Positions 1-47,146 of a stretch of 47,146 nucleotides of DNA are shown here, one piece after another. Below the pieces are notes generated by a model. The model saw only the letters and a program-made list of their open reading frames with translations, ran no database searches and was not told where the DNA came from. The position numbers were made by a program, and so were the translations under genes. The stretch spans positions 1 to 47,146 of the forward strand of contig LCAH01000005.1 of assembly GCA_000996355.1 (NCBI GenBank), given 5' to 3'. This DNA is from Candidatus Uhrbacteria bacterium GW2011_GWC2_41_11. GTDB lineage: Bacteria > Patescibacteriota > Patescibacteriia > UBA9934 > GWF2-40-263. Within the stretch, counting starts at the first letter, position 1. Each line of letters opens with the position of its first letter.

Positions 1-3000
1 CTTCTTTGAAACTCGTTGATTGTTGACCATCAACGGAAGCATACGTTCGCACAAGTCCGAGCCGATTATCAACGGGAGCTTTTGGATCCACCAAAGGCGT
101 TTCATAACGACTCACAGCCAATACCATTCCCTGTTCAGCAGACGGACGCAAATCTCGTAATTCTTCCGGCGTCACAGGAATAGTCACAGATTGACCTTTA
201 TCAAGCGTCACATGTTTTCGCTCACCTTCAATCATATATCCAACAATCACAGGACCGCTCTGTAATGTTGGAAGTGTTTCTTTGATATACAAAGCCTGTT
301 CAAGCGCGATGAGTGTATTTCCAGCTTGTTGATTCATGACATAATCAAATAATTGATTGCGTTCCGGTTCTCCAAGCGCTCCGGCCAACACCGCAAGAAG
401 AGCTGTTTGTTCAGCCACTGTTTCAACATGTTCGCTTGGTAAATAGGCATACCCGACATCTTTTTTTAAACCTTTGGCAAGCTCACGATACATCATACGT
501 GCTTCTTCATCAGAACCAAGAAAATGCAACGCAAGCGCAAGATAAAGTTGTGTATCAGTATCAAGATCTTTTTCCGCAGCAAAACGTTGAACTTCCGCAA
601 GCACTGGCTCACCCATCGCAGCGATAGCTGCGTACGCTTCCGCTGCTTGTCGCGCATCAATGGATGTGGACGTGCCTTTTTGATCCTCTGTATATAATGC
701 ATTCTCAAAAAACAGTTTCATCTGATTTTCATCAAATGGTGTTTGTCTGAAAAGAGCAATCTTTGCTGTTAAATCATAATCTTCACTTCCATAGGGCAAA
801 AGACGAATGCCTTGTCCTTGATAACTTGAAGCCATGATATCTGGAACCGATTGCGTTTCTCCGAATTCCGCATGTAACATTTCCGTTGCGACAACACGCA
901 CAGTTGCCTCATCTGCTCGGTCTCCAAACGTTTCAGAAAGTCCGAGAAGATTTCCATAATATTGACCACGATTACCATCCAAAAATGTCACATACGTCAG
1001 CCGATCACTTGCTCCAGTCACAGATGTATTTCCATTTAATTGAGCGGTTGCAATCACGGGCTTTACCAATCGTGACGGAACAATATGAACGGTTCGTGTG
1101 ATTGTATCTTTCAAATTTCCAGCCGTAGCCACGATCGTGACTTCATGCGGTCCGATATTCAAATCTGGAAGAGGAAATCGAGCCGAAGAACCAGCATTCG
1201 TATTAAATATTTGATCAACTCCTGCATCAGAAATCTTTACTTGATAAGTCACAGGTGTGTCAGATGAGACTTGCGTTCCACCCGCACGCAACAAAAGCAC
1301 CGGCTCATCCGCATCAAGATATGAATCTCGCATAACAGGGATCGCAAAAAATGGGAGACTGGCATTGATATTTATTTTTGTGTTTCCAGCAAGTTTTTGA
1401 TCTGTCTGAAATGCCTGTGCGGTCACACGCCAAGACGTAATATTATCCGGTAAAGTAAAACGATATGTTCCTTTTCCTTCTTTATCCGTCACAAGTGTTG
1501 TAAAACTTGCAGTATCTTTGAAAATAAATCGTCCACGATCTCCACCCCCACCACCTTCTGCCATACTTTGCATCGTAGCAGTTTCACGACTCACCTGAGT
1601 GGACAAAACACCACTATCAACAGAACGGAAAAGTTCGCTTAATGGATTCACATTCTCTCCTGCAAGGGTGTAGAAGGATTCATCTACCATATTCAAATTC
1701 ACTTCCCCGACAATAGGTTGTGCTTCTTTATTTTTCACTTCCACATTCAACGTCACATCTTCCCCAGGACGATATGTTTCTTTATCTGATGTTACTTTCA
1801 TCTGTAGTTCATTCAAAGAAACATCATAAAAAATATTCAGACTGGTTGGTCCGCCCCATACAAAATTATTTCCGATTTCAGCATACGCCTCTCCATCAAA
1901 ATAAACTCCATACACAGCAACGTTTGGAATATCTTCACGTTTAAATGTGAATTCGTATTGAGAAGATGTGCGTACATCTGTTTCCTGAACCCCTTGCTGT
2001 GCTTGAAAATAAAGGAATGACCCGTTTTGACCTGGAATAAATGGGACTTCGTTTTGTTCGATAGAAAGATGAACTTTTTCATCTACTCCATATCCTTTAA
2101 ATGCGTCTGGATTTGCTTTTTCGTCCATGTTCACGAATCGCAAAGACATGTCTTGTCCATATTCATACGATTGTTTTTGCCACACATAAACATCTGTTTT
2201 ATCCGTACGTCCAAATTCATCTTTTGCAGATAATTTCACAAAATAATTTGCATCTGGATTTGGAGCCGGAAACTCATATACTGCCTTTCCATCCGGTCCT
2301 GTACTCACAGAAAAATCATCAATGGTTTTTTCATTGCGGTTGTATTGATATTGTTTAATCACTTCTTTACGAACAAAATCATAAGAAGAACCAACTTCCA
2401 TTCGTGTATATGTAATCTCAATAAGTTGACCTGTTATCACTTGTCCACCACGTGGTTTTGGTGCAAACACTTTTGGATCCCAAGAATTTATTGCCTGCGT
2501 TTCACGCGCCGTGAGGTTTACACGACCAACATGATCTTGAATAGATGTATCTTCCCATGAAACATCCAAATAGACCTTTGGTCCAAAAATCATGATATTT
2601 GTTGAACCTGTAATATCTCCTTCTTCCGGACGCGCTGGAGAAACGGACAAATATGCTGGACGAGGATATCGCCAACCTTCAAGTACCTCTTCATAAGGAA
2701 TAAAACTTCCACGAGCATTTCCTCCTTCATCCAATATTAATGTCTGCTGACCAAAAGAAGTATCTGTAAGAACCTGCAGACCTTTCACCGGAGTTCCTTC
2801 AAAAAATTCTCCATGAACTGTGTATCCGACCGTGTCACCAACGAATGCAGCTTCAACATCTGGAGTGATGGTTAACGTGTACGCCGGTTTTTCATATTCA
2901 CTTACACTGATTCCGCGCGATATGACACGTTGTCCATTTACTTCTACTACAACGTCATAATATCCAGGAGTCACTCCAATGAGATCTAACACACCTTCAA

Positions 3001-4837
3001 ATGTTCCACGCTCAGTTACTTTAACTGTTGATTCATCAAAGATGAGCGGTTCTGGTTCTTTACAAGATAAATCTGACCACGAACACCATCCACTTTGCCC
3101 AATCCATACACGAACATTCTCTGGACGATCGCCTGTTTTACGATCTTCAGCATATCCCCAAAAACGAAGCGTATCCGTTGGTTTATACATGGGACGATCT
3201 GTATAAAAATACGACCAATAGGAAGATTGTGAATCACGAACAGGACCCATCATGCGTTCGAACGATCCTTTTCCATATATGACACTTTGTTGCCCATCAA
3301 CGGAAAGAATAATGGCATCTGTTCCACTCTTAATTTCAATATGAGAGGCATCTAAATAGGCTTGTGTATTTCGATTTTCCGCAGAAAGAGAACTCAGTCC
3401 ATTTTGATCTGTTGGAGAAAACGTTTCATCACCGACAAATCGAACATTCGCACTTTTCACAGGTTTGTGCGTATCTGCGCTATTCACCCAAACCAATGTC
3501 TCATTTGTTGCTTTTGCAATATAAGCGGTGAGCGGACTGGATTCGATAAGAGCCCAGGATTGTTTTCCTCCAACCTCAAATTCTGCAAGATAATATCCAT
3601 TCTCAAGAGAAGAAGGAAACACAAGATATTTTTGCCATTGAAACTCCATTCCTGTTACATCAAATTCCGCTGTGATAGGCATGGTTGAGAGATCTACAAT
3701 CTGATTCACAGATCCGTATGATGTCCACATGAGATCATCTGCTTTTTGTACGGCCTCTGCATACTGATCGTATGCGCTTGGTTGTTTGTCTGTTGGAACA
3801 AAACGATGCACTTTTATATGAACAGCTGCTCCATCAACTTCTCCATACACATAATATGGAATCGCAACTGTAGAAGATGGAGACACAGAATAAAAATGGT
3901 CTTGCAAAGAAAATTCAGAAGAACGCATTTCATCAGCTGGAGCTGTTTCAAACTGAAATGTATAGGACTGACCAAGGGTTTCGTCACTTCCTGTGAGACC
4001 AAGTGAACCATCAATCGTCACGGTATAAATCGTTTGTGGAGTTAATTTCTCTGGGACAAAAACAAATGTTCGACGTGAAGATTCTATATGTCCACTCAAT
4101 GCTGGTGTAATCGTAAGAGCGCGTTCAAATGCTTTCGGGTCAATATTTTCATGACTAAAATTCACCTCAATCGCTGCATCAAGAGGTGTTTGAGATTGGT
4201 GCGTACCCGGCAAGGTTCCCAAAACACGAAACGGACTTTTTACTTGGAACGCCCAGGAGTATGGACGCGAAATGATTTGACCAGAAGAATCCGTTGCTTG
4301 GGTTTGAAGTTTAAAAGAAACAACTTGAGCTGCATCAAGGGGTTTTTCAAATGCAATACGAACTTTTTTATCGGAAAGCTGATTCATTTTATATGAAACA
4401 TCTGTATTGACAGATAAATCATTTTTAATAGCAGACGCGTTAATTTTTTGTTTACTCTCTAAAAGAAACGAAGAATTGTTTGCGATTCCGAGTGTATCTG
4501 ACTGTTCAGCTGTCAGCGTAAAATTATCAAATGCATACACCGTCTTCACTCCAAAAAAAGGTTGAAGAACAATCGTTGCAACCACAACAAGAATCAAAGC
4601 TGTAAATCCAATTGTGGCAAAACGGCGCCCTGGTGCACCTCCAAAGAGGGCAGAAAAAGAAAAACGTGACATACGTCGAACCTGCCAGGCTTCAAACAGG
4701 CGCGTATACAACGCCTCTTTGTATCCAGGACGAGGTGTAGGATCAATGGAATTAGCATGGCGGACAAAAAGACCGCCGACACCTTTTTCCAACGATGACG
4801 ATTCCTCTCTATTACGTTTTGAGTTCTTGAAAAACAT
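1..4837 (-). CDS. Membrane-anchored alpha-2-macroglobulin family protein with anti-sigma-like N-terminus (partial, runs off left edge)
   Basis: Not in the ORF track because its stop lies beyond the window; I translated it from ATG 4837 down to base 2 without a stop (about 1,612 codons). Residues 1-72 are hydrophilic and cytoplasmic (PRPGYKEALYTRLFEAW resembles short anti-sigma N-termini), residues 73-95 are a transmembrane helix, and the rest is a chain of extracytoplasmic beta (MG) domains. The A2M-family stretch TLPDNITSWRVTAQAF lies after a Gly-rich bait-like segment (MAEGGGGGDRGRF). Bacterial A2Ms are thought to trap periplasmic proteases. Where the thioester motif CxEQ would be expected I read QYYGNLLGLSETFGDRADE, with no Cys, so covalent trapping looks absent in the visible part. 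It starts 12 nt after the ECF sigma gene stop, so the two are probably co-transcribed. The family call is confident; the anti-sigma role is inference. Confidence 0.88.
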   Translation of the reverse strand, partial: MFFKNSKRNREESSSLEKGVGGLFVRHANSIDPTPRPGYKEALYTRLFEAWQVRRMSRFSFSALFGGAPGRRFATIGFTALILVVVATIVLQPFFGVKTVYAFDNFTLTAEQSDTLGIANNSSFLLESKQKINASAIKNDLSVNTDVSYKMNQLSDKKVRIAFEKPLDAAQVVSFKLQTQATDSSGQIISRPYSWAFQVKSPFRVLGTLPGTHQSQTPLDAAIEVNFSHENIDPKAFERALTITPALSGHIESSRRTFVFVPEKLTPQTIYTVTIDGSLGLTGSDETLGQSYTFQFETAPADEMRSSEFSLQDHFYSVSPSSTVAIPYYVYGEVDGAAVHIKVHRFVPTDKQPSAYDQYAEAVQKADDLMWTSYGSVNQIVDLSTMPITAEFDVTGMEFQWQKYLVFPSSLENGYYLAEFEVGGKQSWALIESSPLTAYIAKATNETLVWVNSADTHKPVKSANVRFVGDETFSPTDQNGLSSLSAENRNTQAYLDASHIEIKSGTDAIILSVDGQQSVIYGKGSFERMMGPVRDSQSSYWSYFYTDRPMYKPTDTLRFWGYAEDRKTGDRPENVRVWIGQSGWCSWSDLSCKEPEPLIFDESTVKVTERGTFEGVLDLIGVTPGYYDVVVEVNGQRVISRGISVSEYEKPAYTLTITPDVEAAFVGDTVGYTVHGEFFEGTPVKGLQVLTDTSFGQQTLILDEGGNARGSFIPYEEVLEGWRYPRPAYLSVSPARPEEGDITGSTNIMIFGPKVYLDVSWEDTSIQDHVGRVNLTARETQAINSWDPKVFAPKPRGGQVITGQLIEITYTRMEVGSSYDFVRKEVIKQYQYNRNEKTIDDFSVSTGPDGKAVYEFPAPNPDANYFVKLSAKDEFGRTDKTDVYVWQKQSYEYGQDMSLRFVNMDEKANPDAFKGYGVDEKVHLSIEQNEVPFIPGQNGSFLYFQAQQGVQETDVRTSSQYEFTFKREDIPNVAVYGVYFDGEAYAEIGNNFVWGGPTSLNIFYDVSLNELQMKVTSDKETYRPGEDVTLNVEVKNKEAQPIVGEVNLNMVDESFYTLAGENVNPLSELFRSVDSGVLSTQVSRETATMQSMAEGGGGGDRGRFIFKDTASFTTLVTDKEGKGTYRFTLPDNITSWRVTAQAFQTDQKLAGNTKININASLPFFAIPVMRDSYLDADEPVLLLRAGGTQVSSDTPVTYQVKISDAGVDQIFNTNAGSSARFPLPDLNIGPHEVTIVATAGNLKDTITRTVHIVPSRLVKPVIATAQLNGNTSVTGASDRLTYVTFLDGNRGQYYGNLLGLSETFGDRADEATVRVVATEMLHAEFGETQSVPDIMASSYQGQGIRLLPYGSEDYDLTAKIALFRQTPFDENQMKLFFENALYTEDQKGTSTSIDARQAAEAYAAIAAMGEPVLAEVQRFAAEKDLDTDTQLYLALALHFLGSDEEARMMYRELAKGLKKDVGYAYLPSEHVETVAEQTALLAVLAGALGEPERNQLFDYVMNQQAGNTLIALEQALYIKETLPTLQSGPVIVGYMIEGERKHVTLDKGQSVTIPVTPEELRDLRPSAEQGMVLAVSRYETPLVDPKAPVDNRLGLVRTYASVDGQQSTSFKE

Positions 4838-4849
4838 ACGTACAAATAG

Positions 4850-5530
4850 CTAAACGCTTTTCTCGTTTTCTTCTGTAAAAAAAGTCTCCATCATCGCTTT
4901 CAAAGAATCATCTGCAAGCGATTCACATTTCTTTAATGCTCGATACAAGATGACTCCTGCATTGTTTGGAGTACATTCGAGTGCTTCTGCAATTTCTTGA
5001 TGCGAACACTCTGCGTAAAACTTCATACTCACCGCCAAACGCTCGCGTACATTTAATTGTTCCAACACACGTTCAAGACCCTGACCTAATAATTGATGAT
5101 CTACATGTTTTTCCAATCCAGCATCATGAGATGAACCTTCTCCAAATTCTTCATGTAATTCTTCTGTTGGTTTTCTTGTGCGATAATGATCTGTCACCGT
5201 ATTTGCTGCAATCCGATACACCCAAGCAGAAAAAGAAGTTTTCCAAATAAATGATGCACGATGGGCAAATGCTTTCAAAAAAATTTCAGAAACAAGATCT
5301 TCTGCTACTTCCCGACGACTAACACGCCGAATCACGAATGTATAAATTTTTTGAAAATATCGCTCGTATAATTGTTCGAACGCAGAAGCATCCCCATCTC
5401 GCATGCGATTCGTAAGCACTTCATCGGAAACCTCATAGTTTTTTTCAAATTCTGTTCGAGATGTCCCAAGCCATTCAGCTGTAAACATCAAAACACGGAA
5501 AAATCCTCTCAAAATAGGAAACGAAATCAT
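4850..5530 (-). CDS. ECF-type RNA polymerase sigma factor (module 1, with A2M)
   Basis: 226 aa, typical ECF length with an N-terminal extension of about 35 residues. Sigma region 2 is visible (AFEQLYERYFQKIYTFVIRRV...AEDLVSEIFLKAF) and region 4 follows (LNVRERLAVSMKFYAECSHQEIAEALECTPNNAGVILYRALKKC), with a helix-turn-helix. An SD (AAGAGGA) precedes ATG 5530. The gene directly precedes the membrane A2M gene, the usual order for sigma then anti-sigma, so this factor may be held at the membrane by the cytoplasmic tail of that protein. Sigma identity is certain; the regulon is unknown. Confidence 0.93.
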   Translation of the reverse strand: MISFPILRGFFRVLMFTAEWLGTSRTEFEKNYEVSDEVLTNRMRDGDASAFEQLYERYFQKIYTFVIRRVSRREVAEDLVSEIFLKAFAHRASFIWKTSFSAWVYRIAANTVTDHYRTRKPTEELHEEFGEGSSHDAGLEKHVDHQLLGQGLERVLEQLNVRERLAVSMKFYAECSHQEIAEALECTPNNAGVILYRALKKCESLADDSLKAMMETFFTEENEKSV

Positions 5531-5615
5531 ATCAATCCTCTTACACGAATACGCAAATAATTAAGCGAAGTTTAGCATATCTTTCACAAAGAACGAAATA
5601 AAATATTTTGAAAAT

Positions 5616-5651
5616 AAAAACCGACCTACACACAGCATGTATGTAGGTCGG
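5616..5651 (-). terminator. Rho-independent terminator of the NMNAT/CDF/USP unit
   Basis: Perfect 9-bp inverted repeat CCGACCTAC ... GTAGGTCGG (5621-5629 / 5643-5651). On the minus strand it is followed by TTTTTATTTT. It lies just after the stop of the adenylyltransferase-like gene. Confidence 0.85.
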
Positions 5652-5657
5652 ATAAGA

Positions 5658-6176
5658 TTACATTCGCTTGAACGCCTCCCACTTACGGTGGAAGACCTCA
5701 CTCACCATCTGCTGGATGGTCGGATTCAGCAACCCGTCGAGATTCCGTTTCTGGAGCAGAGCATCCCGAACCTCGGTTGCCGAGATCTTGGGAGTACTTC
5801 CATCAAAACGGTTGACGATCGAGACTTTCCGACCAGCCTCAAGGAAAAACTCCACATCCTCCTCGCATCCGCCAAAAAATCTGACTTCCTTGGGATCAAA
5901 TCCCCCAAGAGTCAAGATGTCGTCGAGAGCCGTGAACCACTGATTGTTGTCCTCCTTGAAATCTGGAAGACCAACAACCTTGATTCCAGGAAATACTGCT
6001 CGGAGGAATTGTCTTCTCTCTGCATATGAAAAGAAATATCGCAGGGAGAGAGTGGCGTTTGATCCACCGATGATCACGAGACAATTCTCGATCCCACAGG
6101 TCTCGATCATCTTCTCGATAATCGCCTCATGTCCCAAATGCAAGGGACAGATTCTTCCCAAGAAGACACCCTTCAT
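5658..6176 (-). CDS. Nicotinamide-nucleotide adenylyltransferase-like protein (HxGH nucleotidyltransferase)
   Basis: 172 aa, the size of a single-domain NMN adenylyltransferase. The N-terminus FLGRICPLHLGHEAII carries the HxGH motif of this fold (HLGH), FSYAERRQFL is like the usual segment after the nucleotide site, and ISATEVRDAL near the C-terminus is the ISxTxxR phosphate-binding motif. The likely reaction is adenylyl transfer to NMN or a similar nucleotide, giving NAD. It is the last gene of a three-gene unit, 18 nt after the CDF transporter gene, with SD-like AGAGG ahead of ATG 6176. Codons are GC-richer than in flanking genes. The exact substrate cannot be read from the sequence. Confidence 0.8.
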   Translation of the reverse strand: MKGVFLGRICPLHLGHEAIIEKMIETCGIENCLVIIGGSNATLSLRYFFSYAERRQFLRAVFPGIKVVGLPDFKEDNNQWFTALDDILTLGGFDPKEVRFFGGCEEDVEFFLEAGRKVSIVNRFDGSTPKISATEVRDALLQKRNLDGLLNPTIQQMVSEVFHRKWEAFKRM

Positions 6177-6194
6177 CTTTACCTCTAAAAAACG

Positions 6195-7484
6195 TTATGC
6201 TGCCAAGGCATCCGAATTACGGATACCAACAATATTCAATCGGAATGACGGTGCTTGGACAACTGGAATCTTCGTTCCGTCCAGACAATCCTCGAACATC
6301 CGCAAATCCACGTCATTCAGACAAAAGACGTTAAAAGAACCGATCCGCTTCTCGAGAAGCAAGGCGCCAATTTCCTCTGGCGTCGTTTCTTCTTCCCGAC
6401 CACGAAAAATCGTGCTGTCCCGACGATCGCAGATAAGAACACGCATCAGGTCAGACACAGTTCCACCCACAATCTCGCGGCCGTTTCGTTCGGAAATGAG
6501 ATAAGCCACGCGATCTTCGTGAAACGGCTGTTCCTCGAATCGGACACGAACGCGGTATTCCTTGTGTCCTCTTTCTTCGAGAAATGTTCCAATCTGTTCG
6601 GTTAGGGCCTGACGCACGTCCTTGAGTCCCTCTGTCAGACGTGGACGAATTGCCTTGATTTCAACGACCATACAGGTCGCGATCCAGTATGACTGGACAG
6701 TGAACCCGAGAATACCAGGATGGCGATTGACAATGCCAGAAATAAATTCAGTCGTTTCTGCATCCAATGCAGCATGATTGATCTTTTTCCAAGCATCCGT
6801 CACGATCCCCTTGGCAGTCCCAAGCATAAGCCAAGCCATCCCAAGACCGCAGAGGTATTCAATCCATCCAAAAGATGGAATGAAAACCTGAAGAAGGATA
6901 CCAGCAAATGCCAGTGCATCTAATCGTCCATCACTTGCTGTTTCTTCTCCATCATCCTCGATAAGCCGACGAGCGTATTTCTTTCCAACTCCAATCTGGA
7001 AGCGACTCATCCGAAAAAGAACAAGTGCACTCACTCCCATGACCAAAGCTGAAATGAGACGCGGAGTTGTTTCCATAACCACCAATTCAGGAATCGGTAG
7101 AAATGGAATAACCTTGATTTGCTCGAGTGAACCAGGAGAGACAACCAATATAATCCCGAACACGGATTTGAGTCCGATCTCATACAAGGCGAGAAATCCA
7201 AGTGAAAGACCAATACCAAGAGAAATAAACGGCTCAATACCACTTTTTCCCCAGATATGTTCTTTTGTCTTTCCAGAATTCCCTACCTGCACTCCCAACA
7301 ATATCAATATTGCTGTCAAAATATCGCTCGTCTGATGCCAGGCATCTGCCTCGAGCAACGGCGAGTGGAACATGAGTCCAGGAATCATTTTTCCAGGCAC
7401 CATGATCAAATACATGATCAGGATGGCAGTCATGGCTCCGGTTGGAGTCTGAAACCAGGACACTTTCTGTTTCATTCGGTCCAT
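6195..7484 (-). CDS. Cation diffusion facilitator (CDF) family transporter with extra C-terminal domain
   Basis: 429 aa, longer than a typical CDF protein (about 300). It has several membrane segments. TM2 carries the metal-site pattern HxxxD (H50/D54 in EADAWHQTSD), and the cognate later helix has DxxxD (D185/D189 in ASDGRLDALAF) in place of the commoner HxxxD. The cytoplasmic domain (residues about 240-315) resembles the CDF C-terminal domain. Residues about 320-429 form an added alpha/beta domain (EEIGALLLEKRIGSFNVFCLND...IPVVQA) faintly like NifX/dinitrogenase-cofactor domains that are fused to some CDFs. Expected role: export of divalent metal ions across the membrane. Good SD (AAGGAG) before ATG 7484; 19 nt after the upstream USP-like gene. 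Metal specificity unknown. Confidence 0.8.
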   Translation of the reverse strand: MDRMKQKVSWFQTPTGAMTAILIMYLIMVPGKMIPGLMFHSPLLEADAWHQTSDILTAILILLGVQVGNSGKTKEHIWGKSGIEPFISLGIGLSLGFLALYEIGLKSVFGIILVVSPGSLEQIKVIPFLPIPELVVMETTPRLISALVMGVSALVLFRMSRFQIGVGKKYARRLIEDDGEETASDGRLDALAFAGILLQVFIPSFGWIEYLCGLGMAWLMLGTAKGIVTDAWKKINHAALDAETTEFISGIVNRHPGILGFTVQSYWIATCMVVEIKAIRPRLTEGLKDVRQALTEQIGTFLEERGHKEYRVRVRFEEQPFHEDRVAYLISERNGREIVGGTVSDLMRVLICDRRDSTIFRGREEETTPEEIGALLLEKRIGSFNVFCLNDVDLRMFEDCLDGTKIPVVQAPSFRLNIVGIRNSDALAA

Positions 7485-7503
7485 TCTTTCTATCTCCTTC
7501 CGG

Positions 7504-8283
7504 TTAATAACGGCCGATCGTCATGACCGGCACCAAGGTGATTTTGCGCAACGCATCCGGGTACCATCCGAACCAGATCTTGTCCCCGTATCCCATGAGA
7601 ATGAGGGGCGAGGAAATGCGCTGTGCCGCAAGATTTATCCCACGTGCCACATCAGTGTCCATGGCTGGAATTGACCGATGGAAAAGACCAAGCTGATCAG
7701 CCGCTTCCTCCGCAGATTCGAGAATCTCTCTGGCAGATTCGTTCATATGATCCGACGGATCATCGGACATTACGCTCTTATCCCGGAAAGTAGTGTGGTA
7801 AAATACCACTTTCTCAAACCCCATGGCAGCGATAAGTGGCAGACCGATTTCCACGGTCCGCAAGGCTGAATCCCGAGTTCCGAGTGGAATCAAAACCTCA
7901 CCTTCTCCACGCGCGCAGAGCGTTCCCTCGTACGCCGGAGACAGAACATTTGCTTCCTTGCGCATGTTCCCAAATTCATTACTGATGACCAGCATGTTTT
8001 TTGGAATAGCGTAGGTTTTGAGGTCGATACGAAGGATCGTAAACCTCATGAGACCATAGGATTTCGTCCCAATCCATTGCTGGATCGTTCGTATAATCCC
8101 CTGTTCTTCCTCGACAAGAAGATCTTGATCTTCCATTGGATCCGAACCGACGTCGATAAAAACATACAGAACGGACTGCCCGAAATGTCGGACAAGTTCA
8201 GCCGCGAAAAACGCTTCTGAACGCGATTCCGGCGTGTCTCGAAAGATAAAGCCGATATTCGGACCGTTTCCGGTTTTCTTCAT
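7504..8283 (-). CDS. Universal stress protein-like, probable tandem UspA domains
   Basis: 259 aa, about two Usp lengths. The second half is the clearer: VLIPLGTRDSALRTVEIGLPLIAAMGFEKVVFYH begins a Usp-type Rossmann-like domain and INLAAQRISSPLILMGYG...VPVMTIGRY fits its C-terminal strand. The first half (IGFIFRDTPESRSEAFFAAELVRHFGQSVLYVFID) looks like a diverged copy. Usp proteins bind ATP or act as stress signal partners; here the role is unknown. It leads the three-gene unit, with SD GGAGG before ATG 8283 and a consensus promoter at 8354-8382. Its position ahead of a metal transporter and an NAD-type enzyme suggests a stress or metal-homeostasis unit. Confidence 0.65.
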   Translation of the reverse strand: MKKTGNGPNIGFIFRDTPESRSEAFFAAELVRHFGQSVLYVFIDVGSDPMEDQDLLVEEEQGIIRTIQQWIGTKSYGLMRFTILRIDLKTYAIPKNMLVISNEFGNMRKEANVLSPAYEGTLCARGEGEVLIPLGTRDSALRTVEIGLPLIAAMGFEKVVFYHTTFRDKSVMSDDPSDHMNESAREILESAEEAADQLGLFHRSIPAMDTDVARGINLAAQRISSPLILMGYGDKIWFGWYPDALRKITLVPVMTIGRY

Positions 8284-8353
8284 TTATCCCTCCAAATTAA
8301 AAAAGACCTTGTTTAACGCAAAAACAAAAAATAACCAAGACATTAAACAGTCC

Positions 8354-8382
8354 ATAATACCAAAAAAATCATGTTTTGTCAA
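8354..8382 (-). promoter_or_regulatory. Sigma70-type promoter with extended -10 for the USP/CDF/NMNAT unit
   Basis: On the minus strand: TTGACA, a 17-nt spacer ending in TGG, then TATTAT. The -35 box overlaps the uvrC stop codon. Same architecture as the promoters at 10875, 32299 and 32378. Confidence 0.8.
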
Positions 8383-9704
8383 TTTTTCTTAACAAAACTT
8401 TTTCCCCGTAATTCTCGATGATATTTGATAGCAAAACGATGGGCTTCATCACGAGCTTGTTGGAACATCTGTTTTCCTCGCTCAACAACCTGAGCTAATG
8501 CTAAATTTCTCGAATCAAAAACGAGACGATCTTGTTTGCGATCAAATCCTTTAGCCAAACCAACAAGAGGAATCTGAACATCAAATTGATTCAATACATC
8601 TTGCACTTTACCCACCTGTCCTTCCCCGCCATCAATAACCATAAGCACAGGAAGTGGCCATGTATCAGGAAACTGTTTTACTCGCGCAAGACGTCGACGC
8701 AAAACTTCTTCCATCATTGCCACATCATTTGAACCTTGAACGGTTTTAATTTTGAATTTTCGATATTCTTTTTTTGCAGGTTTTCCATCTAAAAACACAA
8801 CCATGGATCCTACCGCAGATGTGCCGGAAATATTACTAATGTCATAACACTCAATACGACCATTCAGATCAATTCCTTCTTTTTGTTCAATTTTCGCAAA
8901 AGGAAGATCAGCATCTTCTTTCATCACAAGCGCAACATCTTGAATATGTTCAAGGGCAAAAAGATTGTTGCGTAGTTTTGCTGCTTGTTCGAAACGATGA
9001 AGACGTGCTTCATGCTCCATTTCTTTTTTGATTTCTCGCATGAGTTCTGTTTTCCTTCCTTCAAAAAATAAAATGAGTTGTCGAATGATTCGATGATATT
9101 CTTTTGCCGTAATCGCTCCCGTGCATACACCTGGACATTTTTTAATATGCACATTGAAACAGGCTTTTCGTTTTCCTGTTACTTCGGGCGGCTGACAGAT
9201 ACTCCACGGAATCATTTTTCGAATGAGATCAAGCGCACGACGCAAAGCCTGAGCACTTGTATAAGGACCAAATACAGCCAAAAAATGCTTTTTTGCCACA
9301 GGAGAAAGTTTGCGTTCAAATGGATTGATATGAAGACGCTCGAGTTCAAGACCACGCATCAAAAGCGGACGCGGATACGCTTCGTTTGTGATCACAAGAT
9401 ACAAAAATGTTTTATCGTCACGTTGCAGAATATTATATTTTGGACGTTTGGCTTTAATTTGATTTGCCTCAAGCACAAGCGCTTCAATCACGGTTCCTGT
9501 TTGCACATAATCAATACGAGCAATATTTGAAACCATATCTGCAATCCGATTATCATGTGCCTTTGTAAAATACGAACCAACTCGCTTTTTGAGTGAGGTT
9601 GCTTTTCCAACATACAGAAGTTCTCCGGACATGTCGTAATAAAAATAGACACCGGGGCTGTCTGGAAGTTCTTTATTTTTTATTGTGATGTGTGAAGGGA
9701 TCAT
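8379..9704 (-). CDS. uvrC: Excinuclease ABC subunit C, short form
   Basis: 441 aa against about 600 in E. coli. The N-terminal GIY-YIG nuclease domain is clear (DSPGVYFYYDMSGELLYVGKATSLKKRVGSYF), followed by the Cys-bearing linker, a UVR motif (ARLHRFEQAAKLRNNLFALE) that contacts UvrB, and the RNase H-like 5'-incision domain (IECYDISNISGTSAVGSMVVF...VIDGGEGQ...RDEAHRFAI.YHR). The protein stops about 15 residues after that domain, so the C-terminal helix-hairpin-helix DNA-binding pair is missing. It makes both incisions flanking bulky DNA lesions together with UvrA/UvrB. No uvrA or uvrB is in the window. Confidence 0.95.
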   Translation of the reverse strand: MIPSHITIKNKELPDSPGVYFYYDMSGELLYVGKATSLKKRVGSYFTKAHDNRIADMVSNIARIDYVQTGTVIEALVLEANQIKAKRPKYNILQRDDKTFLYLVITNEAYPRPLLMRGLELERLHINPFERKLSPVAKKHFLAVFGPYTSAQALRRALDLIRKMIPWSICQPPEVTGKRKACFNVHIKKCPGVCTGAITAKEYHRIIRQLILFFEGRKTELMREIKKEMEHEARLHRFEQAAKLRNNLFALEHIQDVALVMKEDADLPFAKIEQKEGIDLNGRIECYDISNISGTSAVGSMVVFLDGKPAKKEYRKFKIKTVQGSNDVAMMEEVLRRRLARVKQFPDTWPLPVLMVIDGGEGQVGKVQDVLNQFDVQIPLVGLAKGFDRKQDRLVFDSRNLALAQVVERGKQMFQQARDEAHRFAIKYHRELRGKSFVKKN

Positions 9705-9722
9705 GGTGTGTTTGGTTGGTTT

Positions 9723-9758
9723 GTAGAAAATGTAGAAGGCGTTGAAAGTGTAAAATAT
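9723..9758. repeat. Four-unit 9-nt periodic sequence (left arm of inverted pair)
   Basis: Four perfect-period units of the form GT(A/T)(G/A)AANNN: GTAGAAAAT, GTAGAAGGC, GTTGAAAGT, GTAAAATAT. A similar array lies in opposite orientation at 10791-10835. It sits in the uvrC leader. Confidence 0.55.
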
Positions 9759-9924
9759 ATTAAATTGGTTTTAGCATTTTTTTAACAAAGTGAAAATGTT
9801 GTTGATTCAAAATATGGGGCTCTGCCCCAACATCCCCGACCAATTTTCTTGTGCTTGCCCAAAAAAAATGGGTGAAAAGAAAGGGCATCCCCGAAGGATT
9901 TGGAGGAAATAGATCGAATTCAAA

Positions 9925-9953
9925 ACGGACGGAAGTAGAACACTTCCGTCCGT
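9925..9953 (-). terminator. Strong hairpin terminator after the 241-aa orphan gene
   Basis: Perfect 12-bp inverted repeat ACGGACGGAAGT / ACTTCCGTCCGT with a 5-nt loop, lying 18 nt after the stop of the minus-strand gene at 9971. The T-tract is short (TTTTG), so efficiency is uncertain. Confidence 0.7.
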
Positions 9954-9970
9954 CTGAGACCCGCCAGCTG

Positions 9971-10696
9971 TTACCCAAACAGCGGAGCGGGGATGTCGGT
10001 CTGGGTGCCTGTTTCGGTCGGTGTCGCGGTCGTGACCTCCTCCTCTTCCGGTTCTTCCGGTCTGGTCAGATCTTCGACCTTGTAGGTCATCCGACCTTTT
10101 TCCTGGACCACGACCAAACTGCGCCTCCAGGGGTTCTTTTTCCCTGGCTTAGCTCCGACGAAGAGGACAATCGAGTCCAGACGGCGAACCTTGCCATCTT
10201 GTCCGGTCGTCTCATTGAGATAGACCGATCCATTGTTGAATCGGTAACCCATGAGAACTTCCTGGACAGCAGAAGGCATTGCCTCCGTAACAGGTGTCTC
10301 AGCTTCAGCAACCTCCGCAACAGGTCGCCGGCTGAACACCAGCACATTGACCGGCTTGCCTTGCCAATCATAGTACCAATGTCCGTCAGTATAAACATAA
10401 CTGGCCTCGAGAATGGCCAATATTGTCGGAGCCGGGAAAAGTTTCTCTTCGCGCTTGATGATCTCCACCCCGCGTTTCTGAGACACCTTTTCACCTTCCG
10501 ACGATTCGATCTGTCGGAGACCAGGGATGCTTCCGGTCAGATAAATCTGAACCAGAATCACTTCGGGCTCGGAGTATCGGCCCAAGAGCCCCTTCTTCTT
10601 CAGAGAGGTAGCTTCCTGTTTCTGAGGTGTGGCCTGACCGCTCTGGCCAGAAAACTTCTCTTGCAGACCCTTTACAAACTGAGAAAGCTCAGTCAT
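9971..10696 (-). CDS. Orphan hypothetical protein, 241 aa
   Basis: I do not recognise a family. The N-terminus is Gln/Lys-rich and probably disordered (KGLQEKFSGQSGQATPQKQEATSLKKK), the centre looks like a compact alpha/beta domain (EVILVQIYLTGSIPGLRQIES..., SIVLFVGAKPGKKNPWRRSLVVVQEKGRMTYKVEDL), and the C-terminal tail is acidic and Thr/Pro-rich (PEEPEEEEVTTATPTETGTQ). No signal peptide or membrane segment. It has SD TAGGAGG before ATG 10696, its own promoter at 10875-10903 and its own terminator. Codon use is visibly GC-richer than in the neighbours. Confidence 0.75.
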   Translation of the reverse strand: MTELSQFVKGLQEKFSGQSGQATPQKQEATSLKKKGLLGRYSEPEVILVQIYLTGSIPGLRQIESSEGEKVSQKRGVEIIKREEKLFPAPTILAILEASYVYTDGHWYYDWQGKPVNVLVFSRRPVAEVAEAETPVTEAMPSAVQEVLMGYRFNNGSVYLNETTGQDGKVRRLDSIVLFVGAKPGKKNPWRRSLVVVQEKGRMTYKVEDLTRPEEPEEEEVTTATPTETGTQTDIPAPLFG

Positions 10697-10790
10697 GAAA
10701 CCTCCTATTGCATTGTTTTTGGAGCCACATTCGACTCCCTGTGAACCAAAAAGAACCTACCAGACAAAATCGTATCTAAACTGAATTTTT

Positions 10791-10835
10791 ATATCTTTCA
10801 CTTTCTACGACTTCTACGTTTTGTACATCTTTTAC
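10791..10835. repeat. Five-unit 9-nt periodic sequence (right arm of inverted pair)
   Basis: Read on the minus strand: GTAAAAGAT, GTACAAAAC, GTAGAAGTC, GTAGAAAGT, GAAAGATAT. It lies in the about 170-nt leader of the 241-aa gene and mirrors the array at 9723-9758. Confidence 0.55.
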
Positions 10836-10874
10836 ATTCAATTCAAACACGATTCTGTCTGTTTTACACTTATA

Positions 10875-10903
10875 AATATACCAGAAAATTAAACCTTTGT
10901 CAA
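10875..10903 (-). promoter_or_regulatory. Sigma70-type promoter with extended -10 for the 241-aa gene
   Basis: Minus strand TTGACA, 17-nt spacer ending TGG, TATATT. The predicted start near 10868 gives a leader of about 170 nt. Confidence 0.8.
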
Positions 10904-10911
10904 GAGTTTAT

Positions 10912-10939
10912 AACAAAAATCCACCTTTTTCAGGTGGAT
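10912..10939 (-). terminator. Rho-independent terminator of the 215-aa gene
   Basis: Hairpin ATCCACCT / AGGTGGAT (10919-10926 / 10932-10939) followed on the minus strand by TTTTTG; 10 nt after the stop at 10950. Confidence 0.75.
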
Positions 10940-10949
10940 ACGTTGAATT

Positions 10950-11597
10950 TCAGTTCAAGAGTGTACCAGGTGAAATAGGTGGAAGCGGCTCCGTTTCTTG
11001 TTCAAAAAACAAATAACTCATGGCAATGGTTTGTGCAGGCATTCCACTTACACGAACCAATGGATGATCATTTTGTTTCGGAACAAACAGGCGATTTTCA
11101 ATGATTTCTTCATACAAAATCCTTTCACGAGGATCAAAAAGATTTTGACACTCTTCAAACACTTCCAGACCCTGATCTTTATTATGAAACACATAAAGAC
11201 CAAAATCTTCCTTTTTTCGCTTCACAACAAATAATGCATGAGAATCCGTTCCATCCTCAAAGATAAGGAACGATACAACCCCTGACGCAACAAAGTTTTG
11301 AATAGGCACGGGTTGTTTCTCTGCAATAGCAAAAAAATACTTTTGAAGCCAAAGACAGCATATTTGAGCTGCTGCCTGTTTTATTTCTATAACCTTTTGT
11401 TCAGAAGTCTTTGGAATGTTCTTTTCAACAAAAACATCGTAGATGAACTCAAGAGACGAAAATGATATTCCAAATTTCTTGAAAATATCCTCGGCTTGTT
11501 CAAAGGAATACAGAATAAAAAGAGAGATCTGTGTCTCATTTCTTATTCCAAGAATGACTTGACTTCCTTGAACCAGCATCACTTCGATTTTAACCAT
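10950..11597 (-). CDS. Hypothetical protein, 215 aa
   Basis: Family not recognised. The track places the start at 11726, but ATG 11597 (MVKIEVMLVQGSQVILG) has a near-perfect SD (TTTTGGAGG, 7 nt upstream) and the upstream part overlaps the previous gene, so I use 11597. The protein is a soluble alpha/beta chain rich in aromatic and hydrophobic residues, with ILGIRNETQISLFILYSF near the N-terminus and VVSFLIFEDGTDSHALFVVKRKKEDFGLYVFHNKD in the middle. It ends in a Pro-rich tail (PLPPISPGTLLN). No signal peptide or obvious catalytic motif. Confidence 0.7.
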   Translation of the reverse strand: MVKIEVMLVQGSQVILGIRNETQISLFILYSFEQAEDIFKKFGISFSSLEFIYDVFVEKNIPKTSEQKVIEIKQAAAQICCLWLQKYFFAIAEKQPVPIQNFVASGVVSFLIFEDGTDSHALFVVKRKKEDFGLYVFHNKDQGLEVFEECQNLFDPRERILYEEIIENRLFVPKQNDHPLVRVSGMPAQTIAMSYLFFEQETEPLPPISPGTLLN

Positions 11598-11662
11598 GAT
11601 ATGCCTCCAAAAAAGAGGTTGAAAAAGACCTGAATAGGTTTTATCCTTTTCTCTAAAAAAGG

Positions 11663-12166
11663 TCAACGGCGGTATAAGAACAGGTCGCATTTCCCTTCTT
11701 TGTGATCCACTATGGTTGGTTCCCATTCAGGAATGGGCCAAACATAGGAAATAACTCGAGCTCCAGGCTTTAATTCAGCTTCAAATTTTGCCCGAATTCT
11801 TTGATAGGCTTCAGGCATGAGAAACAAATAGACAATATCTGCATCGCGCAAATGAACATGAAATAAATTCGCGAGCTTGATTTGTGTATTTGTTTTGCTT
11901 AATTTTGCACGTAAAAAAGCAACTCCTGCTTGAAGCAAAGACAATTCAACTCCAATCCCTTTTACTCCATATCGCTTTGCTGCAGCGACAACCACACGAC
12001 CATCTCCACACCCAAGCTCATATAATTTTTCTCCAGGTTTTGGTTGAGCGAGCTGAAGCAAACGATCAATGTCCCATCGACGCGTTGGCACCCACGGAGC
12101 TGCAGACAGTGCCGCATAGGCGGCAGAAAAAGTGAGAATCAAAAAAAGAAAAAAAATCCATGACAT
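11663..12166 (-). CDS. Membrane-anchored class I methyltransferase, FAM173/ATPSCKMT-like (copy A)
   Basis: 167 aa. Residues 1-20 form one membrane helix (WIFFLFLILTFSAAYAAL), followed by APWVPTRRWDIDRLL, then the SAM site YELGCGDGRVVVAAAKRYGVKGIGVELS, DADIVYLFLMPEAYQRIRAKFEAELKPGARVISYVWPIPEW. The order (PxVPTP-like entry, GCGDGR, GxELS, LxxK/LxPGxRVIS..W) matches the FAM173 lysine methyltransferases of eukaryotes, which modify membrane proteins such as ATP synthase subunit c. The target here is unknown. A paralogue lies at 18824-19378 and shares PWVPTR. Confidence 0.72.
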   Translation of the reverse strand: MSWIFFLFLILTFSAAYAALSAAPWVPTRRWDIDRLLQLAQPKPGEKLYELGCGDGRVVVAAAKRYGVKGIGVELSLLQAGVAFLRAKLSKTNTQIKLANLFHVHLRDADIVYLFLMPEAYQRIRAKFEAELKPGARVISYVWPIPEWEPTIVDHKEGKCDLFLYRR

Positions 12167-12197
12167 ATCTCGGACATCATACCTGTCTCAACAATGG

Positions 12198-12226
12198 TTG
12201 TACATTGAGTAAATATCTTTTATACT
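12198..12226 (+). promoter_or_regulatory. tRNA-Pro promoter
   Basis: TTGTAC, 17-nt spacer, TATACT; the tRNA body begins 10 nt after the -10 box. Confidence 0.7.
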
Positions 12227-12236
12227 CTCAATGCTT

Positions 12237-12312
<76 letters not shown>

Positions 12313-12387
12313 TTCGACTCGGTTTGTCTTATTACAAAACAAACCTCGCTCATGGTCTGTGACCAACACATCGAATCAAAATAGATT

Positions 12388-12431
12388 AAAAATCGCTTTA
12401 TGAGATTTGAAAATCGTAAAGCGATTTTTGT
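12388..12431 (+). terminator. Rho-independent terminator after tRNA-Pro
   Basis: Inverted repeat AAAAATCGCTTTA / TAAAGCGATTTTT (12388-12400 / 12417-12429) followed by GTTTTT. Confidence 0.8.
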
Positions 12432-12456
12432 TTTTAAAACAAAATGTTACAAATAT

Positions 12457-12485
12457 TTGACAAATTATAAAAAAAATAATACTAT
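12457..12485 (+). promoter_or_regulatory. Promoter of the 280-aa orphan gene
   Basis: Perfect -35 TTGACA, 17-nt spacer, TACTAT. Confidence 0.75.
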
Positions 12486-12531
12486 TTTACCCAGTTCGTT
12501 GAAATTTCTGACCACTGAACTAGGAGAAGAA

Positions 12532-13374
12532 ATGTTTGTATTATCAGTAAAAAAATTGAGTGGTAAGGTCGTTGTATCCGGCAACGCGACAATCTCTGTC
12601 AAAGAAACAAAAGATGGAAAGGTATACTTCTGCGAAGAACCTTTTGCCATCATTGATTTCGATCAAACGACCGGAGATGCAATGATCCTTGCCCAAGGGG
12701 TCCGTCAAGGACCGGACGTGATTGACCAGGCGATAGGTCTTCTACGCCAACACGGCATTAAGGTCAACTTTGAAAAGCCGACCGAAATTGCACGTGTCTA
12801 TCGTCACGGCATCCGAGAAGGAAACCGACCTTGGGATATCCTCAACTGGCTTGTCCAGATCGGGTGTATTCTCCACGACGTCCGACTCTCTCCCGGATTT
12901 GGAGTCCCAAGAAAATTCGGAGACGGGCAATACACCTTCGATTTCTGCCTCGATCTTGCCGGAGGGAATTCGGAAGAGTATGGGATGCTCGACCTGAGCG
13001 ATTGGGGAAATGTATATCTCACTCCCGATGGTCCTTTCGTCTGGGAAGGAAGGAACCAAAGAGTGGGATATAATGATAGTTGGGACGATAATTGGGAGCG
13101 AGGAATGTTCGTTTCGACTTCCGCTCTTTTCCATTACCAAACGGAAGATGACAAGTTCGGGGCTAATCCGAGAAACGAGGAGGAACGGGTGATCCGTTAT
13201 CTCCATGGATTTCTCCTTCAACCGTCCTATCAGGATGATTCCGTCCAGACCGAATCGAACGAACAGGATGACCGGTTCGAGACGGACGGAGGTGAATGGA
13301 AGGAAAATGAAAAAGTCGAGGGGTCATATGACGAGTCTGATGACCTTCCTCGATTTACTCCGATGGGACGATGA
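12532..13374 (+). CDS. Orphan hypothetical protein, 280 aa
   Basis: Family not recognised. The track starts at 12400, inside a terminator and upstream of the promoter; ATG 12532 follows SD TAGGAGAAGAA and is the better start. The N-terminal 60 residues look like a small beta domain (MFVLSVKKLSGKVVVSGNAT...GKVYFCEEPFAIIDFDQ). The middle is Gly/Trp/Asp-rich (DNWERGMFVSTSALFHYQ), and residues about 235-280 are an acidic, low-complexity tail. No signal peptide or membrane segment. Codons are clearly GC-richer than in neighbours. Own promoter and terminator: an isolated transcription unit. Confidence 0.75.
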   Translation: MFVLSVKKLSGKVVVSGNATISVKETKDGKVYFCEEPFAIIDFDQTTGDAMILAQGVRQGPDVIDQAIGLLRQHGIKVNFEKPTEIARVYRHGIREGNRPWDILNWLVQIGCILHDVRLSPGFGVPRKFGDGQYTFDFCLDLAGGNSEEYGMLDLSDWGNVYLTPDGPFVWEGRNQRVGYNDSWDDNWERGMFVSTSALFHYQTEDDKFGANPRNEEERVIRYLHGFLLQPSYQDDSVQTESNEQDDRFETDGGEWKENEKVEGSYDESDDLPRFTPMGR

Positions 13375-13380
13375 AATTAT

Positions 13381-13425
13381 CCGGATCCTTGTGCAACGCA
13401 TGCACAGGATCCGATTTTTGTTTTT
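13381..13425 (+). terminator. Rho-independent terminator of the 280-aa gene
   Basis: Stem CGGATCC-T-TGTGC / GCACAGGATCCG (13382-13394 / 13402-13413, one bulge) followed by ATTTTTGTTTTT. Confidence 0.85.
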
Positions 13426-14002
13426 ACCAATCCAACCCTTCGCGGGCATTTATTCCCGCGTAAAAATAATGCTTGACCATACGCACATCTGTAATGAGAT
13501 GAGCACGATCAAGAAACGCTTCGGGCGCATGGCGACCTGTAAGAATAATTTCAATGTGTTCTGGTTTGTGATCCAAAAGTGCGCACACATCTTCTATGGA
13601 AATCATGCCAAGATGTGCGGTTGAATTTATTTCATCCAGAATCACAAGATCATGCAGACCATCATGCAAAAAACTTTGAGTCTGCTCTAACCCCTTTTTT
13701 GCCTCGTCTTGATCTTCTTGTGTAAGAGAAAAATCAAAACGACCTGTATGGGGATCAATACGATCGCGACCAGTGGCAACAAAATCAATAGATCCACTGA
13801 AACACTCCTTCAACGTCTTGCGCTCTGAATAATGGGAACCGCCTTTATCAAAATAAACAATAGCGACACGTTTCCCTGCCCCAACAGCACGAACAGCTTC
13901 TCCAAGCGCAGCCGTTGTTTTTCCTTTTCCATCACCGGTGAAAATTTGGATGAGACCGTTTGTGGGAGGTATAGGATTAACTACACCCAGAGGTTGAACC
14001 AC
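13424..14002 (-). CDS. btuR: Cob(I)yrinic acid a,c-diamide adenosyltransferase (CobA/CobO/BtuR type)
   Basis: 192 aa, full family length. P-loop GDGKGKTT at residues 23-30 in LIQIFTGDGKGKTTAALGEAVRAVG, Walker-B-like DLVILDEINSTAHLGMI, ILTGRHAPEAFLDRAHLITDVRMVKHYFYAGINAREGLDW matches the family C-terminus. It transfers adenosyl from ATP to cob(I)alamin, making adenosylcobalamin, the cofactor of the class II RNR encoded just upstream. Its start (GTG 14002) overlaps the nrdJ end by 26 nt, implying translational coupling. No other cobalamin genes are in the window, so this probably supports salvage. Confidence 0.94.
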   Translation of the reverse strand: MVQPLGVVNPIPPTNGLIQIFTGDGKGKTTAALGEAVRAVGAGKRVAIVYFDKGGSHYSERKTLKECFSGSIDFVATGRDRIDPHTGRFDFSLTQEDQDEAKKGLEQTQSFLHDGLHDLVILDEINSTAHLGMISIEDVCALLDHKPEHIEIILTGRHAPEAFLDRAHLITDVRMVKHYFYAGINAREGLDW

Positions 14003-17000
14003 AATTCAAACACTTATAACACGCCGCATTGCGAACCATAATGGATCCGCAAAGGGTGCAAGCCGGAGCATCGGCTTGGTTATCAAATGTCGCTGTATGT
14101 GTTGCGGCAGCTGGAGCGGGTTGATTTGACGCAAATAAACTGGTTTGTGAAACAGATGTTGTTGACGGCGCTTCAGCCGCGGATTCGCTTTCAACTGTTG
14201 GAGTCGAAACAATCAATACTTCTTGTGTTTCATCTAATCCGTTTACTCCAACAATTCGTTGCTCTTCCGGAGTCAAAAACTTTAATGCAATCCATCGGAA
14301 AATATAGTCCACGATGGATTTCGCAATACGAATATGCGGATTGTTTGTATATCCGGAAGGTTCAAAACGGACATGCACGAATTTATTCACCAATACTCGA
14401 AGAGGAACACCATATTGAAGTCCAATCGAAACAGCCGTTGAAAAACTATCCATGAGACCACTCATCACAGTTCCACTCTTTGCCATGCGTACAAATAGTT
14501 CTCCGGGAGTCCCGTCATCATATAAACCAACCGTCAAATATCCTTCATGTCCTCCAACCGCAAACTTATGCGTAATAGATCGGCGTTCATCTGCTAATCG
14601 ACGACGTAATGGTTTGGTTGTTGTTTCCCTGCCATCTCCAACAATTTCCACTTTTTCTTTTTTTCCTTCTTCTTTTTTGGATTGGTCTTTTTCACGAGAA
14701 GTTGTAAGAGCTTGTTGACGTTTCGAGCCATCACGATACACAGCAATAGCTTTGAGACCTAATTTCCAGCCTTCCATAAACACATTGGCAATATCCGCCG
14801 GGGTTGCTTCATTTGGCATGTTGACTGTTTTGGAAATCGCTCCAGAAATAAACGGCTGAACCGCTGCCATCATACGCAAATGACCCATGTAATGAATTGA
14901 GCGTGTCCCATTTGTTGCTTTAAATGCACAATCAAAAATTCCAAGATGTTCTTCACGAATATATGGAGCTCCTTCAATGGTGTCTTTTTCATCAATAAAA
15001 TGAAGGATATCTTTTTGTTCCTGATCAGAATATCCGAGGCGCTGCAATGCCTCTGGAATCGTCTGATTCACTATTTTCATCATGCCACCACCCACAAGCC
15101 ACTTGTATTTTACCAGAGCAATATCAGGCTCGATACCGGTCGTATCGCAATCCATAAAAAAGGCAATGGTTCCGGTCGGAGCCAAAACCGAAATTTGCGC
15201 ATTACGCAATCCGGAACGCATAGTGGCATCTACGACATTATTCCATGCAGTGCGCGCTTCGGATAAAAGATCTGTAGGCACACCTTTTGCTGGAATTTGA
15301 AATGTGGCCTGACGATGCATGCGCATCACATTTGTACATGGTTCGACATTTTGTCTGAACCCTACAAATGGTTCCATTTTTTCAGCAATCCGTGCAGACT
15401 GTTCATAACAAATACCACTTTGTAAGGAGCTCATCGCAGCTGCAAGATTTCGACCTTCATCAGAATCATATGCAAGTCCACGACTCATAAGGAGTGCTCC
15501 AAGATTTGCATATCCAATACCGAGTGGTCGATAATCAAGACTATTTTGTTCAATGGCTGGGGTTGGATAACTCGAATGGCCCACGATAATATCCATGGCT
15601 GTGATAATGATCTGGTTGGCTTTTTTGAATGCTTCTGTATCAAATTCCATAACACCATTCACTTCTTTTCTAAATTTCATCAGGTTCAAGGAAGCAAGAT
15701 TACAAGCACTGTCATCTAAAAACATGTATTCACTGCATGGATTTGATGCATTGATACGATCCGTATTTTTACAAGTGTGCCATCGATTGATGGTTGTATC
15801 GTACTGGATCCCAGGATCTCCACACTGCCAGGTCGCTTGAGCCATCTTATTTATAAGATCACGAGCTGAATAAGAAACACTCGCATTTCCTGTTTTTACT
15901 TCTCGTGTCACCCATTCTTTTCCATCCACGACCGCTTGCATGAAATCATCTGTTACACGAACAGAATTGTTTGCATTTTGAAAATAAATTGAAGCATATG
16001 CCGGACCATCAATCGACCCATCATATCCTTGATCCATAAGCGCCCAGGCCTTTTTTTCTTCCTCAGCTTTACAGGTAATAAAATCTTCAATATCAGGATG
16101 ATCAACATTCAAAATCACCATTTTTGCCGCACGTCGAGTTTTTCCTCCGCTTTTGATCACACCCGCAAACGCATCCAACCCTTTCATAAACGAAACAGGT
16201 CCGGATGCCCGACCGTTGGAACCGGCAAGGTATTCTCTCGATGAACGCAAATTCGAAAGATTAGATCCTGTTCCTGATCCGCCTTTAAACAACATGCCTT
16301 CTGTCACCGCAAGATTCAAAATAGAACGCATGTCATCCTGAACAGAATTAATAAAACAGGCAGAACATTGCGGCTCAAGATTCACTCCGACATTAAACCA
16401 AACAGGCGAATTAAAAGCTGCCATTTGGTTTACAAGAATATAAGTCAATTCCGCTTCAAAAATATCCGCATCTTCAACTGTTTGAAAATAGCCACTCAGA
16501 CGCCCCCAATTCGCCATGGTAAGAGCCACGCGATCAATTAACTGCTTAATGGAATTTTCTCGATCCGGTTTTCCAATCTGACCGCGAAAATATTTAGATA
16601 CGACAATATTTGTGGCTGTCTGTGACCACGAAATTGGAACTTCAACGCCAAGTTGTTCAAAAACAACTTTCCCTTTTTCATTTGTAATACGTGCATCACG
16701 ACGCTCCCAGGCCATCAGTTCATATGGATGAACACCTCGTTTGGTAAAAAATCGTTCAACAGTAATTCCTTGTCCATATTGGGGCTCTGAATTCCGTTCA
16801 GTAGAAATCTGTGTGCGATATGCCATGTATTTTTTTGCTACGTGCACTAAATTATGATCAATGAGTGTAAGATTCACTATTTCTCGAATATCATTAGTGG
16901 ACGGAACTGTGTGACCATCAAACGATTTTTGAATACGCGATACAACCTGAGTCAACACTTTTTGAAGAAGACGTTCATTATCCAAACCTGCAGCAGAAAA

Positions 17001-17168
17001 AATCTTGGCAAGAGATCGACGTAATTTTTCCGGCTGAAACGTTTCAGAAATTCCATCACGTTTTTCAACGGCTCTTACGGATGTCATATAATTCCAGACA
17101 GAATCCCCGATTCCAACCGTAGAAACAGGACGAATTTTTTCTTCAAAACGAGAAACGGAATCCGACAT
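13977..17168 (-). CDS. nrdJ: Adenosylcobalamin-dependent (class II) ribonucleotide reductase
   Basis: 1,063 aa. An ATP-cone at residues about 31-118 (VRAVEKRDGISETFQPEKLRRSL...AYRTQ) gives allosteric control. The barrel carries FNSPVWFNVG, QCSACF (C268/C271), the catalytic NPCSE loop (C478, E480), ACNLASLNL (C489) and LAPTGTIAFFMDCDTTGIEPDIALVKYK. A Pro/Ala/Thr-rich linker leads to a C-terminal zinc ribbon (CTLCG...CYKCLNCGSTSGCS), the usual thiol-relay tail. It reduces ribonucleotides to deoxyribonucleotides without oxygen. No SD is visible at ATG 17168. The promoter region has two NrdR-box-like palindromes. Confidence 0.96.
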   Translation of the reverse strand: MSDSVSRFEEKIRPVSTVGIGDSVWNYMTSVRAVEKRDGISETFQPEKLRRSLAKIFSAAGLDNERLLQKVLTQVVSRIQKSFDGHTVPSTNDIREIVNLTLIDHNLVHVAKKYMAYRTQISTERNSEPQYGQGITVERFFTKRGVHPYELMAWERRDARITNEKGKVVFEQLGVEVPISWSQTATNIVVSKYFRGQIGKPDRENSIKQLIDRVALTMANWGRLSGYFQTVEDADIFEAELTYILVNQMAAFNSPVWFNVGVNLEPQCSACFINSVQDDMRSILNLAVTEGMLFKGGSGTGSNLSNLRSSREYLAGSNGRASGPVSFMKGLDAFAGVIKSGGKTRRAAKMVILNVDHPDIEDFITCKAEEEKKAWALMDQGYDGSIDGPAYASIYFQNANNSVRVTDDFMQAVVDGKEWVTREVKTGNASVSYSARDLINKMAQATWQCGDPGIQYDTTINRWHTCKNTDRINASNPCSEYMFLDDSACNLASLNLMKFRKEVNGVMEFDTEAFKKANQIIITAMDIIVGHSSYPTPAIEQNSLDYRPLGIGYANLGALLMSRGLAYDSDEGRNLAAAMSSLQSGICYEQSARIAEKMEPFVGFRQNVEPCTNVMRMHRQATFQIPAKGVPTDLLSEARTAWNNVVDATMRSGLRNAQISVLAPTGTIAFFMDCDTTGIEPDIALVKYKWLVGGGMMKIVNQTIPEALQRLGYSDQEQKDILHFIDEKDTIEGAPYIREEHLGIFDCAFKATNGTRSIHYMGHLRMMAAVQPFISGAISKTVNMPNEATPADIANVFMEGWKLGLKAIAVYRDGSKRQQALTTSREKDQSKKEEGKKEKVEIVGDGRETTTKPLRRRLADERRSITHKFAVGGHEGYLTVGLYDDGTPGELFVRMAKSGTVMSGLMDSFSTAVSIGLQYGVPLRVLVNKFVHVRFEPSGYTNNPHIRIAKSIVDYIFRWIALKFLTPEEQRIVGVNGLDETQEVLIVSTPTVESESAAEAPSTTSVSQTSLFASNQPAPAAATHTATFDNQADAPACTLCGSIMVRNAACYKCLNCGSTSGCS

Positions 17169-17209
17169 AAAAAATCACAAAATGAGAATGAAACGTCTTT
17201 TTCACAACA

Positions 17210-17225
17210 ACACAAGATGTTGTGG
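17210..17225. promoter_or_regulatory. NrdR box 1 (proximal)
   Basis: ACACAAGATGTTGTGG matches the NrdR consensus ACACWATATNTWGTGT at 14 of 16 positions, as compared by eye. It lies just downstream of the predicted start point. Confidence 0.75.
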
Positions 17226-17234
17226 TACTTTATT

Positions 17235-17263
17235 AGTTTACGCCCCAATATCTTGTGCGTCAA
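17235..17263 (-). promoter_or_regulatory. nrdJ promoter
   Basis: Minus strand TTGACG (17258-17263), 17-nt spacer, TAAACT (17235-17240). NrdR box 2 occupies the spacer, an arrangement expected for repression. Confidence 0.65.
17243..17258. promoter_or_regulatory. NrdR box 2 (distal)
   Basis: CCCCAATATCTTGTGC matches the NrdR consensus at 13 of 16 positions. Its centre is 33 bp from box 1, about three helical turns, the usual spacing for paired NrdR boxes. Confidence 0.75.
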
Positions 17264-17371
17264 AGATTTCGTTATCCACAAAAACGTTCAAATTCCGACG
17301 CTCATTTTTTGCTGGTTCAAGGCTGTTTTTCCCTCCATGTCCATTGTTAAAAATGTCCCATGTTCTTTTCC

Positions 17372-17947
17372 TTAAAATGGCATGGTGAAATTGATTGATT
17401 GTGTTTGGACCATTGGCTCAAAATGAACCGGAATTGCCTTGCGTTCCCCAAATCGATCTTTATATGCAAGGGCTTCATATTTTAGACCGTATTCATACAC
17501 CGCTTTTGTCACTCGTACATCATCAAGACAGTAATTTTTAATTTTTTCCACTTCTCCTTGCTTCCACCATTCAACTGCCTGAAGTCCATGACCGGATTTC
17601 CCATATCCAATGGTTGCCGCTGCCACATCATCCAATTTCAGACGAAACCCGAGAACTTGATGAATCACTTCCAAAATATCCAAACAAGGAAATTTCAAAA
17701 AATCACCGGCATAATAATGATTCATGACTGGAAAATCAAACCCCTTGATGTTGTATCCTATAATACGACCCGAACGTTCCAATCGTTGCCAAAGAAGAGG
17801 AAGTTCTTTCTCTTCATACGCCACAAATTCATCTGTTTCATAAAAATAGACCCCAACAACAGAAATACGCAGTTTGTCATGATCATATCCACCAACCTCT
17901 TCAAACGTATTTTGAGTTTCAATGTCGAGAACAACTTCATTGGACAT
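17372..17947 (-). CDS. DEDD-family 3'-5' exonuclease-like (RNase H fold)
   Basis: 191 aa. Exo I: LDIETQNTFEEVGG (DxE); Exo II: IGYNIKGFDFPVM (conserved Asp); Exo III: YCLDDVRVTKAVYEYG, the YxxxD form of DnaQ-like nucleases. This is the size of a free-standing predicted exonuclease of the PolB/DnaQ type rather than a polymerase fragment. Substrate, DNA or RNA, cannot be told. Transcribed toward nrdJ, but nrdJ has its own promoter in the 200-nt gap. Confidence 0.82.
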   Translation of the reverse strand: MSNEVVLDIETQNTFEEVGGYDHDKLRISVVGVYFYETDEFVAYEEKELPLLWQRLERSGRIIGYNIKGFDFPVMNHYYAGDFLKFPCLDILEVIHQVLGFRLKLDDVAAATIGYGKSGHGLQAVEWWKQGEVEKIKNYCLDDVRVTKAVYEYGLKYEALAYKDRFGERKAIPVHFEPMVQTQSINFTMPF

Positions 17948-18023
17948 AAAGAAAACAAAAAAATCAAAATAAAAACGGTTCTAGAGTAGCAAATATTCGT
18001 GTATTTGAACAATAAGAAAATCA

Positions 18024-18051
18024 TTGACAAAAATACTCAAACACATACAGT
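18024..18051 (+). promoter_or_regulatory. Promoter of the 223-aa orphan gene
   Basis: TTGACA, 16-nt spacer, TACAGT, ahead of SD AGGAG and ATG 18103. Confidence 0.65.
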
Positions 18052-18102
18052 ACAGAGCACAATCTTGCTCTTCACAATTTCCCCATTTTAGGAGATTTTC
18101 TC

Positions 18103-18774
18103 ATGTCAAGACACCTCATTTTTGCCAGAGATCTTGTCAGTATCACTCCACTTCTTATTGCGATCAAACAGCAAGATGTTCAAACAGTAGACGAATTGAT
18201 CCGGGTCATGAACGCGGCAGCCAATGCATATCCTGTTCAAAAAAGAGAAGCATGGAAAACACTGCTTCATTGGGAACAGACATCAAATGGACAGCTCGAC
18301 TATTCATTTGACACACGTCCTCTTGCACAGGATCCGGACGGAATTGTTTTTCATTTAGTTGTCACGAGTGATCGAACGATCGTTGAACTCATTTCCAACA
18401 TTCTTGGAAAAGACCGGGTTCATTTCACTCTCCTTATGAATCGCAATGGAGATATCCGGACCGATATGAAAAAAAACATTCAACAAAGCCTTACGCCTGA
18501 AATCTTGTTTCATTATCTGGCTTTTGTTGATGGTTTCATTGCAGAAAAAATCAATGGAGGGATGAGAACGATTTGTGAACATGCAGCAAATGCAACCGTT
18601 GCTGCTGTTCTTGCAAGCGCCGCGCATAAACATGCGCAGGAAAACCTCGCAACTCTACAGAAATTTAAACATGGTCAAAAATCTTCTTCCAAGTTTACAG
18701 CAGCGCTTGAACAAGCTACAGAGAACCTGAAACAAGCTCATGCCTTGATAGAACGTTTTCCATTTCCTCTCTAA
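18103..18774 (+). CDS. Orphan hypothetical protein, 223 aa
   Basis: Not recognised. The start is fixed by SD TTTTAGGAGA before ATG 18103. Predominantly helical: LLIAIKQQDVQTVDELIRVMNAAANAYP at the N-terminus, a central alpha/beta stretch (IVFHLVVTSDRTIVELISNILG), and an Ala/Lys/Gln-rich C-terminal helix likely to form a coiled coil (ALEQATENLKQAHALIERF). No signal peptide or membrane segment. Isolated unit with own promoter and strong terminator, oriented opposite to its neighbours. Confidence 0.75.
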   Translation: MSRHLIFARDLVSITPLLIAIKQQDVQTVDELIRVMNAAANAYPVQKREAWKTLLHWEQTSNGQLDYSFDTRPLAQDPDGIVFHLVVTSDRTIVELISNILGKDRVHFTLLMNRNGDIRTDMKKNIQQSLTPEILFHYLAFVDGFIAEKINGGMRTICEHAANATVAAVLASAAHKHAQENLATLQKFKHGQKSSSKFTAALEQATENLKQAHALIERFPFPL

Positions 18775-18782
18775 TGTCACTT

Positions 18783-18812
18783 ACGTTCAGTATTTTACTG
18801 AACGTTTTTTAT
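18783..18812 (+). terminator. Rho-independent terminator
   Basis: Perfect 10-bp stem ACGTTCAGTA / TACTGAACGT with a 3-nt loop, followed by TTTTT. Confidence 0.9.
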
Positions 18813-18823
18813 ATTTTTTAAAT

Positions 18824-19378
18824 CTATTTTGCTTCAGGAATACGATAAAAATAAATCATTTCTGAACCAACATGTTCAGAATGTACTAAGGGCAAATGTG
18901 GATAACGAAATGTTCGACTCACAATGCGCGTTCCTGGAGGATACATGGCAATAAATTTTGGTTCGAGCTTTGCTTGCACTTGTGGAAACAAATAACACGC
19001 AATGACATCCACATGAGGAGGCAATGGTTTTTTGAAAAAATCTCCGCAATGAATTTCCATACGCGAGGACACCCCTGCCAAACGAGCACGCAATCGAGCC
19101 ATCCAACAAAGAACAGGGTGCATCTCATATCCAATGCCTTTTGCTCCAAATTCTTTTACAGCCGTCAGCAAAAGCGATCCGTCTCCGCATCCCAAATCCA
19201 TGACAATTTCCCCTGGCTTCAAGGCAACCATTTCATACATTCGACGACCAATTTTTGATCGTGTGGGAACCCAAGGAACACCAATCAAAGCAAAAATCAA
19301 AAAACTTAAAACAAGAAGAATAACAGCCAAAAAAATGAGTTGAACAAAAATAAGAAGTGCAAGAAAAAGTGTTGTCAT
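18824..19378 (-). CDS. Membrane-anchored class I methyltransferase, FAM173/ATPSCKMT-like (copy B)
   Basis: 184 aa from ATG 19378. The track start at 19468 lies inside the upstream reductase gene, so the shorter form is preferred. A long N-terminal hydrophobic hairpin (MTTLFLALLIFVQLIFLAVILLVLSFLIFALIG) anchors it, followed by VPWVPTRSKIGRRMYEMVALKPGEIVMDLGCGDGSLLLTAVKEFGAKGIGYEMH (SAM site) and VDVIACYLFPQVQAKLEPKFIAMYPPGTRIVSRTFRYP. Shares the PWVPTR entry and overall layout with copy A at 11663. FAM173 enzymes methylate lysines of membrane proteins; the target here is unknown. Confidence 0.75.
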   Translation of the reverse strand: MTTLFLALLIFVQLIFLAVILLVLSFLIFALIGVPWVPTRSKIGRRMYEMVALKPGEIVMDLGCGDGSLLLTAVKEFGAKGIGYEMHPVLCWMARLRARLAGVSSRMEIHCGDFFKKPLPPHVDVIACYLFPQVQAKLEPKFIAMYPPGTRIVSRTFRYPHLPLVHSEHVGSEMIYFYRIPEAK

Positions 19379-19403
19379 AAAATAGATGCTGCGTATCAGA
19401 TGT

Positions 19404-20828
19404 TTAAGAAACGGGATGTGCGTCTGCAGCAGCCATAGCCACCGCTTCAGAAAATGTCGGAAATGCATGAATCATATTGGCAAGATTATCAACAGATGCT
19501 TCCACGTGCATAGCTAAAGCAATCTCATGAATCACTTCACCTGCAGCTTCCCCAACCACGTGACCTCCCAAAATTTTTCGCGTTTTTCCATGAACAATTA
19601 TTTTTACAAAACCTGAACGGACTGATTCTGGAATAGAGTGATCCGATCCACTTGTATTGGCTTTTCCAACGAATACATGTTTGTAATTTTTTTGAGCTTC
19701 TTTTTCTGTAAACCCAACCGAAGCAACTTCCGGATGAGTAAATGTCACGCGCGGAATGACATCAGTGTCCATTTCCAAAAATCCGCTGCGTTTACGCAAC
19801 ACATTTCTGGCAGCATTTGTTCCCGCAATAAATCCTTCACGGGAAGCAACATGGGTAAACAAATAGGAACTTGAAACATCTCCTGCAGCAAAAATATTTT
19901 TTATTGATGTATGTTGTTCTGCATCAACAGAAAAATGTCCATGTACATCAAGAGACAAACCTATATTTTCAACATGAAGTGATTCAAGAGCTGGCTGTTT
20001 TCCAGCTGCAAGAAAAATTTGTTTGACCGCAACGGTTTGTGTTTCTGTTCCGTGACAAACCTCTAACCCATACACCCCTCCACGTGCAGCCCATACACGA
20101 TTTATCGTTGCATGAGTCAATACTTCCACATCACGTGATTCCAGAGTCTCTTGAACTATTTGTGAAATTTCTTCATCTTCACGATGAAGAAGAACAGGGG
20201 CAGATTGAATAAGAACCACGCGACTGCCAAGCGAAGAAAAAAACGTCGCAAACTCACACCCGACCGGACCTCCGCCAATAATCGCAATCGCACTGGGAAG
20301 TTCCGACAAAGAAAGAACATCTTTGTATGTCAGATAAGGAATATCTATAAGACCAGGAATTAGTGGAACAAATGGGACACTTCCCGAGGCAATAACAAAT
20401 GCTTTTGCTTTGATAACTCGCACTCCTTGAGACGTTTTTATCTCAATAGTTTGTGCATCCACAAAAGAAGCAGAACCAAATTCCAAATGGATATGTAATC
20501 GGTTTGCCATTTCAAGATATCGATCTCCTATTTTTCCTCCTCCTGTGATTGATTCGACCACTTTTTTTTGATAGGCAAGAATCTGCGGAAAAGAAAAACT
20601 TGAACCGGAAACCTGTAGTCCAAAATCACGTACATTTCGTACGTTTCTCCAAACGTCTGCCACTTTCAACAATGCTTTACTTGGAACACATGCGGAGTTT
20701 GGACATTCCCCGCCTAATTTTCCGGATTCAACAAGACACACAGATACACCTTGTTTTCGTGCTGCCTCTGCTGCCGCAAAACCAGCAGAACCGGCTCCAA
20801 TCACGATTACATCGTACGAAGAAGACAT
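19404..20828 (-). CDS. FAD-dependent pyridine nucleotide-disulfide oxidoreductase (dihydrolipoamide dehydrogenase / mercuric reductase-like)
   Basis: 474 aa, full length for class I disulfide reductases. FAD site DVIVIGAGSAGFAAAEAARKQG; redox pair in GGECPNSACVPSKAL (CxxxxC); NAD(P) site IAIIGGGPVGCEFATFFSSLG; second FAD motif IFAAGDVSSSYLFTHVASREG; C-terminal dimer motif HAFPTFSE with the catalytic His-Glu arrangement. No N-terminal HMA domain and no C-terminal CC, so probably not a true mercuric reductase. No 2-oxoacid dehydrogenase genes are nearby, so the disulfide substrate is open. Lies 24 nt upstream of the FAM173-like gene. Confidence 0.88.
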   Translation of the reverse strand: MSSSYDVIVIGAGSAGFAAAEAARKQGVSVCLVESGKLGGECPNSACVPSKALLKVADVWRNVRNVRDFGLQVSGSSFSFPQILAYQKKVVESITGGGKIGDRYLEMANRLHIHLEFGSASFVDAQTIEIKTSQGVRVIKAKAFVIASGSVPFVPLIPGLIDIPYLTYKDVLSLSELPSAIAIIGGGPVGCEFATFFSSLGSRVVLIQSAPVLLHREDEEISQIVQETLESRDVEVLTHATINRVWAARGGVYGLEVCHGTETQTVAVKQIFLAAGKQPALESLHVENIGLSLDVHGHFSVDAEQHTSIKNIFAAGDVSSSYLFTHVASREGFIAGTNAARNVLRKRSGFLEMDTDVIPRVTFTHPEVASVGFTEKEAQKNYKHVFVGKANTSGSDHSIPESVRSGFVKIIVHGKTRKILGGHVVGEAAGEVIHEIALAMHVEASVDNLANMIHAFPTFSEAVAMAAADAHPVS

Positions 20829-20844
20829 ACGCTACTCTATTTAG

Positions 20845-21861
20845 CTATTGACCAAAATTGGATTCGATTTCTTTTTTTCCCGCTTCCCAAAGTTCTGAAT
20901 TTCCCTGTTGTTTTTCTGCAAACCACCATTCCACTCCCCAAAGATAGACTTCCGAAAATTCGGCACGAGATGCAAAACGCATATTTTGTTCCAATTGATG
21001 CGAATCAAATGCTTGTCTTTTTTCCTCTCGACTCATTTCACTCAACGGTTTGCGAAGCCATGGTTCAACCTGAAGCTCAGAAATAAATGTCTGACGTCCA
21101 AATAAATGAAGAATCATTGCTCGAATACGATAAAAGTCTGTCACAGCTGCATACAACCCATATCCATACCAGGAATTCCATGTGACTCGATACATGGAAA
21201 TACCCAACATGTTTACCGAAATTGCAGGCGGAATCCACGGTTCCAATTCTCCACTCACGGTCACAACCAACGGACGATAATCCAAATTTTCTACAAGACG
21301 CACTTCTTTTTGAAAAAGAGCGAAATCCGGTTCCGGACAAATACCAAAGGGAAAAAAAGGTTCATTTTCCACTTGCCAACGTTCAACAACAGATCGTTTC
21401 TGATATCGTTTTACCGTGGTCTCAATCGTATTCAATAATGCGTGCTGCGCTTGAGATGATTCCATGCGTTCCGCCCAATCTGGAATAAAACATTCGGGCC
21501 AACGCGGAACTTTGCGCCCAGTCACCAAAGTCACTTTGACTCCCCGTTTTTCCGCTTCATCCAACATCCAATCAATGGATTTCCAATCATAGACTCCTTG
21601 TTTTATTTCAACTTCGGACCAATAAACGGGAATACGTAATTTTTGAATATGTAATTCATCTAAAACAGCAATGTAAGTTTCCCGCCAATCAAGACCAAGT
21701 TGCTCTGCATACAAAGAACTGAATGTCGCTCCCCAAATAGGACGTATCGAAACACTTGAAAACCAAAAAATTCTTGCGGCAGCAAAGAAAAAAACAATCA
21801 ACGCCGTAAAAAAAAGAAAAAAACGTATTCCATGATCCAGAGAGCGTTTGGGAAGAACCAT
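20845..21861 (-). CDS. Membrane-anchored clan GH-A glycoside hydrolase-like protein
   Basis: 338 aa from ATG 21861, 8 nt after the previous stop (the track start at 21915 overlaps that gene). Residues about 12-32 are a signal anchor (FFLFFTALIVFFFAAARIFWF). The rest reads as a TIM barrel: LRIPVYWSEVEIKQGVYDW, then WQVENEP with the likely acid/base Glu, then FISELQVEPW with the likely nucleophile Glu, the NEP...E pattern of clan GH-A (GH5/GH42-like). Substrate unknown; it would act outside the cytoplasmic membrane. In a unit with the upstream membrane protein. Confidence 0.78.
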   Translation of the reverse strand: MVLPKRSLDHGIRFFLFFTALIVFFFAAARIFWFSSVSIRPIWGATFSSLYAEQLGLDWRETYIAVLDELHIQKLRIPVYWSEVEIKQGVYDWKSIDWMLDEAEKRGVKVTLVTGRKVPRWPECFIPDWAERMESSQAQHALLNTIETTVKRYQKRSVVERWQVENEPFFPFGICPEPDFALFQKEVRLVENLDYRPLVVTVSGELEPWIPPAISVNMLGISMYRVTWNSWYGYGLYAAVTDFYRIRAMILHLFGRQTFISELQVEPWLRKPLSEMSREEKRQAFDSHQLEQNMRFASRAEFSEVYLWGVEWWFAEKQQGNSELWEAGKKEIESNFGQ

Positions 21862-21868
21862 AGAGATA

Positions 21869-23437
21869 TCAGATTTCTTCCCGTTTTTCTCGCAAAAAAG
21901 CAAACCACCCTTCAATCAGACGAATCGCAGATTTAAACGGCGCTTCAATAATAAAATCAAAAAAGAAAAGAAAAATATTAATGCGCGGAGCACGCATACT
22001 CACCCATCGTCCGAGACGTACGATCGGAAGAAGAAAAAGATCAAATAAAATACTCCATATATTTGTTCCTGTCTCAAACATCACGAGTTCACGGCGACTT
22101 CCGCGAATTTTCAATCCAAAAAATGTGACAAGACTCAAGAAAAAAAGAAAAAAGGTAATCGAAAGCGCATTAAAATGAAATTCTTTTAACACACGAATAA
22201 TGACACTCACCGAGACAATAAACATGACCCCGTATAACACATCAAAAATGGTACGAGGTACTCCTTTTGCCCATCGTCGAACAGGAGAAAAACGCAGTTT
22301 TACAGGCTCATCCATTCCGACGATTGATCGAAGAGCCGCATAAACGACAACGGTATTTTTTTGTTCCGGAATACGAACAGTCAATCCGATCATTCCGAGC
22401 AAAAGAGGATGAAAAATAATATTCGTAGCTAACGGATAAAAATTCGTTGTTTTGGCTACCGCAAAATCGTATGGAAGTTCAATGATGAGCGCCAAAACGG
22501 TCTTGGTAAAAAAAAGAAATGCAACTGCACGCAAAACACTTCGACGGATTTTTGTCTGAAAACGATCATAACGAGCGGTACAAGCAATCGTTATTTCTTT
22601 TTGAAAATGCTTGGAATCTGCAAGAAGATCTTCAAACTGAAAGGCATGTTTTGTCACCAAATCTCCCAAAATATGATAAGCGACCGCTTGACGCTGAATC
22701 AGTCGAAATAATCGATGTGCGGCTGGATGATGAATCTGACGTTCCACTGCTTCCATGATATCTGACAAATGACCAGCGACTGTTTCTCTCACTTTCTCAT
22801 CTGGAGATTTAACCCATTCTGGGTAATACAATGTAAACAATCGAAAACGAAGCGTGGCTACATTGGATTTCATGATTGCTCGATGAACAGCCAAATACAG
22901 CTGCAAATCATGATCTTCTGATTTTACAGAATGGGCTGCCCATTCCAAACGAAATTTCAAATCTTGATAACAAAAACTTGCCAACGACTCTTCAACAAGA
23001 GGCGGGCATAATTGATATTCCAATTCAGCAGACAAAAGGTCAAATAACCAAGCTATTGTTCGCGCTCGACCACGTCCCAGGTCTTCTGCACGCAAAAAAA
23101 GCGGCTGATATTTATGGAGGGTGCAAGAAATATCTCCAATAGCCGTCACAGGAATACCTTTATTCGGCAAATAACGAGCCCAAATCAATTCGTGCAACAA
23201 ATCCGCTCCAAGACGTTCCCATGATTCCTCCCCCCAGCGACGTTTCAAAATGCGACGAATGGCATTGCGACGCAACAAATGTTCTTCATCGTACTCTAAC
23301 GAATTGCGAATCGTTTCATAAAACGCCGCGGCCGCAGAAACCGTTTCACTCAAGGTGATCATTTCTCCCTCTGATGGCTTGGATTGTTGTGTACGCTGAA
23401 CTGTTGAAATAAGCGCTTGAAGAAATCGATCATTCAT
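21869..23437 (-). CDS. Hypothetical multi-pass membrane protein, 522 aa
   Basis: Not recognised. The first about 300 residues are soluble and mostly helical (RNAIRRILKRRWGEESWERLGADLLHELIWARYLP). The C-terminal 220 residues contain five or six membrane segments, for example AVAFLFFTKTVLALIIELPY, VLYGVMFIVSVSVIIRVL and ITFFLFFLSLVTFFGLKI. No catalytic motif was found. It is immediately followed by the glycosidase gene, so a joint envelope role is possible. Confidence 0.75.
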   Translation of the reverse strand: MNDRFLQALISTVQRTQQSKPSEGEMITLSETVSAAAAFYETIRNSLEYDEEHLLRRNAIRRILKRRWGEESWERLGADLLHELIWARYLPNKGIPVTAIGDISCTLHKYQPLFLRAEDLGRGRARTIAWLFDLLSAELEYQLCPPLVEESLASFCYQDLKFRLEWAAHSVKSEDHDLQLYLAVHRAIMKSNVATLRFRLFTLYYPEWVKSPDEKVRETVAGHLSDIMEAVERQIHHPAAHRLFRLIQRQAVAYHILGDLVTKHAFQFEDLLADSKHFQKEITIACTARYDRFQTKIRRSVLRAVAFLFFTKTVLALIIELPYDFAVAKTTNFYPLATNIIFHPLLLGMIGLTVRIPEQKNTVVVYAALRSIVGMDEPVKLRFSPVRRWAKGVPRTIFDVLYGVMFIVSVSVIIRVLKEFHFNALSITFFLFFLSLVTFFGLKIRGSRRELVMFETGTNIWSILFDLFLLPIVRLGRWVSMRAPRINIFLFFFDFIIEAPFKSAIRLIEGWFAFLREKREEI

Positions 23438-23462
23438 ATCACTTGAATATTCTACGAAAAAA

Positions 23463-23500
23463 ATCAGGAAAATACCAGGAAAACCTTTCGATATCCTGAT
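23463..23500 (-). terminator. Probable terminator after the metallopeptidase-like gene
   Basis: ATCAGGA / TCCTGAT (23463-23469 / 23494-23500) with a long loop; the minus strand continues with TTTTTT. Weak but well placed, just past the stop at 23505. Confidence 0.45.
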
Positions 23501-23504
23501 GATT

Positions 23505-25103
23505 TTAATCCCCTGATTCTAAACAACGTAAAAAAAATCGAACTTTATCAGATTGAGTGTTGATAAAAAGATCATCCGGATTCTTGTGATACATACGACG
23601 AATAGCTCCTCGTATTCGATTTCGAATATCTGCAAAATTTATATCAGAAAAAATTGTCTTCACCATTTCTTCAAAAAAAATCTTTTTTTGAATTCCTAAT
23701 AAACCAGGAGCAAATAAACTAATCATAAACTCCTCTGCAAAAGCCTCAGAAAGATACGTCTTATATTCCTTTGGATTTTCCATTGAAAAAAAACGATGAG
23801 CTTCAGCATATGCGGAAAGATCAGACTTCTCACATGAAATTAAAACAAGATAACGATCAAGCCATTCAAAATTCTTTAAATCTGCCCGCAAAAATGATTC
23901 AAACGCATGACCAACTTCGTGTAAAAGAGTTGTGAGAATGTCCTTGTCTGGATTCAAACCTGAGACAATCCACACATCTGCAGATCCAGTAAAAAATCCA
24001 CGACCCAAAATATCTTGTTTCTTTTTCAAACATATGGAATGAACAAGTCTTTTTAATAAAGGTTCAAGACCTGTTGTTTGAACGAGGTGTTTTGTTTCTT
24101 CGAGACGTCGATCAAGGATTTCTTCGTCCGCAAGAATGGGCACAAATTCACGTTTTTCAAGAGTGGAAAAAAATTCAGGTCCTTTCACAGAAACACGATC
24201 CCAACTTCCACTCAATTCAATGATGGATTTCAATTGATTCTCATCTTTTATAAAAGATGAGAGTTGTTTCTCAGAAAAATTTTGTTCCAAAGCATGAAGA
24301 AAAGAAGGACGCTTAAAAAACAATTTCATAATAGAGTCCGCTACCTTTTCCGATATTTCTTCGGATGGGTAAAAACGTTTTACCCAAGATAAACGAGTTT
24401 GAAGATCAGAATCATTCTCTTTTATTTCGTAAGAATCAATAAGAAACGAATAAACAATTCGTTGTTGTATTGGAGAAAAATGAAAAGAATCTACCAATGT
24501 ATGTATCTCATCTGAACTGAAAAAAAATGTATTTATTCCCTTATCTCCATAAGGAATAACAAGCCAATCTGGATTATAAGAATCTTTTCTCTGTTCAAAC
24601 CATTGTTTAAAATCATTTTCTTGAAATTTTTTAATCAATCTGTCCGAAAAAATGGCTTCAAAAAGTTTAAAATTACATTCTTTTACAAAATCTAACCATT
24701 CTGCTGATTTTATAACTTTTTCATTTCCCTCGAGAACAAAATCATATTTATACATGGGAATAATCTTTTTCAAACCAACGGTCTTAGCCAGACTCAAAAA
24801 AAATAAAAAAGTATATTCTTGTTCACAAAAAAAGGAAATAAGATAAGAAACATTTTCCTGGGATAAATCAAGATATGTTTCTTTTGAACTTATTTCCTCG
24901 ATTTTTTTTATTCTCTGCTTCACTAATTGCCATTTTTCACCACGAACTTCTTGATGAAAAAGTTGTATGCATTCTGTTTTTGAACCTGAAGAAAAGAGAG
25001 AACAAAAAGATGCTGCCACCTGATCTTTTTCTGCTGTACTTTCATTTTTTCCCTCATATTGATTTGGAACATTCCCTCCATATTCCCCTTTTTCTTCAAT
25101 CAT
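23505..25103 (-). CDS. HEXXH metallopeptidase-like hypothetical protein, 532 aa
   Basis: No recognised family. The C-terminal third has a gluzincin-type zinc site: TTLLHEVGHAFE (H395, E396, H399) and, about 55 residues on, LSEAFAEEFM (E453 or E457 as third ligand). The first 370 residues are helical, Lys/Glu/Phe-rich and lack a signal peptide, so the protein looks cytoplasmic. AT-rich codons contrast with the preceding genes. It lies 11 nt downstream of the GT-B gene. Peptidase activity is inferred only from the motif. Confidence 0.65.
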   Translation of the reverse strand: MIEEKGEYGGNVPNQYEGKNESTAEKDQVAASFCSLFSSGSKTECIQLFHQEVRGEKWQLVKQRIKKIEEISSKETYLDLSQENVSYLISFFCEQEYTFLFFLSLAKTVGLKKIIPMYKYDFVLEGNEKVIKSAEWLDFVKECNFKLFEAIFSDRLIKKFQENDFKQWFEQRKDSYNPDWLVIPYGDKGINTFFFSSDEIHTLVDSFHFSPIQQRIVYSFLIDSYEIKENDSDLQTRLSWVKRFYPSEEISEKVADSIMKLFFKRPSFLHALEQNFSEKQLSSFIKDENQLKSIIELSGSWDRVSVKGPEFFSTLEKREFVPILADEEILDRRLEETKHLVQTTGLEPLLKRLVHSICLKKKQDILGRGFFTGSADVWIVSGLNPDKDILTTLLHEVGHAFESFLRADLKNFEWLDRYLVLISCEKSDLSAYAEAHRFFSMENPKEYKTYLSEAFAEEFMISLFAPGLLGIQKKIFFEEMVKTIFSDINFADIRNRIRGAIRRMYHKNPDDLFINTQSDKVRFFLRCLESGD

Positions 25104-25114
25104 ATCTTCTTTAC

Positions 25115-26428
25115 TTAAACAATCAACGGTAGAGTTGGTAACTCACTCTTCACTCCTAACATAATGTCCTCAATACGATACGTTCCATGAGTGGGCGCTT
25201 CAATATACCCACTCCAAGCCATGCGTGCCATTCCCCCAGATCGAATCCAGTCAAAGAGCCACTCATTTGTATATTTTGGATCATTCTGCGGAATACCTCC
25301 CCCCACATATTGCAACCAAAGACGATTAAAATCTTCTTGTGAACCAATAGGAGGAGCAATCACAATCGGAAGACCAAGGCCAGTATAAAAAGAAAGCTCA
25401 CTTGGTTTTGTCCAAAGAATGTCCGTTGTTTTGAGAATTTCTGAGAAACCAGAAAAGTATTCATACCGGGATGTAAATTTTGGAATCTGAACCCAGGTTC
25501 CAAGCTGTTCTCTTAAACCCATCTGTATGGCCGACTCCTTAAAATAGGCAACAATGTCCGGTCTTGGACCAGCAACAAGAATCAAACGCATTTCCTGACG
25601 AATAATATTTCCGTGCAGACTTTCGAGAATTTGTGTTGCTAAATGACGTTGAGCCCCTGCTCCTCCAACCGTATATGTGAGAGTGATAGGTTCGTGAGAA
25701 GGCGGTTCGCACCGATATTGTCCAAGCCCAGCTTGCAGGGTACGTCGATAACGTTCCGCAAAAATCCCTTTCGGATCTAATCGACAGATACGAGCAGCTA
25801 AATCTCTTTTCAATACCTGAGCTTTTGGTCCGCCAATCAATTCTTTTGGCAAGGGAAATCCGGTAAGAAAAATATTTTCTTCTCGGACGCCGTATAATTT
25901 TAACCGTTCCACGACTCGACCATTACTGGCAAAATATTTAATACGTGAACGCTTTGGATCCAGAGGAGCCCAGGTACGACTCACATCTGCATCCGTAGTC
26001 ACACAATAAATTTCTCCGGGATAATCGTAATATTCTGCGGCAAATGCTGGGAGAAAAAAAGTGGTAACAAGTGGAACAGGATGTGTGGCTAAACGTGCAA
26101 CAAGATGACGTCCGAGACCTTGTTTGATGTGATGATAAATCTGCCGCAGTTGAAGATTGGGTTTTGAAAGATCGCGGCGCGGATAAAACTTTGGAATTTC
26201 CTGCCAATGATCAAGGGCCTCAAACAAAAAAGAACCAACAATCGGAACAGGTTTGATGCGGGAAATGGTTTCATACACTTCCCGACTTTGTTTCCAAAGT
26301 TTCCGATCACCTGCAGGAATTCCAGAATAATCATTCGCGGAAAGGACTTGCCCGCCAGACAGATCACGCAACGCATAGGCAGCACGACTGTGACCATATC
26401 CCATGTTTACATCAACCACCCATGCCAA
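25115..26428 (-). CDS. GT-B fold glycosyltransferase-like protein (GT28/MurG-like)
   Basis: 437 aa. The N-terminus AWVVDVNMGYGHSRAAYALRDL has the GHxxAA loop of MurG/MGDG-synthase-type enzymes; the second domain has TLTYTVGGAGAQRHLATQILESL, RLILVAGPRPDI and DILWTKPSELSFYTGLGLPIVIAPPIGSQEDFN, the donor-sugar site layout of GT28. Probably transfers a sugar to a lipid or envelope acceptor. No ATG fits; the best start is TTG 26428, because the first strand is needed for the fold. ATG at residue 9 is an alternative but would cut that strand. Confidence 0.65.
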   Translation of the reverse strand: MAWVVDVNMGYGHSRAAYALRDLSGGQVLSANDYSGIPAGDRKLWKQSREVYETISRIKPVPIVGSFLFEALDHWQEIPKFYPRRDLSKPNLQLRQIYHHIKQGLGRHLVARLATHPVPLVTTFFLPAFAAEYYDYPGEIYCVTTDADVSRTWAPLDPKRSRIKYFASNGRVVERLKLYGVREENIFLTGFPLPKELIGGPKAQVLKRDLAARICRLDPKGIFAERYRRTLQAGLGQYRCEPPSHEPITLTYTVGGAGAQRHLATQILESLHGNIIRQEMRLILVAGPRPDIVAYFKESAIQMGLREQLGTWVQIPKFTSRYEYFSGFSEILKTTDILWTKPSELSFYTGLGLPIVIAPPIGSQEDFNRLWLQYVGGGIPQNDPKYTNEWLFDWIRSGGMARMAWSGYIEAPTHGTYRIEDIMLGVKSELPTLPLIV

Positions 26429-26477
26429 AACATCTTTGGTTGAAAAAATATGATGATTCGTATGAAAAAAATTACGA

Positions 26478-27233
26478 TTAAAAAAAGGTTCGTTCTTTTG
26501 AGTTTTTTAAAAGGCTAAATGTTTCCTCGGCTGTATCAACCACTGAATACAGTTCCAAATCTTTGGATGCAATTGTTTTATATGTTTCCAACATATACTT
26601 TCGCACCCAAACAAATAACGGATCCCAAAAATCCTTTCCAACACAAATCACTGGAATTCGCTGCGCTTTTCCTGTTTGAATAAGCGTGATCATTTCAAAA
26701 AATTCATCCATGGTTCCAAATCCTCCAGGGAAAAAAACATAGGCCTGTGCGGAAGCAGCAAGCATGACTTTACGCGTGAAAAAATAATGGAATCCCCGAC
26801 CTCGATGCACATACGGATTAATACGCTGTTCTGTTGGAAGCTGAATATTCAGACCGATTGATTCTCCACCTGCCTCAACCGCTCCTTTATTTGCTCCTTC
26901 CATGACACCGGGACCACCTCCTGTAATCACGGTAAATCCGCCTTTTGCAAGTAAACGACCAAGCTTCTCCGCTTCTTTATACCATTTTGTCTCACTCGGA
27001 AATCTTGCAGAACCAAAGATAGTCACCTCACGGGAAGATTCTGAAAGAAACTGAAATCCTTCCACAAATTCGGCCATAATCCGAAAAATACGCCAAGTAA
27101 TATCAGCCATTTTTGGCGGTTCTTTCGGAGAAGAAGTGATCACTTCTGTGTGCGACAAAGGAATACGGCACAAACCTTCCATGTGGTTGGATTTTTTTTT
27201 GGATGAAAATGAAATTTGTTTAGACATAATCAT
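26478..27233 (-). CDS. LOG-family (TIGR00730) Rossmann-fold protein, lysine decarboxylase-like
   Basis: 251 aa from ATG 27233; the track start at 27431 runs through a terminator and into the next gene, so it is rejected (ATG 27227 is equally possible). Core motifs: VTIFGSARFPSETKWYKEAEKLGRLLAKGGFTVITGGGPGVMEGANKGA and YVFFPGGFGTMDEFFEMITLIQTG, the PGGxGTxxE signature of nucleoside 5'-monophosphate phosphoribohydrolases. Probable role: hydrolysis of nucleotide N-glycosidic bonds. No SD is seen; a -10-like GATACT lies at 27235-27240, so the message could be leaderless. Confidence 0.85.
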   Translation of the reverse strand: MIMSKQISFSSKKKSNHMEGLCRIPLSHTEVITSSPKEPPKMADITWRIFRIMAEFVEGFQFLSESSREVTIFGSARFPSETKWYKEAEKLGRLLAKGGFTVITGGGPGVMEGANKGAVEAGGESIGLNIQLPTEQRINPYVHRGRGFHYFFTRKVMLAASAQAYVFFPGGFGTMDEFFEMITLIQTGKAQRIPVICVGKDFWDPLFVWVRKYMLETYKTIASKDLELYSVVDTAEETFSLLKNSKERTFF

Positions 27234-27261
27234 GAGTATCTTAACATAAACACCACAAGAC

Positions 27262-27297
27262 AAAAAGTCGACCAGCATCATGCGGTCGACTTTTTTC
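27262..27297. terminator. Bidirectional-looking terminator
   Basis: Perfect 12-bp stem AAAAAGTCGACC / GGTCGACTTTTT with T-tracts on both strands; separates the sigma-2 module from the LOG gene. Confidence 0.85.
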
Positions 27298-27330
27298 TTT
27301 TCAAAAAAGGACGTGTAATAATCCCCTCTT

Positions 27331-27777
27331 TCAAAACGAAACAAAGTCTTCTTGTGGATGAGACGTAAAAAATCCGGCAGGAACGATAACAGGAGCTTCA
27401 AATTTTCCTGTATGATCCAAAAATAAACCATTCATATCTTCAAGCGGTCTCATTGAGTCAGTTTCTTCTGCAAGAGAAACCAAAGAAGATTTTTCTAAAA
27501 ATTGGATAGATATTTCTTCAGGAACTGTTCCTTCTCCTCCAAAAGAAAGTGTGGTAACCATCACAACAGCAACAACCATTCCTCCCATCAGAAAAGGAAT
27601 ACTTGTCTGAATAACCCTCACCCACACCAATGAAAAAAAAGTTGAATGAGCCGCAAATGGACTATTTAGAAGCGCACGCCGCAATGCATACCGATGTTGC
27701 ACATCCTCTTGGAGTGCCTCTTGTGTCTGAATGCATTCGAGGAGATGTTCAAGATTTGGAGGATGTTGGTATAGCAT
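27331..27777 (-). CDS. Putative membrane anti-sigma factor (module 2)
   Basis: 148 aa from ATG 27777, overlapping the sigma gene by 29 nt (track start 27810 overlaps by 62). Cytoplasmic residues 1-57 include a helical segment (LLECIQTQEALQEDVQHRYALRRALL), then one TM helix at 58-79 (TSIPFLMGGMVVAVVMVTTLSF) and a short extracytoplasmic domain of about 70 residues. No zinc-binding anti-sigma motif (HxxxCxxC) is present. The anti-sigma role is inferred from the layout and the overlap with the sigma gene. Confidence 0.65.
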   Translation of the reverse strand: MLYQHPPNLEHLLECIQTQEALQEDVQHRYALRRALLNSPFAAHSTFFSLVWVRVIQTSIPFLMGGMVVAVVMVTTLSFGGEGTVPEEISIQFLEKSSLVSLAEETDSMRPLEDMNGLFLDHTGKFEAPVIVPAGFFTSHPQEDFVSF

Positions 27778-28387
27778 AAAAATGAGACGTGGGGTGTTTT
27801 TTTTCTTCATCCAAAGACTCTATCTCGGTCATAAGGACATAAAGTTTTTTCACGGCACGATGGATGTGTGATTTTACTGTCGATTCCTTCATGTTCATTG
27901 TTTGAGCAATTTCTGCAAGAGACAATTTGGAAAAATAACGTAAACCCAAAATATTTTGCTGTTTTTGATTGAGTTTTGTTATGTGATATCGTAATTTTTG
28001 CATTTGTTGATTTTCTTCTTCCTGATCTTCTGTTTGTTGATAGGCAACATCTGGACGATACGATTCTTCCGCAGCAATCTCAGGTGATGATTCTAAAAGA
28101 AGGGGAAAAATCTGCACACGATATCGATAATAATTTCCCATTTGAGCAACCGCGATCGCAAAAAGCCAACACACAAACGGTTTCCCCGGACGAGGTTTAT
28201 ATCGGCGAATGTTTTTCAATGCATGAAAAAAAGTTTCACTTGTCAAATCTTTTGCTGTTTCGACATTTCCCGTCCGCCGCAAGAGAAACCCAAAGATCGG
28301 CTGGTAGTATATGTCATACAACCGACCGAATGCCTCTGGGTCATATTGGGCATGAGCTACCACCTCACTTTCTTCTTTATGTTCCAT
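27749..28387 (-). CDS. ECF-type RNA polymerase sigma factor (module 2)
   Basis: 212 aa. Region 2: FGRLYDIYYQPIFGFLLRRTGNVETAKDLTSETFFHALKNI; acidic linker (QQTEDQEEENQQMQ); region 4: LNQKQQNILGLRYFSKLSLAEIAQTMNMKESTVKSHIHRAVKKLY with a clear helix-turn-helix. ATG 28387 follows directly after a hairpin plus TTTTTT, leaving no room for an SD, so either translation starts at the GTG of residue 9 or the message is leaderless or attenuated. Downstream partner is the putative membrane anti-sigma. Confidence 0.92.
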   Translation of the reverse strand: MEHKEESEVVAHAQYDPEAFGRLYDIYYQPIFGFLLRRTGNVETAKDLTSETFFHALKNIRRYKPRPGKPFVCWLFAIAVAQMGNYYRYRVQIFPLLLESSPEIAAEESYRPDVAYQQTEDQEEENQQMQKLRYHITKLNQKQQNILGLRYFSKLSLAEIAQTMNMKESTVKSHIHRAVKKLYVLMTEIESLDEEKKHPTSHFYAIPTSSKS

Positions 28388-28394
28388 AAAAAAT

Positions 28395-28437
28395 GGAAGA
28401 CCTCAGAAAATCTTCGTGCATTTTTCAGAGGTCTTCC
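28395..28437 (-). terminator. Terminator/attenuator hairpin abutting the sigma-2 start codon
   Basis: 16-bp inverted repeat with one mismatch (GGAAGACCTC... / ...GAGGTCTTCC), followed on the minus strand by ATTTTTT and then immediately ATG of the sigma gene. It can end the upstream PEBP transcript or attenuate the sigma gene. Confidence 0.75.
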
Positions 28438-28519
28438 AAAAATAAAACTTGGCGACCTTTTCTATGAAGTTTATCGTTCAAAGTCAAAAAAAGTTGCACC
28501 TCTTTTTTTTATAGAAAAA

Positions 28520-28951
28520 TCACTTGCGTCGATATTTCCCTATAAGTTCCGCTTTTGCAATCACATTCGGTTCAATCAAAGCAAAAAAATGTTCCGCATT
28601 CACTCCTTCCACTCGCTCCATATTCAATCCGTAAAGAGTAAAAACATATCGATGTGTCCCTTTTGACGGACACGGTCCCCCATACCCACGTTTTCCAAAA
28701 TCATTTGCAAGTTCCTCTCCACCTGTCCGACCTCCTTGTGCCACCTCTCGAACAGACACCGGAATATTCACCACAAACCAATGGATAAACTGACCGGATG
28801 GAGAATCCGGATCCATACAAGACAATGCAAAACTTTTTACTCCTTCGGGGACATCTCCCCATTCTAAATGAGGCGCCACATCTGCCCCATCACAGGTATG
28901 AAGCACGGGAATAGAACCGTTTGGTTTGAAATCAACACTTTGAAGAAACAT
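28520..28951 (-). CDS. YbhB/YbcL family PEBP (Raf kinase inhibitor-like) protein
   Basis: 143 aa from ATG 28951 (track uses TTG 28960). Family motifs: HTCDGADVAPHLEWGDVPEGVKSFALSCMDPDSPSGQFIHWFVVNIP and GYGGPCPSKGTHRYVFTLYGLN, which form the anion-binding pocket (DPDSPSG, HW, GTHRY). Bacterial members are cytoplasmic or periplasmic and poorly understood; no signal peptide is seen here. It lies 5 nt after the stop of the upstream hypothetical gene, so the two are probably co-transcribed. Confidence 0.92.
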   Translation of the reverse strand: MFLQSVDFKPNGSIPVLHTCDGADVAPHLEWGDVPEGVKSFALSCMDPDSPSGQFIHWFVVNIPVSVREVAQGGRTGGEELANDFGKRGYGGPCPSKGTHRYVFTLYGLNMERVEGVNAEHFFALIEPNVIAKAELIGKYRRK

Positions 28952-28956
28952 AACAA

Positions 28957-29604
28957 TCAATGCATTTTTGCTTTTTTCTCTTCATGACGTGTTTTTAACT
29001 GAGAGAGAAATATCTCATCTTCCTCCAAAAATGATTGAATCTTTTTCACACAAAATTTAGATTCTTCTGATTTTTCAAGCCAATCAAAACAATGAGTACG
29101 AACATCTGCATTTCCCCGTAAAAAATCCGTCAATTTCTTTCCATATTTTTCTTCCCATTCATCAACAAATTCCTTTGTGGGAGGTTCCGATACCCACCCA
29201 TATCTTGCAGAGACATAGGCAAATATGACTTTTTTTTCCTTAAGGAATTCTGCAATTTTTTCAACAGAATCTTGTAATTCTTCGTGCATGGCATCCAAAA
29301 ATGGCTTAAGAATTTTTCGATCAAATGTTGATTTTAATATTTCGGAAGGATTCAAGGCAAAACGATCTGCATTCTTCTGATAAAATTCACGAGCGCGGGA
29401 ACCATAATTTTCTGCCCAAATCTGCAAAACAATATTCAGATCATCCATAAAATTTGCAACAAGACGCCCTGCATCTATTGCTTGAATCTTCCCAAACACA
29501 ACAAGACGATCCGCTTCTCTTTTCTCTCCGGGTGTAAGAATCAATGGTTCTTGTTTCGCTCTAATAAAATCATCAATTCCTTCGTGAGGCATGTCATTCA
29601 TCAT
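28957..29604 (-). CDS. Hypothetical protein, 215 aa
   Basis: Not recognised. Almost entirely helical and charged (LTPGEKREADRLVVFGKIQAIDAGRLVANFMDDLNIVLQIWAENYG; EELQDSVEKIAEFLKEKKVIFAYVSARYGWV; a Lys/Glu-rich C-terminus EEDEIFLSQLKTRHEEKKAKMH). No signal peptide or TM segment. Precedes the PEBP gene by 5 nt. Confidence 0.72.
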   Translation of the reverse strand: MMNDMPHEGIDDFIRAKQEPLILTPGEKREADRLVVFGKIQAIDAGRLVANFMDDLNIVLQIWAENYGSRAREFYQKNADRFALNPSEILKSTFDRKILKPFLDAMHEELQDSVEKIAEFLKEKKVIFAYVSARYGWVSEPPTKEFVDEWEEKYGKKLTDFLRGNADVRTHCFDWLEKSEESKFCVKKIQSFLEEDEIFLSQLKTRHEEKKAKMH

Positions 29605-29668
29605 ATAAATAAAACTTTTTTCTTATTGTAATGAAAAACATATTCCTTGTCCAAAATGTCTTTTTCTC

Positions 29669-29696
29669 TTGACAAAAACCAAAAATGTTCTAGGAT
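29669..29696 (+). promoter_or_regulatory. Promoter of the 135-aa orphan gene
   Basis: TTGACA, 16-nt spacer, TAGGAT. Confidence 0.7.
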
Positions 29697-29744
29697 TTAA
29701 AAAGATCTTTTTTGTTCTTTTTCTTTCGACGAAAGGAGAGATAC

Positions 29745-30152
29745 ATGCACGAAGACAATTACCATCTCATCACCAGTTGGGGTGGACTAAATCGGTCTCT
29801 AAAAGAAGGTCGGCTCAGTCTAAAAGAACTGGAGGAAGCTCTCTGTTTCTTCCGGTTCCGAACCGGACTGCATGAGCTGAAAATAAATGATTCATTCGCC
29901 TTTTTCGGAGCAGAAACAGCCGAAAAAAAATATAGGGAGATTATCCGTGTTCTCTCCAATAAAAATGGAGGAATTCGTTGGAGACAAGATCCGAATCATC
30001 TCCCTACATTAACTGATCTGGATGATTTCCTGGTCGAGAACGGATTTCCCTCATTCGCGAAATTTGTCCTGGATGGGGAGGAACGATATCAATGGTTCTC
30101 AATTATGCCAACCATTGTTTCTCGAGCAGGACTTATACTCATGGTTCATTGA
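29745..30152 (+). CDS. Orphan hypothetical protein, 135 aa
   Basis: Not recognised. Start fixed by SD GAAAGGAGAG before ATG 29745. Small soluble alpha/beta protein: HLITSWGGLNRSLKEGRLSLKELEEALCFFRFRTG, then EKKYREIIRVLSNKNGGIRWRQDPNHLPTLTDLDDFLVENGFPSF. No catalytic signature seen. Isolated unit with own promoter, SD and terminator, like the genes at 12532 and 18103. Confidence 0.75.
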   Translation: MHEDNYHLITSWGGLNRSLKEGRLSLKELEEALCFFRFRTGLHELKINDSFAFFGAETAEKKYREIIRVLSNKNGGIRWRQDPNHLPTLTDLDDFLVENGFPSFAKFVLDGEERYQWFSIMPTIVSRAGLILMVH

Positions 30153-30158
30153 CCCTCT

Positions 30159-30186
30159 AGCGTCCATCGTCGGACGCTTTTTTTTT
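30159..30186 (+). terminator. Rho-independent terminator
   Basis: AGCGTCC / GGACGCT (30159-30165 / 30172-30178) followed by TTTTTTTT. Confidence 0.9.
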
Positions 30187-30241
30187 TCAAATCTGTTATA
30201 CTTTTTTCAAGACATGAATATTTTTTCTTCATGCATACTCT

Positions 30242-31153
30242 ATGTTTTCTGGATCCCGATTTGAGAATTCTTTCCCAGGAGGTGGTTTTCATAGCGAAAC
30301 CGAACGAATACGAAAAGAACAAGAAATACCAGGCGAGGAATACATCCCGAGCACAGAGGATGAAATGCCTCTTGAAATGAAAAAAGAAGTCACTCGCATC
30401 GGACTCAACATCATGCGCAAAGTGTTTGCAAACATTCCGGATTATGTCGTGTTTGCAAGCACAGCCATGTCTTTATATGGATTAGAAGACGCCCCTGGAG
30501 ATTTTGATGCGACGGTTTCTTCAGAACAAACACTCAATCGAGTACGTGATCATTTGGCACGTGTACCTGGCGTTCAATTCAAGCATAACGGTTCATATAT
30601 CACCTCTCCATTGGATGGAACAAAAATTTTAAAAGGAAGTATTGTGATGGAATTTCCATCAACCAAACCAGGCGATAAATCGTCAAAGTACGCTTATCCA
30701 TTTGAAATTTTCTGCAAATCCACCCTCGTCCCGACGGAAACATTTCAAAAACAACATCGTGTTGAAGGTTTTAATGTTCTTACCCAGGAAGGCTTACAAC
30801 AGCAATACGCGAACAATACAAAAATGGAAGAACGTATTCAAAAATATATCGACCCAATTATTGACTATCTCACACATTCAGAAAGAGAACACCGCATTCT
30901 TGCAGAATTAGAACGCTGGCGAGCACATCAAGATTCTTCCTTTTTCTTTAAACCAATTGTTGGGGATATTCTTGATCAATTTGAAATACTTCCTGAAGAT
31001 TTGGAAAAATTCTATCAAATCAAACAAAAAAAATACGGAAAAATCTCTTCCGCAGATGTTGCGGAAATTCTCACAGGAGGTTTGAAAATTAAATTAAAAA
31101 AACGGCGAGAAAACATTCGAAAACTTATTGATTTTCAACGATTAGAGGTGTGA
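30242..31153 (+). CDS. Hypothetical protein, possible nucleotidyltransferase-fold
   Basis: 303 aa. The segment VFASTAMSLYGLEDAPGDFDATVSSEQTLNRV resembles the GGxAxxLYG...TxDxD region of AbiEii-like and other minimal nucleotidyltransferases, with one Asp pair visible (DFD). The C-terminal half is helical and basic (KKYGKISSADVAEILTGGLKIKLKKRRENIRKLIDF). The N-terminal 40 residues are polar and likely disordered. The fold assignment is weak; no partner toxin or antitoxin is adjacent. The 3' end overlaps the convergent AI-2E permease gene by 19 nt. Confidence 0.6.
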   Translation: MFSGSRFENSFPGGGFHSETERIRKEQEIPGEEYIPSTEDEMPLEMKKEVTRIGLNIMRKVFANIPDYVVFASTAMSLYGLEDAPGDFDATVSSEQTLNRVRDHLARVPGVQFKHNGSYITSPLDGTKILKGSIVMEFPSTKPGDKSSKYAYPFEIFCKSTLVPTETFQKQHRVEGFNVLTQEGLQQQYANNTKMEERIQKYIDPIIDYLTHSEREHRILAELERWRAHQDSSFFFKPIVGDILDQFEILPEDLEKFYQIKQKKYGKISSADVAEILTGGLKIKLKKRRENIRKLIDFQRLEV

Positions 31154-32199
31154 ACAGTTTTTGAAAAATCTTTTTGAAGAACCCCCGCTTTGTAAAGTTC
31201 CACAAGAACCAACACGGCAGAAAGAACCGTGGGACCCACAATCAAACCAATAGAACCAAACGTTTCAATGCCGCCAAGCATGAATACAAGAAGAAGAAGA
31301 GCGTGCATATGAGTGGTTCCTTTCATAAGGTACGGAGCCAAAAGATTATCAACGAGTCCAACAACCAAAATAGACCAAAGTGTCAACCCAACAGTTGCAA
31401 CCATATCTCCTGTAAAAAAGAGATAAACGATCGCCGGAACCATTACAAGACCAACTCCAACCAATGGAACTTGTGCAGCAACGACTGCAGCCGCTCCCCA
31501 AAGAAACGAGCCTGGCACCCCGAAAAAAGACATGCCGATCGTTGCAAAAATTCCCTGTGTTACGGCAACCATAAGTGCTCCGAATACAACGGAACGCACA
31601 GTTTCCACAATACGCTGCATAATCGCCTCATCCACCGTGTCTCGAAACGGACTCAATATCAAAATTTCTCGGCGCAGTTTATTCCGATCTGCGAGAAGAT
31701 AATACAAGGCAATAAAAAAGAGGATGGTGTTTATAGCAAATTTTGTGGAACTGGAAAAAAGATCATCCACATGTCCAAAAATCCATTCAGCAACACTTTT
31801 TGCAACTGCATTCAAATCCAACGCCAGCACCCGTTCACGTAAAAAAGAAGGAAGACTTTCTAACATGGCTGCAACCTGAACACGCGAAATCCACCCTCCG
31901 TCTCCCAGAGAACTTTGTAATAATTCCGTTGCTTGTCGAACCATGAGTAAAAGAACAAAAAAGATAGGAACGGCAATTAAGAGAAAAACAGCAAAAACCA
32001 AAAGAGCTGCGGCAAGTTTTTTTCGCTTGATCAATTGTTCAAGACGTTCATGAATTGGTGCACAAACAATGGCCGCAATTCCAGCTGTCAAAAGAGTAAG
32101 AACAAATGACTGAATCGTTGTCCAAGCAAGAAAAAGCACGATGACAGAAATCAAAAGAAAAAACCATCGTTCCAAAGACATTGAATGTTCCATGCGCAT
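31135..32199 (-). CDS. AI-2E family transporter / PerM-like permease
   Basis: 354 aa with about eight membrane segments. The first three helices, a long soluble loop (LLQSSLGDGGWISRVQVAAMLESLPSFLRERVLALDLNAVAKSV) and the C-terminal block GALMVAVTQGIFATIGMSFFGVPGSFLWGAAAVVAAQVPLVGVGLVMVPA...NLLAPYLMKGTTHMHALLLLVFMLGGIETFGSIGLIVGPTVLS are typical of the family. Substrate unknown; members range from signal exporters to Na+/H+ antiporters. A perfect -10 (TATAAT, 32208-32213) lies 8 nt before ATG 32199 and no SD is visible, suggesting a leaderless message. Confidence 0.92.
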   Translation of the reverse strand: MRMEHSMSLERWFFLLISVIVLFLAWTTIQSFVLTLLTAGIAAIVCAPIHERLEQLIKRKKLAAALLVFAVFLLIAVPIFFVLLLMVRQATELLQSSLGDGGWISRVQVAAMLESLPSFLRERVLALDLNAVAKSVAEWIFGHVDDLFSSSTKFAINTILFFIALYYLLADRNKLRREILILSPFRDTVDEAIMQRIVETVRSVVFGALMVAVTQGIFATIGMSFFGVPGSFLWGAAAVVAAQVPLVGVGLVMVPAIVYLFFTGDMVATVGLTLWSILVVGLVDNLLAPYLMKGTTHMHALLLLVFMLGGIETFGSIGLIVGPTVLSAVLVLVELYKAGVLQKDFSKTVHTSNR

Positions 32200-32298
32200 A
32201 TAAATCTATTATAGATGAAAGTTCTTTCTTTCTCCAGACAAAAAAATCTATTCCTCATTCCTAACACCCAACATATATCACCTATTTGTCACGATCTC

Positions 32299-32327
32299 TT
32301 GACAAATATTTTTATTTATGGTAAACT
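32299..32327 (+). promoter_or_regulatory. Distal promoter P1 of the structured RNA
   Basis: TTGACA, 17-nt spacer ending TGG, TAAACT. Confidence 0.7.
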
Positions 32328-32377
32328 TATTTTTGTAAGGTTGAAATAAATAATAAACCAACATTTGTTACAAGCTA

Positions 32378-32406
32378 TTGACAAAAATTTTCAACCGTGG
32401 TATGCT
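32378..32406 (+). promoter_or_regulatory. Proximal promoter P2 of the structured RNA
   Basis: TTGACA, 17-nt spacer ending TGG (extended -10), TATGCT; predicted start near 32413. Confidence 0.8.
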
Positions 32407-32456
32407 AGAAGAGTTATAAAATTCAAATTAGTTCCCTTTCAGCATTTTTGGAAAAA

Positions 32457-32483
32457 ACAGTTTGAGAATCGAAACTGTTTTTT
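32457..32483 (+). terminator. Internal terminator-like hairpin near the 5' end of the structured RNA
   Basis: ACAGTTT / AAACTGT (32457-32463 / 32472-32478) followed by TTTTT, about 45 nt after the predicted start. It could attenuate the long transcript or release a short RNA. Confidence 0.55.
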
Positions 32484-33143
32484 CTAAGAATCGTGAGCGG
32501 GAGCGTTGTTATTCCGAAATCTCCCCCACGGCGTTGGCTGGATCATGGCATCAAAAGGATGGCTTATCCCCTGATGTATTGTTACATCAGACCCATCCCC
32601 CAACAATAGCCACCCGGCCGCGCATCGATGGCAGATTCGGGGACTGCCTGCCAATCACTTGTTCCCCGATTTTACCACCCGCGGGCGTCCCATCCCTACC
32701 AGGCATTCATCATCAGGCAGGGACCCTCGCGAATTTTTTGAAAGCCACCCCACCACTCTATCGAAAATACAGAGTCGGAGGGGCTGGCGATAACCAAGGG
32801 TCATTTTTCAGACCCATGAGAGTCCCTTTGGACTCATGAAAGAGAGAACAGAAATGTTCCTAAGACAATTTTGTAGACGATAGGAGACTAAGAGAGGGTC
32901 TCCGTTAACAAAAAAACTCTCTGAAGAAGGTGTACCCAGGTCTACCTTTAAAACCTGGCTTAGTCGCTTGTTGGTACCAACCCCCTATCGGCGCTGCTTC
33001 GCAACCGGGGGTCTGGTCGCACCGGAAAAACAGGTGACAAAAAACCAAAAACTTCTTCGAGAATCCCTCGACACGGCCCCACAACCATCGGGCGCCTACG
33101 GGATTAAAAATCTCGGAGAAAAACCAAGAAAGGAGGGTGAGAC

Positions 33144-33176
33144 ATGGCTTATTGTCATGAATCACCATTCTACTGA
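33144..33176 (+). CDS. Possible 10-codon mini-ORF inside the structured RNA
   Basis: AAGGAGG, a strong SD, lies 8 nt before ATG and the frame reads MAYCHESPFY then TGA. It is too short to judge by coding signals. The SD stands out because the rest of the region has no translatable frame. Confidence 0.25.
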   Translation: MAYCHESPFY

Positions 33177-33398
33177 ACCAAGGGGAGTCGACGACACCGA
33201 CCAGGCATTTTTGCCGGAGTTGCTCGTCGTGCGCGAAAAGCCAATCGACTCCCCCCACGCGAGACATCTTTTGGGGAGTTGATACGGGCTACCGCGGGCG
33301 CCTTTCGCCTGCGTCGGAGCCTTGCTGTCGGCTCCCCTTGTCTTTTGAGGACTTGAAGAAAATGCTTCGAGAATTCAAAAGAGGAAGAGACGACTCTG

Positions 33399-33434
33399 AA
33401 AATCCGCCCTTAACCCGGGCGGATTTTCGTTTTT
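33399..33434 (+). terminator. Rho-independent terminator of the structured RNA
   Basis: Perfect 11-bp stem AAAATCCGCCC / GGGCGGATTTT followed by CGTTTTTT. Confidence 0.92.
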
Positions 33435-33462
33435 TCTGATTTCACGTTATGATCTTTTTGTT

Positions 33463-34167
33463 ATGAAACAAGAAATACGCCTCAATAAATTCCTTGTCAG
33501 TGTTGGTGCATGCTCCCGCCGAGAAGCAGATCGTCTGATTGAGGACGAAAGAGTGAGTGTGAATAGAACTCCAGCTCTTCTTGGACAAAAAGTCACAGGA
33601 AAAGAAATCATCACGATTGATGGAGAACCTGTTGGCAAACCACCCACAAAACGTATCTACATGGCATATCACAAACCTATTGGCATTATTTGTACAAGCG
33701 ATCCGAATGCAGAAGACAATATTATTGAAGCGATCAATTTTCCCGAACGTATTTTTCACATTGGACGACTGGACGTTGCTTCTTCTGGACTCATTCTTCT
33801 CACAAACGACGGAGATATCGTGAACCATATTTTACGTGCAGAAGAACAACATGAAAAAGAATATGTGATCCAAACAGATCGACCTCTCACAGATATTTTT
33901 CTCCATCGCATGGAAACAGGTGTGGTCATAGACGACCGCCACACCCTTCCGGCAACAGTTAAAAGACTGGGACCTGATCGTTTTACTCTGACCCTTATCG
34001 AAGGACGCAATCGTCAAATTCGCAAAATGTGCGAAGCACTTGGTTATGAAGTCAAACAACTCAAACGTATTCGTGTCATGAATATTCAACTCGGAGATCT
34101 TCCGCCCGGTCGTTGGCGATTTCTCACTCCACAAGAAGAAAAAGAATTGTTGGAAAACAAAAAATAA
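33463..34167 (+). CDS. rluF: RsuA/RluB-family pseudouridine synthase, RluF-like
   Basis: 234 aa. N-terminal S4 RNA-binding domain (IRLNKFLVSVGACSRREADRLIEDERVSVN), then the catalytic domain with HIGRLDVASSGLILLTNDGD, where the Asp of GRLD is the nucleophile, and EGRNRQIRKMCEALGYEVKQLKRIRVMNIQLGDLPPGRWR. The segment IYMAYHKPIGIICTSDP...DNIIEAINFPERIF is closest to RluF, which modifies 23S rRNA near the peptidyl-transferase centre. The exact target is inferred. A TATGAT lies 9 nt before ATG and no SD is present, so the message may be leaderless. Confidence 0.88.
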   Translation: MKQEIRLNKFLVSVGACSRREADRLIEDERVSVNRTPALLGQKVTGKEIITIDGEPVGKPPTKRIYMAYHKPIGIICTSDPNAEDNIIEAINFPERIFHIGRLDVASSGLILLTNDGDIVNHILRAEEQHEKEYVIQTDRPLTDIFLHRMETGVVIDDRHTLPATVKRLGPDRFTLTLIEGRNRQIRKMCEALGYEVKQLKRIRVMNIQLGDLPPGRWRFLTPQEEKELLENKK

Positions 34168-34170
34168 AAA

Positions 34171-34192
34171 CCGTTCCTGATAGGAGGAACGG
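34171..34192 (-). terminator. Terminator of the RHH-like gene
   Basis: CCGTTCC / GGAACGG stem followed on the minus strand by TTTTTATTTTTTG. Confidence 0.75.
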
Positions 34193-34200
34193 AGTTTGTT

Positions 34201-34632
34201 TCAAAGAACGTCACGATGACGCACAACGGTCATAACCTCTAGACCACTTGGTTTGGAATATATCTCATACGCAATCATGGCGTTGGCGAAAACTCCAAAC
34301 CGATCTGTACCGGTTCGTGCGGCCAGAATGTCCAACTGTTCAAGCATATCGTGTGTGAGATCGATACATAGATCCCACTCACCCTCTTCCATCCCAGGAC
34401 TCGCTTGTTGAGCCTCGGAAAAAAATGGATTTATTGGTCGACCAACGGGGAATCCTGGATCATTCGATCTTTCTTCATAAAGATTGTGAACATATTCAGC
34501 CATGACCTGACAGAGAAATTCGCTCGGATCTTTAATTCCGCTGCCGCCGCCGCTCATGAGCCGAAAGAAAAAAATTGCCTGCTCTGGATCCCTCACCTGA
34601 AAACAAAAACGAATCTCTCCTGTTCCTGACAT
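34201..34632 (-). CDS. Hypothetical protein, possible tandem ribbon-helix-helix protein
   Basis: 143 aa, SD GAGGAGG before ATG 34632. Two halves look alike in pattern: IRFCFQVRDPEQAIFFFRLMSGGGSGIKDPSEFLCQVMAEYVHNLYEE (about 7-54) and WDLCIDLTHDMLEQLDILAARTGTDRFGVFANAMIAYEIYSKP (about 85-128). Each reads as a short strand followed by two helices, as in an RHH unit, so the chain could be an intramolecular RHH pair that binds DNA. This is inferred from pattern only, without a family match. It has a promoter at 34692-34719 and a terminator, forming an isolated unit with GC-richer codons. Confidence 0.6.
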   Translation of the reverse strand: MSGTGEIRFCFQVRDPEQAIFFFRLMSGGGSGIKDPSEFLCQVMAEYVHNLYEERSNDPGFPVGRPINPFFSEAQQASPGMEEGEWDLCIDLTHDMLEQLDILAARTGTDRFGVFANAMIAYEIYSKPSGLEVMTVVRHRDVL

Positions 34633-34691
34633 GGGAGTCCTCCTCTGTCAGACGTTTGTGGTTTATCACATATTGTATAAGGACTTCTTTT

Positions 34692-34719
34692 GTTATACCT
34701 TTTTTGAAATTTTAGTCAA
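34692..34719 (-). promoter_or_regulatory. Promoter of the RHH-like gene
   Basis: Minus strand TTGACT, 16-nt spacer ending AGG, TATAAC; overlaps the end of the upstream VWA gene. Confidence 0.7.
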
Positions 34720-36646
34720 TGCCACCTGTTTCTTCTTGAAAAAATGGCACAGACGGAAGTGTTGTTAACTTTGATAATATATCTCGTTCTCGATTCAGGG
34801 TTGCATCACCTATTTCTTGTGCTTCTTGTTCAAAATAATTTTTAAAACGGATAAATATCTGGTCATAAGGAGAAGAAACCTGCAAAGGAAGAGATGTTTG
34901 TTCCCAAGACGATGTTGTTTCATTTTTTTCTCTTTCATCGGCAATCCATTGTCGAATCAATTCCCCATATCGCACTAAAAGAACACCTTTACGTACTCCA
35001 TTATCATCGGACATATCTGCTTGAAGACCATCAAATGAGATATCTCCCGTGCGTGACCATGTACGACCATCACGATCCTCATAATTCACCCGCAATGACA
35101 AATGCGGATCTCCTCCTGTTTTTCGCACTTTCAAAAGAATGATTCCTCCGCGTGTTTGTCCATCTTTTGTTGCGGAAGGAAAAAGCGTTCCGATGCGCAT
35201 GATATTTCCTGTAGATTTATTCGCTTCCGGAGAACCATACACCTGCTCAATTTCAAACCCATTTGATTCAGTCGTCATTTCCAAATTAAACACCAAAGGA
35301 GATACCATATAATCGAATCCTTCATCTAGACGTTCTTGTAATTCACTTTGTGTATGCGTGGAAAAATAATTTGCTCCACGTATTTTTGTTATTGCCTCAA
35401 CCAATGCACTCTGGAAATCAACACCTATGCCGATACATGTAGTATAGACCTTGTGTTGTGCATTTTTTTCTAATCGGCTTACGAGTCCATCTTTACTTAT
35501 ATCTCCAGTATTAGGCATGGCATCTGTCAAAATAATCATGCGATTCTCATACGTATAATCTTTTTCATCACTTACTTCCATAAATAATGTCTCTGCCGAA
35601 TCCAATCCTGCAGAAAAATCCGTCCCTCCATCCGCGGACAAAGATAACAAATGTGTTTTTATTTGTTCCATTTCTGTTTCTTTCACAAGACGAAGCGGTT
35701 TGGCTATAGACGCATGATCATTGAATAAAACGATTCCTAATCGATCATCCGGTTGTAGGTGATCTAAAAGACTTGATACGGACGCAAGAGCGGTTTGTAT
35801 TTTTGTTTTTTTTGCTTCCTGTTCTTTTTGTCTATTTTGATCGTAATAATAGGTATCAAAAGAAGATGACATCGAGCCTGAAATATCCAAAACAATAACA
35901 AGATTCAATTTTTTACGCGCAAAATCGCTTTGCTTCATTCCTGAATTCAATCCAACAGCCACATACATTTCTTCTTCACCTGTCAACGGATTTTTTGTCA
36001 CTGCCCGACGATAGGATGGACAAAAAAGTATGTCACACGTTTCCTTTTTTCCTGTTTCAAAAAAATAATCTCCAAACAACCCTTCGTACGTTAAACTTGA
36101 AAGCAATGGTAAAAATCCGTTTTCAATATTGGTGCGAAATGATCCAATATCTTTGGCTCCACCAACGGAAAATCCAAGAGATTCATCAGATGAAACAGAC
36201 ATCGATAATCCGGCACTACTCCCAAACGATTCACTTTGCACAAGACCACCAAACAAATCCCAACCAGCATCTCCCATTCCGAGACCTGCACTCGACCCAC
36301 TTCCAGACATTCCAGAAATAAATGCACCAGATGTCTTATCTACTTCAGAAGAAGACCTATATTGCCAATCATCTATTTTTTTAGGTGCTATAAAAGAAAG
36401 AAGAGAACGGCGAGGATGTTGATAAGACATCTGAACACTCACAACCATAAGAACAAGAACTGCGAATACACATACGGGCCACAGGCGTTTCCATCGCTGC
36501 AAAAATTGGATCATCAGAGACAGGGAAAAATGTTTAGATGTTTTCGAAAAACCTAATCGTGCTGCCACCATTTGTTCCAATGGAACGTTCACAGAGATTT
36601 GTTCTATTTCTTTCTGATACATTTTCGAAAAAATATTTTTCAACAT
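34712..36646 (-). CDS. Membrane-anchored VWA-domain protein, putative anti-sigma/sensor (module 3)
   Basis: 644 aa from ATG 36646, which overlaps the sigma stop (ATGTTGA), so translation is coupled; the track start at 36706 is less likely. Residues 1-54 are cytoplasmic, residues 55-73 are a TM helix (LWPVCVFAVLVLMVVSVQM), then a Ser/Gly-rich linker (SGMSGSGSSAGLGMGDAG). The VWA domain begins at LVIVLDISGSMSS (MIDAS DxSxS, D254-S258), with GGTDFSAGLDSAETL and ILTDAMPNTGD completing the metal site. The C-terminal 200 residues form a beta-rich extension as in other bacterial VWA proteins. A metal-dependent adhesion or sensing role outside the cell is inferred. Confidence 0.85.
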   Translation of the reverse strand: MLKNIFSKMYQKEIEQISVNVPLEQMVAARLGFSKTSKHFSLSLMIQFLQRWKRLWPVCVFAVLVLMVVSVQMSYQHPRRSLLSFIAPKKIDDWQYRSSSEVDKTSGAFISGMSGSGSSAGLGMGDAGWDLFGGLVQSESFGSSAGLSMSVSSDESLGFSVGGAKDIGSFRTNIENGFLPLLSSLTYEGLFGDYFFETGKKETCDILFCPSYRRAVTKNPLTGEEEMYVAVGLNSGMKQSDFARKKLNLVIVLDISGSMSSSFDTYYYDQNRQKEQEAKKTKIQTALASVSSLLDHLQPDDRLGIVLFNDHASIAKPLRLVKETEMEQIKTHLLSLSADGGTDFSAGLDSAETLFMEVSDEKDYTYENRMIILTDAMPNTGDISKDGLVSRLEKNAQHKVYTTCIGIGVDFQSALVEAITKIRGANYFSTHTQSELQERLDEGFDYMVSPLVFNLEMTTESNGFEIEQVYGSPEANKSTGNIMRIGTLFPSATKDGQTRGGIILLKVRKTGGDPHLSLRVNYEDRDGRTWSRTGDISFDGLQADMSDDNGVRKGVLLVRYGELIRQWIADEREKNETTSSWEQTSLPLQVSSPYDQIFIRFKNYFEQEAQEIGDATLNRERDILSKLTTLPSVPFFQEETGGID

Positions 36647-37158
36647 AAAATATCTTCCCCATTTTTTTCTTCTAAACGTAGCCTTCGATGAAGTCGAGAA
36701 AACCACTGACGAACAGCGGATACTTCTTTTCCAAGGATATATGCAAGTTCCTCATACGTCATTTCATCCTCATACCGCATGGCAAGAAGAGCTTTTTCTT
36801 CACCTGTAAGACGTTCAAGAATTCGTTCAATAGCCATTTTATGATCAAGATGTTCGTGAAATAAATCATCTATCTCTGAATAAGAATTCGCTCCCCGTTC
36901 CTCAAATGAAATAGACATTTTTTTCGTACGCCAATACATCAACAAACGATATCGCACTATTCCACACATCCACTGCCGAAGTGTTCCTAAATGTTCATCG
37001 TATTCCTCGATCTTTGCGTATCCTTGCACACACACATCTGCCACAATATCCTCCGCTTCCTGACGATCAGAAACGCGATACCGCACATATCGATACAGAA
37101 ATTCAAATAAAACATGGTATTCGCGGGCAAAGAGGTCGCGTTTTTCAAAAACATCCAT
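36640..37158 (-). CDS. ECF-type RNA polymerase sigma factor (module 3, with VWA protein)
   Basis: 172 aa, classic ECF size. Region 2: FEFLYRYVRYRVSDRQEAEDIVADVCVQGYAKI followed by LRQWMCGIVRYRLLMYWR; region 4: LTGEEKALLAMRYEDEMTYEELAYILGKEVSAVRQWFSRLHRRLR. Its stop overlaps the start of the VWA gene. Divergent from the secreted thioredoxin/TPR-like gene at 37344. Confidence 0.92.
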   Translation of the reverse strand: MDVFEKRDLFAREYHVLFEFLYRYVRYRVSDRQEAEDIVADVCVQGYAKIEEYDEHLGTLRQWMCGIVRYRLLMYWRTKKMSISFEERGANSYSEIDDLFHEHLDHKMAIERILERLTGEEKALLAMRYEDEMTYEELAYILGKEVSAVRQWFSRLHRRLRLEEKNGEDILC

Positions 37159-37268
37159 ACGAAAAAATCTTGTACATATATCCTATGCATCTTTCCCACT
37201 TTTTGTGACAAAAGAAAAGACCGCCCAACGAGACGAAAGTTGACGAAAAAGAAAAAATATCTATACTG

Positions 37269-37299
37269 ATCTATCAACCTCCTTTGTGGGTTGATAGAT
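37269..37299. repeat. Inverted repeat in the divergent intergenic region
   Basis: Perfect 11-bp stem ATCTATCAACC / GGTTGATAGAT with a 9-nt loop, between the sigma-3 gene and the divergent secreted-protein gene. It could be an RNA hairpin in the leader of the latter or an operator; no long T-tract follows. Confidence 0.6.
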
Positions 37300-37343
37300 T
37301 CTTTCAAAAAACATGCCATTTATCATCATTCAGAAAGGCATTA

Positions 37344-38555
37344 ATGAACAAATACTTCATTCTTTCTCTTTTCTCTCTCTTCTGTTTTGGACATAAACCT
37401 GTGTTAGCACAGGAAGGAATATCAACAGCAGAACAAAATAAAACCGTGAAAATTCTCGTCTTTTGTTCTGATGCATTTGGTATTTGTCACCTCATAGATC
37501 AGGAATTACTCGGATATCGATACCGGACAGATGTTTCTTCTTTTCCCTTCCAACGTATCGACACCATGCAAGTTGAAGTCTGTCCGGATATCGCCCGATA
37601 CCAAATCCATGTCATTCCAACGTTTGTAGCAGTCAATGCAGATGGAATAGCACTCCACCGCCGGGAAGGATACGCAAATAAAGAAGATACGATTGACTGG
37701 TTTCGTTCTATTTCCTTCCCTGTCTTAAACACGTCGGGAAAAAATGCCGCCCGTACGGCAAGAATGCTTGTCGAAGGGGGACAAGAAGAACGCGCGGCTG
37801 TTTATATAAAGACCGCGGAGGATGGAGAAGATTTTCGTATTGCGAGATTATTTGAAGAAAAACGACGAGAAGACGCGGAATGGCTTTTTGAAAAAACTCT
37901 TCCGGGTCTCTGGACAGAACAAGCATTAACCCTTTTTCCAGATCTTTGGTCTCGAGTAGATGCAGCATTCATCAGTCGAACGTCGGATCCATTCTCTCAG
38001 GCATCAACACTTCTTCTTTCTGGAATGGCCGCTGCGCAAGAACAAAAAAAAGAAGATGCCACGCATCAGTGGCAAACAGCAGTCAAAATTATCCTCGACA
38101 CCTGTTGGCTTGAAATTCCAAAAAATGATCGGGCGTATGCCTGGCTGCTCGCAAACCTCTACGAACGGCTTGGACAATGGGACGAAGCGGAACGGATCTG
38201 GCAGACTATGACTCGAGCATTTCCGAACGATATCATGTTTTCGATCGGAAGAATACGACTCATGTTGGCACAGGGCGGACGAGGAACCGAGGCCATGGAA
38301 CTTGCCCATTCCCTCCACGAAACCACAAAAAAACGCGGTATTCTCTATCGACTCTGGACTGCGCGCACGCTTGCAGAAACCTGTTTCGCAGAAGGACAAA
38401 AGGATGAAGCACTTCTTGTTCTCCGCGAAACGTTGAATGCCGCATCCGTGGTCTCGTTTCCGCACACGGACACGATCCAAATATGGAGTGAACGACAGGA
38501 AAAGACACGTCATCTACTGAGTCGACTCCAAGCCGGATCAATAACTTCGCCGTAA
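37344..38555 (+). CDS. Secreted thioredoxin-like / TPR-like protein
   Basis: 403 aa from ATG 37344, preceded by AGAAAGG (track start 37284 is an upstream TTG). Signal peptide MNKYFILSLFSLFCFGHKPVLAQ. Residues about 30-135 look thioredoxin-like: KILVFCSDAFGICHLIDQELL, then HVIPTFVAVNADGIALHRREGY with the cis-Pro position (IPTF). The Cys pair is CxxxxxxC (CSDAFGIC), not CxxC. The C-terminal 230 residues are helical repeats of TPR type (LLANLYERLGQWDEAERIWQTMTRAFPND; LAETCFAEGQKDEALLVLRETLN). Possible extracytoplasmic redox or scaffold role; function unproven. Confidence 0.72.
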   Translation: MNKYFILSLFSLFCFGHKPVLAQEGISTAEQNKTVKILVFCSDAFGICHLIDQELLGYRYRTDVSSFPFQRIDTMQVEVCPDIARYQIHVIPTFVAVNADGIALHRREGYANKEDTIDWFRSISFPVLNTSGKNAARTARMLVEGGQEERAAVYIKTAEDGEDFRIARLFEEKRREDAEWLFEKTLPGLWTEQALTLFPDLWSRVDAAFISRTSDPFSQASTLLLSGMAAAQEQKKEDATHQWQTAVKIILDTCWLEIPKNDRAYAWLLANLYERLGQWDEAERIWQTMTRAFPNDIMFSIGRIRLMLAQGGRGTEAMELAHSLHETTKKRGILYRLWTARTLAETCFAEGQKDEALLVLRETLNAASVVSFPHTDTIQIWSERQEKTRHLLSRLQAGSITSP

Positions 38556-38563
38556 TCTTGTTG

Positions 38564-38592
38564 AACGGTCCCATATATGGATCGTTTTTTTG
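38564..38592 (+). terminator. Rho-independent terminator
   Basis: AACGGTCC / GGATCGTT stem (one G-T wobble) followed by TTTTT, just past the stop at 38555. Confidence 0.8.
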
Positions 38593-38594
38593 AT

Positions 38595-38626
38595 ACAAAA
38601 AAAGATCTGATATGTTGATCAGATCT
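38595..38626 (-). terminator. Rho-independent terminator of the ADP-ribosylglycohydrolase gene
   Basis: AGATCTGAT / ATCAGATCT (38603-38611 / 38618-38626) followed on the minus strand by TTTTTTTG. Confidence 0.85.
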
Positions 38627-38631
38627 CTGAT

Positions 38632-39558
38632 TTATTCACCGAATTTTTTCATGAGGTTCGTCCCGATCTCAAGGAGATACGGCGTGCCTGTCCGCGGATT
38701 TCCGCCTTCGAGATCGCGTTCCAAAAACGACGGAAGACCTTTATTCGAGAAGCGAGGAGATGCAATCCCCCAAACAATCGCGGCCACACTGTCTGTGTCG
38801 CCTCCCCACCGAATCACCTGCTCAAGCATTTGCATCAAGGAGGTGCCGTGCATAAGCAGATCAACCGCTGCATGGACGGTTGTGATTGCCACGGATGCAT
38901 GCGGTTTCCTTGTCACTGGCACTCCAGACCAACGGTGACGAAACACATAACCAAACCGATCTAGATCCTCTTTTGGAAGGTGCTGGAAACAATACTTAGA
39001 CAATGCGGAAAAAGATCCACTTTCGTACAGAGCAAAATGACTCATGAGTGCCACAGCTCTGGCGCTGAATCGACCCTCGGGTGTGTCATGTGTGATACGT
39101 GCTTGAAGAGTAGAAACTTCGAGTACTTCAGCAACTGTTCGCAAAACTCCGAACGGGACTGCGCGCATACACGCGCCATTTTTATCCGAATTCGGATGGA
39201 TTGCTTCAAGAAGCTCTGTACCGGACGTAACCTTTTCCAACAAAACCTGAAAACCACGGGAGTATCCTTTCCGCCTCCCTCCGCGTTGAAACTCCCGAAC
39301 CCAAGCATTCGCGAACATGAGGGGTGTGTACGGCGGATGTTCCTCAATCAACACCCGCGCGTTTGCGACACTCATCTCGGTGTCATCCGAATAGACACCC
39401 GGTTTGTGCTGATGTGTCGGATGAATCTCGTATCCCAGAAATAGAAGACTTCGATCGAACACCACACGATCACGCGGAAGTCGAATATATTCGACTGCAA
39501 GTGCATCAGCATCGGCTGTTGCCAAACGAACAAACATCTCCGGATCAGGATAACGCAT
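38632..39558 (-). CDS. ADP-ribosylglycohydrolase (DraG/ARH family)
   Basis: 308 aa, full family length. Metal and substrate motifs: YSDDTEMSVANARVL (SDDT), NGACMRAVPFGVL (NGxxMR) and RWGGDTDSVAAIVWGIA (GGDTDS), which hold the two Mg ions of DraG/ARH enzymes. It hydrolyses ADP-ribose from proteins, nucleic acids or small molecules. No ADP-ribosyltransferase is visible nearby. SD AAGAGGAG before ATG 39558; isolated unit with GC-richer codons and its own terminator. Confidence 0.92.
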   Translation of the reverse strand: MRYPDPEMFVRLATADADALAVEYIRLPRDRVVFDRSLLFLGYEIHPTHQHKPGVYSDDTEMSVANARVLIEEHPPYTPLMFANAWVREFQRGGRRKGYSRGFQVLLEKVTSGTELLEAIHPNSDKNGACMRAVPFGVLRTVAEVLEVSTLQARITHDTPEGRFSARAVALMSHFALYESGSFSALSKYCFQHLPKEDLDRFGYVFRHRWSGVPVTRKPHASVAITTVHAAVDLLMHGTSLMQMLEQVIRWGGDTDSVAAIVWGIASPRFSNKGLPSFLERDLEGGNPRTGTPYLLEIGTNLMKKFGE

Positions 39559-39710
39559 GAATTTTCTCCTCTTATGAAAGCCTGCATGATAAAAGAACTA
39601 AAATATTCTTATCACAAAAGATCTTTTTGGACAATTCATAGCATAAATAATTTGGTTCTTTTTGAAAAAAAGCATAGAATGAAATCAATTTCCTCTTTTA
39701 TTTTCGTTTT

Positions 39711-40514
39711 ATGAACGTACAACCATCCGAACGTGGGACAGTCCAACCACATCCATCTTTTTCCGAACGTCCTTCTCCAAAAAAGAAACCAGATACACTG
39801 GAAACACGAGCCCTGCGATGGGATCAATTTTTCGATGATATTATGAGGGAAGGAAAAGATGCTGTCATTGCTCGATGTGAAAAAAGTCCTGCCACCCTTC
39901 CTTATATCAAACAAACCCTTGAAGCAGAACGACGGAAATTACCTCAAGTTCAGCGCAAAGAATTTATCCGATTTTATACAGATATTCTTCGACAATTTGA
40001 AACACCTAAACGAAGAGAAACAAAAAAAGCTCCTCAAAGAGAACAGAAAGAAGGAGATGTGGCACCAGCGGTTCTTCGGGCTGTCAAAAAAGCATCTGCC
40101 CTTGCAAAAGAATCCGAAACAAAAGAAATGGAATCTTTCAAAAAAAATCAAACAGACCTTGCAAAGTATATACAAGAACGTGATTCTCTTCCCACGTGGA
40201 AATTTTGGAACAAAGAGGTTCAAAGAAGGAATAAAGAACTTGAACAAGAGATCATGATTCTTGAAGTCAAAATCCAATCAAAAAAAGACCGCATCGTTCG
40301 AGAAAAAATTCTTCCAATCATTGAGGCAACTTCACAGCTTCCGTCAAAATCATCTGAAGCTCGTCTCCGAGATCTTTCCCATCGCCTGAAACAAATTCCT
40401 CGGTGGCAAATTTGGAAAATGAGTGAACGCACACAACTAAAAACTGAAATGCAAGAAATCAAAAATCAACTCGTGAGACAAACAGTCATCGAAGCCATCA
40501 GAGGACTCAAATAA
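39711..40514 (+). CDS. Hypothetical coiled-coil protein, 267 aa
   Basis: Not recognised. The N-terminal 35 residues are polar and Pro/Ser-rich (disordered). The rest is highly charged and helical, with heptad-like Lys/Glu stretches (SETKEMESFKKNQTDLAKYIQERDSLPTWKFWNKEVQRRNKELEQEIMILEVKIQSKKDRIVREK). A motif repeats: LPTWKFWNKEVQRRN and IPRWQIWKMSERTQL, two related Trp-containing hairpin turns between helices. Probably soluble and cytoplasmic; no enzyme motif. Confidence 0.7.
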   Translation: MNVQPSERGTVQPHPSFSERPSPKKKPDTLETRALRWDQFFDDIMREGKDAVIARCEKSPATLPYIKQTLEAERRKLPQVQRKEFIRFYTDILRQFETPKRRETKKAPQREQKEGDVAPAVLRAVKKASALAKESETKEMESFKKNQTDLAKYIQERDSLPTWKFWNKEVQRRNKELEQEIMILEVKIQSKKDRIVREKILPIIEATSQLPSKSSEARLRDLSHRLKQIPRWQIWKMSERTQLKTEMQEIKNQLVRQTVIEAIRGLK

Positions 40515-40518
40515 AAAT

Positions 40519-40538
40519 CGCCTGTGTCATATTAGGCG
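40519..40538 (-). terminator. Possible terminator of the VKOR gene
   Basis: CGCCT / AGGCG stem followed on the minus strand by ATTTTTATTTG. Confidence 0.5.
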
Positions 40539-40588
40539 GTCACAATCTCATCCACGAAAAAATGGACGGATGATATTTTTATATTTTT

Positions 40589-41056
40589 TTATTCTCGATT
40601 TAGTCGATGATTTACTTTTCGATCCGAAAAAAGCAAAAAAAGTGAAGCAATAAAAATACTCAAAATCGTTGCTTGGGAAACAAGACAAAGAAGGCACCAC
40701 GCATGAATTACCCATGCCTCAAGTCCGGTCAAATATCCACTGAATCCAAGACCTCCGGTTGAAGCGAGAACCAAAAAAGCAGAAGATCCGATATCTTCCG
40801 ATTGTCGCAGATGAAGAATGGCTCCTGCTCCCAATAAAAGATACCCAAAAATTCCAATCAAAGCGACTGGAATGCCAGCTATTTCTGAATACGGTCCACG
40901 ACTGACAATGCCACAATCAAACGTTGCATTCAGGGTACAAAATGATCCAGAAACAATATTATTGTGATATGCCAAAGAATATCCCGCGATTCCAAGACCA
41001 AAAAGAGATAAAACAAGAATCAAGAAAGAAATCTTTTTTGAATGTTTGGTAACCAT
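40589..41056 (-). CDS. Vitamin K epoxide reductase (VKOR) family protein
   Basis: 155 aa with four or five membrane helices. The two Cys pairs of VKOR are present: loop Cys C40 and C48 (SFCTLNATFDCGIV) and the quinone-reducing CxxC C121-C124 (HAWCLLC). The conserved Ser/Gly stretch PYSEIAGIPVALIGIFGYL also fits. Bacterial VKORs regenerate disulfides for extracytoplasmic protein folding, replacing DsbB. A DsbA-like fusion domain is absent, so a partner thioredoxin must be encoded elsewhere; the secreted protein at 37344 is one candidate. Confidence 0.93.
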   Translation of the reverse strand: MVTKHSKKISFLILVLSLFGLGIAGYSLAYHNNIVSGSFCTLNATFDCGIVSRGPYSEIAGIPVALIGIFGYLLLGAGAILHLRQSEDIGSSAFLVLASTGGLGFSGYLTGLEAWVIHAWCLLCLVSQATILSIFIASLFLLFSDRKVNHRLNRE

Positions 41057-41173
41057 ATTTATTTCAAAATGTTTATCCCATCATACAACAAAAAAAGATT
41101 TTTGCAAGTTATAAACCAAATATAACAAAAAAATAGATTTTGTCGCACATTTCAGTTATAGTAACCATGTTAT

Positions 41174-42517
41174 ATGCATACTCGCGTTCGAAGAATTGTT
41201 TTTCTCGCGTTTTTTATTGCCTTTTTCATTTCCGCTCCGATTGTCGTCCTTTACACAGCCGGTTATCGGTTCAGTTGGCAGTATCAAACTCTCGTTCGGA
41301 CAGGGTTGCTTTCGCTTGCCACTATTCCAAAAGGAGCAACGGTTATTCTAGACGGAAAATATCAAAAACAAACAACACCTGTCCTTTTAAATACTTTACT
41401 TCCAGGTCTGCATGAGGTTCGTCTAGAAAAAGAAGGATATTATCCCTGGAAAAAAATTCTGGAAATTCAAGAAAATACAACCACATTCATGCATACCGCT
41501 GTCCTTTTTCTTCAAAACAACCCTCTACTGACCATTCCTGAAAATTTCCCTGCAATCGCGGTTGATCCACAAGGAAAACATATCGCGTATGCACGCGAAG
41601 AAAATGAGTGGACAGAAATTTGGTCACAAGATATGACAGGGGCAAAAACACTGCTTTTACGTCTCCCTGACTCTGAATTTGATGATTTGACAATTAACTG
41701 GTCTCCAAAAGGAGCATACATCCTTATCAAGGAAGAACAAGAGGCTGTTTGCCAATGGCGAGTCATGAGTCCGGATGGTCAAATTCGTTTAGATGTGAAT
41801 ACTCTTTTTTCCTTTCCTCTTTCCCAAGTTTCCTTTGATCCGACATGGGATCATTTGCTCTATGCAACAGATACGCAAGGAGTCCACTTGCTTGATTTAT
41901 TAAAACAAACAACCAAACTCATTGCCCCAGACTCTTTCGCTGCTCTTCAAACAGAAAAAGGAATGATAACCCTTGAAACAACAGGGGATCGAATAACCGT
42001 TCGCAAACATACGACAGAACCAGAGAACCAAATTCTTGCTTATATTCCCAAAGAAATCTATCGATTTCTTCCAGCTCCGGAAGGATATTATCTTCTTGAG
42101 ACTGCATCAAAAAAAATTCTCCTCTTGGATGCAAGCGGTGCAGATCGTCCTATTCTTCTTCATACAGATGCAAACCACGTGTCATGGAGTCCTGAAAATG
42201 GACGACAACTTCTCTATGCAAACGATTTTGAAATTCACATCTATGATGCAGATAATCATACAGATGAACTTCTCACACGCTTGAGCCGACCTATTGGAAC
42301 GGTCCGGTGGTACCCGACTGCTGCGACGGTTCTCTATACAGACACCACAGGTTTATTTGCCATTGAATTGGATCGTCGTGATCGGCGTAATGTTTTCACA
42401 CTCGGTTCGTGGAAATCCATTGAACAGATGTGGATCGATCCAAAAGGAAAAAAAGTGTTTGTAGTTGGTTCTACAGAAACGGAAAGCGGATTATTTGAGG
42501 TAAAGTTGGAAAAGTAA
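41174..42517 (+). CDS. PEGA-domain protein with C-terminal beta-propeller-like repeats
   Basis: 447 aa. An N-terminal signal anchor (RIVFLAFFIAFFISAPIVVLYTAGY) is followed by a PEGA domain (LLSLATIPKGATVILDGKYQKQTTPVLLNTLLPGLHEVRLEKEGYYPWKKILEI). The remaining 330 residues contain repeated blades of TolB/WD type (FPAIAVDPQGKHIAYAREENEWTEIWSQD; LTINWSPKGAYILI; HVSWSPENGRQLLYANDFEIHIYD; TVRWYPTAATVLYTD). Likely a surface-exposed binding protein with unknown ligand. A TATAGT lies 11 nt before ATG and no SD is evident. Confidence 0.82.
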   Translation: MHTRVRRIVFLAFFIAFFISAPIVVLYTAGYRFSWQYQTLVRTGLLSLATIPKGATVILDGKYQKQTTPVLLNTLLPGLHEVRLEKEGYYPWKKILEIQENTTTFMHTAVLFLQNNPLLTIPENFPAIAVDPQGKHIAYAREENEWTEIWSQDMTGAKTLLLRLPDSEFDDLTINWSPKGAYILIKEEQEAVCQWRVMSPDGQIRLDVNTLFSFPLSQVSFDPTWDHLLYATDTQGVHLLDLLKQTTKLIAPDSFAALQTEKGMITLETTGDRITVRKHTTEPENQILAYIPKEIYRFLPAPEGYYLLETASKKILLLDASGADRPILLHTDANHVSWSPENGRQLLYANDFEIHIYDADNHTDELLTRLSRPIGTVRWYPTAATVLYTDTTGLFAIELDRRDRRNVFTLGSWKSIEQMWIDPKGKKVFVVGSTETESGLFEVKLEK

Positions 42518-42533
42518 TCTTTTGGAACATCTT

Positions 42534-43619
42534 TTATAGTTCTACAATAGAATGATCACCAACAATAAGACGATGACCGCTCATGGGTAATGTCTTTTGT
42601 CGCGAAACAATCGTCACGTGACGACCAATCATTGAACCGTCAATACGACCAATATCTTTTAAGGTGACATTATCCAAGAGGACAGAATGTTCGATTTCCG
42701 CTCCATCAATCACACATCCGGAACCAATCGTCGTAAACGGACCAATAAACGTGTTCCGAATCTCACACTCTTCTCCAATAATGACCGGTCCGCGAATGAG
42801 AACATTCGGACCGATTTTTGTTCCTTTTTCCACTTTTACCAATCCCTGAATTTGCACAGACGGATCCATCTGACCTTCGATAACATAGCTTTCATGCGGA
42901 AGGGTGTTCATGGCCAAAATATTTCCATCTAATAATTGATCCGGACGACCTGGATCCTTCCACCACCCATCAACGATGTCATATCCAACACGAAACCCAT
43001 TTTGAATCAGCCAGGTATGAATGTCAGAAATTTCATATTCTCCCCGAGCAGAAGGACGCATGTGTTTAAACGCTTCAAAAAAATGTTTGTCGTAAATATA
43101 CACGCCTGTGACTGCCAAATCACTCGGAGGAATTTGCGGTTTTTCCACCACACGAACAAGCCTGCCATCAGAACCAAATTCAGCCACGCCAAGTTCTTTT
43201 AAGTTTGGAGCGCGCGAAAGGGTCAGAGCACAATGCAATCCGGTATTCAAAAAACGATCGACAATGTTTTTGATCCCTGCACGAAAAATATTGTCTCCAA
43301 GATGAAAAATAAATGGTTCATCTTCTCCAAGAAATTCTCGGGCATTATATACCGCATGCGCAATTCCAAGCGGACCTCCCTGCTGTTCAATATAAGTTAT
43401 TTTTACCCTCCAACGTGAACCATCCCCGACAACAGATCGCACTTCCGTATCGCCCGGATTGATATTGATTGCGATCTCTTTAACTCCGGCGTTCACAACG
43501 TTTTCAATCGGATAAAAAATCATGGGTTTACCAGCAAGCGGAAGCAAATGTTTGTTCATGGACCACGTCAACGGCCGAAAACGCGTGGCTCGACCTCCTG
43601 CGGCAATGAGAGCTTTCAT
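42534..43619 (-). CDS. Sugar-1-phosphate nucleotidylyltransferase, long RmlA type
   Basis: 361 aa from ATG 43619 (track uses TTG 43628). NTP-transferase domain at residues about 1-235: KALIAAGGRATRFRPLTWSMNKHLLPLAGKPM, FHLGDNIF, VVEKPQIPPSDLAVTGVYIYD. Residues about 250-361 are a left-handed beta-helix of hexapeptide repeats (IRGPVIIGEECEIRNTFIGPFTTIGSGCVIDG). The C-terminal helix places it with the long RmlA forms or bifunctional sugar-1-P nucleotidyltransferases. It probably makes dTDP- or UDP-glucose for the rhamnose genes upstream; the nucleotide is not decided. A hairpin terminator separates it from them. Confidence 0.8.
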   Translation of the reverse strand: MKALIAAGGRATRFRPLTWSMNKHLLPLAGKPMIFYPIENVVNAGVKEIAININPGDTEVRSVVGDGSRWRVKITYIEQQGGPLGIAHAVYNAREFLGEDEPFIFHLGDNIFRAGIKNIVDRFLNTGLHCALTLSRAPNLKELGVAEFGSDGRLVRVVEKPQIPPSDLAVTGVYIYDKHFFEAFKHMRPSARGEYEISDIHTWLIQNGFRVGYDIVDGWWKDPGRPDQLLDGNILAMNTLPHESYVIEGQMDPSVQIQGLVKVEKGTKIGPNVLIRGPVIIGEECEIRNTFIGPFTTIGSGCVIDGAEIEHSVLLDNVTLKDIGRIDGSMIGRHVTIVSRQKTLPMSGHRLIVGDHSIVEL

Positions 43620-43659
43620 ACCTTTCAAGACTATCTAATTTAAGCGAAGGTTGCAAGAA

Positions 43660-43686
43660 AAAAACTTCTTTGTTTAAGAAGTTTTT
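43660..43686. terminator. Bidirectional-looking terminator
   Basis: AAAAACTTCTT / AAGAAGTTTTT with a 5-nt loop, between rmlA-like and the NRS/ER-like gene. Confidence 0.8.
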
Positions 43687-43698
43687 GAAATGAAAAAA

Positions 43699-44565
43699 TT
43701 ATGAACAAAACTCGCAAAAAATCATTTCTCCGCGACGAGCGCGAGCATATTTTTCCATCGTATCTCTCAACGCTTCAGACACAGGACGCATCACAATCCC
43801 CGCTTCGATCAAACGATCCGATGTAAGAATATTATTTGACCGTGTCTTAGACACAATTCCTTGTGCAACCAAATCATTGTTGGAAATCCATTCGCATGTA
43901 TGTGAAGGATTCACGAGATCGCGATACAATTCGATAAGATCGCGATGTTTCATAATTCCCGGATTGGTCGCATGAAAGAGACCAGGCAATTGACGTTCAA
44001 GAAGTTGGTGGCAAACACTCATCAAATCGTCGATGATTGTCACACTATTTTCAACATCAATGACTTTTGAAAACGATGATACTTTGTCAATCAAATTTCC
44101 AGAAGACGGAATATGATCGATCGGCATGCGTAAACGAGCAATACCCACATTTGGCATAGTCGAAAGAACAAGATCTGCTGCCCATTTACTTCGGCTGTAT
44201 ACAGGAAGTGGGTTCCCAAAATCATTTTCACGCCAAGCATGATCCGGATGCGGCGAATCCCCATAAAAAATACAACCGGATCCAAGATGCAAAAGATACA
44301 CTCCTGCTTTCGCACATGCCTGTGCAAGCAACAGAGGAACAAGAACATTTCCTTGTACCGTCTCATACGGGTGTGCATCGCACCAGTCAACATTTGGTTT
44401 TCCTTTTACACCAACGGCACTAAATACAACATCTGGTTGATGACGCTGAATTTCTGCAAGAGCTGATTCCTCACTTGTGACATGAACATCCGTGAGCACA
44501 GAATCCTTCCATGCTCCATGACACCGTTGTCCAAGATAACCATGACCGAAAATAAGAATCTTCAT
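43699..44565 (-). CDS. NRS/ER-like bifunctional 3,5-epimerase/4-reductase (rhamnose synthesis)
   Basis: 288 aa SDR with N-terminal GHGYLGQR and catalytic Y123xxxK127 (YSRSKWAAD). The sequence follows plant NRS/ER and the homologous mimivirus enzyme closely as I recall them: VFSAVGVKGKPNVDWCDAHPYETVQGNV, GSGCIFYGDSPHP, RLRMPI, DKVSSFSKVIDVENSVTIIDDLMSV, FHATNPGIMKHRDLIELYRDLVNP. C98 in GCIF and K161 in LIDK sit where those enzymes carry the epimerase residues. One protein could thus replace RmlC plus RmlD, turning 4-keto-6-deoxyglucose nucleotide into the rhamnose form. It overlaps rmlB by 4 nt (ATGA). Confidence 0.8.
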   Translation of the reverse strand: MKILIFGHGYLGQRCHGAWKDSVLTDVHVTSEESALAEIQRHQPDVVFSAVGVKGKPNVDWCDAHPYETVQGNVLVPLLLAQACAKAGVYLLHLGSGCIFYGDSPHPDHAWRENDFGNPLPVYSRSKWAADLVLSTMPNVGIARLRMPIDHIPSSGNLIDKVSSFSKVIDVENSVTIIDDLMSVCHQLLERQLPGLFHATNPGIMKHRDLIELYRDLVNPSHTCEWISNNDLVAQGIVSKTRSNNILTSDRLIEAGIVMRPVSEALRDTMEKYARARRGEMIFCEFCS

Positions 44566-45599
44566 ACTTTTTTTTCCTCCAATAAAGCACCTATTTTTGG
44601 TGCGTAATTTTGCTCATAATACGCTTGATACGTACCGCTTTTACAACGAGCGACCCAATCTTGATGGGCTGCGTACCAATCTGTCGTACGACGAAGCCCT
44701 TCATCAAGGGAAACAAGTGGTTTCCAACCAAGTTCTTGCTGTGCTTTGGAAAAATCCATGGCATACCGACGATCATGACCTGGACGATCTTTCACAAATT
44801 CAATAGAACTTTCCTTTTTTCCAAGAATAGCCAAAAGACGGCGAATAAGTTCCAAGTTTGTTGTTTCTGCCTCGCCTCCAAACAAATAGGTTTCTCCCAT
44901 GCGACCATGTCGAAGAACGGTATCAATGGCTCGACAATGATCTTCCACGAAAATCCAGTCGCGTACTTGTCCGCCATCACCGTATACAGGAATTTTTTGT
45001 CCTTCAAATAAATGGGAGATACTAAGCGGGATCAGTTTTTCCGGAAACATATACGGTCCGTAGTTGTTGGAACAATTGGAAAGAGTGACGGGAAGTTTGT
45101 GTGTGTGAAAGTACGAACGAACAAGATGATCTGATGCTGCTTTGGTTGCCGAATACGGATTACGCGGAGCATAGGGAGTTTGTTCATTAAATGGAGGATC
45201 ATACGGACCAAGCGCTCCAAATACTTCATCCGTCGATACATGATGAAAACGTTTTCCGCCTGCAGCAACCGCTGCATCAAGTAACGTCTGGGTTCCAGCC
45301 ACATTTGTTCGCACAAAAGAAGAAGCATCCAGAATGGAACGATCTACATGTGTTTCCGCAGCAATATGGACAATCGCATCAACCATTTTTACCATTTCAA
45401 AAACAAATGGACGATGACAAATATCCACTTTTACAAACGTATAACGAGGATCATGCTCAACATCCGCCAAATTTTCCAAATTGCCAGCATACGTAAGCGC
45501 ATCCATGTTTATCACCTGATCTTCCGGATGTTCACGCAACATATATCGGATAAAATTGGAACCGATGAATCCGGCTCCGCCTGTCACAAGAATTTTCAT
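44562..45599 (-). CDS. rmlB: dTDP-glucose 4,6-dehydratase (RmlB)
   Basis: 345 aa. SDR signature MKILVTGGAGFIGSNFIRYML, DALTYAGNLENL, AAETHVDRSI, STDEVFGAL, catalytic YSATKAASD, SNCSNNYGPYMFPEKLIPLSI, GDGGQVRDWIFVEDH, all diagnostic of RmlB. It converts the activated glucose to the 4-keto-6-deoxy sugar for the next gene. Promoter TTGACC-17-TAAGCT at 45609-45637 places the start point only about 3 nt before ATG 45599, with no SD, so the message is probably leaderless. Confidence 0.93.
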   Translation of the reverse strand: MKILVTGGAGFIGSNFIRYMLREHPEDQVINMDALTYAGNLENLADVEHDPRYTFVKVDICHRPFVFEMVKMVDAIVHIAAETHVDRSILDASSFVRTNVAGTQTLLDAAVAAGGKRFHHVSTDEVFGALGPYDPPFNEQTPYAPRNPYSATKAASDHLVRSYFHTHKLPVTLSNCSNNYGPYMFPEKLIPLSISHLFEGQKIPVYGDGGQVRDWIFVEDHCRAIDTVLRHGRMGETYLFGGEAETTNLELIRRLLAILGKKESSIEFVKDRPGHDRRYAMDFSKAQQELGWKPLVSLDEGLRRTTDWYAAHQDWVARCKSGTYQAYYEQNYAPKIGALLEEKKV

Positions 45600-45608
45600 A
45601 GTGTCATG

Positions 45609-45637
45609 AGCTTACACGCGGGAAGATTTTGGGTCAA
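45609..45637 (-). promoter_or_regulatory. rmlB promoter
   Basis: Minus strand TTGACC, 17-nt spacer, TAAGCT, 9 nt from the rmlB ATG. Confidence 0.65.
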
Positions 45638-45640
45638 TTT

Positions 45641-46312
45641 TCAAAAAATTTGAACCCGATACCCTTTTCTCTTTGCATCAGTGATAAGAGCGGTTTGATG
45701 TTCATGTATATAAATAACTCCCACAATTTCGATTCCTGCAGGAATTTCTGTTGCAGGAATATTCAAAAGTTCTAAATTATTCCTTATTTTTGTGTCTCTT
45801 AAAGCTTCAAGTGAAATAAGTTTGTCATTATCATTAACACCTAAATTCCCGGAAATTTCTTTTGAAATTCCATCAAGATTTTCCAATTGATTATGAGATA
45901 AAAAAAGACCACCTGTCACTTTTCTTGGCAATCCAATAAGAGAAGAAAGATTACTTTTATCAAAACCGATAAACCCCCTAACCTCCTCCGGCATTCCTTG
46001 AGGAGATGAAAGATTATTATAACTACAATCAAAACCTCCACTAACTTTTTTCGGATATCCATTGAGTTTTAAAGAGGGATTATGAGAAATACTTAAACCT
46101 CCTTTCACTTCCATCAGACCAATAGGAAGACAAAAGATTTCTGTCTTTTCTAAAATCAAATTTCCCCACACAACCGTTGTTCCGTCTTTTTGAAACTCAA
46201 ACGTGCCATCCACCCAATTTTCATCTTTCCCAAAACTTTCTGCCCATTTGATATAGTCTTCTTTTATCCAGAGAGGATCTTTTTTCACTTCCTTTTGTTC
46301 TTTTCCACTCAT
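45641..46312 (-). CDS. Leucine-rich-repeat protein (tandem copy 1), N-terminus frame-disrupted
   Basis: 223 aa visible frame. Repeats of about 20-24 residues (NLSSPQGMPEEVRGFIGFDKS; NLSSLIGLPRKVTGGLFLSHN; QLENLDGISKEISGNLGVNDN) form an irregular LRR stack. Homology to copy 2 continues upstream of Met1 (DLPPADIS versus NLPPTSDIS), and the frame is open to TAA 46400-46402. A separate frame starts at ATG 46445 (MSPNSLDNPFHTSQLNQ) and stops at 46362, so the natural start was probably 46445 and a one-base shift now separates the two. Function unknown; possible binding protein without signal peptide. Confidence 0.65.
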   Translation of the reverse strand: MSGKEQKEVKKDPLWIKEDYIKWAESFGKDENWVDGTFEFQKDGTTVVWGNLILEKTEIFCLPIGLMEVKGGLSISHNPSLKLNGYPKKVSGGFDCSYNNLSSPQGMPEEVRGFIGFDKSNLSSLIGLPRKVTGGLFLSHNQLENLDGISKEISGNLGVNDNDKLISLEALRDTKIRNNLELLNIPATEIPAGIEIVGVIYIHEHQTALITDAKRKGYRVQIF

Positions 46313-46361
46313 GGAAATATCTGCAGGAGGAAGGTCTTGTTGTGGTTCTGATTTGGAAGGT

Positions 46362-46445
46362 TCATCTTCTCCTAAGGCTTCTGTCAGGAGATTCTTGGTT
46401 TAATTGAGAAGTATGAAAGGGATTATCAAGAGAGTTGGGAGACAT
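46362..46445 (-). pseudogene. Detached N-terminal fragment of LRR copy 1
   Basis: 27-codon frame beginning MSPNSLDNPFHTSQLNQ, overlapping the upstream extension of LRR copy 1 in another frame. A +1 shift near LNQ would join them. Confidence 0.4.
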
Positions 46446-46466
46446 AGAAAGAAAATAACTAGGACT

Positions 46467-47146
46467 TTAAACAATTTCGACTTGATACCCTTTTTTCTTT
46501 GCATCAGCGATAAGGTCTGTTTGGGATGATTTTATAAAGATATTTCCTCCAATTTGAATTCCTACAGGAATCGTTGTTGCGGGAATATCTCTCACCTTTC
46601 AAAGCTTCGAGTGAAGTAAGTTGGTTATTCCCTCCAAGATTTAAATTCCCGGAAATTTCTTTTGAAATTCCATTAAGGTTTTCTAATTGATTATGATATA
46701 AAGAAAGATTACCCATCACTTCATTTGGTAATCCGCCAAGAAAAGAGATCTTATTAGATTCCAGATATATATCTCCATCAAACTCCTCCGGCATTCCTTG
46801 AAGAGATGAAAGATTGTTATGACTACACCCAAAATATCCATCAACCCTCTTTGGATATCCATTGAGTTTAAAAGAGGGATTTTCAGAAATATAAAGAATT
46901 CCTTTTACTTCCATGAGACCGATGGGAAGTTGTTTGATTCCTTTACCTTCTAAAACCAAATTTGCGTTTACAATCGTCGTTCCATCCGGTTGAAACTCAA
47001 ATGTTTCATTCACCCATGCTTCATCTTTTCCAAAACTTTCTGCCCATTCAATGTATTGATCTTTTGTCCAATATGGTTCTTTTTCTACCTCTCTTTGTTC
47101 TTCTGTACTCATGGAGATATCTGAAGTGGGAGGAAGGTTTGGTTGT
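46467..47146 (-). pseudogene. Leucine-rich-repeat gene (tandem copy 2), C-terminally frameshifted, runs off right edge
   Basis: Paralogue of copy 1 throughout (KDEAWVNETFEFQPDGTTIV versus KDENWVDGTFEFQKDGTTVV; QLENLNGISKEISGNL). After SLEALKGE the frame breaks and stops at 46504. The other frame continues with the expected C-terminus (DIPATTIPVGIQIGGNIF...IADAKKKGYQVEIV, stop 46467), matching copy 1 (NIPATEIPAGIEIVGVIY...ITDAKRKGYRVQIF). Compared with copy 1, 26 nt are missing here, which explains the shift. The N-terminal coding probably continues past the edge (QPNLPPTSDIS before Met 47112). A sequencing or assembly error is an alternative. Confidence 0.65.

Follow-up and report, generated by a model that had tools for sequence, protein, structure and literature searches.

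A candidate large structured noncoding RNA upstream of rluB in a Candidatus Uhrbacteria genome, and a different TrmB-linked RNA class in its relatives

The window, meaning the whole stretch of DNA analysed here, is 47,146 nucleotides long and is contig C5 of a Candidatus Uhrbacteria genome (G000) of 1.07 Mb that is 99.4% complete. A GC-rich region of about 1 kb lies between a divergent AI-2E family permease gene and rluB, which encodes an RluB/RluF-type pseudouridine synthase. The RluB protein of the window is closest to proteins of Candidatus Uhrbacteria and related Patescibacteria, with 59–64% identity. The G+C content of the region, determined in 200-nt windows, is 0.42–0.58, compared with 0.27–0.28 immediately upstream and approximately 0.40–0.45 in the neighbouring genes, which agrees with the GC-rich island reported in a preliminary description of this DNA. 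The locus contains the following features.

31135–32199, minus strand: AI-2E family permease (PF01594), divergent, upstream of the RNA
32299–32327, plus strand: promoter P1, TTGACA (32299–32304), 17-nt spacer and TAAACT (32322–32327) with extended −10 TGG; 10/12 match
32378–32406, plus strand: promoter P2, TTGACA (32378–32383), 17-nt spacer and TATGCT (32401–32406) with extended −10 TGG; 10/12 match
32412–33435, plus strand: putative structured noncoding RNA, measuring about 1.02 kb when started at P2, with the start site placed a few bases past the −10 box; called from the folding z-score, the lack of periodicity and the lack of an Rfam family at the gathering score
33397–33435, plus strand: intrinsic terminator, 13-bp stem with 7 G-C pairs and a T6 tract (stem-loop 33397–33429)
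33448–33453, plus strand: TATGAT, probable −10 box of rluB's own near-leaderless promoter, from the sequence
33463–34167, plus strand: rluB (PF00849, PF01479), downstream of the RNA

The pattern TTGACA-N14/15-TGGTA occurs at four sites in the 47-kb window, against 0.03 expected. Two of these sites precede the RNA, one precedes the gene at 9971–10696 (minus strand) and one precedes the gene at 7504–8283 (minus strand). About 28 nt separate the end of the terminator from the start codon of rluB. Judged from these promoter and terminator signals, 32299–33435 on the plus strand probably constitutes a self-contained transcription unit, in which two strong tandem promoters would direct the synthesis of an RNA of about 1.02–1.1 kb that stops before rluB. 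The two promoters with 17-nt spacing and the terminator had been proposed beforehand, and both proposals hold.

The region carries no coding signal. Its three-base periodicity has a signal-to-noise ratio of 1.0 on both strands, compared with 7.2, 10.7 and 16.5 for three genes of the window, and none of its three longest open reading frames has a Pfam match. An origin as a protein gene or recent pseudogene was rejected on these two grounds, which bears out the earlier statement that no credible protein frame is present. The RNA is called noncoding because the coding signal is absent, rather than because it folds strongly, and this identity is well supported.

The structure of the RNA is a single-sequence prediction based on partition-function pair probabilities (P). 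Its main elements, together with sequence motifs located in the same region, are listed below.

32431–32504, plus strand: long 5' hairpin, 30 pairs predicted, mean pair probability 0.98
32505–32515, plus strand: 5' strand of a predicted long-range core-closing helix, pairing with 33383–33394, P = 0.93
32531–32623, plus strand: predicted branched hairpin, outer helix 32531–32541/32614–32623, tip 32571–32578/32583–32590, P 0.97–0.99
32744–32788, plus strand: predicted 15-bp hairpin, P = 0.98
32846–32859, plus strand: GAAA tetraloop hairpin GAACA-GAAA-UGUUC, from the sequence
32927–32958, plus strand: possible H-type pseudoknot from the sequence, AAGGU (32927–32931)/ACCUU (32944–32948) and CCAGGU (32936–32941)/ACCUGG (32953–32958)
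33130–33176, plus strand: ideal Shine-Dalgarno sequence AAGGAGG and 10-codon frame MAYCHESPFY (ATG 33144 to TGA 33176) within a hairpin, from the sequence
33179–33340, plus strand: predicted branched 3' domain closed by CAAGGGGAGUCGAC/GUCGGCUCCCCUUG, P = 0.80; the basis of single-sequence model R3
33341–33382, plus strand: predicted 16-bp hairpin, P = 0.99
33383–33394, plus strand: 3' strand of the predicted core-closing helix, P = 0.93

The folding of the region is exceptional. The minimum free energy of the RNA is −392 kcal/mol, compared with −301.6 ± 9.4 kcal/mol in 20 shuffled sequences (z = −9.65), and none of the 20 shuffles is as stable. With the 5' hairpin and the terminator removed, the core still has a z-score of −6.8 on the plus strand and −5.1 on the minus strand. 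P exceeds 0.8 in more than ten helices and 0.9 in many, in line with the ten or more strong hairpins noted previously. The helix 32505–32515/33383–33394 encloses about 0.87 kb and is predicted to close a multibranched core. Both motifs noted in the preliminary description, the GAAA tetraloop hairpin and the pseudoknot, can form from the sequence, but neither, taken alone, goes beyond chance in 1 kb. The first base of the GAAA hairpin overlaps a predicted AGAGAG/CUCUCU helix (32841–32846 with 32917–32922). The predicted fold probably corresponds to the real fold of the RNA. An independent RNA gene is suggested because the region has its own promoters and terminator, a strongly negative z-score, a sense core that, measured against shuffles, folds better than its antisense and a high-probability closing helix.

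The RNA has no detectable relatives. No family of Rfam 15, including OLE, ROOL, GOLLD, RNase P, tmRNA and the group I and II introns, matched at the gathering threshold, as the earlier claim of no known family had stated. Matches at E ≤ 10 were all sub-threshold, and the best of them was rnk_pseudo (RF01772; 33343–33436, 39.2 bits against a cut-off of 55 bits). This identity was rejected because the resemblance is mainly to the terminator hairpin; moreover, unlike the rnk_pseudo leader, the window RNA has no adjoining rnk gene. The RNase P RNA is located elsewhere in the same genome. The window RNA is present in a single copy in its own genome, and blastn searches of 43 family, 73 order and 381 class genomes found no relative. 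Those weak blastn matches that were inspected proved mostly to lie within open reading frames or to be terminators, and they were rejected. Phage and plasmid collections contained no relative, and three exact probes, each drawn from a different part of the RNA, found nothing in viral contigs. Model R3, the covariance model of the 3' domain, matched only its own genome among 72 order genomes. G017, the only genome of the same genus (89% complete), has no such RNA 5' of rluB, and its AI-2E gene lies elsewhere. When 760 kb of G017 was scanned for folding, no obvious counterpart appeared among the top regions, which were mostly coding segments and an unrelated repeated element.

A structured element of about 125 nt (GGACCTCTGAAAAAGGGATGGATTTTCGTTGAACGGGCTGTTGAGCCCC...AGAGGTCCC) occurs twice in G017, at L051 (about 12790–12920, minus strand) and L239 (13750–13870), and is possibly a dispersed repeat.

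Restriction of the window RNA to one lineage is supported as far as the search reached. The preliminary description had proposed a new class specific to this lineage; the lineage restriction stands, but the term class is not established because a second member was not found in the searched genomes.

GOLLD, ROOL and OLE are large, ornate noncoding RNAs of hundreds of nucleotides, GOLLD often exceeding 800, and their function is mostly unknown (Rfam families; cryo-EM study PMC12286853). The window RNA is comparable to them in size, in being noncoding and in having a closed multibranched predicted fold. The difference is that all three are defined by covariation-conserved structure, whereas the window RNA is known from one sequence. 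Unlike GOLLD, it has no visible phage or tRNA-array context.

The reading that we favour, somewhat above an even chance, is that the window encodes a large structured RNA, lineage-specific and transcribed on its own, which would resemble OLE, ROOL and GOLLD in its action while standing outside those families. The transcript would not be translated as a protein gene and would fold into a long 5' hairpin, a closed core of about 0.87 kb and a 3' terminator. It would be a stable and abundant structural RNA, serving as a protein scaffold or forming an RNA-only assembly, and a role in trans may be proposed by analogy with those RNAs. A more specific proposal is that it represents a class of large ornate RNAs that is new and so far seen in one Patescibacteria lineage, a compact closed particle made abundantly from tandem strong promoters and possibly a homo-oligomer or the core of a ribonucleoprotein; this is conceivable but doubtful.

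Strong folding does not set noncoding RNA apart in this window, contrary to what the preliminary description had assumed. No other segment sampled in the window folds as strongly as the coding segment 10000–10889 (minus strand), whose z-score against dinucleotide shuffles is −12.2. The gene at 9971–10696 (minus strand) keeps a z-score of −8.2 against synonymous shuffles, which retain protein and codons. This coding gene folds more strongly than the RNA. The gene itself is an orphan of 241 aa situated behind TTGACA-N17-TATATT with an extended −10, and no homologue was found among 41 other family genomes. The 600-nt stretches after TTGACA-type promoters have a mean z-score of −2.9 (n = 33), compared with −1.1 for gene starts (n = 90; p = 1e-4), and the association persists without the window promoters (p = 0.0015). 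The sample comprised the window, G017 and several relatives, with gene-start controls from G017 and the window only, and the promoter pattern had been relaxed after a stricter version found just three sites in G017. These results are suggestive of a tendency of strongly promoted transcripts in this lineage, coding ones included, to be hyperfolded. Strong folding therefore speaks for a strongly made and stable transcript.

A generic explanation is that selection in this lineage favours compactness, for instance because it confers stability, in all transcripts from strong TTGACA/extended −10 promoters, coding or not. The window RNA would be one of these transcripts, perhaps a stability carrier or an offshoot of non-functional sequence, and its fold would have no specific function. 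The greater average folding of strong-promoter transcripts, the highly folded coding gene and the promoter type that the RNA shares with the genes at 9971–10696 and 7504–8283 all agree with it. However, a sequence derived from an mRNA should retain triplet periodicity, and the ratio of 1.0 in the RNA differs from 7.2 in the folded gene. In addition, the predicted high-probability helix joining the two ends of the RNA exceeds local hairpins. We regard generic hyperfolding as unlikely, although it survives better than the alternatives that follow.

The synteny check upstream of rluB, advised in the preliminary description, revealed no relative of the window RNA but uncovered a different structured RNA in three Uhrbacteria (L054, L056 and L057). 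In these loci, a strong promoter is followed by the leader, by small, GC-rich genes with repeated hairpins between them, and by a terminator before rluB. The leader is about 1.1 kb in L054 and L056, where the 5' end is present, and about 0.7–1.1 kb across the class; related genomes carry it in conserved form. Its loci and those of the cassette genes are as follows.

L054, 5335–6475: leader
L056, 4815–5990: leader; 6283–6627: cassette gene
L156, 4815–5900: leader
L155, 7725–8413: leader; 8413–9741: cassette genes
L154: leader; cassette genes on the reverse strand
L183 and L184: leader and cassette genes
L177–L180: leader

The core of this class is GURGUAAYGAGUGC-hairpin-GCAGUCCUUACYA. The motifs GAGAGA, CTCTC and GAGAGA lie at about 90–130, 160–270 and 220–360 nt from the −35 box, and a TTCACAA element is found 3' of the core in most members. 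In 12 core sequences, 11 of them distinct, 92.9% of cells are paired and 17 pairs are changed on both sides. The covariation score is 0.488, compared with 0.140 in shuffles, and slid controls are far lower. The core covariance model matches in 10 of 73 order genomes, G009 and G020 from the window's own family among them, and also in two genomes that belong to a different family of the same taxonomic class. No Rfam family matched the three leader loci scanned. A TrmB-family regulator is divergently encoded beside the leader, confirmed by Pfam for L054 and recognised by eye elsewhere. The genes behind the leader encode Csx3-like (PF09620), SAVED (PF18145), MYG1 (PF03690) and bpMoxR (PF20030) proteins, and a DUF1874-like protein was noted by eye without Pfam confirmation. 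The TrmB-linked operons may form an island for cyclic-oligonucleotide signalling or defence. An early hairpin of the leader was considered as an intrinsic terminator, and a simple terminator scan of two leaders gave no confirmation; attenuation by this RNA is speculation.

The shared position beside rluB first suggested that the window RNA is a member of this leader class, and it was rejected as such by R1 and R2, two covariance models of the core, and by the landmarks. On the window RNA region these models gave at best 9.8 bits, which is at chance level (E = 1.8 over the window), and they had no match anywhere in G000. The GAGAGA-CTCTC-GAGAGA series is missing at its usual positions, as is the TTCACAA element. 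The window RNA has neither a TrmB gene nor cassettes beside it; its neighbours are the AI-2E permease gene and rluB. The two RNAs are alike in having a strong TTGACA/extended −10 promoter and a large structured RNA, but the TrmB-linked leader heads many-gene operons, whereas the window RNA stops at its terminator.

In other family members (L011, L024, L029 and L033), strongly promoted and often GC-rich orphan open reading frames lie 5' of rluB, which suggests that the site upstream of rluB is a hot spot.

A looser kinship, in which the window RNA is a divergent or stripped TrmB-operon leader whose downstream cassette genes are gone, is improbable. In its favour are the occurrence of the leader class in the window's own family, the similar promoter and leader of similar length in L054 and L056, and the position 5' of rluB, with a terminator before that gene, in L054, L056 and L057. 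However, the covarying core, the GAGAGA/CTCTC series, TTCACAA, the TrmB gene and the cassettes are all absent at the window, and the unrelated frames on the rluB side elsewhere indicate that the shared position may mark only a hot spot.

Slightly less probable still is that the RNA acts in cis on rluB, as a long leader or attenuator, so that conditional readthrough of the terminator would express that gene. The RNA lies on the same strand as rluB and terminates shortly before its start codon. However, rluB probably has its own near-leaderless promoter, with the TATGAT box 10–15 nt 5' of the start codon, and TATCAT, TACCAT or TATGAT boxes occur likewise 5' of rluB in L053–L057. Because rluB has its own promoter-like box, as in relatives without the RNA, the RNA need not be its leader. 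Furthermore, no competing antiterminator is apparent in the predicted fold, and rluB of G017, in the same genus, has no such leader.

Least probable of all is a dual-function RNA or an mRNA for the peptide MAYCHESPFY with the remainder as untranslated structure: its AAGGAGG-N7-ATG is the sole such site in the whole window, with 0.07 expected, but it would provide one 10-codon frame per 1 kb, and ATG 33144 is buried in the predicted helix 33136–33166 (P = 1.0).

An independently transcribed, lineage-specific structured RNA is the reading favoured here. Few large structured RNAs are known from bacteria, and most of them lack an explanation. The by-products of this analysis, namely the covarying TrmB-linked RNA class and the hyperfolding tendency of the lineage, are more directly testable. 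A genome that is streamlined and probably host-dependent would pay a high price for retaining an RNA of about 1 kb that did nothing, and the apparent confinement of this one to a single lineage would indicate rapid origin or divergence of such RNAs.
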